Shown piece by piece: positions 1 through 64,000 of a DNA stretch of 64,000 nt. The notes under the pieces were generated by a model. That model worked only from the letters and a program-made list of their open reading frames with translations. It made no database searches and had not been told where the DNA came from. A program made the position numbers and the translations under genes. The number at the start of each line of letters is the position of its first letter. Positions within the stretch are counted from its first letter, which is position 1. The DNA lies in assembly GCA_026874595.1 (NCBI GenBank), contig CM049315.1:71779416-71843415 (forward strand), given 5' to 3'. Origin of the DNA: Sipunculus nudus (Eukaryota; Annelida; Sipuncula; Golfingiida; Sipunculidae).

Positions 1-9
1 AGACTGCCT

Positions 10-420
10 AATATCAAAACCACTGATCTGACTTTAATCATAAATAATATACATATTTTTCATTCTCTATGCACATGCCAGAATGATGTCAGTATTGCGT
101 AATTGTTTTAAGTTATGGGCCCAAACATAATGCACTTTGTAAAAAATCAAGAAATATATTTACTCCCTTAACAAGGGGATTGCTGAAGCTAGAGATTTTT
201 TGTCAGGGATGTAACATTATTTAATCAAGATTCAATTGAATACCCGAAATTAGTTATGAATTTTTCAAATTTTATAAGTTATTAGTATAAATGTAAAATT
301 AATAACTTAAATTTTGCCCAACTTTGACCATGGCACATTTGTTTCCTGTGAGCACTGTTGATATAATTTTCATATCATGCACACATAAGGATTTCAGCTT
401 TTAAGTTTAGAAAGCTGAAA
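10..420 (+). repeat. Dispersed repeat F, copy 1 (partial)
   Basis: This stretch aligns along most of its length with 61143-61590. Shared blocks include 'aagttatgggcccaaa', 'ttgcccaactttgacc' and 'catggcac', separated by small indels. It has no credible reading frame. The copy probably starts outside the window, because the copy at 61 kb has a further 180 bp or so of leader upstream. The type of element is not recognised. Confidence 0.75.
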
Positions 421-500
421 GGAATTGGCCAAAAATTGTAGCTTTTATAAATGTTTTTATGAGACCCTGTCAGACTTTGGCTCTCTCCAGCCCCTCTTGA

Positions 501-602
501 GTCACCTGTATGTTGACCTTGTTGAACTTTCAGCAAATTATGCTTGCTTGAGGCGAGGCATACAGGGGAATCCAGGCAGCTTATGGCCAGCCACAGTTGA
601 TC
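501..602 (+). other. Weak candidate exon
   Basis: A pyrimidine-rich acceptor-like run (ctctctccag) precedes an open stretch reading roughly PLLSHLYVDLVELSANYACL, followed by a Gly/Pro/Trp-containing segment. It lies upstream of gene 1 on the same strand. The possible donor (gtgtcc) is poor and the opposite strand is also open, so this may be chance or a repeat fragment. Confidence 0.13.
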
Positions 603-659
603 CAGGTGTCCAACCCAACTCATCTAGTAGTTTTAAACAACTACATAACAATAAACAAT

Positions 660-1655
660 AGATTAATAAATTTTTATTGGTTTTAAATAAAAAATTAAAG
701 AAAAATAGAAAAGGAATTTGTTAGTTTATAATAACAGGAAATTAACTTTCAGTTACTGATGATATAAGAATCTTGTATCGATGGATAGAATGTCACATAT
801 TCCAAATAACACCATGCAGTCACCTATGGTATTTTTCAGTTCAATTTTAATGATAAAGAAGTAAATCATATCATTCATTACTAATCATTAGGGATCATAT
901 GATGGAAATTAATGATAGACAAAGATGCAGTTGATAATATTAATCTAGATTCCTACTGTGTCTAGTGTGTACATTGATGTGAAATTAGTCCAAAATGAAT
1001 TTATTACAGTTATTTTTTAATATAAATAAAAGCCATAAAACCAGGTACTTATGATCATTATTTAAATGTGTGAATTTTGTATATTCTGGATTCTCAACAT
1101 CATTGTTTGGTGAAAACTTAATAAATACCAGTCATGGTGCGAATACTTTGTAATTGTATTTAAATACGAATATGATTATGTACTCCATTATAAAATTTCT
1201 TGCATAAAGAATGGGAATTCAGGTAAAAATGAAAGTATATGAATACCAGTGCAAATACTTTCAAAATGTATTCATGAATGCATTCATGAATATATTCTTT
1301 AATATTATTTTAATAATCATTTCAGTTATATTTCATTTTAAAAAATCATATGATTCTCTTATTATTTAAAAAAAAAAATAATATTTGGGACAATATTTGT
1401 AATTTTTTTTAATTAATAGTTAAACCCTTATATTATATATTCTGCTTATAAGTTATATGGCCAAGTCAAAATCTGTGTGACAATAGCACTCCATTTGTTA
1501 ATAAAATAAATGAAATCAATCCTTTTCCCTGTCTCCAAAGGTACTATCAAAATCATACATAAGCTAAACAACAACAACTCATAATACAGCTTATATTTAT
1601 TACCACACAAAACCAGCATGTGCCTCATTTCTAAATAATATTTTTTTATCATATA
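660..1655. other. AT-rich intergenic stretch
   Basis: No supported gene, repeat copy or splice-flanked exon was seen. A short A-run lies at about 1370-1380. Short open frames here look like chance. Confidence 0.4.
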
Positions 1656-4556
1656 TAACAGCTGAGCGTCGTGACCCATAGGTCCCTTGTTTGATACCTT
1701 TAAAGATGTGGTTATCTGTCAACAGGGTACAAATCGCAACATCTGGACCTAGAATCTTCATTCTTGTCATGCAAGAAGGCCCATGAAAAGTGCCTGTTAC
1801 CCATATCCTTCCAGCTATAGGACTCCAAAGTATCCCTCAGAATAATGGACAATTTGATACAAAAGCTGAAGTATCTGAACAACTAATGGGGAGATCACCA
1901 TGATTCTTTGCATGGATATTGATGTTTGTAAGTGTTTTTATTAGTTTCTGCAGACTGGTGGAGCCACCTGTATTTTTGTACCCGCCAAAACGAAGTTTTG
2001 TGGATACTATGTTTTTGACCGGGTTCCTCCGCCGTTGCCGCATTCGTTTCCAGAGAGCTCCTCTGGGACTTGATTTTATCAGCTTTCCAAGCTCATATCT
2101 CGGGAACCGTTTGACTGATCAGGAAATAAAATTTATACTAATGTAGCCTTTGGACAGCTCTATAACATACACAAAAAATGGTGGCGCCACCTGTAACCAT
2201 GTTTGCACAGTGTCCATCTGTTCATCTGCCTTTGGTTAAAACCACTCATATCTCTGCAGTGAATTGACTAATTCACCTGAAATTCGGCATGCGTATACAT
2301 CCTGGATAGCTTTCTTAATTTTATGACAGGTGGCGCCACCTACATTCTCATTCATGCTGATGACATCCAAGCTCATATTTCGGGAACCGTTTGACCGATC
2401 GGGCCAAAATTTTGCATGTATATAGATCTAACATAGCTCTTTATCATACGCTAAACTGGTGGCGCCACCTGCAACCATTTTTGCACAGCGTCTGTCTGTT
2501 TGTCTGCCGTGCAATAAAGTCACTCATATCTCGGCAGTGGTTTGACATATCTGCCTAAAATTTTGCAGTTTTATACATCCTGGATAGCTTTCTTGATTTT
2601 ATGACAGGTGGCACCACCTACATTCTCGTTCACGCTAATGACATCCAAGCTCATATCTCGGGAACCGTTTGACCGATCGGGCCAAAATTTTGCATGTGTA
2701 TAGATCTAACATAGCTCTTTAACATACACAAAACTGGTGGCACCACCTGCAACCATTTTTGCACATTTTGCACAGCGTCTGTCTGTTGGTCTGCTGTGGC
2801 CTAAAATCACTCATTTCTCTGTAGTGGTTTGACATAACTGCCTAAAATTTTGCAGGTTTATACATCCTGGATAGCTTTCTTGATTTTATGACAGGTGGCG
2901 CCACCTACATTCTAGTTAACGCTGCACACATCCAAGCTAATATCTCATGAACCATTTGACCGATTGGGCCAAAATTGTGCTTGTGTTTAGATCTCACATA
3001 GGTCTTTATCATACACAAAACTGCAACCATTTTTGCACAGCGTCTGTCTGTTTGTCTGCCGTGGGCTAAAATCACTCATATCCATGTAGTGGTTTGACTT
3101 TTCTGCCTAAAATTTTGCATATGTATACAACTTGGACAGCTTTCTGGATTTGTGGTAGGTTGCACAACCTACATACACATTTAGGCTGCAGACATCCATG
3201 CTAATATGCAACATACCTCACTCTGTTTCCCCTTGCCACTCAATCCATGCCTCACTTCACTCTGATTTTGGCAGATACACGTAGTCACTTGTCGGCTACC
3301 CGTATTCTAGTTTTTAAAGTTTACACATTTTTTCTCTATTTTTCAGATATATAAAAACAGACTAAATCTTGGCCTGTTGGTTAATCTGTTTGATGCTTCA
3401 GTTGAATGGGTATCTACCATTATGATGATAAAATTTCCTTTTGTGAATCTCTTCCCAGTCAGCTGAGCGTCATGACCCATGGGTCACTTGTTTTTCTCTA
3501 TTTTTGAGACCTTTAAAAATGTGGACATCTGTCAACAGGGCACAAATCGTGAAGACTGGACCTAGAATCTTTGTTCTTGACATTCTGAGAGACCTATGAA
3601 AAGTCTCCATGGAAACCAGAAATTAGGTCTCTGTTACCCATATCCTTGGAGCTATGGGGCCCCAAAATACCCCCAGAATAGTCAAAAATTTTATACAAAA
3701 ACTTCAATATCTCATTAACTGCATCACTGATTGTCATGATTTTTGGCATACATGTTGATCATGAGATGTTCCTGCAGACTGGTGGCGCCACCTGTATTTT
3801 TCGATTTTTTACGAATTTTTTTCTCTATTTTTGAGATCTTTAAAAATGTGGACATCTGTTAACAGAGCACAAATCGTAAAGACTGGATCTAGAATCTTCA
3901 TTCTTGACATTCTGAGAGACCTATGAATAGTCTCCATGGAAACCAGAAATTAGGTCTCTGTTACCCATATCCTTCAAGCTATGGGGCCCCATATTGATCA
4001 TGAGATGTTTCATCAGTTTCAGCAGACTGGGTGCACCACCTCTATTTTTTTCAAATTTTTACGAATTATTTTCTCTATTTTTGAGACCTTTATCTGTCAA
4101 CAGGGTACAAATTGTAACAACTGGACCTAGAATCTTTATTCTTGTCATGCAAGGAGGCCCATGAAAAGTGTCTGTGGAAACCTGAAATTAGGTCTCTGTT
4201 ACCCATATCCTAAAAGCTATAGGACTCCAAAGTATCCCTCAAAATAATGGAAAATTTGATACAAAAGCTGAAGTAGCTGAACAACTTATCCAGAGACCAC
4301 CATGCTTTTTTGCATGGATATTGGCCATTAAGTGTTTTTATTAGTTTCTGCAGACTGGTGGAACCACCTGTATTTTTTTAAAGTTTACACATTTTTCCTC
4401 TATTTTTGAGATATATTAATACAGACACAATCTCAGCCTGTTGGTTAATCTGTTTGATGCTTCAGTTCAATGGTTATATACTACCATTCTGATGATAAAA
4501 TTTCCTTTTGCAAATCTCTTCCCAGTCAGCTGAGCGTCATGACGCATGGGTCACTT
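1656..4556 (+). mobile_element. Modular non-autonomous element(s), family A, with nested insertion
   Basis: These are repeated modules carrying 'aacagggcacaaatcg', 'ctggacctagaatctt', 'ttacccatatcctt' and a GGTGG..CCACC site. Three 3'-type ends of the form GTCAGCTGAGCGTCATGAC followed by a TGACCCATGGGTCA-like palindrome and CTTGTT occur near 1656-1692, 3457-3491 and 4526-4557. The region is therefore at least two tandem or nested A copies. Element B' interrupts one A module at 1978-3310. There is no coding capacity. The paired GCTCAGCTGAC / GTCAGCTGAGC ends and the terminal palindrome suggest a Helentron/HINE-like non-autonomous element, which is inference. Confidence 0.7.
1978..3310 (+). mobile_element. 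Helitron-like element B' nested in element A
   Basis: The start contains a small hairpin (CAAAACgaaGTTTTG) followed by 'ggatactatgtttttgacc'. The body holds about four tandem units of roughly 280 bp, beginning near 2092, 2372, 2649 and 2936, each with the phrase 'gctcatatctcgggaacc'. GGTGGCGCCACC or one-base variants recur about twice per unit. The 3' end has a GTAG...CTAC stem followed 11 bases later by CTAG at 3307-3310, then TTTTT. The flanks rejoin as an A module when compared with the uninterrupted copy at 4357-4390, which fixes both ends. A stem-loop and CTRR end are the Helitron hallmark; no helicase is present. Confidence 0.65.
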
Positions 4557-4560
4557 GTTT

Positions 4561-4838
4561 TATGTCCTGGAGTCAACCAGGCCTGGTAACTACTGCACCT
4601 TGGGACCCAGGTTGCGTAAACATCTCCATTGCTGGGTCATACCACCAAGGAACACCCTAAAGGCAAAAATTGATTGTGAGTGACACAAGGTGGTTTTGCA
4701 TGGCCTCCTGATTAAGCCTGCAAAGCGCTCACCCTGAATGGGGGCCGACCATGAAAAATCTCACCGCCTCAGCTGAGATTCAAACTCATGATCTCCTGGC
4801 TTTGAGTCCTTTGCTCTACCCCTGAGCCACAGAAGGCA
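4561..4838 (-). mobile_element. tRNA-derived SINE
   Basis: Read on the minus strand, the head carries an A-box-like TGGCTCAGGGG (4829-4819) and a B-box-like GTTTGAATCTC (4785-4775) at tRNA spacing, followed by about 200 bp of non-tRNA body that ends where the A element's CTTGTT end begins. The tRNA-like head does not complete a cloverleaf and continues into unrelated sequence, so this is a SINE and not a tRNA gene. Confidence 0.6.
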
Positions 4839-5017
4839 GTAGTACTGTTAACTTCTCAATTGTCATGATATCATGATCTGGTACACAAGGTTTGGTACAC
4901 AAACATGCCCTTTTAGGATTATTTTCGTAAGATTATGGCATCACATTGGTCTTTCTAGGGAACAGAAGATAAAATATGGGAAGTATTTCAAATGATAGAG
5001 ACACACACTATTTGACT

Positions 5018-5321
5018 CCTCCTGGGGGGGGGGGGGTATGCATCCCATTTATGTGTGTTTGTTTGTGTTTGTTCACAATATAATCACATAATCCCATGAA
5101 ATTTCCAGGGCACTTCAGAAATGCATGGGCCAGTGAAGTATCGATCAGATTTTGGTGTAGGTCTGGCTCATAATCTGGATCCAGGAAGGACTTCCAGGAA
5201 TATTCACAAATGTGTGGTCACAGATGTACAATTAAACCTTGGAATATGGGCCAATAAGTGATTGAAAAACTTGACATTAAGGACCACTAGCATGGCTCAG
5301 AATGAGAATGCATATTTCTAG
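5018..5321 (+). mobile_element. Helitron-like short element, family C, copy 1
   Basis: Begins with a G-run followed by 'gtatgca', then 'gtgtgtttgtttgtg', 'cccatgaaatttccagggca', 'gatcagattttggtgta' and a 3' end TTTCTAG followed by TTG. The same order of blocks occurs near 21410, 22745 and, inverted, 45500-45167. The CTAG end and flanking T fit a Helitron-type 3' terminus. It has no coding capacity. Confidence 0.6.
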
Positions 5322-6309
5322 TTGTACCTTTTTTCTGCCTGTGTTACATTAACATCTGGTGTTGAATCATGGTGTTCCTTCAATTTAGAGTATTTGGAAC
5401 ATATATTCCCCTACTTGTTTTGTTAAGGAAAAAACCTCTTCCTGACCTTCACGAATAATGTTGAAGAAAGGTTATGTGTTCACTGATGCTTGTCTGTCAG
5501 TCTGTTTGTTTGTCAGTACAATGTATCTAAGCTTTGCTATGAATTTCAGTGATATTTTATGGAAGGATAGGCAATGAGCCATGGAACAATTAATTAAACC
5601 TTTAGGCATACAGGTTAATTTTTGTGGGGGATGTGGATTAGGATCCACATTTTGGTTGATGTATGTGCTCTCTCTGTGCTTTTCATTTTCTAGTTGTGGT
5701 TGATATGTGTAAGTCTCAGTAAGACAGATTTGATGCTTAACTTAAGCTATGTTTCTATGTGTTCATATATGCATATATATGTGTGAAAAACAGCTGTGGC
5801 TCCATACATGCGTATATGTGTGAACTGGCAGATGTATATTTATATTAATATAGAGGATCTGGCAGGTCTTCCCAAATAAGGAGGGATCCTTGAGTGATGT
5901 TTTGTTAAGGGGTCTTCTAAACTTCATGCAGGCCCTAATCATATGTGTGAAAATCTCTCATGTGATGATGAAAAAAGTTACAAAACTAAAAATCTTCATT
6001 TTCACTAATGCAGGCCTCAGCTATATGGTTGGTTCTTAAATTATGGTACTCAACAACCTGTGTTTTCATTCACCTATCTGCCCTTATTCGCAAGTTTATT
6101 TGTGTATTTGTTCCATAACAGATGTTTCCATCAACTTATTTGGTTTATATTCCCATATTCATTTAGGCATATGTGACTGCACATTTGTGAATATTCCTGG
6201 AAACCCTTCCTTGATCAGGGTCATGAGTTGGACACACACCAAAATTTAATTCAGTTAACTTAAATCTGTTCCAGTGAGTTCTCACAGGATCCTGTTTTAA
6301 ATTTTCCAG
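5322..6309. other. Intergenic or intron stretch upstream of the first visible exon of gene 1
   Basis: No convincing coding exon was found. Small repeats of 'gtgtgaa' and 'tatatgtgtg' occur at 5760-5830. Because the first visible exon of gene 1 opens with an acceptor, this stretch is likely intron. Confidence 0.35.
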
Positions 6310-6502
6310 TCAGAACAGCACTTGCTGCCCGAGATGTTCAGCCAGTTTAACCGGAGGAGGGAGAGGCAGGAAGAGAGGAGACAGGGAACATCTGTGGATG
6401 AGGTGGATGAGAAAGGATTCAGGGAAAACACAAAGTTCTACCGTGGCATGGGAGCACAGAGGAGCTACAGTCACCAAGATGCTCCACATAGAATGGAAAA
6501 GA
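6310..6502 (+). CDS. Gene 1, first visible exon (internal)
   Basis: The acceptor ttttccag ends at 6309 and the donor GAGTAAGT begins at 6503. The exon encodes about 64 residues rich in Arg, Glu and Gln and ends in phase 1. Confidence 0.75.
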
Positions 6503-9500
6503 GTAAGTCTTACCAAGGTCTTACCAATGCTAGTCCATTCCACCAGAGCTTTCAATACATTTTTAGCTCAGCTGACTGTAAGTCATCTGGACTACAGTGA
6601 TCACCCTTTGTTTGCCATCTGTCTGGGAATCTGGTTGTCCGTTAACAGGGCATAATTTGTCACCATTGAATCTAGAAACTTCTTACCTAACATAAAGGCA
6701 GGTATTAGGCCAATTTCCTGGGAAACCCGGAATTGGGTCACAGTGGCCTAAATTCTGTAAGCTACAGACTGAAAACTTAATTTTGAGCATCCTGAAAGTC
6801 TGGCAGGCAAAATGTTAAAAATTAGACCTGAAAACTTATACCTTAAAATCCAGGGAGGTCTTTGTAAAGTCTTCTTTGAAACATGAAATTTTGTAACTTT
6901 GACCTACATGCTGGGAGCTATTAAAAAAATCATGATTTGAGCACCCTGAAAGTCAGATGGGCACAAATTGTAACCGTGGGACCAACAATCTTCTAAGAGG
7001 GAGGTCCCAGTAAAATGTTTTTTGTACACTGAAATAATGTCATGGTGCACTATATTCTGTAAACTATGAGCAATAAACAATATTGTAACACTCTTAAAAG
7101 TCAGACATGGCACAAATTGTAACAGTTGAAATTAGAAACTTCATGCCTGAAATCCTAGGGGTTCTGATAGAGGCTCATTTGCTACCTGAAATAAATGGTT
7201 ATCATCTAGCTATATTCTCAAAGCCATGTAAGAAAATATGTTTTGAGTAATGTGAAAGTGAGAACGCAATAAATTGTAATAGTTGGACCTAGGAACTTAA
7301 AATGTTACAATCCTGGTGCGCCTGGATAAATCTCCTGGGAAAATCATAAAGTTAGTCACTGTAACCTATATACTACCAGCTATGAGTAAGAAAAATGATT
7401 TTTAGCATGCTGAAAGTCAGTCATAGCACAAATCAAAACTGTTGGACTTCTTTCTTAGGATCCATAGAGTTACTGGTTAAATATTCTTGAAAATCTTAAA
7501 TTAGGTCAGTCTGACCTATACTATGCAAAATATGAACAATAACAATATTTTAACCACTCCGGAAGTCATTCGACCAAGTCTTTCAAGGTTGCTTAACAGA
7601 TGTTTTGCATTAGATCATAAATTAAAATAATATGCCACACATTTAAATATTTTGGTATGTAGAGTTTGGTCTAATTAAAAAAAAAAACACTTTTAATAAA
7701 ATGTTTAATGTCACAGATGTCATGCACTTTAATATATATACACTGAGAAAAGTGTAAAAGTTGCAGATGCAGATCATTTGTACCATGCTTTTGTTGATCT
7801 CATGTCCTATTTTAAGTAAACTTACCTCCACATTTAAATAAAGGGTCAATAAAAATTTGCATGTTAAAAGATTTTTATTTGAATATGCCATTCAGTTTTA
7901 ACATATATCTTTTGCACATGATGTCATCAGCTGAGCATCATGACCTGTTGGTCAGTAGCATTTGTTTTCTTTTCAGGGGTAACCCCAACAAGATCTAGTG
8001 TTAGTCCACCATCACAAATGCCCACAAGCAGATCTCAGCAGGAAGACAGGGCAGCAGAAGGGAACCGGGGAATGCAATCACAAAACATCCAGCTTGCATC
8101 AAATAGTACCTCTTTTGGCAATGACACTGAACACTCTCCACTTCAGAAACATAACGCACATCATGGGCACCAGAATACGCCTTCCCATAATTCCAGTTTC
8201 CCCAAAACATCAGAGAGCACAGTCCAAGCTTCCAAAAGAGTAATTAATAATGGTAGTGGAGATCATCTTATTTCCAGTTCTACTGCACCAAGAGAAGAAC
8301 CAGCACCTTCCAGTCAAACCAGTTCTCGTTTAGCAGCCATGGAGGCTGCAGCAACTTGCCATGGTCACTTTGGTTCAAGGTTGAACCATGATACTATGTA
8401 TGATTCAATCAGCATTTCTCGTTCCCCTGAGCTAGGTTTACATGTATTACATGAAGACGGTCTCCACCCTGCACAGCAGTATGAACGGGGCATCGGCAGA
8501 GGAAATCTACTCCCTCCAAGCAACGTTTCTCATGGCTTTGTAAGTGTTTAACTCCTCAAGGGACCTCATCACTTACCAGACATGTAAAATACAGTGAACC
8601 CCGTCTTGGGCATCCTCAAGGAAGGGAAACCACCCCCTGTTAATGACTATTTTTCCATAATTGGATAGTTTTCTAGTGAACACCTGCATAATGCGACAAG
8701 CCACCTCCAAATTTCTGTAAAATGTTATATTTTTCACATGTTTGTATGACAAATTTCAAACTCAGTTTTGCTTATGATTAATTTTTTTCTTAGTTCTTTG
8801 TTTTGTTCTCAAATATTTGTCATTACTTTTCTGCATTGTTTAATTTCCTGCATTATTTGGGTAGTACTGCCCATTAAGCTCCCATCATGCATCATCCATG
8901 TTATGACCAGGACCAGTTTTATCAATAGTGAGACAATACTCCAAAGCAACTGACATGAACACTGTAAAATATTGAGTAAGATAATTACATTAACAACACA
9001 GATGATGCAGGAGTTTCTTCTGTTCCAGTTTTGATGAGATAATATGGATCTAAGTGGGGGATAACATGGAACTAAGTAGGACATAACATGGATCTAAGTG
9101 GGAGATAACATGGAACTAAGTGGGGGATAACATGGAACTAAGTGGGGGATAACATGGAACTAAGTGGGGGATAACATGGATCTAAGTGGGGAAACTGTTA
9201 AGAGAAAAAAAATAGAACATGATATAAGGGCAGGTGTTAGTCATTAAAAAAATAATACTTGTTGATCATGGTTATTACTTTTATTACATATATTTAGTGA
9301 TGTGCAAATCAGTTGATTGTATTGGTGATTGGTTGTATTCTTTTATAATCAATTAAATCATATGCATTTTTGCATAATCGATCACAAAAGATTATGTATG
9401 CAAAGAAGTCATATTATCCCAGTCAAATAGTCTTAATCTCCCAGAGAGATCAGAAAGATAGGGCACAAAACGTGGAACAGCATTTAAACTTAACCTTGTG

Positions 9501-9929
9501 CAATGAAGGAGTGTAAACAAACCGGCCATTACCTTGATGTTTCAGAGTGATGAACAAGTAAGACTTAATTTAATCAGTCATTATTGTAGTTATTAATTCA
9601 ATACAGCATATTTCATGGTAATTTAGATGGATTAGTAATCTATCATCAGTCATATTGTATCTTTCAGCCATTGAATAAGATTTTACAACAGATTCCTACC
9701 ACTAATATCTAGAATAAAATCAGGCTTTCTTATTTTTTCTTTACAGAATCCATTACCTAAAGATTCCAGGGAATCAACAGATGTTAGTTCCAGAGTAGGC
9801 CACCAGATGGCAGGAGTGTCAATAGGACCCACCAGACGAGGGGATAATTCCAACACTGCCACAGGAACTGATCATTGTAATCTTATACCCAGCGGCAGGG
9901 CATCCCTCTTAGCAAAGTACCTATCATAA
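6310..9929 (+). CDS. 3' part of an unrecognised protein-coding gene (three exons)
   Basis: Exons are 6310-6502, 7977-8539 and 9747-9929. Acceptors are ttttccag, cttttcag and ctttacag; donors are GTAAGT and GTAAGT. Exon lengths of 193, 563 and 183 give 313 codons with no internal stop, and both junction phases (1, then 0) fit. The visible protein is 312 residues and lacks its N-terminus. It starts with a charged segment (LLPEMFSQFNRRRERQEERR), then has a Ser/Thr/Asn/His/Gln-rich region predicted disordered by composition, and ends ..RASLLAKYLS. No catalytic motif, signal peptide or membrane segment is visible and I do not recognise the family. A regulatory or scaffold C-terminal tail is a guess. 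The first acceptor could instead be four bases later, but that start (6314) breaks the exon frame unless the upstream donor phase differs. Confidence 0.8.
6563..7970 (+). mobile_element. Family A-like element filling intron of gene 1
   Basis: It starts with 'agctcagctgactgtaagtc', as does the full A copy at 46612, and ends with a decayed 'cagctgagcatcatgacc' 3' end at 7928-7956. Inside are four or more degenerate modules of about 150-170 bp beginning near 6953, 7107, 7256 and 7420, each with 'gaaagtcag..(g)cacaaat(t)gtaa(c)'. It fills nearly all of the 1,474-bp intron: its start is about 60 bp from the donor and its end is within about 20 bp of the acceptor. Confidence 0.65.
7977..8539 (+). 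CDS. Gene 1, penultimate exon
   Basis: Acceptor ttttcttttcag and donor TTTGTAAGTG. Reads GVTPTRSSVSPPSQMPTSRS onward for about 188 codons, with many Ser, Thr, Asn, His and Gln residues, low complexity and no stop. It ends in phase 0. Confidence 0.8.
9036..9189 (+). repeat. 22-bp minisatellite in the last intron of gene 1
   Basis: Seven tandem copies of GATAACATGGAACTAAGTGG plus GG. An 'atct' variant of the 'aact' core appears in the first, third and last copies. Confidence 0.85.
9747..9929 (+). CDS. Gene 1, terminal coding exon
   Basis: The acceptor tttctttacag precedes AAT CCA TTA. Sixty codons follow, then TAA at 9927-9929. The 3' UTR follows. Confidence 0.8.
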   Translation, partial: NPLPKDSRESTDVSSRVGHQMAGVSIGPTRRGDNSNTATGTDHCNLIPSGRASLLAKYLS

Positions 9930-10552
9930 ACACTGCAGATAAATTAACATATAAAGTCTGTTCCATCAAGGTGCCTCTTATGATAATTTTATGATACACT
10001 TGACACAGAACTTGTAGGTTTAAAACAGGAAGCTGTAATAGTAGATTAATGCTGCATTCGTTACCTCTGGGTTTATTACCAGATACAGTGCAAACAACTT
10101 GCAATCGTTCAGTATGCAGTTAACAGAGTAAAAGGCCCAGTGACTGGATGTTTGGGTTGTCATAGTAACCAAACAGGAGCTGACTTACATTGTGTTTTAT
10201 GTCATATTTTAAAATATTATTTGTCACAAAAACTATTACCTGTATTTTCACTAGTAAAGTCTTGGTTTCATTATTTGCTCCCAGGTTGCTGTTATTGCCG
10301 TAGATAAAGGGGAGACCATGTTTTGAATGCTACCTGCCACTTGTCAACTTGTATTTACCATATTACCCAGAGGTAACGAATGCATAGGCCTGATTGACCC
10401 CAAAACATACCTTGCAAATATTGAGAACTACAATTTATTCAATTTCTATGAAAATAATATTTATTTTAAAGATGGTATTGAAGAATAATCCCTCGCAAGT
10501 TCATTTGTCCACAGAACATTTAGCAGCTGCAGATTGGTTGTGTTCTAAATAT

Positions 10553-10690
10553 TTAAAGGTGCCCATTTACCTACTGTTTGTGTATTTATTAATGATCTGA
10601 AGGTAATTTTGGTTGCGCAAAGTTCTTATAAGGCCTTTGTGAAGGATGTATGAACTTGTTTATCAACAACAGGTTTGTAAACATAATTTG
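10553..10690 (+). mobile_element. 5' part of a TTAA-type MITE (truncated copy)
   Basis: Begins TTAAAGGTGCCCATTTACCT and continues with blocks nearly identical to 11898-12060 ('gtaattttggttg', 'agttcttata', 'gaaggatgtatgaacttg', 'tttatcaacaac'). The right TIR is missing. It lies in the presumed 3' UTR of gene 1. Confidence 0.6.
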
Positions 10691-10785
10691 AGTACATAGT
10701 ATGTACAAGTTTTACCTCTTTTGTTGAATGGACTTTATAAGGTTAAACTTAGAGAGCCATGTATAGGCACAATGTCAAGACAGAA

Positions 10786-10990
10786 TCCTGTGAAAGGGAC
10801 ATACTGGTTTTAAAATTTTAAAAGTAGAAGAATAAAATTCTGCCAAATGACATGCTTGATTTAAAGATGAGCAATAAAATTTGTAAAAGGGACATGCTGG
10901 ATTTAAATTAAAAGAATAAAATTATTTGAAACGGGATATTCTGGATTTACATTTTAAATAATAAGATTCTGTAAAAGGGACAGTTTGGTT
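10786..10990 (+). repeat. Degenerate short tandem repeat with poly(A) signals
   Basis: Units of roughly 45-60 bp share 'gtaaaagggacat(g/a)ctgg(a/t)tt' and 'agaataaaatt'. AATAAA occurs at 10831-10836, 10873-10878 and 10915-10920, so the array offers several possible 3' ends for gene 1, giving a 3' UTR of about 0.9-1.0 kb. Confidence 0.5.
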
Positions 10991-11897
10991 CAATTCAAGG
11001 CAGCGCAGTCCTCTGAAATTCTGTATGTGTAAGTGTCGACTCAGTCTGAAATGGTTTATCCAATTATGGACATCAGGTCTATGAACATATATGAGTATGT
11101 GTGGATGCTAGTTTACCCCATATTTCTCATGATCCATGAGGAATTTCATCTCTCCATGATTTTTCTTTTTCAATTTTTACCACTAGCTGATCATTTTAAG
11201 TGATTCATTTGTTCACTAATGCCATTCTTGCAAGTTGTTGGCAATTTTCAATCTAAATGTAGGTGTTTTTTGTATTAATAAGACGTTTCTCAATTGGTAC
11301 TGTTTTGCCTTTTGCTACTCATAGAACAAATATATGTTTTTTTTATGTGTGCGTGCTCTTTAAATCATACTTGGACATTGACTGAAATTTGTAATAGGAA
11401 ATATCTTCACACAGAGACATTTTTCACACAGAGAAGGTTTTCCCTAAAACTTGGGATTAGCTCAGTGTGTTTATGGAATATATTTGTATTAAGTCCAGTG
11501 TGGGTCTGGGGTTATATTTAATTATGCACACCTGCAAGTGGATTTCTGAAATGAAAGCCCTGTCCTGTACTAAGAATATTTCTTTTTATATATCTTTTTT
11601 ATGTATATTATTCTGTTTTGTAATTCTCAGTTACTAGTGAGATTTGGTAATATAACAACTTCCTCTTTAGCAGTACATTGGAGCATTCTTGCATCAGATC
11701 AAAATTTCCAGGAGTATCAACTTTTTAACTTGCAGTGACACATTGACAAATTAAGCTAAACACGTTTAATTTTTACCGAGCTGTTTTGTTTTTGTTATCA
11801 GATTTAATATTGAAGTTGTTGCATGCTGCAAGATATGTTTCGTATTGGAATGTTTGTTAGGCTGGAGAAGGGTTTTAATAACATGACCTTGAAAACG
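10991..11897. other. Intergenic, AT-rich
   Basis: No exon or repeat copy could be supported. The longest open frames look like chance. Confidence 0.35.
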
Positions 11898-12365
11898 TTA
11901 AAGGTGCCATTCACCTACCTTTTGAACAAGAATTTTCGATTTCTGGCTTCCTCTGTGTATATGTTAATGATCTAAGGGTAATTTTGGTTGTGAAAAGTTC
12001 TTATAACGCCTTCTTGAAGGATGTATGAACTTGTTTATCAACAACATGTTTGTAAACAAAGCAATGTTGACAAATGGGAAAAACATGTAAGCTAAGGTGG
12101 TAGGTTGCATATATGCGGATGTAGAAAGGTCACTTGTTGCAAAACGCCATTTGCAAAGCTCTGGCTTATCTGACTTGCTGCCAGGTGACTTGTTGAATTT
12201 GTTTTTATTTTTTTGACAGGCCCCCATATATTATAAACATGTTGATATAAACAAAACAAGCAAACAATGTGCGGTGATATCCACGTTTTCTGGCCTATTT
12301 TTATAAAAGCTCCAAGGGATTATCTTTAGCCTAAAAAGGTCAGATAGGTGATTGGGCCCCTTTAA
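11898..12365 (+). mobile_element. TTAA-flanked MITE
   Basis: Both ends carry TTAA (11898-11901 and 12362-12365). The inner ends are imperfect inverted repeats: AGGTGCCATTCACCTACC on the left, and AGGGGCCCAATCACCTATC for the right end read in reverse complement. A TTAA target duplication is typical of piggyBac and Kolobok superfamilies. At 468 bp and without an ORF, it is non-autonomous. Confidence 0.7.
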
Positions 12366-14117
12366 GGTCCTTGTAAATGGTAAAGGTAGCAGTTCAAAGC
12401 ACTATTTTAACATATACAGAGAAGATATGTGTAACAAACACCATTCAGTGTTATTTTCAGGTACACATTAGAGGTCAGAATCTTAGGTTCAGGTTATTTA
12501 AGAAATTATGAGTGAGAAAGGTTGTTCTTTCTTTGAGAAAATGTCATGACTTGACCTTTGGAAGTAGAGTTTATAACAAGCATTATATCTTTAGTTTTGT
12601 ATAAGGTCAGTCTGCAGTTATTGAAAGGACTGTTAAGAGCAGATCAAAGACTTCATATTAGTGTCATTGTTATGTGATAAGTGATGTATTTGAACAAAAA
12701 AAACATTTAAAAATAAATGGTAAAATAATTATTTAAATTTGTGTTCATGTTTCAAAATTGGGATATTTGTATTAATCTGTATTTCCCCCATTAAGGCATG
12801 AAATGCTGAAACATTCCTTGCCTGAAATCATTCAATTATACACAAGATTTACTCTTCAGTGAAGTTTTCTATCTATCGATTATATAAGGTGGTAAATGCA
12901 AATATAGATCATACGTACATTTCCCAAGTTTCAGCACCCAGTCTCACTTTCTATGTTTGAATCTGTTAAACATGTTTCCCTCTATAGGTAAAAAAAAGTA
13001 GCCAATAATAGACTTGTTAAACTGAAAGTTAAGGATACTACTTGTTTCACTTGCAGTGATAGATGAAAGAGTGTAATATGATAAAGGGAAAAACTTCCTG
13101 TTTATTCAAACGAAATGGAACTTTTTGTACCCAATCTCCAATTGTTCTTCAAACAAACTGATTTTCTCCTTAACGACATGAACTTATAGTCAAACAGTGT
13201 GCTTTTTAATTCAGGATTAAACATCTGGTGGACAGATTCTGGCCCAAGAAGAGGGTTTTTTCTCTCTATTTTTTATGATGTCTCTGAATTTAGTTTTTTA
13301 TTCAATGATCTTCTTTTCATCATCTACATCATTAAAAACAAATGGAAGGGTAATGTTACAATTTACAATTATGACTAATTACACAACATAAACATCCATA
13401 TCATAATAACTTATGATGGCTAATGTCTAAGACTCAGACTAAAAGATATGTAAGAAAAAAATTGTCTGTCATTACTTACATAACACCTATTATTCTAAGC
13501 TGTATTTCCACAGATGCACATGAAGTTTGATTGAGTTATGTGGGTACAAAAAAGAACAGCATAAAACTTTATGAAAGCCTTTTTCTCCCCATATAAGGGA
13601 AAATTGGGTTTCCATTTACCTCCCGGAATATATTTATTTGTTATATCTGCAACTTAACGTTCCAGATATTCAATATTAGTTTTTTTTCACAAATTGGTTT
13701 AATGACAGAGGCACCAGTTTTAATCTGTTACTAAAGATGGTGAATTTATTCAACAACAACATATTTACAAGGTTTTCACATTCAGATTTCCCAACACCTA
13801 TGTACATTATTTCTGGGCTTAGAGGTGACATTGTTATTTTTGGTGTTGCACAAGAAAAAGGTTGATAGTTTATTTATCAGCACCTCCATATTTTCAGTTG
13901 AATGGAATATACGTCCACATGGGACCCCCCCCCCCTTCACCAATTTTTTCCTGAAAAGTGTTTTCCATTGCCATTTTGCGTTAGTTCTGCTGTGCTAATA
14001 ACATTGTAGTTCATCGGTTCAGTAATAAAGCTCTTTCAGAATGGCACATACAACACCCTCCCGTATACCAGCCTACACGGTTCACCTCGATTACGTGTAG
14101 ATTTAACACGTACGGTT
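12366..14117. other. Intergenic, AT-rich
   Basis: No supported exon. Contains a C-run at about 13924-13935. Confidence 0.35.
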
Positions 14118-14122
14118 AAAAC

Positions 14123-14495
14123 CAGGGGCGTAGCCAGGATTAAAGGAGGGAAGGGGGCCTAAATATTTGGCATCTCACATGTTTTAATACTAGTTAGAAA
14201 TATCATTTGTACAAGATGAATAAATATAATAATATCATATAAACAGGACCAAACCTAATGAAATGTAGAATTCTCAAAAAACAATTCGTTAAATACTGCT
14301 TGTGCAATGCTTTATATTGAAATAAGTCCCAAATCTGCGGTTACCGGTGACAGGGATTTCATGATTGTGTTTCAGAAAAGGTAAATATTATAAGACTTTT
14401 ATTGAGATTCCTGATGAACGGGGAGTACTGGATGCAAGGGGTGGGGGAGGGGCATGGCCCCCTGCGCCCCCCCCCCCCCCTTATCTACGCCCTTG
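14123..14495 (+). mobile_element. Short TIR element (D1)
   Basis: The left end CAGGGGCGTAGCCAGGAT and the right end TTATCTACGCCCTTG are inverted repeats over about 11 bp. Direct repeats AAAAC flank it (14118-14122 and 14496-14500). A G-rich and C-rich pair of tracts lies just inside the right end. At 373 bp with no ORF it is a MITE. The ends resemble hAT-like TIRs, but the 5-bp flank is shorter than the usual 8 bp. Confidence 0.65.
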
Positions 14496-15082
14496 AAAAC
14501 AGTAAACTCCAGGATTCCCATACGCTTAAATTTCCTCCAAAATTATTTAATTTATATTTTTAAGGCATTGAAATTGCTCGAGTGTAGGTACTTTAAAAAA
14601 TATGTACTTACAAGACCAAGAATTTAATTCTAATGCCTATGCCTGGCTATAGCCTATAGCTGATTAAATAAACCGAGACATGCTGTATAAACTTGCCGCG
14701 TCCTTGCATGTGAAGTGTTAGCGTAATAGTTTTGGTATGTTTTGGATTAGGTTTTCAATGTACCTCTGTAACTGTTGTGCACGTATTAAACATGCTAATA
14801 AATGTTTAATAAAAAAGATAATGTTATAGGACGGGACAGTTGAAGGTTTAGCATTGGAGGCCATTAAATCCTTTCAATTCCAAGGTCTTCTGAAACCAAT
14901 AGAGACAGATTTTTAACACATCCAGATATTTGTGGAAAATATAGATTTAGGTTCTGAGTGAGTAACTGGAAGGAACTTGCAAAGACTTGGAAAATTATAT
15001 ACGGGTTCAAATGAGGCGGCTGGCGGGTAGGGTATCCGGTATGTATCTTGTGCCATACTCAGTTCTATTGCGTCGCATTATT
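14496..15082. other. Intergenic
   Basis: Nothing supported. Confidence 0.3.
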
Positions 15083-15085
15083 AAT

Positions 15086-15158
<73 letters not shown>

Positions 15159-15160
15159 TA
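15083..15160. repeat. (AT)n microsatellite
   Basis: Alternating TA with two short interruptions. Confidence 0.9.
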
Positions 15161-15559
15161 TCGGTACCAACTTTTTGTTGATAAATCTTGCATGTACGTT
15201 TTAAATGTCAATCACAAGTAACCCGGCGGGCCTTTTCTTTGTCAAACTTATGGAGAGTGGGCGAGGAATACGATAACCATGATAAATGAGAATATCTAAA
15301 GAAAGCATGTATCCTTGTGAAATGAATATACCCCAGACATGCCTTTAACCCCGTGGACCCATCACTACAATTTGTAATAGATGCAGATTCCTTTTCCATT
15401 GTGAATTGAATGCTTCACTAACTGACTGAAAATGAAATCGGCGCTCGAGCCAGTCACTGGCACTGGCTCCCTCAGCAACGACAAATTTTGACATATTGAG
15501 TCGGTATACAGTTTGATATTTAAGGCGAAAATAGGAGATAGTCATACTGATAGATTTGA

Positions 15560-15712
15560 AGATCGTAGTGAGAGAGCTAGGTGGAGGAAGCCGGAAAGAA
15601 CCACCGACCTTGGACGGGCCACTACGGCCAACTCTCATGGCAGTACCTGGGATCGACCCGGGTCGCCAGCGGAGAAGGCCGAGCGTTTGACCGCTCATCT
15701 GTCCAGGACCCA
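15560..15712 (-). mobile_element. tRNA-derived SINE, second type
   Basis: On the minus strand, an A-box-like 'ggacagatgagcgg' (about 15707-15694) is followed at tRNA spacing by a perfect-looking B box GGGTCGATCCC (15659-15649), then 'catgagagttgg', 'cccgtccaaggtcgg' and 'ggttctttccggcttcctcc'. The order and wording match a common invertebrate SINE layout. It is unrelated in body to the SINE at 4.6-4.8 kb. Confidence 0.6.
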
Positions 15713-15892
15713 TTTAATGCTTTAGATCAAGATAATTTCAAATTATGTGATGTATTTTTAACGACTTTTCTAAAGGTAACTTCCAAATCTGACCTTGATT
15801 ACGCTCTCTCCTTGATATGTACGAGACTGGTTACAGATGGAGTGTTAAATACAACGGAGATATCCGAGTACAGCGATACCTTGGCACCTTAA
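15713..15892 (+). other. Candidate terminal exon or exon relic
   Basis: Open frame reading about FNALDQDNFKLCDVFLTTFL and KVTSKSDLDYALSLICTRLV, then TAA at 15890-15892. The composition looks like real protein and not translated repeat. No partner exon, poly(A) signal or clear acceptor was identified, and the SINE abuts it. It could be an old pseudogene fragment. Confidence 0.22.
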
Positions 15893-16109
15893 TACCAAGC
15901 ACATTTTAAATATATTCATAGCTCGTCGTGGATTTAATTATAATGTAAATTTGTTTATAAATAGCCGAGACTTTAAAAAGCAACTTGACCTAATTATTTT
16001 TCATTATACTTTTGTTATGGATGATTTGTACTGAACTATCACAAAATAATACCAAAATGTCTTGCGCATCACAGTATACGAGCGAAGCCTTAGGTAAATC
16101 GAATATTGC

Positions 16110-16115
16110 TTTATT
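16110..16115 (-). terminator. Poly(A) signal of the coiled-coil gene
   Basis: AATAAA on the minus strand, about 60 bases past the stop codon. A second AATAAA overlaps the stop itself (16178-16173). Confidence 0.5.
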
Positions 16116-16173
16116 AAATAAACGATATGAGAAAAATAACAGCACCAATAAGTTTAAATAATGTTTTGTTTAT

Positions 16174-17580
16174 TTATTCCTCCTTCTTCCTCTTATTAAT
16201 ATTTCTTAATTTCCGTCTTTTCATTATCTTTTCTTTCAGTGAAGGCGCCAGTTTAACAGGAGCAGTTTCTTGTTCAAATAAATCCTCTACATTTTCCTGA
16301 CTGGTTTTAATGGCTTGGATGACCTCAAGTTGAGACAATGACTCGGACAAACTATTCACTTCGTTTTGCAGTTTCTCGACATTTTCAGTGAATTTCTCAA
16401 GTTCTGTTTTTAAATGCTCATAGGATTGCTCACATGTTTCTGTCTTCTCCTGCTGGATGGTTTTCTGCTTGTTTTTTTCTTTAATCTCTGACTTGATTGT
16501 GCTTATATCTTTCTCAAGCTCAAACAGATTTTCTTCCAATTCCCGCAGCTGCCTCAAAAGACGTGAACGCTTCAATTGTAAACCACAGTTTTTCTTAGTT
16601 TGTGTGATGCTAATGTCTAAAAAACCAACCATGCCTTCCTTTTGGCGTTTTTCTTCTGATTTGCTCTTTTGGCTTATCACACAAAGTTGTTCTTTTTCTT
16701 CCAAGTCTTGGAGATTGGTTTCTAGTTCTATTAATATGGCTTTACTTGAACAACACACCTCGTATGCCTCGTCTACAGATTTGACCAGCTCGTTCCGCTG
16801 TGTATATGTTTCGTCGAGCACTTTTGTTTTGCGGAACGCTTCGTTTCTGGCATTTAAAATGTTTTCATTGATCTGAATGATATAAGTTTCATCTTTATCG
16901 ATCCACTGCCTCGAGGTTCGAAACAAACTCTCAAGTTTCTCAGTCAAATCTGGTACGAGTCTTAACAGAGGAAAAGCCTTCAAGTCACAATACATTAAGA
17001 CTCTATCTGAAAACGCAGAGTTTGTAAACTGTTCTTGCCGTATACCACTTTGTAGCCCTGAAATTAACGTGTCAGTTTTCTTCAGGGTTGATTCCATCAG
17101 CCGTTCATATTCAGTGATGGTGTCTGAATATCTCCTAGCAACGGCAGGTGCATTTTTGCCATTCTTATAACTGACGCAACTGGTCTTTAGCCGTTTGAAA
17201 ATTCTCTCCACGAATAGATTTCTTTGATTCCGTATGCTGCCTACACACAGCTCCAAATGCTGCCAGAACTGGAGAAGAAAGTCCATTGTTCCCTGGTCCG
17301 GTTCCTCCATTACCTCTCTCATACTGTTCAGCATACTAATCAGCGCCACCTCACTGTCAATCACCTGTAGTGTGACGTCATGCTTCCGGAGCTGGTTATT
17401 ACAGTACAAGAAATTTTTATTACACTCCTTTAGGTACGTTTCATAGTGTTCCTCCTCGTTTTGTTCACAACAATAAAAGTCACGCTTGAGTTGTTCCAAC
17501 CCGACCTCCATATCTACCACCATTTGACGCAGATTATCTAAACCCTCCACGTATTCCTTGTGTGCCCCTTTTACCTCCAT
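16174..17580 (-). CDS. Intronless coiled-coil protein, 468 aa
   Basis: A single uninterrupted frame from ATG at 17580 to TAA at 16174. An in-frame TAG lies about 24 bases upstream, so the ORF cannot be extended without splicing. Start context AAAATGG is strong (A at -3, G at +4). The protein is highly charged. Residues 1-60 and about 280-430 show heptad-like Leu/Ile spacing (for example LLRQLRELEENLFELEKDIS) typical of long coiled coils. The middle (about 90-240) is predicted helical and includes a W/F/C-rich stretch near MDFLLQFWQHLELC. The last 20 residues are very basic (KIMKRRKLRNINKRKKEE) and could be a nuclear or nucleic-acid/microtubule contact. There is no signal peptide or membrane helix. 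The family is not recognised; candidates are cytoskeletal, ciliary or centrosomal coiled-coil proteins. The lack of introns suggests a retrogene or a lineage-specific single-exon gene. Confidence 0.85.
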   Translation of the reverse strand: MEVKGAHKEYVEGLDNLRQMVVDMEVGLEQLKRDFYCCEQNEEEHYETYLKECNKNFLYCNNQLRKHDVTLQVIDSEVALISMLNSMREVMEEPDQGTMDFLLQFWQHLELCVGSIRNQRNLFVERIFKRLKTSCVSYKNGKNAPAVARRYSDTITEYERLMESTLKKTDTLISGLQSGIRQEQFTNSAFSDRVLMYCDLKAFPLLRLVPDLTEKLESLFRTSRQWIDKDETYIIQINENILNARNEAFRKTKVLDETYTQRNELVKSVDEAYEVCCSSKAILIELETNLQDLEEKEQLCVISQKSKSEEKRQKEGMVGFLDISITQTKKNCGLQLKRSRLLRQLRELEENLFELEKDISTIKSEIKEKNKQKTIQQEKTETCEQSYEHLKTELEKFTENVEKLQNEVNSLSESLSQLEVIQAIKTSQENVEDLFEQETAPVKLAPSLKEKIMKRRKLRNINKRKKEE

Positions 17581-17630
17581 TTTAATCCATGAACAAAGGT
17601 GTACTAATTTTCGCTGTTAATATTATACAT
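17578..17630 (-). promoter_or_regulatory. Candidate core promoter and minimal upstream ORF of the coiled-coil gene
   Basis: A TATA-like GTATAATATT lies about 40-50 bases upstream of the start. Between it and the main ATG sits ATG GAT TAA, a two-codon upstream ORF whose stop ends one base before the main ATG. Its ATG has a weak context. Promoter use is inferred from sequence only. Confidence 0.3.
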
Positions 17631-17703
17631 GTATTGTACATGTATTTAGACCTCCCATTACCGATAGGGTATTTAAGGCTATAATTATATTATACATGTA
17701 ATT

Positions 17704-17709
17704 ATTTAT
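17704..17709 (-). terminator. Possible poly(A) signal of gene 3
   Basis: AATAAA on the minus strand, about 320 bases past the candidate stop at 18026 and about 125 bases before the start of the coiled-coil gene. Confidence 0.25.
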
Positions 17710-18025
17710 TATTTACTCCAATGATAGGCCTATTTAGGGTTTGAAACCTTGATTGTTTCTAAATAAGATTCCAGAGCAACAAGAAGTACCCCACTGTATT
17801 ATTAATTCACCTGACCACTCTCGCGGTTATCACGACCAGGAATGAAGTATTACAAGACTCCCGTTAAGTCCTGTCCGTTTTATATTCCTTGGTAACTTCA
17901 CACGCTCTGTCTTTCTTTTCTGTTAACATGTATAATTATACCAAGTTCGCCTCATCTGATTGTAGGAATTATAACATGTAAGTAGTTTTCTCACACCTGG
18001 GCCGACACCTGATACAACTCATTTG

Positions 18026-18124
18026 TCAATTCACTATCAGGATCGGTAAATCCGGAGTGACAGGTGACCAGTTGTGGCCTTTCTGTATTAGTCTTGTCTG
18101 CACTTCACCACTGCCGTCGCCAGC
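18026..18124 (-). CDS. Gene 3, candidate terminal exon
   Basis: Acceptor tttgttttcag followed by GCT GGC GAC. Thirty-two codons (AGDGSGEVQTRLIQKGHNWS, then PVTPDLPILIVN) precede TGA at 18028-18026. Phase 0 at the acceptor matches the phase at which exon 19287-19399 ends. Confidence 0.45.
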   Translation of the reverse strand, partial: AGDGSGEVQTRLIQKGHNWSPVTPDLPILIVN

Positions 18125-18244
18125 CTGAAAACAAATGAACAAAAACGCATGTAAAAAGATAACCCCTTGTACAGCTGTACACAGATGTTCAAGGGTCTTG
18201 CGCATAATCATCCCTCGTGAAAGATCTATACTCTTCCTCAACTG

Positions 18245-19286
18245 ATATAAATTGTTCCTCGAGGTCTAAATATTAATTGCTCTAATGCGGCTTCAAACCT
18301 TTACATATGATATGACTTTGTATATAATACTTCCAAGTAGAATCAATATAAATTGTCTCTATAGGATTAGTTTGTAAATATTAATTCCACTCGTTTGGTT
18401 TAAACTCTTTGTATCTACTTTTTCTTTAATGTATGCTAGTAACTGCCACTTTAAATAAACGAGGTCATTGGCTGTTTCTTAACTTGAACGAGTACAAATA
18501 ATCTGTGCTTGATTCAACAGATTAGTTTTCAACCTTTGTATCTATTTCTATTGATAATACTACTAACAAGAAAGTTTAACATATTTATTAATGTTAAGCC
18601 TTCTTCCAACCAATAATTGGCCCTTGTTGTGCTGACCATACCCGGAACTGCAATATTGCATGGTTATCTCTACATGTTATATGGGTCTGTTCACTAAGGC
18701 CACCACGTTTTCATGTGATGGTAATAAAACATTAAAAGCTGTCATTTATTAGAGATAATGAATCATTTGCCATTTACCTGGTGAGCAGAGCTGAATGCCG
18801 ATGATTACTTCAAGGTGTCGTCTTTAGCTTTAATCATATAATGACTATTTTCCCTCATGTCTTTGTTGGTTCAAGGTATACACCAGTGTGTCACCGTGCA
18901 TCAATTTGTGTTTCCAATGCAATAGTGAATATTCCAGACCCTTGTGGATAAATAGTCTCACCGGTTTATCTCAAGCCGTGTATATCTGCAGAGGTTTCAT
19001 CTGAATTCTCAATGTATTTGCCTCAAACTCGCATTTGTTTGAGCATTGGCTTCGCCTTATTTCATCCACATATATATATACATATATACATTTTTTTATT
19101 TCCTCAAGACGAATGCCTCGATAGTAACATGATCAATATTCTTTCACTTTCTGTGTAAACACCCCACGTTCCTTGAGCGTAACACACGGTTCTAAGAATA
19201 CATATCGATACCAGGTGGTATTATAATTGCTTCCAAGATCTTCAACGCCGAGGTGTAGACAGACCGTGTAAACTGGATACTATTAC
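18245..19286. other. Candidate intron of gene 3
   Basis: AT-rich, no supported exon. A short (AT)n run lies at 19070-19090. Confidence 0.35.
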
Positions 19287-19399
19287 CCTGGCTCGCGCTC
19301 TGCAGTGCTGGTTGTTTGGGCAGATCGAACGTTCCAGGAGCCCCGCTGCCGCTGCGATCTCTTCCTCATTACCTAAGTATTGACGCCATCCGTTGCCAT
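19287..19399 (-). CDS. Gene 3, candidate penultimate exon
   Basis: Acceptor ttttccccaaggttccag, donor GCCAGG|GTAATA. The 113 bases are 2 + 37 codons and read GNGWRQYLGNEEEIAAAAGL then LERSICPNNQHCRARAR. An alternative acceptor seven bases earlier (ccccaag) is also in frame, beginning at phase 0. With the acceptor chosen here the exon accepts a phase-1 donor, which is what exon 20782-20885 supplies. The GC content and codon pattern differ clearly from the AT-rich surroundings. Confidence 0.5.
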
Positions 19400-19860
19400 C
19401 TGGAACCTTGGGGAAAACAAGAAAAAAACACATAGGTGGTGTGACCTATAATTGGTTCCCATGGTTACTTCATACGTAAAACGGATGATGTAAAAAAAGT
19501 TTATATGGCCCCTTGTTACTTCCTAATGCTCCGAATAAATATACCTATTAAGTATTTTTATGCGCGTTGTTTGCCATTCTAACATTAGGCATGTATGGTT
19601 ACAGTTATATTTATACCACCCCCGCTTTTTATGGCATGGAGCGTTTCACTGACCTGTAAATGGGGATTTGATTAGGCAGCTACTTGCTTGGTATATTTAA
19701 TTTTCTGCGGTTTCTGCTATCACGACTCTCGGATCATAAACCTGCGTCACTTGTAATCTTGTTGTCGTATATGTGACTCCTTTCAGCTGTTGTCGTTAGT
19801 AATAAAACACGTAATGTTGAATAGAAAACTAGACTTGTAGTATAAAAAGAAGTTCTATTA

Positions 19861-19863
<3 letters not shown>

Positions 19864-19924
<61 letters not shown>
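19864..19924. repeat. (AT)n microsatellite
   Basis: About 30 TA units, uninterrupted. Confidence 0.95.
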
Positions 19925-19928
<4 letters not shown>

Positions 19929-20425
19929 CAAAGTAATTTTAAATTCATTCTGAATACACAATTTTTATTTCGACTTCAACACTTAAAACTTCAACACATA
20001 CAGATTTGTTTTAACTTTTTTTAAAAACAAACGATGAAAATTTGGACAAAACAATACTTGTCCATCTATAACTACAACCATATGTATACGAATCACGGAT
20101 GTAGACTCCAGTCTCCAGAACAACAATAATGTACCTTACATTCAATCAATGAACGAAAGTGTAAACAATTTAGCCAACCACTTATGATATCTATATCTAA
20201 GCCAGCAGATTTAATTGATAGGATGAGTGTATGTGTGACGTTTCAACGTGATATTTTTTTCAACCTCGCATAACGACCACCTCAGTTTTGCGACCACCTC
20301 AAAATAACTACTTGTTGACCGTCCCGATTCTTTTTTGTTCTTTATATAAGACCTCGCTTAGATGACCACCTCGAAATAGCGGCCACTCTATCGAGGTCTT
20401 GTTGCTGGTTGCAATTTTGAGGTTT

Positions 20426-20427
<2 letters not shown>

Positions 20428-20497
<70 letters not shown>
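20428..20497. repeat. (AT)n microsatellite
   Basis: About 34 TA units within the candidate gene 3 intron. Confidence 0.95.
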
Positions 20498-20499
<2 letters not shown>

Positions 20500-20579
20500 C
20501 GTTATCCTTGGCTTTATACCCTTGTCTTAAGTTCACTTTCAGTGAGTAATTACGCGGTATTTCAACCTGAGTCTGCAGA

Positions 20580-20765
20580 AGCGGATCCGGGCGGGGGGGG
20601 GGGGGGGGGTCCGGACACCCCCCCCCCCCTCCCTTTTCATCACAAACAACGTTTTTTTAAGGGCTTCAGACAAAATTTTGCCGCCTGGAACCCCCCCCCC
20701 CCCCCTTTCAGACCTGAGGACCCTTTTTTAGGGTTTTCATTTGTCCCCCTGCGTTTTTTTAAATA
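20580..20765. repeat. Poly-G/poly-C repeat remnant
   Basis: GCGGATCCGGGC opens a G-tract that meets TCCGGAC and a C-tract, so the start folds on itself. Two further C-tracts follow at about 20692-20705. The opening resembles the ends of D-type TIR elements ('cagaggcggatcca' at 44652). No matching right end was found. Confidence 0.4.
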
Positions 20766-20781
20766 TAAAAATTAAACCTAC

Positions 20782-20885
20782 TTGTAACTCGGTAGACATC
20801 TTCAACGTTTCCATATATCACCTCATTATCTCTGATACTTCTGATTGCGTCAATTTGAGTGTAATTGCTTCTTGGTTCAAGTAAA
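20782..20885 (-). CDS. Gene 3, candidate internal exon
   Basis: Donor ACAA|GTAGGT at 20781-20780. The open frame reads SNYTQIDAIRSIRDNEVIYG then NVEDVYRVT and ends in phase 1; joining to exon 19287-19399 gives an Asn codon and keeps the frame open to the stop at 18026. The acceptor is uncertain (20867, 20870 or 20885). A stop just upstream limits the exon. The IYGNVEDVY segment resembles Tyr-based SH2-binding tails (YxN) of some receptors, and also loosely one helix of RhoGEF domains; neither is established. Earlier exons were not found with confidence. Confidence 0.42.
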
Positions 20886-21404
20886 CTTATTTATAGGTGT
20901 CTTCCCAGTGACTTCCCCTGATCTTCTGATGTTTACACACGATTAAGGTTATCTTCAACGTAAAAATAGTGTAATTTAAAGACAGGTGTGCCTTTTTCTT
21001 GTGTATTGGGCGCCAACAGGTCGTTCCTAATCAATCAGTTAGTCGCCTTTTTATGCAGTGTGTAACACGAATAGCAGAGAACCGTCGAAGCTTTTTTTGC
21101 AGGTGTCTCATACAGATAAATATCTATGACCTACATTCAAATCTAATAAAGCTGTATGCCGTGGTACAAATGGATCAAGAGGACGTAGTTTTCGGGGGTG
21201 GGGTGGTATCTTCCTGTTGTAATAATCGACAATAACTGAATAATATATTCATTAATCTTTGCATTAATTACTACTAATTATGATACCCATTTGATATCTT
21301 ATTTAATTTATATTGACTAGAGCTGTTGCATACTATCTAACGATACGATATCTTTATACTTAGCTCACGGTGCGGTACACTATACATGTGTAATTTATAG
21401 TTGC

Positions 21405-21565
21405 CTCTATCAGGAGGGTATGCGTCCATTCCCGTTTGTGTGTTTGTGTGTTTGTTCATAACATCTCATGAACGGAATCCCATTAAATTTTCAGGGCATT
21501 TCCTGATTGGGCCAATGAAGAATTGATTTGATTTTGGTGTGAGTCCGGCACAGTTTAACTGATCA
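21405..21565 (+). mobile_element. Family C element, copy 2 (3' truncated)
   Basis: Shows 'ggtatgcgtcc', 'gtgtgtttgttcataac', 'tcatgaacggaatcccatt', 'tttcagggcatttcc', 'gggccaatgaagaa' and 'gattttggtgtgagtcc', as in the other C copies. The CTAG end is absent. Confidence 0.6.
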
Positions 21566-21599
21566 TTATTTTTGTTTTTGTTCTTAAACTTAAGACAAC

Positions 21600-22440
21600 C
21601 GGCGGGAAATCGTTTACATGATATTTAAACACTGAATTGAAATATAGTACTCTTATCTTTATTGTAAAAAATAAAAATGCAAACAACATCCTGAAATCCG
21701 GTCATTACAACGGTCCAAACAACTATTAGACGGATCAAGAGGGTATAGTGACGTAAATTTCCTAAAAGTTTATTCATAAATTGGCCAAAAAAAATATATA
21801 GACAAAAAGTAAACATAAATATGCTAAAACTTATTCTTAAATTTGCCATATAGAGTATTGAAAAAATAAACAAACCTGCAATTGGATGTCGCACCACAGC
21901 CATCACTGATATGTAGAATTACATTCATATAAAATCTATATTTAGAATTTATTTTTTAACTCTTATACGGCACTAGGTATCTTGGCCCGTGTTTCCAAAA
22001 TAACCAAGATAAACTATATGTACACTAGCACACGCTAATAGCTCTGTCGTGTAACGAAGTAACAAGGTATTTCTGGTAAACATTCTAAATGCGCTTGGCA
22101 AAAGTCTTAGTCATGGTTACAACGGGAAATAAACAGTTAAGCACGTGACCGCTAATCTGTATATGTTTATATACCTAGTGGTTATTCTGTAATACATTCC
22201 GTATAAATACAGGTATAATTGACCGCCATTGCCACATGCTTGGGTTAGCTTGATACATAATACAATGTGTCTGAGCCGGCTTTGTGGATTTTGTATATAT
22301 TTGCACCGAATGCACCCCTGACTTATTGTACCAATTACATAGACCGCCGAGTTCAGCATAAACATGTACAACTATGTACAAGGCGCAAGTATCAGGGCAT
22401 GTAGCGATCTTGTGACATATAACAGATAATTAGGCTCACC
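21600..22440. other. AT-rich intergenic or intron
   Basis: No supported exon or repeat. Confidence 0.3.
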
Positions 22441-22744
22441 TGTAGAGGTGATTATGTTTTAGGAGGGGGGGGGGGGGAGGCTGATGGACCGCAAGTTGAA
22501 CAACAACATTCTAACCTGTATATTTAGTCTATACATTTTATATACATTGATTAAATACATTTTCATTCTTTTCTATAAAATATTATACTGAATTTATGAT
22601 GATTTGACATTTATGTTTTTTTTAGAATATATATAGTTAGGAATAGAACTTCTGAAAATAAGCATTGAGACATAACAGTAGAGTATGGCCTGTGTTTAAA
22701 TGAAAATATGAAGCCACCATGCCCTCTTATTTCAGATCACTAAT

Positions 22745-23003
22745 AAACGCTTCCGCGCGTTCATTCCAGTCCATGTGATGATGCGTTTGTTCGAACATAA
22801 CTTCCGCAATCATGAACAGAACCTCATGCATGAATGGGAATTAGGATTGAAATCGATTAGATTTTGGTGTGGATCAGGCTCACGATCCAGAGTCAGGAAT
22901 TCCATAAGGAATATTCAGATATATACAGTCAATTAGGCACGACAGATTTTGTACGGAATAAGTGAATGGCGGGGCATTGGATTTGTACGAATGCGATTTC
23001 TAG
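22745..23003 (+). mobile_element. Family C element, copy 3
   Basis: Shares 'gttcattcc', 'gtttgttcgaacataactt', 'atcatgaacagaacctcatg', 'gaatgggaattagg', 'tcgattagattttggtgtgg' and the end TTTCTAG (23000-23003) followed by TTAC. Confidence 0.6.
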
Positions 23004-23050
23004 TTACTTAATTATCATTACAATCCCCAAATTTTAATCAGCATCAGTAA

Positions 23051-23052
<2 letters not shown>

Positions 23053-23139
<87 letters not shown>
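23053..23139. repeat. (AT)n microsatellite
   Basis: About 43 TA units with one AA interruption. Confidence 0.95.
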
Positions 23140-23140
<1 letters not shown>

Positions 23141-23531
23141 TTGATTGTAAATAATAATGTTACTTAGATAACTGGAAGAAAAAAAGACCGGATATTTATC
23201 GATTATTAAAGGATTATTTTGTGTGCCTTCCATACTACCGAGACATTTGCTGTATACATTTATACTTAAAACTTTTGTAGGAATAAATTCAGAAGGGCGC
23301 GTTCATCATCCTGAAAGGGTACGGTGACGGCCGCGTCGTTAACACTTGTTCGCTGGTTCATTTAAAATGTTGTTCGCTTCTTTGTGTCCCGTCTTTCTGG
23401 TATCTCTGACAGGATAAGAATACTTCTTTTCTGGATTATATGACTCAAGTGTATGTACATACACAATAGTTTTTGATCGATTAAGAAAGAAAACCAACAA
23501 CTATGGATATAATTGATTAACTGGCACACCA

Positions 23532-23533
<2 letters not shown>

Positions 23534-23565
<32 letters not shown>
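23534..23565. repeat. (AT)n microsatellite
   Basis: About 16 TA units. Confidence 0.9.
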
Positions 23566-23567
<2 letters not shown>

Positions 23568-23569
23568 AA

Positions 23570-25195
23570 ACTCTTTTATATGTTCATTGGTGGTACAAAT
23601 AATTTAATATTTTGCATGAAAAATGATTTAACAGCCATTTTTTTCTTTTGATGGTTTCCATCGAGGCAAAATAGATGAATAATTTGCTGGAATTACTTTT
23701 ATAACGATCGGGTGTCATTAGCCACCCTCTTGTGAATAAGCTGATAAGTCACGCATTATTATACCCGGTAGAGGAATAAAGTCTGCTTTATAACAAGCGT
23801 CAGATCTGGTACCGACCAAATTACACAATAAACTAAGCCCCTTAAATCTATTTCCAATATATACAATTACCAAAGTAAGCAAACAGTCTAAACAATATAA
23901 AAACACAATTTGTAATGTTAATAACGTACTTACTCATATATAAGTACTAATCCCATTAGATACACGCGCTGTCATGTACATGTACTAGCTCCTTTGCCCA
24001 GCTGCTATATCTGAGTTGTGTACACGAAAACTACTTACTTGACAGTAGCCAGTGGCGTTGTTGTACAAACCCTATATAACCATTTACTGTTGGATCGGCA
24101 TGACAGGGATTAAGTGTGTGCAAACATGTTCTGCGCGCCGTGTGTTATGTACCTGGGCCGTTGGTAATGTGCTGGCCTCCATTAAGTTCGACCTTTGGTT
24201 TGACTGCGTTGTTTGGTCCTCGCCGTTACCTTTAGTGATATATGATAACTTGAATAGGGGTTTGTATTGGGGCGCGGGTTATACACATAGAGTGTGTCCC
24301 AACCAAAATATTTTCCCAATAAACTAGACAAATGTCCACAGAACTAATAGGTCATTTCATAATTCTCTTAATTAGGTATTCTATTTAATTAAACCTCGCC
24401 CAATAGGAAGGATAGGCTAATATGGGTTAATGAGTATATGTCTATATCGATACCTGACTCATTCTATTTTGTGTGAACGGCCTTTCCTTGCCCCCCCCCC
24501 CAGTTCTAGTGTAAAATGATCAATTTCAATTTTTTCTTTTTTATTTTTATTTCTTCTACCCCTAGTTGCTCAAGATCTCCGAAATGACTGATATTCCAAA
24601 ACTGACCTTTAAGTACACTATTAGTCCAAGGTGACAGATTTGCACCTGATATTTATTTTTGACCTAGACCTGTTTTCCGAGGTCGTGCGCTCCATAGACG
24701 GTTCCCCATTTTCGCTCAGTTGCGGGCGTCGGGGAAGGCGTTCAGTGATCGCTCTGCAATTTCAAACATCTAGTTTTATTTCTATACATTGTCAGTAAGC
24801 TATTGTAGTTGTGGTAACATTAAAGCCATTTAGCATAAGAAAAAATCTAAATGTGATGAGCAGTCCACTTTCCAGCTGATGTGTCACCTAAATTGACAAA
24901 GAGGGTAAATGAAAACTGTATATGGACATTAAAGTAGAAACTTGCTGGAGAACTAGTTTTTTCTTTTTATTTTAATGAGGATAATAAAAGCACTTCTGTA
25001 ACGTTATAGACCTTTATGTATAAAGATCTTTAACTTATTTATATAAATAAAATTATAAAATGAAATGTAATCTTAATCAAATCCCTTTTTCAGTAATAGA
25101 ACATTAAGACTCACAAACAGCGATCAGACACACACTGTTGACGTCTTGCATGTAATGGTCAGTCTTCACGTTATAATATACATGAACTTTCTATC
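23570..25195. other. Mostly featureless intergenic DNA
   Basis: No coding exon supported. On the minus strand a TTATATAG box near 24075 lies upstream of a GTAAGT donor near 24036, which could be a small untranslated first exon; this is very weak. A C-run sits at 24490-24500. Confidence 0.25.
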
Positions 25196-25199
25196 AGTG

Positions 25200-25300
25200 A
25201 TACAGGCCACAAGTCCGGACTTTGGGAACTCGGACTTGGACCGAGGGTACTGGACTCGGACTTGGACTCGGAATATCAGGCCAAGTCCATCTGGAGTCCA
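25200..25300. repeat. GGACTCGGACTT-type short repeat
   Basis: Degenerate repeats of 'ggactcggacttgga' and the complementary 'aagtcc'. A second cluster lies at 25528-25685. Confidence 0.6.
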
Positions 25301-25527
25301 ATGGAAATAAACTCTGTTACATATTATAAAGACTTATACACGTGTGTGAACCAGAGTTAATAACATAATACAAAATAATAACACTATATATACCTAGCAT
25401 TTCTGAGTATCGGTAACTATAAATGTAATTAACTATTATAGTAAAAGCATACATTTCTGAACTAACTTAAAAATGTACATGAATATTTGAAACATCCATT
25501 TTATGTTGTTTTTCACGGGTATTTGTA

Positions 25528-25685
25528 ATGGTATCGGACTCGGACTTCGATTCAGGTTCCAAATAACTCGGAGGAAGGTGGACTTGCACTCGAACCTCAG
25601 GGTTTCGGACTTGGACCTGAACTCAAATGGCCTGGACTCGGAACTGCCCTCAGACTCGGATGGGGTGGACGCGACAGCATCCATG
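25528..25685. repeat. GGACTCGGACTT-type short repeat, second cluster
   Basis: The same hexamer-like units as at 25200-25300 in the same orientation. The open frames across it on both strands are Ser/Glu/Asp/Leu-rich translations of the repeat and not a gene. Confidence 0.55.
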
Positions 25686-25869
25686 GATAGAACTCATGAT
25701 ATCCATGGACAGAACTCCATGCAGCTGTTCTTTGAAGGGATGTTATACTTCCGGATGGAACTGAATCTATCACCTCATTCTTATGGTCGGGTGAGAGTGT
25801 GTTATTATAAACTGATGGGTTTTAATGAAATTTTAAAACTGCGCAGACGTGTTATTTAGCGTTCCCCGT

Positions 25870-27970
25870 CAGCATGAAAGAAGGCCTACATAATACCCCT
25901 GTAAAGAAGGTGATGGCAAAGAAAGGCGACTCTTCCAGGTCAGAGGCCTCAAGTTTGTATATATATAACTTATTTGTATAACATGAATATTATTAATGGA
26001 CTATGAATGAATATATAACCAAATATATATAATTATTACAAAAAATGTTAAAAAGATGATTGTTCATACCAATACCAAGAACATATAAAGTAGAGCCTTC
26101 ATATGCAAGATCGATCAAATTTAATTATTCGCTTAATGGCATAAAGTGAATTTTTTAGTCTATGACGGACAAAAATAAATTTTTTTACAAATGCTCAAAT
26201 CCAGAATTATAAGTGCACATTGTACATTTACATTGTCCATGCACAAATAGGGGTCAACTGCACATGTTAAAATACCCGAATTGGTTTTAACAACAGTTGT
26301 ACTATACAAAGTATTATGTACAAAGACTGGCGACACTCAAACATCATAAACGTTTTTATTGCACCGACTTGTTTTCTATTGACGTCTCCTTCTGTCAATA
26401 AATCTATCCAGCACCTTGCACAAGTTATAAAAAGAAAGGTCGTCTCCTTGCTTTATTTATTTCCGTAGAATGACAAAGTCCATATCGGTTTGCGCACCTG
26501 TTGTCAATTAAGCACTTATGTTTTCAGATTGTACACAGGTGCTAGGGTGGAAATGTCCATTTAAAACAAAGACGAACAACTGGTACATGTATCATTCAGC
26601 ATAAGCTGCTAGGGGTATATATGCTCACTGAATAAAGATAAGATATGCAAATAAGGAAAAGATTTCACGAGTTGCTATGTACGATTGCTGGTCTGAACTC
26701 CATGTTGACTGGGCGCAGTTAGGTGGGTCACAGGGGGCAGGTCCCCCTCCACATTAACAACAGGGGGGACATACCATGTTATGCCCCCTTCAATTCTGCT
26801 AAGTAAATGAGTGTACTTTTGTTATAACATAGAGTCTTTAACTAGAATTAGTAAAAAATTAAAGTTGTTAACAACTATTTTTCACAGTGTCGCAAATTTC
26901 CTGAAATACCAATGAAATGCAGTATTTCAGAAATGAATAAAACAGCAGAATGACTGACAATATGATATGATTCCCCCCGTTTCCCCGACACTGTGGTAAT
27001 CAAGCATTAAACGCTAAAATTAAAATAATAGATTAGATTTTAAAAAAAGCATAATAAGTTATTGTTGGTTTGTGAATCAATAGTCTTTCCTCTAATTTTA
27101 TTCTCAGATTGCTTTTATATTGCGTAAATATTGTTTGAACATTTCAGAAATTCCTATACCGCAGAAGGGGTACTCCGCCCCCTCCCCTACTGCGATTGGA
27201 AATTGCGCCCCTATGATGTTATGCTCTTAGTTATAGTCGCCGGAGGTCGGTCTTACTGCTTGTTACTCGGGCAGCAGAAATCAAAGCAAGTGCCTTCCTC
27301 AGACAGCGCTTCAAGTGCATGGCACGTCACTCAAAGAACACCTTAGAACGCTGGAAATAATGCACAGGTGATCCAGATAAATGAGCGCTCTGGTGGTGTG
27401 CTCGTTGTGATTACGTAGACATTAACTAGGGAGGTTGCTAGGAGAGAAAGGCGGAACACAGCTCGGAAACAGTGGACCTATAATACATGAAGATCTGTGA
27501 CTGACATACTGAGGTGCAATCGTTTATAAAGTAATACATCAAATGCAGTAGAGCCAAGATCATCGTCTCAGCATCACTACAGACAAACAGCATGCTGGGA
27601 TTTTCGATCTTTTGAATAAATATCCATAAGTTACCCTTAAGAATATAAAATATTTTAAATTTAATTCGGATTACCAGAGGTGTAATGTAGTAAATTTTAT
27701 AATGGCCACAAGGTTCCCTGGTACTAGTATTATATTGAATGAACATTGGAGGAACGGAACATATTATCTTCAGCACAGCATGACAGTTCTGCGTAATGGC
27801 CGGTTTCAAGAAGGCCCTAGTTTAAAAGAGTTCGCTGCATCCCAGAAATTCCCGTCAGTTAGATGCTATTACTTTTTTTTAAAAGCCAAATATGTTATTT
27901 TAAAACACAGCTCCTCAGGATGTCAAAAACATGGAATCAGCAATTTTATCATATAACCTTAAATGCCACA
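25870..27970. other. Intergenic stretch with unsupported open frames
   Basis: An open frame at 27702-27956 (plus) and an overlapping one at 27809-27438 (minus) lack splice or UTR support and look like chance. GC-richer DNA at 27150-27350 resembles remnants of GC-ended short elements. Confidence 0.3.
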
Positions 27971-27973
27971 ATA

Positions 27974-28582
27974 TTAAGGTAGCGCATGCAACTGTAAAAA
28001 AACTCTCTACATTTAAAATCAAAGCAAAAGTTGTTTAAATTCTAGATTAGACCAATAAGGTATACATTATTTTAAATCTGGTATAGTGTTCTTTCTTATG
28101 TTGTAAATATTTTTAAGAAATTCCTCTTTTCCTATGATATTTTAACATTTTATATATATTTTTAAAAAAATTAGACAGTACTCTATTTTAAGCACCCAGT
28201 AGGAGAACCCATTTTTGTGGGCTAATTTTAATTTACATGGCAATATCTCAAAAGTGTATTTTTCCTCTATAATGTCTCTATCAAACTTAATCTGAAATTT
28301 TAAATTTCATGTTTCTAAATGAAAGACACAGCTGAGGGGAAAATATTTTGAGATTCTGTCATGCAGTGTACTATTAGTCCACTAATAAATTGAAATAATG
28401 TACTTTTAATAATTTTTTTTAAATGTTACAAATGCATATTAACATGAATGGAAACTATGTATAGTTTTAGAAAGAACTCTGTATTAGGCTTAAATAATGT
28501 ATACTTTATAATGACTTTAAAATTACTTTTTGATTGATTTCAGATATAGGGGTATATATGTTTACCAATCGTGCTACCTTAA
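27974..28582. mobile_element. Candidate TTAA-flanked MITE
   Basis: TTAA at 27974-27977 and 28579-28582. The inner ends read GGTAGCGC on the left and GGTAGCAC on the right in reverse complement. The interior is AT-rich without an ORF. The TIR is short, so chance cannot be excluded. Confidence 0.45.
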
Positions 28583-28765
28583 AATAAACGGAGTCTGTTA
28601 AGAGCAAGGTCAATAGCAAAACTTACCTAACTGTATATATACAAAAACACACTGTATCAAAACTGACTATAGCTATCAGTTTAACAACGAAGAACTGAAA
28701 ATAATTGTCAACGAGGAAAACAAGATATTCAATTAACAATATTGCGAAAAAACAAGCTTACTTAC

Positions 28766-28930
28766 CTAAAGTCAGATCTTCAAATTACACACACGGATGC
28801 TCACAGTCATATAATATGTTGTCTTCTGGAATGAGAGCTTGAAACTGCCGGCTTGGATGTTAGGGGTGTGTTTTGGCTGTTTGGTTCTCCGAGTAACGCT
28901 GCTATGTTTCCCCGGTCTCTAATAAACCAC
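28766..28930 (-). other. Candidate untranslated first exon
   Basis: A strong donor (CTTTAG|GTAAGTAAGC) on the minus strand ends a GC-richer stretch of about 160 bp without a long frame. It could be the 5' UTR exon of gene 3 or of another minus-strand gene. No transcript evidence is available here. Confidence 0.2.
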
Positions 28931-29518
28931 GCGCCGGTATTACAACCCGGTCCACGGGGAATTAGCAAACCCCTGCTTTCGTCATAGAGGGATAATGAAA
29001 CAGAATCATTGCATGCTTAGTACCATTGCGCAGCATCGAGTACAGCACATGAATAATTAATCTGTGACAGCGTTGAGAGCTGTTATCAGTATTGTGGCTT
29101 GCCAGGTGGGAGCAATGAGTCAGCATTTTCATTAATGGTGCCTATATTTGAATTATCACATACGGAATGGTGGTATTTTATGTTTAATCAATACAGAATT
29201 AATAGGGCTCTTACATGATATTGATTCTCTCGGGAAATTGTTCCGGGGACAAATTTACATACCATAATGATTATTTATTTAAGCTGTTGTAACACCGTGT
29301 ACCTTACATTTGAAATACTTAATATTCTACCTGCGGATAGCGTGATGGAGGGGTTATATCTGTCAGCTATTAGGTCTAGTGTTCGTGAATGTCAAGGAAG
29401 TTGGTGACAGCGGCTATCCATGCATCCTTCTTTCATAATTCAGGTTTACCAATATGTACACAGATGCATGGTCAACTTCACCCTTCCGCCAGAGGTCATT
29501 TCTACTCATAAGTATCAA

Positions 29519-29820
29519 GGGCGTGCGTAGGATTTTAGCATAGGGGGGCTCACAACGGCAAAAAGTGGATAAGCCTACAGATTTTCCACACCTCCGAGAG
29601 GTGACCCCCCACCCTGCGGCCTCAACAGTCGCGCTATAATCTATATACGCTTCCCCTCCCTCCCCTTTTGGATTCTGGATCCACCACAGATGGCATTATT
29701 CATATTGAGAAATTGTGTGTGTGTGCGTGCGTGTGTGTGTGTGTGGGTGATTGGCTGGATGTGTGATTGGCTCCCCCCCCCCCACACACACACACATTGC
29801 AACTGAAAATTTTGCCCCTG
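29519..29820. repeat. D-like repeat remnant with (GT)n and C-run
   Basis: 'caagggcgtgcgtaggatt' resembles the D1 left end. A (GT)n tract at 29712-29745, then a C-run and (CA)n at 29774-29796, follow. No clear right end. Confidence 0.35.
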
Positions 29821-29960
29821 CTATACTATGAATCAACTTTGCCTATAAACCAGGTAAAAAAACTTACCCTCTCTGAGACTGTGTGAACAAGACTGTTATC
29901 TTGTTTTTTTTGACAGTCTATACTTCTCAATCAATACATATATTAGGCTGTAAACAGGAA

Positions 29961-29961
<1 letters not shown>

Positions 29962-30016
<55 letters not shown>
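29962..30016. repeat. (AT)n microsatellite
   Basis: About 27 TA units. Confidence 0.95.
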
Positions 30017-30019
<3 letters not shown>

Positions 30020-30639
30020 ACTTAATCCCCTATGCTAAACTGAAAAAAATCATATGGAGGTCCTAGCAGGGTTCCCTAAAACCTCAAGGCACGCAGCCTA
30101 CAAGAGGTAACACACACTACAGTCTGTGCCTCCCATGCTATATGCACTATCAACAACAACACTACCACAACAACGACAAAACCAATTGAAACCTGGAAGA
30201 ATAAAAAGATAGTTACTGGAATATAATAAGGGGTTAAAAGAGTTAAAATAGTGGGGCCGCAGTCAAGGCGAGTGCAGATGTGTCATATTGTTACATACTC
30301 TGACAGGTGTTAGATCAGCTGTGGAAGCTGTATCCATGACTACTGTGAAGCTATATGAGTTCGTGATAAGTTGATAATCGACAATATTTATATAGCATGC
30401 ATGTATAGAGAGCACGGGATTTATAAACAAAGTGAGGCGACCCCCGACCCATCCACGTGCACACAAAGAAAAGCACCCAGATAAATTAAAAAAAAAAATA
30501 AAATGTAAAATGTAAAATTAATGCAAATAAATATTGATTTTGATATATTTATTCCATTCTCAGAATTGTTGTACTTAATATAAGATTTACCATTCTGTTA
30601 TATATGTATACGGTATCTTATACCCTAACTATTGTGTGC

Positions 30640-31450
30640 CATCACTCAGGAATTTCTACATGTATTCTAATGGGCCTTAAGAACTCCTGGCCCGTCCAGT
30701 TAAAACCTATATTAACTAGCTATTGCTATTTAAGACAAATTAGAGACTTAAATTTGAGATTTTATCGGCAAGCCTGTTCTTGTGCCCTTGGAAACTCCTG
30801 GGCCCCGAGTCCCCATAGGCCCTTCCTATAACTTATAATTAAAACTATAGCTAACACCAAAGAGAAAAAGGAAAGTTCTGCATTAACAAACATTTAACTG
30901 GGCGGGCCTTATAGGAGACAAAGCCTGAGCCGGGCCCCTTTGAGTCGTCCTGATGACAGCTATATAAACGAAAAGTTAGTATAACAGCCAAAAGAGATTT
31001 TCTAAATTTCAAGTATTTTGTAGTGTTCTTCACCTAAGGAACTCCAGGCCCCATTGGATTACTATTAGAAACTCTATTATGTTTCGTTAGACACGTGACA
31101 TTAATCATTCCTAGGCTAAACTAAAATAAAGTGAGACTTCTACATTTTCCAACATTTCATTGGGGCTTATAGGTCATTCCTGGCCGTTACGGGTCCCTTA
31201 ATTTAGATCCTCAATTTTGATTAAAAATTCCATATACATGCTTCTCAAATGACAAACGGGATGCGTATATTACTCTTGCCCTATAAATAGGACACCCCTG
31301 ACGGCCCGGACCCTCGCGGGATCTCCTAACTAAAATTTGTATAAGCTAAAATAAAAACTAACTAGGACTTCTACATTTTCATATGTTATCCGATATACAT
31401 TTACTAAATTGAAACAGATGTATCTAGAGCCTTATGAATACAACTTAATT
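30640..31450. repeat. Degenerate long tandem repeat (about 230-270 bp unit)
   Basis: Recurring phrases 'gttctgcatt..aacatttaactggg', 'cttctacattttccaacatttcattgggg' and 'cttctacattttcatatgttat' near 30875, 31138 and 31367, with 'aagaactcctggcc' and 'aaggaactccaggcc' near 30677 and 31036. Units are strongly diverged. Confidence 0.35.
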
Positions 31451-31544
31451 TGTGAGCTTATTTTGCAATAAGTTTAGGCACGCCCTGACAATTTACGGGG
31501 GGGGGGGGGGGGGGGTTCCTATGGGCATTGACGCTCAACTGAAT

Positions 31545-32443
31545 TAAACGGACCTTGAACAATGGGTTAAATGACTCGGAAAAAGTGCTCAGAATCATGC
31601 ATTTTGCCGTTATTCCTTATACAAATAGGTTGCAGTGGCCTTATTTAGGCTTTCCAAGAAGATGCAAAGTTAGAAGTTTCTTCGTCCAGCTGCTACGATT
31701 TGTGCCCCTCTGACTAATAGTGCGCTAAAATCATGTTCTTTCGCATAGCTCACAGAATATAGGTCACCATGACCTAGTATCAGGTTTCCAAATAGATTTG
31801 ACCAGGAAACCCCCCCCCCCCCCCCTGAATGCCATATTAGAAGATTCCAGGCGAAATGGATACAATTTGCGACCCGTCGACTCACTTGGTGCTCAAAATA
31901 ATGTTTTCTTCCCGTAGTTCGAAAAATATTGGTCAACATGACCTTCAGGTTTCCAGGGAAATTTGTTTAACAAATCTCTAGATATGCAGTTATAAGTATC
32001 TAGGTCAAAAGGTTATGATTTGTGCCCTGTTAACGGACGAACTGCTTCATCTGAAAGTCTCAAAATAGGGAAAATAATGTGTAAAAATTAGTAAAAATAC
32101 AGGTTGCAGCCCTCAGGAAATGATGAAACACTCCATGATCAATATACTTGGAAAGAACCATGGCGATAAATGCATTAGTTATTCAGATATCTGAGCTTTT
32201 GTATAAATTTCCAGTTATCCTGGCGGGTACTTTCGAGCCCCATAGCTCGAAGGATATAGGTTACAGTAACCTAATTTCAAGTTTCTAAGGAGATTTTCAA
32301 GGACCTCCATGGATCAAGGTGTTCAGTTAGTAGTTTCTAGGTCCAGCGGTTACGATTTGTGCCCTTTTAACGGACGACTGCACGCCCAGTGATCACAAAG
32401 AGTGATCGCTAGAGCTAGACGACTTTCAGGTTGCTATGTTAAA
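31545..32443 (-). mobile_element. Family A element, minus-strand copy
   Basis: Reverse complement carries 'gaaagtcgtctagctctagcgatcac', 'gttaaaagggcacaaatcg' and 'gctggacctagaaact', as at 46612 onward. Two or three modules are visible; the GTCAGCTGAGC end is missing. Two homopolymer tracts (G at 31497-31515, C at 31810-31825) sit beside and inside it. Confidence 0.6.
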
Positions 32444-32444
32444 A

Positions 32445-33757
32445 ATGAACCTTTTCCAGTTAGACTCTGTGGGACGGTCGGGACTTCTTGTCTCAACTGT
32501 CAAACATTAAATTCAAAATTTGTTACATTTCAAGGAAATATCTGTTTACATTTCTCATGCGCTTGTTACGGAATATTACTTGTTCCTTGAAGTCATTACC
32601 ATAAAACACCCATGCTTATGTAATTTGCCTGGAAATAATTCTTATCCAATATATATAAATTCACTACCTCCTTCACTGCAGTTATACCTATACGCCACTG
32701 GTATTTTTAGAAGCCCCAGTGCCATTTGGGCTACAGATTTTTAACCCCACAAACAATAACCAGCAGAGTCGTACTCGTATGAGTCCGATTATGCGCACTG
32801 TGGACCAACTTTAAAATAAAATCCTACTCTTGTTGATGTATGCGGCCCGAGAACACATGCCACATGCTTTCTGTCACGTGATGGGGGCAGTGAGCCGAGA
32901 ACAGAGACAGGACCTTATTTCATCTTTGATTATATTTTAAAATGACAGAACTTATTTATTATCGCATTAATAAAATTCTGTTTCTGCCGTTGCAGAAATA
33001 CAATGCAATCTCGCTAACAAGACCACCAGCATTAGTCATGCCGGGTATAAAAAAGTGATCGTCTTAAAGCAGGGTGGTCGTGTTAGTGGGTTGGTCGTCA
33101 AGCGATATTTCACTGTATAATATTTATATATATATAGATACGGATAAATAATTCCTTCTTAGAGTTTCTTTTCTGTGAATGGCCTCTCTGCAGAGTGATA
33201 ATAAACTCTTAAGTGTCACAAAGTGCTTTTTGGTCCACAATAAATCACACAACTTCTGGAATATAGTTGTTTTAAATGATACATAGTAGCTGCATATGTA
33301 ACGGGAACGGCCTAACAGCGCCATCTGCACGGGTTTCATTCAAAGATATAAAATGAATCTAATGAATCTCAGGTATAGACGCTTAAAATTTCATTGTCCA
33401 TAATTATAGATGAGTGTTTATTTAAAATTAAAGTAAAACAAATTCAAACATTTGAATTCTCAGCTTAATTACTCGATTGGTGATTTTGAGACACAGAGGA
33501 CCTAGAAATGCAGACGTTGTCATGGGAACACGGTAGGCGACGTTTGTCATGAAGATTACCCTTAGGCGATAACTTTATAATTTAGTTAGAGTATCACATG
33601 ATTTGTAGAATTAAATTGAGCGGTTAAATAGAATTAACGTGTACATTGAGCGGTTAAATAGAATTTACGTGCAAAAAAATGTATAATTAAAAAATAATTA
33701 TAACTTAAATGTCCGAATGATCGTATGCGTTTTATATGCCGTTTATAAAGCATAAGG
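32445..33757. other. Intergenic, AT-rich
   Basis: No supported gene. Short imperfect direct repeat 'gagcggttaaatagaatt' at about 33617 and 33647. Confidence 0.35.
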
Positions 33758-33762
33758 GGGAC

Positions 33763-35479
33763 CAGTGGCGTATCCATGATTTGAAAATATATATATATAC
33801 TAACTTGATATTTCTTTGCACCCGCCGTATCCCCAGACAATTAATCCCCCTTTAAGAATAGCCCCCCCCCCCATCTTCAACAGCAAATAATTTCAGACCA
33901 ATACCTTGAACCACTCCAGATACATGAGTAATTTTCACCCAAAGCACATGTACAGATGGACGCCATGGCAAAACGATTGCAGATAGCGCCACCAGTCTTG
34001 AATACAAGATGGATGAGTCCTGGATCTATAAATTTGCACAATTTCAGGCCAATAGCGCTATCACCCCTCAGAAAAGGACATAAATTTATTCTACAAAAAA
34101 GGGAAGGTAGGTGGCGCCACTGGTCTAGTTTATGAAAAAAATTTCCAAGATGGATGGACATGCTAAATTTAAGACCAATATCTTGAACCACTCCGGCGAT
34201 ATACGCATTTTTCACCCAAAGCACATTTACAGATGGACGCTACGGCAAAACGATTGCAGATGGCACCACCAGTCTTGAATTCAAGATGGAGGTATCCAAA
34301 ATAAATGGATATGCACAATTTCAGCCCAATCTGTGTATTAGTTTTAGCCTTATAATGCTCACAGTCCTGTCAAGTGGCAATGATGGGGTATTTAAAGGTG
34401 AAAAAAAACCCAAGAAAATGACAGGTGGCGCCACCTTTCTTCCGCAGAAGACAAATCGATCCAATATCTTCGATCAATTTTATTTTTTGGACCAATCCTT
34501 GCATCCCTTATTGAGATATTATTGATTTTGTGTGATTTTCACCATATATGGCAATATTCAAGGTCAAGGCCACTCTCATAGGAAAGATCATGACCCCAAT
34601 TTAAATATACATCATCCCATTACCCATGTGTATGTATATGCATTTAATTACAATGCTCACAGTACTGTTAAGTGGCAATGATTGAGGTATTAAACAGCAC
34701 AATAACAAGAATAGGATAATAGGTGGCGCCACCAGTTTCCGGTAAATGACAACACTATCCAAGATATTCGGTCAACTTGATTTTTGGATCAATCCATGGA
34801 AGATTTCTTAAGTAATTTAAGAATTTGTGTGATTTTTCCCCATAATAAACCTATTTAAGGTCAAGGTTACTCTCCTATTAAAGGTCATCACCCCAATTAA
34901 AAGAGGCTTCGTCCTCTCATCCATATCTATGCACATGTCAGGTTTGGTAAAGATCTGTAAAATATTTTTTTTGAGAAATCGCGTCCAAACGAAATCTCAG
35001 CGGCAGCTTCAGATTCTACTGATCTTCCTTAAAGCCCTAATAGGAAGCAAGCATATTTAAACTTGTTTGAACACGCTGCTAGGCGGTAAAATTGTCTCCA
35101 ATTAAACGTATTAAATATTGTTAGTTCGTGCATTATTATTATGATATTATTATGATTTGTGTATATATGATTTGTATCCAATTCAAGTTGTTAATTATGT
35201 TAACCGTGGGGCCCACATCTGTATTTAATGCATTATTTGAACATCCGGCCCGTTATCCGAATACAACTGACCATTGCATTTCTAACATTACCACATCCAC
35301 GTAAAGAGAAGCATGCAAGTATTTATTTACTTTACACACCATTTTTTATAGTCATATTAGTCAAACATTAAATAAAAGCAATTTTACAACCATAACACTT
35401 GCCAGTAGTTGACCAGCATAAGTGGTAGCAGAATAAAAGTGAGCGCGCCCTTTTGCGCCCCCTTGTGAATATACCCCTG
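33763..35479. mobile_element. TIR element (D2) with a B element inside
   Basis: The left end CAGTGGCGTATCCATGA and the right end TTCACAAGGG-side reading CAGGGGTATATTCAC in reverse complement are imperfect inverted repeats. Direct repeats GGGAC flank them (33758-33762 and 35480-35484). This matches D1 in end sequence and in having a 5-bp flank ending in C. The minus-strand B copy fills most of the interior. Confidence 0.5.
33804..34990 (-). mobile_element. Helitron-like element B, minus-strand copy
   Basis: The reverse complement matches 62067-63371 in order: 'gatctttaccaaa', 'atagatatggatgagagg', 'ggtcatgacc', repeated modules with 'acagtactgtgagcat', GGTGGCGCC sites, and a 3' end 'gtctggggatacggcgggtg..aaagaaatatcaag', where the usual CTAG has become CAAG. 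The 5' hairpin is missing. Confidence 0.65.
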
Positions 35480-35774
35480 GGGACAAGCAATAAGGAAAAA
35501 TTATTCCGAATAAACCATCAGGGGTTTGGTGGCAATTTCGAACTACATGTTACTCGCGGAATACCGTATTTCTTTTCGAGCTACGTAATGGACGATCGGG
35601 ACGTATTATTAAATTTATTGGTTTAATACATGTAACCTGTTTTTTAGGAAATGTGCGTGCTTTTTTTAAATTAATTTACTGGAGGGAAAGGTCAAATGAC
35701 ATCGGCATTAGTGACGACCGAATAGTTTCATTAAGAGCCCACAGGCGGCGCTAGGATAAACGAGGTGTGAACAG

Positions 35775-36031
35775 CTGAGGTCCGCTTCTCGTTTCTTTGA
35801 GTCAATGTTATCTGGCAACTTCTTTTCATATTCGACAAGTTTCTCTCTAATATTCTTGATATCGGTAATTGTGGATCTGCCGATGTTGAAATCCCTTATA
35901 TAAAGTATATTGAATACTTTGCATTTGTTTTAGAATTTTGCAGGTTAATTGTCACCAGGGTCGAGCTACTCAAGGATTGTCAGTTTTTCATAAAAGCGTA
36001 ACGCCGTCAATTTTCTCTTCTTTGATTCCAT
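35775..36031 (-). pseudogene. Decayed pogo/Tigger-type transposase N-terminus
   Basis: On the minus strand an ATG at 36031 opens MESKKRKLTALRFYEKLTIL, followed by a premature TAG and a TAA. After a frame break a second segment reads FNIGRSTITDIKNIREKLVE then YEKKLPDNIDSKKREAD. The order (basic start, EKL.IL.., G.STI.DIK..) is that of the CENP-B/jerky/Tigger N-terminal helix-turn-helix DNA-binding region. The rest of the transposase, including any DDE catalytic core, was not found. It is a broken relic; stops are left as they are. Confidence 0.6.
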
Positions 36032-36039
36032 ATCTCTGC

Positions 36040-37510
36040 CATATGACAGCCAGGTGATCTAGTTGGAGTAGAGTTTTTCTTGAAACTAATAGTGAAATGA
36101 TGACTAAGCTGAATGAAGGTGAGTTAAGAAGATGACACAATTTCTCTTGGGAGGGAAGTGATCCTTCTCGAACACAAGCGACCTATGATTCATACGTCAC
36201 TGACGCCTATGGGTGTAAACGGCTCCGTTGTTTGGCCTGACATACTAGGCCAAGTCGACGAACCAACTATACCAGCTGAGTACAGACGAGATATGGCTGA
36301 AAACACACAAATGCTCTTGGATTAACTACTCATGGCAAGCGTTATGGGGCCAGCTGTTGTTTTCACATCTTTGCCCCGGCGACATCGGCCCATGCAGAAT
36401 TAAATAATGATTTGACAACTCGGCTTCAACACCTGAATTTTAGGCACTGGTGACCCCTTACAAAAATTATTTATAATTTATAAATAAACAGTAGTATATT
36501 TCGTTGTTACGAAATATTTTCAAAGAATATAAACTGTTTGTAAATCATTTTTCGTTTTTCGTAACAACGAATACATTTTCAGTTCACCACGAATTATCGG
36601 GAAAACGCTGTTCGCAAAAACGGCGGTCTACTGTACAAATTTTATACGGTCGTGCAGTACAATACATTACATTGATAAACTGGGTGTTGCAGTACCACTG
36701 TTCTCATGGGTTAAAATAATCTTCTCATTCTATGACCATTATTGACCTCTTCTTTTTTATATTACGCCGTAACTTGAACAATTGTACCCATGAAATAGTC
36801 AAAGCATTCATACACTTACTTTAATATATATCTTTATTCCTAAAATTAATGGAGATTGCTCTCTCTGATATGTTGGATTGCCTCCAGATGGCGCACTCTG
36901 GCGCATCCCGTGTAAAACTGGAGATTTCCTTTCTTATTGAGGTCTAATGATCGTCAAACAACCTTGGTTTAATTTAGCTTTAGAATTCGTATTAAAATGA
37001 ATTTTAGCCACAATGATATATACATATTTGGAATCCTTAGAATATCTGCTGTTTCACAAGGTGCCGTATTTACAGCGCAAAATGTTAACGATTTCAGTGA
37101 TAGTCGACGCTGTTAGCTGGCTTTCACAGAAACATACACGGAGCAACGTTTACAGGACAACCAGTACAGCGTAATAATTATACATAAGAAGCGGCGAGTG
37201 CCAAGCAATGCACTATTTTATCGGTTTGTAGTATTCGGCTACGTCATGAAACGTAAATATTCTTGAAACAAGCTTTTGAATATATTCAAAATACATAGAC
37301 ATATTGAGCATAAAATAAGACAAGATAATAGCATGGGTGAAATAGTTATAAGCCCTTGCAAGTACGCAAAGTTTACTGAAATAACAAGCGGCTATTTCAT
37401 ATTTCATGACATATTCTTGCTAAACTACGACGTTAACCCGTTAAGGATGGCCCTGACATAATTTTGGGCAGTGACACAGACCTAAACAAAATTCAACGAT
37501 CTGCATAAAA
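36040..37510. other. Intergenic
   Basis: No supported gene. An imperfect inverted pair 'tttcgttgttacga' / 'tcgtaacaacgaa' at about 36499 and 36558 could be a small hairpin or MITE. Confidence 0.3.
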
Positions 37511-38140
37511 GACAGGGGTTCAGGCCCGGCTATCCGCTTCCCAGTTATCCGCTTCCCAAATATCTGCTCACCAAATATCCGGGTGCCCATATAACCGTGT
37601 GTGAGCATTAACGGTTGAAAATGACCCTGCATGGTTTATATATGCAACGGTCATGGAAAAAGAAGATGAAGGAAGACATCAAGGAACATTTAAATACAGG
37701 AGCTCGGGTAATTGAAGCATTTTTTACCAGATCGTGACATCGCTTTTGTGTCAGCTTTATATTCATTTTTGCAGGTTCTTATTAAGTTACCCCGAGCGAT
37801 TGTTTTTGCATCATTCATGACACATATATGTTGACGGACGGACAAAAAAAAACTGGTGTTGCATTTGTTGCCATAAAGGTGATTATAAGAGATTATACAT
37901 ATTCCTTAACAATATTTTTTTACCTTAAAATGTTAGCTTGGATGTTTTCATCACGTGAACCTTGGGAAACCCCGTTTGCATGATATAAATAAGCTGTTTC
38001 CTGTAGTCGAAAACCGCTCCGCCGTGAGAGGGTTCTCTTTAAGTGTAATACAAACGTTAATGCATCCTTGATCATGTAACCTCGATTGAATCATTAAGGC
38101 AAGTACACCCTTAATTATCTAAATAAACATAACAACATCT

Positions 38141-38141
<1 letters not shown>

Positions 38142-38184
<43 letters not shown>
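38142..38184. repeat. (CT)n at inner end of left foldback arm
   Basis: The mirror (GA)n lies at 41290-41340 at the inner end of the right arm. Confidence 0.9.
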
Positions 38185-38941
38185 TGTGAATATGAAATGA
38201 ATTATACAATACTACACTTCTTACATATAACTTAATCGGACAAAATAATGTAATTAAGTGAGACAAGTCTGGGATCCATTATAATTAATTTAACTCTCTA
38301 TCCGTCTCTCTCTTTTTATGTCTCTCATTCTATCTCTCATTTCCCCCCCCCCCTTATATTCATTCATTCTTTCTTTCTTTCTCTCGTCATTTACATCGTT
38401 ATCGGACAAAATAAAGTTATTAAATGAGACAAGTCTGGGATTTATGAAAATAAAACTCATTTATTAATTAATAAATTAATTCATTCATTTAGTCTTTCTT
38501 CTTCCCTTATTTTATTTCTCCTTTATCTTCTCTCTCCATCTCTGTTTATGAGTCTAATAATGCAATATTAAACGACTTACATATACCGTTATCGGACAAA
38601 GCAAAGTTGTTAAATGAAACAGGTCATTGGAACTATAAAAATTTAATTAACGATCTCTTTCCTTCTCTCTCTCATCCTTATTTTCATTATTTCTTTCTAT
38701 CTCTCTCATTCCATCTCTCATCCCTTCATTATTCATCCTTTCTTTCTCTTTTTCTCTCTGATTCATCCATTTATTCTTTGTCTCCAGATATATCGTTATC
38801 GGAAAAAATTATTGAATAAGAATCCATCGAAATTGAATTAACTCTCTCTCTCTCTCTCTCATTCTTTCTTTCTCCTTCTCATTCATTCATTCAACCATTA
38901 ATTCATTCTTCCCTTCTCTCTCTTTCGCCATCCCTCTCTCT

Positions 38942-38944
<3 letters not shown>

Positions 38945-38995
<51 letters not shown>
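38945..38995. repeat. (AT)n followed by (GT)n
   Basis: Compound dinucleotide tract directly abutting the solo LTR. Confidence 0.9.
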
Positions 38996-38997
<2 letters not shown>

Positions 38998-39557
38998 TAC
39001 GGAACCTAATATCAACAGGTCACGTATGCGTAATGAACACAAACTTTGTCAATAGGATGAAAAAAAAATCAGATTCTGTAACACTAGGCAGCGTGAAATG
39101 TCTAGGGGAACGAATAAAGAAGTCAGTGGTTTTATGTTAACAAATAACTATAATTTATTATTAAAACAACCCTTGTAAACAGCTCTTGTAACAATCCAGA
39201 AAGTAAACTTGAGGCAGGCAGCACTTAATTGTAAAGTGTTAGTAATAGTAGAATTCCTGAAATTACTGGATAATTGGATAGGTCCCACACTCTCATCTCT
39301 CTTTCCGCTTTAAAACACAGCCCCCTATTTATAACTTCTCGCCCCAAGCCGAGAATTTTAAACTTCTCGAACAATCTAAAGAATCTAAAACAGTACACAC
39401 GTTCAAAGAACATACCAGGCCAGGCGAGAAAGCCCCAAGCCAGCATGACAACGAGAGTTCAACCAGTACAGTTAAAACTGAGAGTGCAACACGCGGCCAG
39501 ACACGGGCGCTACAACACGAGTTACGCCCGTGTCACACAATAAAAAGGGCACCTGTA

Positions 39558-39560
<3 letters not shown>
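38995..39560 (-). mobile_element. Solo LTR
   Basis: 566 bp bounded by TGTTAC and GTAACA. On the minus strand it reads TGTTACAGGTGCCC to GGTTCCGTAACA, so it has the TG...CA form. It carries a TATA-like ATAAATAG (about 39335-39326) and AATAAA further on. The same sequence recurs in plus orientation at 43351-44158. No internal retroelement genes or second LTR lie beside it. No clear target duplication is seen. Confidence 0.65.

Positions 39561-39564
<4 letters not shown>

Positions 39565-39601
<37 letters not shown>
39565..39601. repeat. (AT)n microsatellite
   Basis: About 17 TA units between the LTR and the hairpin. Confidence 0.9.
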
Positions 39602-39608
<7 letters not shown>

Positions 39609-39732
39609 TTACAACGAAAATGTGCAGTTACACATTAACACGTGTTTTCATGCTGCCGCAAACATCTGATGATTGCGGCAGCATGAAAACACGTGTTAAT
39701 GTGTAACTGAACATTTTCGTTGTAAATTCTGT
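39602..39732. repeat. Near-perfect 59-bp-arm hairpin
   Basis: Arms 39602-39660 and 39674-39732 are reverse complements with a single mismatch (a C/A difference within 'tgtgcagttacac' versus 'gtgtaactgaaca'). The loop is 13 bases (39661-39673). (AT)n tracts lie on both sides. Confidence 0.9.
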
Positions 39733-39796
39733 GTATCAGCTCTTAGCATCAGGCTAATGGAGCACTGTTAGATTCGTTCTGCACCTATATACTTCT

Positions 39797-39797
39797 A

Positions 39798-39877
<80 letters not shown>
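39797..39877. repeat. (AT)n microsatellite
   Basis: About 39 TA units. Confidence 0.95.
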
Positions 39878-39879
<2 letters not shown>

Positions 39880-40460
39880 TGATCGGACAAAATAATGTTA
39901 TTAATGAGACAAGTCTGGGACAAATTAAAAATTAAAATTAACTCTCTTTTTCCTTCTCTCTCATTATTTCTCTTTTCTCTTTCTATCTCTCATTCATTCA
40001 TTCATTCTTTCTTTCTCTCTCGTCATATATATCATTATCGGACAAAATAAATTTCTTAAATAAGACAACTCTGGGATTAATGAAAATTGAAATATCACTC
40101 TTTCCGTGTCATATTTTCCCTTTCTCTCTATCTTTCATTCATTCATTCATTCTTTCTCTCTCGTCATTTACATCGTTATCTGAGAAAATAAAGTTATTAA
40201 ATGAGACAATTCTGAATAAATGAAAAAAAAATAAAATAAAATTTACCCACCCCCTTCTCCCTCTCTCCTTATGCTAAAAAAATAAAGAAAATACCACAGA
40301 AGAAATCAAAAGATATCACTCTTTACTTGACCTTTTGAGCCAGCATGCAGAAACATTAAATATTTGCAACATAGGCCTTAATACACTTGCGTAAAATAAT
40401 ATTTTCATTTGCAACATATAAAGACAAAGCTACCTTGCTATCCCAACTCAGAGAAGGAAG

Positions 40461-40532
40461 AATGAATGAATAAATGAATGAATGAATGAATGAATGAATG
40501 AATGAATGAATGAATGAATGAATGAATGAATG
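40461..40532. repeat. (ATGA)n microsatellite
   Basis: About 17 tetranucleotide units near the centre of the foldback element. Confidence 0.95.
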
Positions 40533-40657
40533 AGATAGAGAAGGAGAAAGAATGAGAGATAGAATGAGAGAAAGACGGAAAGAGAGTTAAATTAATTATA
40601 ATGGATCCCAGACTTGTCTCATTTAATAACTTTATTTTGTCCGATGATATATATTTG

Positions 40658-40659
<2 letters not shown>

Positions 40660-40710
<51 letters not shown>

Positions 40711-40713
40711 GGG
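40660..40713. repeat. (GA)n and G-run
   Basis: About 20 GA units running into 14 G. Confidence 0.9.
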
Positions 40714-41281
40714 AGAAAGAGAGAGAGCCTGAGAGAGTAAAATTAATTTTAATGGTTCCCGAACTTGTCTCATTTAATAACTTTATTTTGTCTGATAACG
40801 ATATATTTAGCGAGAAAGACAGAAAGAAAGATTGGAAGAATGAATTAATGAGAGAGAGAGAATGAAATAATAATAGAAAGAATGAGAGAGAGAGAGTTAA
40901 TGGAATTTTCATGGATCCTAGAATTTTCTAATTAATCAACAATTTTGTCCCATATCGATATATGTAAGGCGTCTAATATTGCATTATCAATTGCATATAC
41001 AGAGAGGGAGAGATAGAAAGAATGAATGAGAGAAAGAAAGAAAAGAAAAGAAAAGAAAAGAAAAGAAAAAGAGAAAGAAATAAAGGATGAAGGAATGAGA
41101 GAGATTGAATAAGGAGATAGAAAGAAAAAAATGAGACTCAGAATAAGAGAGAAAAGACGGAAAGAGAGAGTTAATTTAATTTTCATGGATCCTATGTCTT
41201 GTTTCATTTAATAACATTATTTTGTCCGATAATGATATATGTAAGGCGTGTAATATTGTATAATGCATTTCTTATTCACAA

Positions 41282-41289
<8 letters not shown>

Positions 41290-41340
<51 letters not shown>
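41290..41340. repeat. (GA)n microsatellite
   Basis: Mirror partner of the (CT)n at 38142-38184, at the inner edge of the right foldback arm. Confidence 0.95.
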
Positions 41341-41343
<3 letters not shown>

Positions 41344-42658
41344 GCAGATGTTGTAATGTTTATTTAGATAATTGCGGGTATACTTGTCTTTATGATTAAA
41401 TCGAGGTTACATGCATGATCAAGGGTGCATTAATGTTTGTATTACACTTAAAGAGAACCCTTTCGCGGCGGAGCGGTTTTCGACTGCACGAAACAGCTTA
41501 ATTATATCACGCAAGCGGTGTTTCCCCAGGTTAACGTGATGAAAACATTCAAGCTAACTTTTTAAGGTAAAAAATATTGTTAAGGAATATGTATTTATAA
41601 TCTCTTATAATCAACTTTATGACACTAAATTTAGAACCAGTTTGTTTGTCCGTCCGTCACCATATATGTGTCATGAATGATGCAAAAACAATCGCTCGGG
41701 TAAACTTAATAAGAACCTGCAAAAATGAATATAAAGCTGACACAAAAAGTAAAATTAATAATAATTTAATAAAAGCAGTGTTTTAACTAAGGCCGGGATG
41801 GCCTCACACGCACAAGTTTGCTTGGAGCGTCGCGGTTCAGTGATCGCACACATGCGGTAATCCGTTGACCCAATTCAGGACACCAGCCTCGACAGCGATG
41901 TCGCGATCTGGTAAAAAATGCTCCAAAAACCGGTAGCACCTGTATTTAAATGTTCTTAGTGTCTTTCTTCATCTTCTTTTTCCATGACCGTTGCATATAT
42001 GAACCGTGCAGGGTCATTTTCGACCGTTAACGCTCACGCACGGATATCTGGGCACGCGGTTACTTGGTGAGCAGATATTTGGGAAGCGGATAACTGGGAA
42101 GCGGATAGCCGGGCGGACACCCGGCCTCCGCACGCCTGTCAATCAAAAATGGGTCGTGCACCGCCAGGAAATAGTTAACCAATAAGCAATTGAATACCCT
42201 GTTGCCTCTCGCCGAGCTGACAGTGGTCCTGTATACAACCCACGTGGGGTTGACATCTGAATTAAAATGCTTATTTTTCCAATGGATACAATATAAAGCC
42301 AGAAAAGGGTTTTTGTGATAAGATAGATATAACAAGCAACTATAAGGTCACGGTTTTAAAATATGTCAATTTTACGATTTTTGACGATCATGAGACCTTA
42401 ACGTTAATTAAATCTAGAAATATGTATCAAGGGCGTGTTATAATCCAACAGAATATATAAAGTGTAAATTTCGTAATCCTGCCGTTTATAGGAGCGCTTT
42501 CTACCCGCGATGAAAAACTGCATTTCCGTAGAATATCTTTAAAAGCGAAACGTAGGAATCATGGAGGAAAACCTTTCACATAACATTTAAAATATAAAAA
42601 ATATTACACAATTAATGTTCTTAATCTATTTATCGTAAATTCTTTTTAAAATGTATAC

Positions 42659-42662
<4 letters not shown>

Positions 42663-42736
<74 letters not shown>
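42663..42736. repeat. (AT)n microsatellite
   Basis: About 37 TA units directly beside the left end of the TIR element at 42739. Confidence 0.95.
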
Positions 42737-42738
<2 letters not shown>

Positions 42739-43350
42739 AATTACAGTCAATGTGTAAGATATATATATATAAATTACAGTCAATGTGTAAGATCAGTCAA
42801 TTTGTAAATTGCTTGAAATTTTCAGTCAATTTACAAATTGCCTGATTCACTCAGGCACTTTATAAAATGGCTGAAATTTTCAGGCATTTTACAAATTAAC
42901 TGAAAATTCAGTCGGTTTATTTGACACATTGACTGAATCAATTTGCAATATAGTCTGTTGTTTCACATATTTCATTATTGTGAAAGTATATAACTAGCTA
43001 CTTTTAAGTAAACTTATGCCCGTTTTTTCTCTAGGCTATTTATGAAGAATACTGATCACGTAATTAGACTAAAATACGCAGACTGGTTGGGGGTAACCAG
43101 AATCATATAGTTTAAATATGCAGCTATTATAACATAATAAAATACTGCATATACTAAATTTTACAAACTCAAATGGCTACATCTTTGCATATGAAAAAAC
43201 AAGAATCAAGTCAAATGGAAGCTTTTGATTGAATAAAACATTAAAAACATTAAAATTTGCTATAATTTGTGAAATGAATGATGTAGATTGTAGAAAGTTG
43301 AGGGATAGCCGCAGTTACATTGTTGTTATAATCAAATACATGATTAATAT

Positions 43351-44158
43351 TGTTATAGGTGCTCTTTTTATTATGTGACACGGGCGTAACTCCTGTTGTG
43401 GCACTCGCGTCTGCCCACGTGTTACATTCTGTGTTTAATCCGTACTGGTTGAACTCTCGTTGTCATGTAAGCCTTGGGTTTTCACGCCTGGTCGTGGGTC
43501 ACGTGATGACCCTGGTGTGTGGGGATAAACACGGCTATAATCTTCTCGATAATTCTTGAAACGTGTGTTGTGCAAGATCTTATGGACTGTTCGAGAAGTA
43601 GAAAATTCTCGGCTTGGGGTGTGAAGGTATGTAAAGGGGTTGTGTTTTAGAACGGAAGGGCAAAGAGCAGAGAAGATTCCAGCGGACGCAGAAGCGTGTG
43701 TCAGATTCTAGGACCTTATCCGAAGAATGCGGCAATTATACATTTTCAAAGTCTCTCTCCTGGATTTTTAAGCATTTGGACTTCAGTTTACTTTCTGGGT
43801 AGTTGCAAGAACTTTCCATTGGACTGTCATTCTCCGGGAGTTTACATTTAAAGGACTTATCGTTGTGATGGTCTTGGTATCCAGGTACTGTGCGCATGGT
43901 TTTTCTACGTGATTGTATTGACTTGTTGTTATACCGCTGTTTTACTGTAAAATTGTATTGATTGAGTGTATTGTATTGTCAGGGTTGTTTTAAGGATAAA
44001 TTATAGTTATTTGTTAACAAAAAAACCACTGACTGCTTTTTTCATTCTCCTAGGCATTTCCAGCTGCCTAGTGTTACAGAATCTGATTTTTTAAATCTCC
44101 GTTACAGAATTTGTGTTCATCACGCATACGTGATCTGTTTGTATTAGGTTCCGTAACA
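43351..44158 (+). mobile_element. Second solo LTR, opposite orientation
   Basis: Starts TGTTATAGGTGCTC and ends GGTTCCGTAACA. Shared blocks with the copy at 38995-39560 include 'gtgacacgggcgtaact', 'tactggttgaactctcgttg', 'aaattctcggcttgggg', 'aaattatagttatttgttaac', 'gctgcctagtgttacagaat' and 'cacgcatacgtga'. At 808 bp it is longer because of extra internal segments (about 43495-43570 and 43660-43790). Confidence 0.65.
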
Positions 44159-44336
44159 AGATATACTTTAGTGAGTTACTAAGGGTATTGTTTAATCACA
44201 ATAATATCAACTGTATTTGTTACTTTTAATGAGTTTGCCATCCACATTTTTGATTGGAGCCAAAATGTGATGGCTGGTAGTGTTATGTAGTCATTTGTTA
44301 ATAAGACAGTACAGAAGTGCAGTTGGGTGGGGAACT

Positions 44337-44360
44337 GGGGGGGGGGGGGGGGGGGGGGGG
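44337..44360. repeat. Poly-G tract, 24 bases
   Basis: Uninterrupted G run, followed about 30 bp later by a C-run (44386-44394). Confidence 0.9.
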
Positions 44361-44974
44361 CTGGACATACTATATTACCCGCTCCCCCCCCCCGTATTGA
44401 CAAATAAAAGAATATCATAATGCCATAAAATAGTTATTTACAAAAATGTGTCACAGTTTCCTCAAATATTAAAAGAGTGTAATCTTTCAGAAATACCTAA
44501 TAACTAACTTAACAAAATGACTGGTTATATGGCATTATTCACTCTTTTCCGTGACATTGTGCATTGGATCCATTCATTATATCACAAATTAAATAATCCA
44601 TGCAGATTTCAAGAATTTAAACAAGAACTTGAAGTTTTATTGTGAAATAACCAGAGGCGGATCCAAGGGTTGGGGGGGGGAGTTCAAGAGATGTTTGTTG
44701 CCCTAAGTAATTTAAGGTCAAACAATTTAATATATTGTTGGTTTCTGAAGCGCGATTTTCCCAGTTTTTTTCCATCATGTGTGCTTCAAAATTGCTGAAA
44801 ACTTGAAAGACATTTGTGTCAAATAAACTTACTGATAAATCAGTCAATTTGTAAAATGCCTGAAAATTTGAGTCGTTTTATATAGTGCCTGAGCGAATCA
44901 GCCAATTTGTAAATTGACTGAAAATTTCAGACAATTTACAAATTGACTGATTTGACACATTGACTGTAACATTT

Positions 44975-45166
44975 ATATAAATAAAGGTGACATGCATGAG
45001 AAAATGTGAATGTGCCTGTTTATGGATTAGTTGGAGTGATGTATATAAACCATGATATAATTACTAATCATTCATTTACATGTACTTTATTCTCCTGTGA
45101 GCAGTTATTGATCCTGCATGTGTAACATTCTAGCCTCAGGGTTTTAAATGTATGTTACTTGTATAA
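44975..45166. other. Short AT-rich spacer
   Basis: Nothing supported. Confidence 0.3.
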
Positions 45167-45500
45167 CTAGAAATCTGCATTCTAAGGAGTGCAAGCCTCC
45201 GCGATGCTAAAAAAACCATGTTTGCCTTCAGTTATTCGGCCCATATTCCAGGTTCATGCGTGCTTGAATGACTGCATTTTTTAATAATCCTTGACGATGT
45301 TCCTGATCTGGATTTCGGGATTCACACTAATATCTAATCGATTCTTCATTGGCCCATTCCCGAAATTCCCTGAACATTTTATGAGATTCCGTTCATGATT
45401 ATGTGAGTTATGTTGTGAACAAACTCATACGCACGAATGAACACACACACGAACAGGGATGAACGCATACCCCCCCCCCCGGCGGAGGCAATTATATGGA
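45167..45500 (-). mobile_element. Family C element, minus-strand copy (most complete)
   Basis: In reverse complement it begins 'attgcctccgcc', a G-run and 'gtatgcgttcatccc', continues 'gtgtgtgttcattcg', 'cataatcatgaacggaatct', 'tcagggaatttcggg', 'gggccaatgaagaatcgatt' and ends with a GGAG...CTCC stem, then TTTCTAG followed by TT. Confidence 0.65.
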
Positions 45501-46483
45501 CATGAAATTTAAATATATTAAAAATTGTAGCTGTAGCAGTTACACGTCAACAGAAGGGAGTGACACTTGTGGAAATACATATACAGAAAAGTAATTTTGA
45601 CAATGACCTCCGTATATATAATGGCAATGCAACCATCGGTGAACGACTATTAAGTCAATATACATGATAAGATCTTTATACAGATTTTAATTGTTACATT
45701 ATAACAGGTGCTCAATGTTATCTTGGATATTTTGACACTTTGGCCGTAACACTGGCCCAGTTTCAATGTTGTGGGCCTACTTATTGTCTCTTAAACTATA
45801 AACCCATGTGTTCAAGTGCAGAATTGAAAACTCACGTGTAAGGCGCCAGACCTTGGACTTTAATCCCAGAGGCCTTACGGAGGAACTAATTAGATTAAAC
45901 ATTAGATGTTTAAACATGAGGAGACTGAATTTGATAATTATACATATTGATCTATTCAGACAGAGAGAAGGAAATTTAAGTTTTTTGTTGATAATTTTTT
46001 AAAATCTTTTTATTGAACTTCGCTTCTTTCCCATGACCGCATAAGTTTATTATATATATATATATATATTAACGCAGCAACGATACATTAATCAACAATA
46101 TAAAAAGTATCGGGATAATTCACTCTTGGTTCAATATACGATGCGATTCATGTAAGCAGCGGTAAAGCGGTCAAACTGCTTCCGGAGTTAAATCACGTTT
46201 CTAATTAACATCACTTAAATTCACTTTATCAGAAAAGTATATATCTAGATCTCAAACAGACCACATTATCAAAAACAAAAATTATTTGATATATTAATAA
46301 AACGTATATATTCACATAGCGGCCTATAGCCATAATAATTTTGAAGGGGTACGTATAATTACAAGCTTGTGTAAATAAAATTTCCTTAAAATATACCCCG
46401 ACATTGACTTGATATATTACAGAGAATGCTATTGTGCCCTTGTTGTGTATGCTGTTCATAAACGGCTATATATGGTAAATTCT

Positions 46484-46486
<3 letters not shown>
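45501..46486. other. Intergenic, AT-rich
   Basis: No supported gene. A short (AT)n tract at 46051-46070. Confidence 0.35.

Positions 46487-46544
<58 letters not shown>
46487..46544. repeat. (AT)n microsatellite
   Basis: About 29 TA units. Confidence 0.95.
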
Positions 46545-46546
<2 letters not shown>

Positions 46547-46611
46547 TAAATTTAAGCCCAATACTGACAAATCATATTTGAAGAAATGGGTAGCAGCTCA
46601 TTAGGTTTATA

Positions 46612-48873
46612 GCTCAGCTGACTGAAAGTCATCTGAGCTATAGCGATCACCCTTTGTCCGTCGTCCGGCCGTCCGTTAACAGGTCACAAATCGTAACCGC
46701 TGGACCTGGAATCTTCTCACTTGACATCCAGGGAGGTCCATGAAAAATCTCCTTGAAAACCTGAAATTAGGTCTCTGTTACCCATATCCTTTGAGCTATG
46801 GCGCTTCAAAGTACCCCCAGAATAATGCAAAATTTGATACAAAAGCTCAAGTATCTGAATAACCACTGCATTGATCACCATGATCCTTTGCATGAATATT
46901 GATCATGGGATGTTCCATCACTTCCTGCAGACTGGTGGCGCCACCTGTATTTTTCAAATTTTTACAAATTTTTTTCTCTTTTTTTTCAGACCTGCAATGA
47001 AACTGTCATCTGTTAACAGGGCACAAATCGTAACCACTGGACCTGGAATCTTCAAACTTAATATCCAGTGAGGTCCATGAAAAATCTCCTTGAAAACCTG
47101 AAATTAGGTCTCTCTTACCCATATCCTTGGAGCTATGGGGCTCCAAATTACCCCCCAGAATAATGCAAAATTTGATACAAAAGCTCAAGTATCTGAATAA
47201 CCACTGCATTGATCACCATGATTCATTGCATGAATATTGATCATGGGATGTTTCATCACTTCTTGCAGACTGGTGTCGCCACCTGTATTTTTCAAATTTT
47301 TACAATTTTTTTTCTCTTTTTTTAAACCTTTATGAAACTGTCATCTGTTAACAGGGCACAAATCGTAACCACTGGACCTGGATTCTTCAAAAATTAATAT
47401 CCAGGGAGGTCCATAAAAATTCTCCTTGAAAACCTGAAATTAGGTCTCTGTTACCCATATCCTTGGAGCTATGGGGCTCGGAATACCCCCCCCCCCCCCC
47501 CCCCCCCCCCCAGAATAATGCAAAATTTGATACATAAGCTCAAGTATCTGAATAACCACTGCATTGATCACCATGATTCTTTGCATGAATATTGATCATG
47601 GGATGTTCCATCACTTCCTGCAGACTGATGGTGCCACCTGTATTTTTTCGAATTTTTACAAATTTTTTTTTCTCTCTTTTTTTCAGACCTTAATGAAACT
47701 GTCATCTGTTAACAGGGCACAAATCGTAACCACTGGACCTGGAATCTTCAAACTTAATATCCAGGGAGGTCCATGAAAATTCTCCTTGAAAACCTGAAAT
47801 TAGGTCTCTGTTTCCTATATCCTTGGAGCTATGGAGCTCGGAAGTACCTCCCAGAATAATACAAAATTCATACAAAAGCTCAAGTATCTGAATAACCACT
47901 GCATTGATCACCATGATTCTTTGCATGAATATTGATCATGGGATGTTCCATCACTTTCTGCAGACTGGTGGTGCCATCTCTATTTTTTCGAATTTTTACA
48001 AATTTTTTTCCCTTTTTTTTCAGACCTTAATGAAACTGTCATCTGTTAACAGGGCACAAAGCGTAACCACTGGACCTGGAATCTTCAATCCTAATATCCA
48101 GGGAGGTCCATGAAAATTCTCCTTGTAAACCTGAAATTAGGTCTCTGTTACCCATACCCTTGGAGCTATGGGGCTCCAAAGTACCCCCCCCCCCCCAGAA
48201 TAATGCAAAATTTGATACAAAAGCTCAAGTATCTGAATAACTACTGCTTTGATCACCATGATTCTTTGCATGAATATTGATCATGGGATGTTCCATCATT
48301 TCCTGCAGACTGGTGGCGCCACCTATATTTTTTCGAATTTTTACCAATTTTTTTCTCTTTTTTTTTTCAAACCTTAATGAAACTGTCATCTGTTAACAGG
48401 GCACAAATCGTAACCACTGGACCTGGAATCTTCAAACTTAATATCCAGTGAGGTCCATGAAAAATCTCCTTGAAAACCTGAAATTAGGTCTCTGTTACCC
48501 ATATTTTCCGAGCTATAGGGCTCATTTATATAAATACCCCCAAGAATAATTAAAAATTTTAAACAAACAAAAGCTCAAGTATCTGAATAACCACTGCATT
48601 GATAGCCATGATTCTTTGGAAATATATATTGATCATGGAGTGTTTCATCAGTTCTGGTGGCACTATCTGTATTTTTTTTTTCAAATTTTTACTCATTTTT
48701 TTTTTATTTATGAGACCTTCAAATAAGTTGTCATCTGTCCAAAAGCCCACTCAAACCCATTTCTAAGGACTCTTCACAAAATTCATGATTTGTTTGCACT
48801 CTGGCAGTCATTTTGCTCATTGTTCAACATGACTTGAATTCAGCTGAGCGTCATGGCCCATGGGCCACTTGTT
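46612..48873 (+). mobile_element. Family A element, six tandem modules (most complete copy)
   Basis: It starts 'agctcagctgactgaaagtc' and ends 'cagctgagcgtcatggcc', palindrome-like 'catgggcc', then CACTTGTT. Modules of about 340 bp begin with 'aacaggg(t)cacaaatcgtaacc' near 46680, 47005, 47340, 47701, 48038 and 48386. Each contains 'ttacccatatccttggagct', a C-run, 'aatttgatacaaaagctcaagtatctga', 'attgatcatgggatg' and a GGTGGCGCCACC-type site followed by a T-rich stretch. The terminal GCTCAGCTGAC at the start is the reverse complement of GTCAGCTGAGC at the end. The open frames here are translations of modules and not genes. Confidence 0.75.
47486..47511. repeat. Poly-C tract, 26 bases, in one A module
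   Basis: The same position in sister modules has 5-15 C, so this is an expansion of a module-internal C-run. Confidence 0.9.
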
Positions 48874-49010
48874 ATATTAGGCCCTATACATGGTGTTTTC
48901 AAGTTAATAACATGTTCTCCGTTAAGTGCATCTTTGATCACATTATTAAAAACAATTCTTTTTTTTTAAATAAACTTACATAATATCTGGATCTCATTTA
49001 AAATAAAGTC

Positions 49011-49027
49011 CCCCCCCCCCCCCCCCC
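49011..49027. repeat. Poly-C tract
   Basis: About 17 C; nothing else supported between 48880 and 49180. Confidence 0.9.
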
Positions 49028-49186
49028 TTTTCCGAAAATAATAAATCATCGGCCAGTGAATCACAATTTTTTATATATGCAGCTTGAGAAGTCGATCGTG
49101 CCTTCCCTGACAGAAGGAAGCATGACGCAATCGGCCAGAATGAATATGTAAATGAGAGCATGATGCGATCAGCTGACTGTAATCCA

Positions 49187-49214
49187 CCAATGGAAAGTGC
49201 TGTGTGTATAAATA
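49187..49214 (+). promoter_or_regulatory. Candidate promoter (CCAAT and TATA)
   Basis: CCAAT at 49187-49191 and TATAAATA at 49207-49214 on the plus strand. A GTGAGT donor-like site lies at about 49591. Together they could mark an untranslated first exon of about 350 bp. CCAAT is closer to TATA than usual. No downstream gene was confirmed. Confidence 0.25.
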
Positions 49215-49686
49215 ACAGCACATGGGTCTGGAAAACGACCACATGTCTAATGATAAGGGATTTCCTGTGGCTGGCGTGAAAACAAGACACGTAGGCTACA
49301 CAGCCGGAAAAATAGATTCACATTTCTCTCCAACTGAAACAACTCGCTGGCTTTCATGCCAACATACCTGCCATTTGTAAATCTGGATATGACACTGGCC
49401 GAGCTAAGTCACTTTCAGCGTCCCTCATGGTCACATATAAGCTTTCTTTGTGCTGACCAAATTGCAAATGCTCTTAGGTGATTTGACTGAGATGCACTGT
49501 TACTGGTTGTCTCATGGGGTAACTGTCCTATCGGTCAAAACATACTTGAAACCGGCCTCAGCGATCCGATTATATAGCAGTGTTCTTGTCGCGGTGAGTA
49601 CATTTTCACATTTTCAGAGTAAATAGCTATAGTGTATATTTTCAATTCCTTTTTAAAAGTTGTGCCATTTACTCATAAATTATCAA

Positions 49687-49882
49687 TGGCTTACACCACA
49701 GTTTTATTTCCTATTCCTGTTACGATGTTCAATATTCGCCCCGGCCACTATATCTGTCCCCCGAGTAGCCGCCGACAGTCACTTAAAAGAACGACTGTGA
49801 AGTTCGACTTAAAAGAGCAATGGAGGAGTCCATTCTCATGGGCTATCCCCCGAGGGGGCGTGGTCGTGCACCTAGTCTTTGT
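49687..49882 (+). other. Weak candidate first coding exon
   Basis: ATG at 49687 opens MAYTTVLFPIPVTMFNIRPG and continues about 45 more codons with a basic stretch (SSRRQSLKRTTVKF). A GTGAGC donor-like site sits just before the TGA. It is GC-richer than its surroundings. No second exon was found before the satellite array. Confidence 0.2.
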
Positions 49883-50084
49883 GTGAGCTGGGTATAATCA
49901 GATATATATGTACGCTGCATGATAATTCACATTCAAGCTGCTTGATGGTTTTGCTGAACTAGTGTTCTCATATTGGCTGCATGTACACTGTTAGTTTCTG
50001 ATCACAAATTATCTTTTTATTGTGATTACATAGTGCAATAGGTGGAAGAGTAATCAAAAGACATGCCTATCCCAGTCAAGACGT

Positions 50085-53000
50085 GAGCTAACCTCGAGAT
50101 CACTGTGATATCATTACAGAGTCACGGGTGTGAGTTCATAACTATGAACCAACTGTGAACTCATGGTTAGGTCACTGCTGTGAGTTCATGTCTGTTACAC
50201 AACATTGAGTTCACAGTGATATCACAGGATGACGTCAAAAATGTGACACCACGGTGAATTCACAACCGTGAGCTCACAGTGATATCATGGCATGAGTTCA
50301 TGTCTGTTACACAACAGAGAGTTCACAGTGATATCACAGGATGACATCAAAAATGTGACACCACGGTGAATTCAGAACCGTGAGCTCACAGCAATATCAT
50401 GGCATGAGTTCATGTTTGTTACACAACAGCGAGTTCACAGTGATATCACAGGATGACATAATTAATGTGACACCACGGTGAATTCACAACCGTTTGCTCA
50501 CAGTGATATCATGGGATGAGTTCATGTCTGTTACCCAACAGTGAGTTCACAATGATATCTCAGGATGACGCTATAAATGTAACACCACAGTGAATTCATA
50601 ACCATGAGTTCACAATGATGGCATTGCTTGAGTTCATTTCTGTTACACAACATTGGGTTCACAGTGATATCCCAGGATGAGGTAAAAAATGTGACACCAC
50701 TGTCAATTCACAAGAGTGAGCTCAAAATGATATCATAGCACGAGTTCATGTATGTTACTCATCAGCGAGCCCACCGTGATATCACAGGATGACGTCAAAA
50801 TGTGACACCACGGTGAATTCACAAGCCTGAGCTCACAGTAATATCATGGCATGAGTTCATGTCTGTTACACAACAGCGAGTTCACAGTGATATCACTGGA
50901 TGAAATCAAAAATGTGACACCACGCTGAATTCACAACCGCGAGCTCACAGTGATATCATGGGATGAGTTCATGTCTGTTACACAAAAGTGAGTTCACAGT
51001 GATGTCTCAGGATGACGTTATAATTGTAACACCACAGTGAATTCATAACCATGAGTTCACAATGATGGCATTGCTTGAGTTCATTTCTGTTAGACAACAT
51101 TGGGTTCACAGTGATAACCCAGGATGAGGTAAAAAATGTGACACCACGGTGAATTCACAACCGTTTGCTCACAGTGATATCATGAGATGATTTAAAGTCT
51201 GTTACACAAAAGTGAGTTCACAGTGATATCTCAGGGTGACGTTATAAATGTAACACCACAGTGAATTCATAACCATGACTTCACAATGATGGCATTGCTT
51301 GAGTTCATTTCTGTTACACAACATTGAGTTCACAGTGATTTCCAAGGATGAGGCAAAAAATGTGACACAACGGTGAATTCACAACAGTGAACTCAAAATG
51401 ATATAATAGCATGTGAGCTCACGTCTCAAAATCAGACTCCGCGGTGAATTCACAACCGTGAGCTCACAGTAATAGCATAGCAGTGAGCTCATGTCTGTTA
51501 CACAACAGTGAGCTCACAGTGATATCACAGGATGACATCAAAAATGTGACACCACGGTGAATTCATAACCGTGAGCTCACAGTAAAATCATGGCATGAGT
51601 TCATGTCTGTAACACAACAGTGAGTTCACAGTAATATCATAGGATGACGTCAAAATGAGACGCCGCGGTGAATTCACAACCGTGAGCTCACAGAGATAGC
51701 ATAGCAGTGAGCTCATGTATGTTATCCAACAGTGAGTTCACAATGATATAACAGGATGACATAAAAAATGTGATACCACAATGAATTCACAACTGTGAGC
51801 TCACAGTGAAAGCATGACATGAGGTCATGTGTAATTCACAACAGTTGGTTCAGAGTGATATCTCAGGATGACTTCAACATGTGACAGCACGGTGAATTTA
51901 CGGCTGTGAACTCACAGTGATATCATGGCATGAGTTCATGTCTGGTACACAACAGTGAGTTCACTTTTATATCACAGGATGAATTCAAAAATGTGACACC
52001 ACGGTGAATTCACAACCGAGTTCACAGTGATATCATGGCATGAGTTCATGTCTGTTACACAACAGTGAGTTCACAGTGATATCAAAGGATGACGTCAAAT
52101 TTTGACACCCCGGTGAATTCACAACCATGAGCTCACAGTGATAGCATAGAAATGAGCTCATGTATGATATACAACAATCAGTTCACAATGATATCACAGG
52201 AAAACGTAAAAAATGTGACACCACAATGAATTCACAACAGTTAGGTCACAGTGATAGCATGACATGAGGTCATGTCTGTTACACAACAGTTAGGTCAGAG
52301 TGATATCCCAGGATGACGTTAAAATGTGACACCGCGGTGAATTCACAATATGAGCTCACAGTAATATCATGGCATGAGTTCATGTCTGTTACACAACAGC
52401 AAGTTCACAATGATATCATGGGATGACATCAAAAATGAGCTCACAGTGATATCAGGGCATGAGTTCATGTTTGTTACTCATCAGCGAGCCCACCGTGATA
52501 TCACAGGATGACGTCAAAATGTGAAAACAACAGTGAGCATAACAGTGAGCTCATGTATGTTATACCAGAGTGAATTCACAATGATATCACAGGATGACGT
52601 CAAAATGTGACACCATGGTTAATTCACAACCGGGAGCTTACAGTGATATCTTTGCATGAGCTCATGTCTGTTGCACATCAGCGAGCTCACACTGATATTA
52701 CAGGATGACGTCAAAAATGTGCCATCATCTTGAATTCACAACCGTGAGCTCACAGTGATGACATGGCATGGAGTTCATGTAAATTACACAATAGTGAGTC
52801 CATAATGATATCTCAGGATGATATACAAATATGACACCGCGGAGAATTCACAACTGTGAGCGCACAGTGACGGTATAGCAGTGAGCTCATGTATGTTACA
52901 CAACGATGAGGTCACAGTGATGTCGTGGCATGAGTTCATGTATGTTACACAACAGTGAGATTACAGTGATATCTCAGGATGACGTTAAAATGTGACACCG

Positions 53001-53603
53001 TGATGAAAACACAACCGTGAGTTCACAGTGATGGCATTGCTTGAGTTGATGTCCGTTACAAAAGAGTGTGTTCACAGTAATAGCAGAGAATGACGTCATA
53101 ATGTGACACCTCAGAGAATTCACAACCTAGAGTTCTGTGTGATATCAAGGCATGAGTTTCTTTCTGTTACACAAAAGTGAGTTCACAGTGTTATCACAGG
53201 ATGACGTCAAAAATGTGACATCGTGGTAAAATCAGAACCGTGAGCTCACAGTGATGACATGGCATGAGTTCATGTCTGTAACACAACAGTGAGTTCACAA
53301 TGATATCACAGGATGACATAAAAAATGTGATACCACATCGAATTCACAATTGTGAGCTCACAGTGAAAGCATGACATTAGGTCATGTCTGTTACACAACA
53401 GTTAGTTCAGAGTGATATCTCAGGATGACGTCAAAATGTGACACTGCGGTTAATTCACGGCCGTAGACTAATAGTGATAGTATATAGCAGTGAGCTCAAG
53501 CATGTTACACAACAGTGAGTTCACGGTTATATCACTGGATGAAATGGCACCGCAGTGAATTCACACTGTGAGCTCACAGTGATAGCATGGAATGAGTTCG
53601 TGC
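50085..53603 (+). repeat. 112-bp satellite array, about 31 copies
   Basis: Tandem units with 'catgtctgttacacaaca' at 50187, 50299, 50411, 50523 and so on give a period of 112 (sometimes 111) bp. Each unit carries several 10-bp palindromes of form GTGANNTCAC (GTGAATTCAC, GTGAGCTCAC, GTGATATCAC) and a TGACGTCA-like site. Variant units repeat in order: the pair starting near 50508 recurs near 50950 and 51175. No coding frame. Divergence between units is moderate. Confidence 0.9.
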
Positions 53604-53700
53604 ATTTCAATGTCATTTCAGATTTTATTTGATGGTATTTTCTCTAGAAGTAGAATAAGAAAATTAGGAAATCGATTTTAAAAGGAAATATGATGTACAT

Positions 53701-55549
53701 GTTACACTCCAAACGTGAAATTGCCCACATCATGAAACGGGCAGTTATTTTACCCATTTCGTGAAATGGGCAACCACTTTGCCGAATGAAATGGGCAAAT
53801 TCACTAAATGCTGCTTGCCCAGTTAATGAAATGAGCAAGAAAACTGTTGCCCATTTCATGAAATGCGCACCTTTTAAACCTTTACATCTCTAATGGATTC
53901 TGATTACCCATTCTAGCTAATATTAGATAAGGCATATATGTAATAAAAGACCTGTTTTGTGTCAGATGAAAACAAAACATTTGAATAATTCTCTACCTTT
54001 TATTTTTATTATAAACACGTATTATATCATACAAATCAGCTTGACCGTATAAGTAAATATAATAATATTTAGCTCCAATGACAATGATACATTTCACTAT
54101 ATTTCAGTAAATATGTTTTGATATTTTTAGTAGTAATCGTGGGGTTCACAATCTAATGTTAATCATCATATGAAACATTTAAATATTTCAGGTTCTTCAA
54201 TGGCTGTTTGATGATCAAAGTAAATTGTTAACGTAGCACAAGTGAAAATATGGTTTCCTTTCAGGGTTTTCAATATTTGATGTATTAAAATACTTGAATG
54301 GGTTTCAGCAGGAATGTTAAGGTTTTTAATTTGAAACTTTTAAGATCTATATATACTTATATATTATACTTTACCAGTTTATACTATAATATTGTTTATT
54401 TTCTCACATCTCAGAGAAAACATATTGAAACACTTATTTAACGGCAGGTTTCAATAATTATTTCATCTTAATAATGTTTAAATGATTGCTTTATGAAATA
54501 ATTGGTTCATGCACTTTAATTGAGTTTGATCTGTTGCTTTATGGAAAACATTAAGTCTGATTTCTAGTACAGGTATTCATAATCATGTAAATGAGATGCT
54601 GTTTTCAGTAGTGTCTTTAACATTTTCAGATTATGAGTGCTATAAAAATCAAAATCAAATATAGCTCAGTTACATGTTTAATTTGATAATTTACAAGTTG
54701 AGGAAATATATATTCTCTCAATATGTAATATTTATCTAAGCTCATCATGTAATATATGTTCAAACAGCTTTTAGGTCTGAAATTCACAAATGTGCATCTA
54801 CACACTTTTCTGGAATTTTAATAATATATTAATATATGCTTTGAATGTACCCAAAATACCAATTGGCTAATCATTTGAAAATAACTGGGCAAGCAAAGTA
54901 TACTTCTGACTCAGATGTCACTATATAGACCAACAGTTAGTAACAATCCTATGATTCACCAAGACCATTTTTAATTTAGCAGTTGAAACAAACAACCTAC
55001 AAATAATGAACTCAGTACCAACTCAGTGTGGTCAGTTAATGAGTACATACAAGTACTTTGAAGGTTTCATTAGTTAAGTGATTATCAGGCCATAGAGCTA
55101 TGAGATTGATGAAACTTACCAATATCAGTTACTCATATTTCTTGTTTCTAAAATAATTTAATGTAATTGGTAATAAATAAATAATGTAAAATATAGCTTA
55201 TTAATAATTATGTACATTAATATATTAATAATTGAAAACTAGATTTATATCAATATATACATATAACTATATACCTATAAAATGTTAGCTGCAAATATGT
55301 CTTTTTTCACTTTATCAATTACGATTAACTCAATCAAAATAGGGAAAGGTGTTCCATGCACATTATACATTCAATTATAGTATTCCTTAATACTTATAGA
55401 ACTGAGAAATATATTGCCGATTGTTAAGTTGCTCATTTCATGAAATGGCCAAGCAGAATTTAGTGATTTTGCCCATTTCACGTAATGGGCAAAATAAATG
55501 CCCGTTTCATGCATGGCCCATTTAATGTGCAATATCACATCTGGGGCGT

Positions 55550-55552
<3 letters not shown>
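53701..55552. mobile_element. TIR element E2, ends built of 20-bp palindromes
   Basis: The left arm (53701-53880) starts GTTACACTCCAAACGTG; the right arm (55431-55552) in reverse complement starts GTTACGCCCCAGATGTG. Arms share 'catgaaacgggca', 'ttattttacccattt(c)gtgaaatgggca', 'atcactaaat.ctgctt'. Each is a chain of near-palindromes close to GCCCATTTCATGAAATGGGC; the left arm has one extra. The 1.5-kb interior is AT-rich with no ORF. The right end abuts an (AT)n tract. Confidence 0.7.

Positions 55553-55606
<54 letters not shown>
55553..55606. repeat. (AT)n microsatellite
   Basis: About 27 TA units directly at the right end of element E2. Confidence 0.95.
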
Positions 55607-55609
<3 letters not shown>

Positions 55610-57690
55610 TATTCGTCAATCTAATTGATGTTCATATGACATCGAATCGGTCGAGTTTTAGATGTCAAATTGACGTCAAACTGGCATCAATATTTTTTAG
55701 GTATAAGATTGCATGCATGCTTTTTAGGGGAATCATTTTTATTTGGCCTTTAATATATTTTAATGATACAAGGGCATGAAGTGTGTTTCAAATGATATGC
55801 AATACATATAATGTCAGAAATCATTGTGAAGGTCAAATACTTGTGTATTGCTGTTATTAAATTGCTTAAATTAAAGACGTACTATATCAACATTTTCATG
55901 AAGTGACGGCATCATTATACCCAGCAATAAAATACATTAAAAAATTTAGAAGCTTTGTTTTCCTGGCAGAAGTTTATGTAAATTCAGGGAACAAAATAAA
56001 AATGTCAATAGTGCATTTTATTGTACTTTTATTAATTCAGACCCATATATATATGAGAAGGGGGAAACCAACCGAGCCGGCTTAGTTCCAATTTTAATCA
56101 GAAATAATTGGGTATAAACCATTAGGAGTTTTGGCGGGTTGGTTTACGCATGACTATATAAAACTGCATGGGCATAAGATATGGGATCAACAAATGAGGC
56201 TGAGAACAAACTTTGGGTAGCTAACATCGGGAAATGCATGATGGAAACATGTAAAAAAAAACAGGATATAATTTCTAAAAGGCACAGACATGGAGACAGA
56301 CCGAGGTCATGTTTGCATACAGGTTATAACAAATGCATTATTAAGTTGTCTCATGAAATTCGTAATTTGAGTTTTAATAAAACCTTAAAACACAAAAAAA
56401 ATAAAAAGTGTAAACAGATATTATTATTTTAAAATATCATCATTTTTATTATTATTTTATTTTAGACAATCATACATTACATTATAATCATGTCCGTAGT
56501 TAGTCACATAAAAACATAAAAATATATGCTTAAAAGATTATAAAAATAATAGTAAAAAAACTAATGCAGATTTAAAAAAAAATGCATGCAATGTTTGTTT
56601 TAATATGTGTGATCATCACAGTGGTAATGTCCATGCATATAATCATGTAAATTATCTGCATGGTTGTAAGAAAGTATTATAATAATAAATTTCTGCAATA
56701 TGAAAGTAGATATATTTGTAAGAGTATAACAACGGGCCTTGAAATAAATGGCAGCTAGAGGCAGCATGCAGTTACCGCTATAAACATCAAAACTCGGTAA
56801 AATATTTGGTATATATCGGTGGGATATGAATTTGTTCCCTCTTACCCTATTACACCAACGTTATGCTTAAGTATGGCGTTGTTGATTTTGTCTTGTTGTA
56901 GGTGTTGACTATGTAGCACATCAAATACTTTTAAAACATTTCAACAAAAGACTTTCGTAATATATTAAAAAAATAAGAATGTTTTACAGGAAACAAATGA
57001 TGTAACCCTTTCAGAATTATGCCCTAAACAGTTTTTAATATAAAAATGGCTTTAATGGGAAAATGTTTGAATCATAAAAGTTACATTCTATATACAACCA
57101 GCAAAATTGAATATAAATTTTCTTATATATGGTAATGAATATATATTGTCTTTAAAGGTAGAAATTAAAATTTAATCAAATAGAATATTTCTATATGATG
57201 CTTTTAAAATGTTTTAAGGTTATTATGATGAAATGTTCCTTCTTATATATGAAATTAATTCATCCATATTATACCTTTCTCTATATCATTAAGCCCCCCC
57301 CCCAACCTATACACACATATAGTGAAAAATTTATATCATATATATAGCAACCATAGTAAACAGTACTATTCAACATTTTATATTTAATTTATATTACGAT
57401 TGTCAATGTGGATGTTCTTAACCCTGCACATCACCTTTGAATATGCTTGTAATTTTATTGCTCTACATGAATTTTACAGTCATAGAAGCAGCTGTTAATA
57501 TTTGTTTATGGTAATACAATTGTCAATAAATCATAATTCACTTTCAGTGAAAGTACAATTGCGCTAAAAATTACTATACCCAGACCCTTAATTGCTTGTT
57601 TAAATGAGACCACCAGTCCTGCAATGGACGTGTTCTCAAACAACAAAGAAATTGCTGAGTGTTCCAAAAAATAGTGTATTCAAGACAGAA
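55607..57690. other. AT-rich intergenic
   Basis: No supported gene or repeat copy. Open frames at 55903-56085 and 56181-56432 are short, Lys/Asn-rich and without splice or UTR support. Confidence 0.35.
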
Positions 57691-57704
57691 TGATATACGT
57701 TAAA

Positions 57705-57722
57705 GGGGGGGGGGGGGGGGGG
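57705..57722. repeat. Poly-G tract
   Basis: About 18 G. Confidence 0.9.
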
Positions 57723-57781
57723 AGGGATTAGTTTAGCTGCTTGCAGTACTGATCAGCAATGACCTAACAACCCGTTGCCCT

Positions 57782-57783
<2 letters not shown>

Positions 57784-57857
<74 letters not shown>
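57784..57857. repeat. (AT)n followed by (ATT)n
   Basis: About 20 TA units then about 11 ATT units. Confidence 0.95.
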
Positions 57858-57858
<1 letters not shown>

Positions 57859-57978
57859 GTATGACCGTACATTGTGCTTATTTTTCTGATGAATATTAAA
57901 CCTGCCATAAATATATTGTTAATATTTATTAACATTTCAATATCTGATACATACAAGGAGAGACAATATTTAATTGAA

Positions 57979-57988
57979 ATATATATAT

Positions 57989-58019
<31 letters not shown>
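57979..58019. repeat. (AT)n microsatellite
   Basis: About 20 TA units with one interruption. Confidence 0.9.
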
Positions 58020-58348
58020 ATCCTGTATAATAGATTAAGCTGAAAGGGGAATAAAGATATGTTATATAATGTTATATACATGCATCAACAAATGCACATA
58101 CATTCCTTTTTGATGTATATATAAACTGCTATCAATCAATAATCTGGTATAGACTGCTATCATTTCCAAACTTGCAATTTAACCAGGAACCATTAATTGT
58201 TGGACTGTACATGATAGCAAGCTCATTCTGTGAGCACTGCGGCCCTCTCACATCAACCGTCATATGTCACTTGTCAAATGATCCGCTTGTACCGGTAACC
58301 CCTCGCCCCCTGGCACTGGGGTCGTCTTTATTTTCTGTGTCCTTGTGA

Positions 58349-58413
58349 TGCCAACATTCTGGCGGGAAACTAGGCATTGCAGCCGAAACCACCGAGACAC
58401 CTGTTCAAGCATT
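58349..58413 (+). other. Weak candidate first coding exon
   Basis: ATG at about 58349 reads MPTFWRETRHCSRNHRDTCS and two more residues, then donor-like ATT|GTGAGTAT. The 150 bp upstream is GC-richer than the neighbourhood and a TATATAAA lies near 58118. No second exon was found. Confidence 0.2.
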
Positions 58414-58673
58414 GTGAGTATATCTTTGTTCTTCATTCCTTCCTGCTTTAATACCTACAAAGCTATATGATAAAAAAATGGTACATAATTTTAACAAGAC
58501 TAATTGTGCGGGTTGCATAAAAATCAGCCGTTTCCTTGGTAAAAGTAAACGGGGAGGTTTCCTGGCCAGCTAGCCAGTCAGATTCAATAGTATCTTGACC
58601 TACTGTATATACAAAAAAGATGGTCTGAAATGTAGTTATAAGGTTAATTTAATAAATCCATATATATTTATAT

Positions 58674-58676
<3 letters not shown>

Positions 58677-58717
<41 letters not shown>
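58677..58717. repeat. (AT)n microsatellite
   Basis: About 20 TA units followed by a short (GT)n; another (GT)n run lies at 58771-58792. Confidence 0.9.
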
Positions 58718-58719
<2 letters not shown>

Positions 58720-58799
58720 TGTGTGTAAGTGTTTTGTAATAACCGGTATTTGTGTATATATGTATTCCAATGTGTGTGTGTGTGTCTGTGTGTGAGATT

Positions 58800-59425
58800 A
58801 TATACTAAGTTTTCCATACAAGTAGTTGATCATAATAGTGTGACATATCAATGTGACTGGATCCTAAGGAGCTGCATGTCAGGGGGCATTACGCGAACTC
58901 CACAAGCAAGGAAGCCAAAGCCATAATTGTCTGACCTAGACTGAACCTACTGCATTCCTTAGATTAACATGCCCTATACACAGACCATATTACCCCACCT
59001 CCTCCCTCTCTCTTTCTTCCTAACTTCATTTATAAACTTGAGCCATTACAATGCTTAGGCTGTCTTCTAATGCCCTTATTCACTGAAGCCTTACTATATC
59101 CTGACAAATAGCATGTTGCCCTCCCCCCTTATTTCGTCTTCATTATCTACTTTATAATGACATTAATGACGCACACGAACATAATATTTTAATCACATTC
59201 ATATAGGCCTATTTCTAAATAACATTGAACTTGAGTAAAAAAACCAAAAATGGCAAAATTGAATATTAAAATAAAATGAATAAATAAAGTTTTAGGTCTA
59301 ATTTTGATGTACTGAACGTACTGCATGTATTACATTAAGGTGCAGTCACTTGTGAACGACAAATTTTAAACGATATGGTCCTTATTTAAAAATCAAATTT
59401 AACATGTATCAATTCTTCAATATCA
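58800..59425. other. Intergenic
   Basis: Nothing supported. Confidence 0.3.

Positions 59426-59427
<2 letters not shown>

Positions 59428-59500
<73 letters not shown>
59428..59500. repeat. (CA)n followed by (TA)n
   Basis: Compound tract, about 16 CA then about 20 TA. Confidence 0.95.
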
Positions 59501-59503
<3 letters not shown>

Positions 59504-59984
59504 TCCTTTATACAGGCCGCCACTGGGACTAAAAAATGTGATAAAAAAGGGGAAAAAGGGAGAGGCCTTATAATACAGCAGTGAGCATGCAGGGTTAGGA
59601 ATCAAATGGGGCCGGGAAATCTAGCCTTGATATAGGATATTGTTGCATTTAAGTGTGGCTGTACGCGGGAGTTGTATTGTATATATAGATACTTTTATAA
59701 ATATATTTGTAAAACAATCTTAAGATACCATTTGTAAAAATAAGAGTAAGCAGTTTTAAGTGAAAAAAAAAAATCGGACCAATGTAAAAAGAAAAATTTG
59801 GGGAAATGTGTTTGGAAACTGTTTCAATAATTTTATGTAAATTACAGTTAGTGATTTAAAGGGGTATGAATTAATTAATAAAATATAAATGATAAAAAAA
59901 TTATTATTTAACAAATCATAATTTTCACTGTGCATTTTACAAAAATAACAGAAAATACTTAAGGATGTGATTCATTGCTACTCA

Positions 59985-60440
59985 GCTCTCATTAAAGTGG
60001 TCAGCTAGATCCAGGGAAGTCAATAAAAAGTCGCGTTGGAACCTGAAATTAGGTCACTCCGAGCTATGGGACTGGTAAATACGCCCCCCCCCCCCCCGGC
60101 CGAATAATCGAAAATTTGATTCAAAACCTTGATAACTATTACATGAATTGCCCTGAATCTTGCCTTGAAGATGACCATGACAAGGTTTGTCAGTTCCCGA
60201 AAACTGGTGGCGCCACTTTTACGATTTTTTTACTGTTTTTGAGACCGTTAAATGACAGCAATTATGACTTTTTCTCAACTGTGGTTTCATCTAGTGTCCA
60301 AAAACCTGGTGTGTTTATTGATTATGACTGGTTTCTAGAGTTCCTGAAGACCGGTGCCACCACCTGTATTTTTTTCTTTTTTTTTATGATTTTTATTTTG
60401 AGACTACCACATTATATTGAAACTATCAGATTTGCAAATG
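59985..60440 (+). mobile_element. Family A fragment, diverged
   Basis: 'gtcagctagatccagggaagtc', 'cctgaaattaggtcactcc', 'gagctatggg', a C-run, 'aaaatttgattcaaaa', and 'actggtggcgccac' followed by a T-rich stretch reproduce the A module order. The long frame across it is repeat translation. Confidence 0.55.
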
Positions 60441-60509
60441 TGATTTTATCTAGTGTCATGAAACCATGTGTTATTTGGGACCCAATAGAACAAGTGGATG
60501 CCCTATAGT

Positions 60510-60925
60510 AATCACCTTGTCCATCCGTCCGTCTGTCCATTTGTTCGTTTTTCTGTATGTCCGTTTAAATTTGTTTCGTGATGATAACTCAAGTTTTGAC
60601 ATGTCAATTTCAAACTTAGTAATATATGGCCCACCTCTATAGCAAGAACTCTGTTGATTTTTGGGTCACGAGGTCAAAGATTAAACACAAAGGACCCACC
60701 TATTTATAAAGATTTTGGGTGCATTTTAAGCAAAACATTTCACCCCAAACCTTCCATCTAGCAAATATAGGTGACGTGCAAATAGAAAATCAATCTGATT
60801 GATTTTGGGGTCATGAGATCAAAGGACTGAAATATTGGTTTCAAACTTGACTATTATGTGGCCCATCACTAAAGTAAGAACCCTTTTGATTTAGGGGTCA
60901 TGAGGCCAAAAGCCAAGGTCATAGA
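60510..60925 (+). repeat. Dispersed repeat E, two internal units
   Basis: Leader 'ccgtccgtctgtcc', then two copies about 240 bp apart of 'tttcaaact(t)', 'tggccca', 'gtaagaac' and 'ttgattt(t)(a)gggtca(t/c)gagg'. Same style as A, B and F but a different sequence. Confidence 0.45.
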
Positions 60926-60954
60926 ATCCGTGCCGTGGTTTCTTTGTTTAACAT

Positions 60955-61590
60955 TCTTGTAACTCATCTGCATGAACTATACCGTGGTCCATTGTCCGTC
61001 GTTCGTCCGTCCCTCCGTAGATCTGGCACGTTTAGACCTAGGAATCCAAAATTCGGCATAATGTTAGATGTCCCCAAGATCTCCTACCAAGCCGAAAACT
61101 GTGTCTTTGCGACTTCATTCCTTTGAGAAATTAAGAAAAAAAGGCCTAATATCAAAACCACTCATCTGTTTTTCCTCATATTTAACATGAATATTCCTCT
61201 ATATAGTTCCTGTGTACATGCAAGAAATTAAGTCTATTAAGTATATTTTTTTTTAAAGTTATGGGCCCAAAAATAATAGACTTTATAAAAAATCAGGAAA
61301 AATATTTACTCACTTAACATGAAAAATTTTGAAACTAGAGTCTATTTTCCCAAGTATATTACTATGTTTAATTAAGATTTAATTGTTTACCAAAAATTAG
61401 ATCTGAATTTTGTATTTTTTTTAAGTTATTAGCATAAAAATAAAATGAGTGACTTAAATTTTGCCCAACTTTGACCATGGCACTTTTTTCCTGTTAGTAC
61501 CATTGATTTAATTTTCACAGCATGTTAACATAAGTATTTAGTTTGTTTGAATCTGAAATTTGAAAAAAGCTGATTTTTGTTTGAGGCTCT
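60955..61590 (+). repeat. Dispersed repeat F, copy 2 with leader
   Basis: Leader 'aactcatctgcatgaactat' and 'ccattgtccgtcgttcgtcc', then from 61143 the sequence aligned with 10-420 of this window in the same orientation. Confidence 0.65.
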
Positions 61591-62066
61591 ATTGTAGTCA
61601 TTTGCTTTGATAACAGATTAAAGATGCAGGGTCCCACTCCAGGTCACTGGAATTCAGCTATGCAAGGGTTTCTGATTTGTTACAGGCACTGGGGGAGATC
61701 CCCTGCTGTGACAGGTGTACTGTTATTTTCATATCACCACCCAAATCCCCCCCCCCCCCCCGTAAACCCAACCCACCAAGTGTTATGCAGTAATTGTTAT
61801 TGTTTTCACTGTATCTCCTAAATTGTAATGCTGTTTCCACTCCAATATACAAAAACTTTCCTTAAAAAGATGTATTCCAGAAGATGCCATGTTGTGTTTA
61901 TGTAGCATTTTTAAAGAAATCAATTTTCTTTTAAATGATTATAACAAATATAATTTAACCCATCAGTATGCTTAAATTTATAAAAATGAAGCACATTATG
62001 GATAAATAAAGACACAATCTAAAATTGTGAAATATAAATCAAGTATTTTTTTTTTATATATTTATT

Positions 62067-62111
62067 GTATCCCCAGACAAAGTCGGGGGATACTATGTTT
62101 TCATACCGGTC

Positions 62112-62142
<31 letters not shown>

Positions 62143-63371
62143 ATATAAATCTTGTTGGCGTGATAACTCAAAAAATATTCCACGGATCTTTACCAAACTT
62201 TATATATGTATAGATATGGGTGAGAGGACGACACCTATTTAAAAAGAGGTCATGACCTTGACTAGGAGAGTGTCCTTGACCTTGAATATGTCTAATTTTG
62301 GGGAAAATCACACAAATTCTTAAATATCTCAAGAAATCTTGCATGGATTGATCCCAAAATCAAGTTGATGGAAGATCATGAATAGGGTTGTCATGTTCGA
62401 GAAACTGGTGGCGTCACCTATTATTCTTTACTTGTTGTCATGCCGTTTAATACCCCCAAAATTGGTACTTGACAGTACTGTGAGCATTATAAGTAAAAAA
62501 ATAATGGACAGATTTCTTTTATATTATGCATATACATAAATATGGGTTATGGGATGATGTTTATTTAAATTGGGGTCATGACCTTTCCTATGAGTGGCCT
62601 TGACCTTGAATATTGCCATATATGGTGAAAATCACACAAAATCATTAATATCTCAATAAGGGATGCATGGATTGGCCCAAAAATCAACTTGACCGAAGAT
62701 CAAGGATAGTAATGTCATGTACCGGAAACAGGTGGCGCCACCTATTATTCGTTTACTTGTTTTCGTGCCGTTTAATACTCTCATAATTGCCACTTAACAG
62801 TACTGTGGGCATTATAAGTCAAAAACTATCAGACAGATTTCTTTCATATTATGCATGTACATAGACATGGGTTATGGGATGATGTATATATAAATTGGGG
62901 TTATGACCTTTCCTATAAGAGTGGCCTTGACCTTGAATATTACCATATATGGTGAAAATTACACAAAATCCATTAATATCTCAATAATGGATGCATGGAT
63001 TGGTCCAAAAATCAACTTGATCGAAGGTCTTGGATAGTATTGTCATGTACCGGAAACAGGCGGCGCCACCTTTTATTCTTTTACTTGTTTTCGTGCCGTT
63101 TAATACCCCATCATTGCCACTTAACAGTACTGTGAGCATTACAAGTCAAAAACTAATGGACAAATTTCTTTCATATTATGCATATACAGAGACATGGGTT
63201 TGGGATGATGTATATTGAAATTTGGGTCATGACCTTTTCTATGAGAGTGACCTTTTCTATGAGTGTGGTCTGATATTAATTGTTGCTGAAGATGGGGGGC
63301 CTATTCATAAAGAGGGGGGGGGGGGATTGTCTGGGGATCCTATGACACCTGCGGTGCCAAGAAATATCTAG
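62067..63371 (+). mobile_element. Helitron-like element B, plus-strand copy (most complete)
   Basis: The start is a hairpin, GTATCCCCAGAC aaa GTCGGGGGATAC, followed by a (CCG)n tract. Three modules of about 325 bp follow, with 'ggtcatgacctt', 'atatctcaa(t/g)aa', GGTGGCGCCACC-type sites at about 62406, 62731 and 63058, and 'cagtactgtgagcattata'. The 3' end has 'gtctggggatcc', a CACC..GGTG stem and CTAG at 63368-63371 followed by TTG. A terminal stem-loop and CTAG fit Helitron 3' ends. 1,305 bp, no ORF. Confidence 0.7.
62111..62141. repeat. (CCG)n microsatellite
   Basis: About 10 trinucleotide units near the 5' end of element B. Confidence 0.95.
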
Positions 63372-64000
63372 TTGTTTTGCAGATTTAAAGATTTATTTTT
63401 GTGGTAAAAAATAAATAAACATTTGTATGCATGATGTGGTGTTAACTGACAAGATTGAGATTTATGAAAATGCAATTGAAAATTATGAATCAACTTTTAT
63501 ATTCAGTTATATATGTTATATTGGAAATGTATAGACATGTAAACTTATAATAAAAAAATTTGATGTGATAAAAAAATGAGGATCTAATACAAACATTTGT
63601 TCATTATTTTCCTGCCTCAGCAGAATTGGAGATCAGCCATTATTTACCCTGTATTTATGTTGTTAATTAGATATATTTCAACTGTATACATTTCATAAAA
63701 TAAAAAAATACATATATATTAAATAATATATATTATGCAAAAAAATAGATTCAATTAAACAAATGTGTACACTACTGAAATGGCAACAGTTAATCAAAAG
63801 TCCAACTTATGATCATGGTAATAGTACAGATCATTTGTTCACAAACTGCTCACGCTTCAGTTTCAACATTAGGAAACTCATGGTTAGGTCACATAATATT
63901 ATTTGCAACAATTTCTTGCTCATCAGTATTAACAAATCATATAAACCAACCATAGCCTATATTACCTCTTCCTCTTACACTTTATCTCCATTTGATATTA
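63372..64000. other. AT-rich end of window
   Basis: No supported gene or repeat copy. Confidence 0.35.

Follow-up and report, generated by a model that had tools for sequence, protein, structure and literature searches.

A foldback element of Sipunculus nudus with opposed internal arrays, very probably a non-autonomous member of the Mutator superfamily

Within the window, the whole 64,000-nucleotide stretch of Sipunculus nudus DNA analysed here, an unstranded foldback element of 4605 bp occupies positions 37517..42121. These limits were set by comparison with other copies of the element, which terminate at the same points. The earlier note had placed them at 37511..42140, and we moved them inward: other copies lack those outer ends, and the outward similarity there (GACAGG) is at chance level, being attained in 14.6% of shuffles. 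Around those first limits, a search for a target-site duplication (TSD) yielded no more than a chance 6-mer. The comparison with other copies also identified an end motif at each limit, type B on the left (GGTTCAG, 37517..37523, plus strand) and type A on the right (GGTGTCC read on the minus strand, 42115..42121). Each tip also carries 15-bp subterminal tandem repeats, at 37531..37581 on the plus strand, where the units are TATCCGCTTCCCAGT-like, and at 42041..42107 on the minus strand. In the window, the 13-mer TATCCGCTTCCCA has exactly four perfect matches, every one of them at the two tips, and allowing up to two mismatches gives six matches against 0.83 expected. Folded as single-stranded DNA, the left tip is ordinary (z = -0.84).

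The left arm (37524..38141, plus strand, 618 bp) and the right arm (41345..42114, minus strand, 770 bp, delimited from the arm alignment) are inverted copies of each other. Aligning 37524-38240 with the reverse complement of 42114-41225 yields 652 identities, 61 mismatches and 181 gap columns, that is, 91% identity over aligned bases. Most of the gap columns belong to a single gap of 147 bp, a segment present in the right arm and missing from the left. Because the arms of other copies are interrupted at query positions 231-234 by a gap of similar size (about 147 bp), we assign the deletion to the left arm of the window copy. The inner borders are a (CT)n tract at 38142..38185 (plus strand) and a mirroring (GA)n tract at 41282..41340 (minus strand).

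Between these borders, a core unit is repeated seven times on the plus strand, where it constitutes repeat family D7, and four times on the minus strand; six of the seven plus-strand units exceed the score threshold of the unit scan. Units 1-4 of the plus-strand array lie at 38222..38928 and its final three at 39869..40226, and unit scoring places the four minus-strand units at 40453..41264. Two nested insertions, both unrelated, are also present. The first, at 38995..39560, has a longer inverted relative at 43351-44158; the second is a palindrome at 39598..39736, with 69-bp arms that are 96% complementary, a 1-nt loop and an adjoining AT repeat, which is probably MITE-like. Neither insertion is assigned a strand. 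The opposed arrays are separated by an unstranded middle domain at 40230..40452. Scanning the element for coding capacity revealed short or low-complexity frames only, comparison with the transposase of a sister copy gave no match, and Rfam returned nothing at gathering score. The inverted arms, mirrored borders, seven-plus-four array of units and repeated tip units described in the earlier note are all borne out by these measurements, and its statement that no transposase is present holds for this copy.

Searching the 1.43-Gb genome for other copies, as the earlier note had proposed, identified 93 element tips, with none for a reversed-pattern control. The 15-bp double repeat alone has 184 genome matches (control 0), a figure to which one tip may contribute several. 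Many chromosomes carry further copies of these arms, tips and arrays. The tip pattern had no occurrence in the collections genome_contigs and viral_contigs, both of which may leave out the source genome. The terminal 7 bp are not inverted: among 27 elements, 25 carry GGTGTCC (A) at one end and GGTTCAG (B) at the other, the exceptions being one element with an unclear end plus A and one with two A ends. GCCCGGC follows directly after the end motif. The 15-bp tip arrays, which the earlier note likened to transposase-binding arrays, may bind transposase.

TSDs of 8 or 9 bp flank 19 of 28 tip pairs. Fifteen pairs have 8-bp duplications (13 perfect, two with one mismatch) and four have 9-bp duplications, all perfect; a control combining flanks of mismatched elements, with up to one mismatch allowed, gave 2/756 at either length. 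The remaining nine pairs have no TSD. Neither does the window copy, whose flanks agree at 2/8 and 1/9 positions; later recombination or decay of the flanks may have removed it. Related empty sites were recovered for two of the five copies tried (L021 and L025), both in old repeats at 76-85% identity. The scattered copies, the TSDs and the related empty sites together confirm the element as a foldback transposon, the reading of the earlier note.

Sister copies reveal the affiliation of the family. One of them, L083 (C15:39990167-39994256), is flanked by a perfect 9-bp TSD, and its arms and arrays, of the same kind as in the window copy, enclose an N-truncated transposase frame of 308 amino acids, a finding that answers the earlier note's proposal to look for a transposase between such tip arrays. 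PF10551 is its sole domain match (E 1.1e-14; 55.1 bits against a cut-off of 27.6; profile positions 1-98 of 99); the N-terminus, the site of the FLYWCH zinc finger in Phantom, is missing. C-terminal transposase remnants also lie in paired elements on C5 and C9 (89% and 88%), so that matches fall inside three of 28 tip pairs, where random placement of the 137 matches would give 0.008. A further remnant, at C1:66362935-66363369 (87%), stops roughly 0.8 kb short of the tip repeat at C1:66364181-66364208, in a copy of which only one tip was seen. Among the 15 two-tip elements read fully, L083 alone has a transposase match, and in the interiors of L080-L082 none of the six frames scanned reached the cut-off for a transposase domain, nor did anything there match the L083 protein. 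Neither a whole transposase between these ends nor a complete autonomous copy was seen. The transposase pieces seen inside members, from the domain scan and the transposase matching described above, are all of the MULE type.

Since sister copies with the same ends hold these pieces, we place the family in the Mutator superfamily (MULE). The earlier note had not recognised the family; its foldback element is real, and the family can be placed. At the family level, PF10551 in L083 exceeds the gathering score, the TSDs fall within the 8-11 bp of MULEs, and long terminal inverted repeats are present, a feature that is frequent among MULEs but not universal (PMC6446971). The window element very probably belongs to a MULE foldback family as a non-autonomous copy with an internal deletion. 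Part of its middle domain (40378-40447) matches the stretch 3' of the transposase gene in L083, one of 13 other fetched loci in which this domain was matched. Because the middle domain extends into sequence that adjoins the gene in L083, we favour reading the window copy as a derivative formed by internal deletion. A MULE transposase encoded elsewhere in the genome would have bound the 15-bp subterminal repeats, paired one type-A with one type-B end and excised the element, with reinsertion through an 8- or 9-bp staggered cut. Gene-less derivatives could have stayed mobile because their ends were retained, and the opposed arrays may have expanded within the arms through slippage or unequal exchange.

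The closest published relative, as far as the accessible parts of the sources describe it, is Tm1 of Meloidogyne (root-knot nematodes), a Mutator/Foldback element of the Phantom subclass. In both families the 7-bp motifs at the two ends differ and lie outside the inverted repeat, the arms contain short tandem repeats (13-15 bp in Tm1, 15 bp here), and the TSDs are similar (8-10 bp in Tm1, 8 or 9 bp here); Tm1 is also similar in that paired arms of one element are about 93% alike, and that copies are mainly non-autonomous, with a MULE transposase in rare members (PMC3169594). The repeat units share TATCCGC, a weak likeness alone, as 61 of 5000 shuffles attain the unit similarity. Tm1 differs by its motif B (GGA) and its purine-rich motif D; the same text describes no opposed internal arrays, which here accompany arms of 618 and 770 bp (PMC3169594). 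Because GCCCGGC follows the end motif and the 3-bp GGA that Tm1 has inside its end motif is absent, we do not file the family as Tm1 itself. Muta1 and Muta5 of Aedes aegypti, also MULEs, resemble it in their 8- or 9-bp TSDs, their many non-autonomous derivatives with shared ends and their subterminal tandem repeats of 12 or 15 bp, which come after a short motif at the terminus, whereas their terminal inverted repeats measure 145-151 bp and the portion of the report available describes no opposed arrays (PMC5225508).

In sea urchin TU elements the inverted repeats are long, their outer domain consists of 15-bp tandem repeats, and the TSDs measure 8 bp, three features in which they are like the present family by general description only. 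They are cited as foldbacks (PMC4079207). Very long arms with tandem repeats are likewise reported for Drosophila FB, Galileo and Tetris; in the excerpts available, FB4 has 9-10-bp TSDs and terminal inverted repeats of about 700 bp and is a proposed MULE, Galileo differs in belonging to the P superfamily, and the authors found no autonomous copy of Tetris (PMC4079207, PMC8277862). No title or abstract opening in the literature surveyed describes the present family or a bivalve MULE foldback.

Compatible with this placement is the possibility, which we hold to be doubtful, that ectopic recombination fused two half-elements into a chimeric copy in the window. Such a fusion would account for its missing TSD, and its two arms separate on the arm tree; it nevertheless carries one A and one B end, as most copies do, and TSD decay explains the absence equally well. 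Nor does the tree prove a chimera, because the arms of other copies rarely group with their partners. Arm identity has a median of 0.94 within elements and is about 0.90 between them, and of 54 arms, 41 have a nearest neighbour of the same tip type and 2 have one from the same element, near-copies adding to both figures. With seven of the 54 arms left out as poorly aligning, the tree shows no single clean division into A and B arms: tip type requires 12 changes, where shuffling gives about 15.8 on average, and 20/500 (B) and 22/500 (A) shuffles reach 12 or fewer. Tip type is thus weakly clustered. In two pairs of sister elements with different flanks (C16_53817522/C17_58669411 and C10_40666312/C16_33022809), A groups with A and B with B, an arm-by-arm pairing that favours the main reading.

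The L083 array leads into a splice-acceptor-like TTTGCCACAG immediately upstream of the conserved exon. Rather more speculatively still, the two ends might differ in function, the transposase accepting only A+B pairs although the arms are otherwise alike, and its gene might use the CT-rich internal arrays as an intron and polypyrimidine tract, which would make them a working part of the element.

TSDs of 8 bp are compatible with hAT and P as well as with MULEs. L083 may have captured its gene piece from another MULE, a reading made less likely by the other remnants, which may nevertheless share descent. It seems quite improbable to us that the family goes back to a foldback from a different superfamily (P/Galileo, hAT or other) in which a fragment of a MULE gene was captured and later multiplied along with some members. 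The truncated N-terminus of the L083 piece and the evolution of foldback structure in several superfamilies (PMC3169594, as far as its available text goes) agree with it; against it stand the remnants in several members, the mixture of 8- and 9-bp TSDs, which is the pattern given for Muta1/Muta5 in the accessible text (PMC5225508), and unlike 7-bp ends with 13-15-bp tandem repeats, as in the MULE Tm1. A local inverted duplication or an assembly artefact at an unresolved repeat, named in the earlier note as what would overturn its reading, fits the window copy's missing TSD and is otherwise practically dismissed by arms that diverge by about 9% and by the recurrence of arms, tips and arrays on many chromosomes, with 93 tips, TSDs and empty sites.

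Our findings show a foldback family whose copies are dispersed, have defined ends and mostly carry flanking TSDs; two of them have related empty sites, and sister copies contain MULE remnants. In this way evidence taken directly from one family, namely transposase remnants, TSDs and empty sites, connects an elaborate foldback with opposed internal arrays to the Mutator superfamily. The long hairpin could also supply double-stranded RNA against its own family. In addition, the copies form a natural sample in which two unlike ends are an almost strict rule, one known earlier from nematode Tm1, so that the need of MULE transposases for unlike ends becomes testable.

The earlier note had described this segment as a foldback element with inverted arms, opposed internal arrays and no transposase, a description that our analysis confirms and whose limits it sharpens to a 4605-bp element at 37517-42121. 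When one arm (37524-38240) is aligned with the inverse of the other (42114-41225), 652 positions are identical and 61 are mismatched; the inward ends of the arms are formed by (CT)n and (GA)n. The left arm lacks a 147-bp stretch that is present in the right arm, and a gap of about 147 bp occurs at the same place in the matches of other copies to the left arm. The arms enclose a core unit of roughly 45 bp, separated by CT- or GA-rich spacers, which occurs, as first described, seven times on the plus and four times on the minus strand. Across 14 element spans, some of whose limits (loci L009, L016, L017, L020, L023 and L037) come from arm matches rather than two clean tips and one of which (L023, 8.6 kb) may contain more than one element, in nine a plus block precedes a minus block, five carry units in a single orientation, and none places minus before plus.

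Two unrelated nested features sit among the plus units. One is a near-perfect, MITE-like palindrome of 139 bp (39598-39736) that adjoins an AT repeat; the other, at 38995-39560, is an insertion related to a longer copy in opposite orientation at 43351-44158, the two being 78-86% alike in pieces. These two copies have TGTTAC...GTAACA-like ends (LTR-like or a short TIR), and no target-site duplication (TSD) was seen by eye. The longer one sits between two runs of CAGTCAATTTGTAAATTG-type 29-bp repeats, which are separated by about 2 kb (42793-42920 and 44840-44966). The repeat cataagaagcggcgagtg...caagcaatg is found close to the window element, at 37185-37212, and also directly adjoins another family copy, in the right flank of locus L015. 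Elsewhere, the window holds large tandem arrays at 2156-3207, 46675-48654, 50181-53599 and 62236-63254 (periods of about 278, 337, 112 and 325 bp, respectively), as well as a coiled-coil-like 480-aa open frame at 16174-17616 on the minus strand, for which Pfam returned no family above its cut-off.

The family is dispersed through the genome (1.43 Gb, 153 contigs). At least 81 pieces match the left arm, with scores computed for 40 of 175 candidates, and the tip pattern, allowing up to two mismatches, was found at 93 places (47 plus, 46 minus), against none for the reversed pattern. Likewise, the 15-bp double repeat with up to three mismatches gave 184 matches, of which one tip may yield several, and its control gave none genome-wide.

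Comparison of the tips indicates that the inverted repeat proper begins at GCCCGG, and that seven further bases belong to the element without being inverted: GGTGTCC (A) at one end and GGTTCAG (B) at the other. From the 93 places, plus and minus tips within 10 kb were paired by eye into 28 elements spanning 426-5021 bp, with one right tip (C17:47399557) taken from other tip comparisons. Immediately beyond the 7-bp motifs, an 8-bp duplication is present in 15 pairs (13 perfect, two with one mismatch) and a perfect 9-bp duplication in four, compared with 2/756 at either length when flanks of mismatched elements served as control; the remaining nine, including the window copy, have no TSD. When each tip was assigned to the nearer motif, 25 of the 27 elements of sufficient length for scoring had A and B ends, the exceptions being C2:10106939 (unclear left tip, A right tip) and C4:20192329 (A at both ends). 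The 426-bp element, excluded for its length, has B and A tips.

Evidence of movement comes from joining the flanks of five TSD-bearing copies (L010, L012, L018, L021 and L025) without the element and comparing them with the fetched sequences. L021 has a related empty site in L039, with the near-identical stretch L038 matching alike, and L025 has two, in L014 and L016. Each is continuous across the junction, has a single target copy and is 76-85% identical overall, with mismatches near the junction in all and a 1-base insertion in one; no empty site was found among the fetched sequences for L010, L012 and L018. Two pairs of sister elements agree arm for arm in a tree built from 47 of the 54 arms, and their flanks differ, which shows that whole elements moved as units. 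Both arms of C3_14112094 group together, and those of C1_75249700 fall within one group of three, as they might after homogenisation.

Four more whole elements were fetched, whose arms represent a second subfamily. One of these, C15:39990167-39994256 (locus L083), has B and A tips, a perfect 9-bp TSD and a 308-aa open frame (L083:1694-2617, minus) whose conserved part begins at the array end. Without its array-coded start, this frame matches the Pfam MULE family PF10551 (E 1.1e-14; 55.1 bits, the cut-off being 27.6; profile positions 1-98 of 99), and it contains FMDGTF, MTDFEA and NNMVEGWHSSLN, a putative counterpart of the D-D-E catalytic set known from MULEs. With its N-terminus missing, this gene is a remnant. 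At L083:2540-2620 (minus), a CT-rich array leads into TTTGCCACAG directly ahead of the conserved exon, resembling a splice acceptor that the array would supply.

Among all fetched loci and the window, the L083 protein matches L083 alone (one among the 15 fully read two-tip elements), with no match in the window copy. Genome-wide, it has at least 137 matches (135 of 335 candidates scored), three of them inside the 28 paired elements (on C15, C5 and C9), against an expectation of 0.008 from the area they cover; 18 positions were compared by script and the remainder by eye. A remnant on C1 with 87% identity stops about 0.8 kb short of the tip repeat facing it, and in L083 the transposase C-terminal end likewise faces the nearer arm of its side. 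About 50 of the matches come from another MULE-like family, about 37% identical to the L083 protein. Its scores are almost the same at many places, and a 607-aa frame is present in most of them; the family looks young and high-copy.

The window copy has a 223-bp middle domain with matches in 13 further fetched loci, one of them L083 (L003, L005 and L006, as duplicates of L010, L012 and L013, are left out of this number). In L083, a shared 70 bp (window 40378-40447) leads into the region 3' of the transposase. Of that region, other copies retain about 360 bp at most, and a weaker match, L033, about 500 bp. Given this shared sequence, the window copy most plausibly arose by internal deletion from an element that carried a transposase.

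The TU elements of sea urchins are seemingly very similar to this family. Two published MULE groups share this particular anatomy. Tm1 of root-knot nematodes combines a Phantom-type transposase with unlike 7-bp end motifs and tandem repeats of 13-15 bp, and 45 of 53 elements carry TSDs of 8-10 bp (PMC3169594); in Muta1 and Muta5 of Aedes, the TSDs measure 8 or 9 bp and the subterminal repeats 12 or 15 bp (PMC5225508). The repeat units of Tm1 and the Sipunculus family have TATCCGC in common, a likeness that is a hint only, since 61 of 5000 shuffles reached an equal score. Long arms as such are already known, given reported MULE TIRs of up to 1193 bp in arthropods (PMC13359780) and 14-500 bp in a wider survey (PMC6446971).

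That only one of the 15 two-tip elements read throughout contains a transposase match slightly lowers our confidence in the Mutator-superfamily reading. The foldback family very probably belongs to the Mutator superfamily, and its window copy is non-autonomous; it has an elaborate interior of opposed arrays and two ends that almost always differ. The result is ordinary but well resolved.
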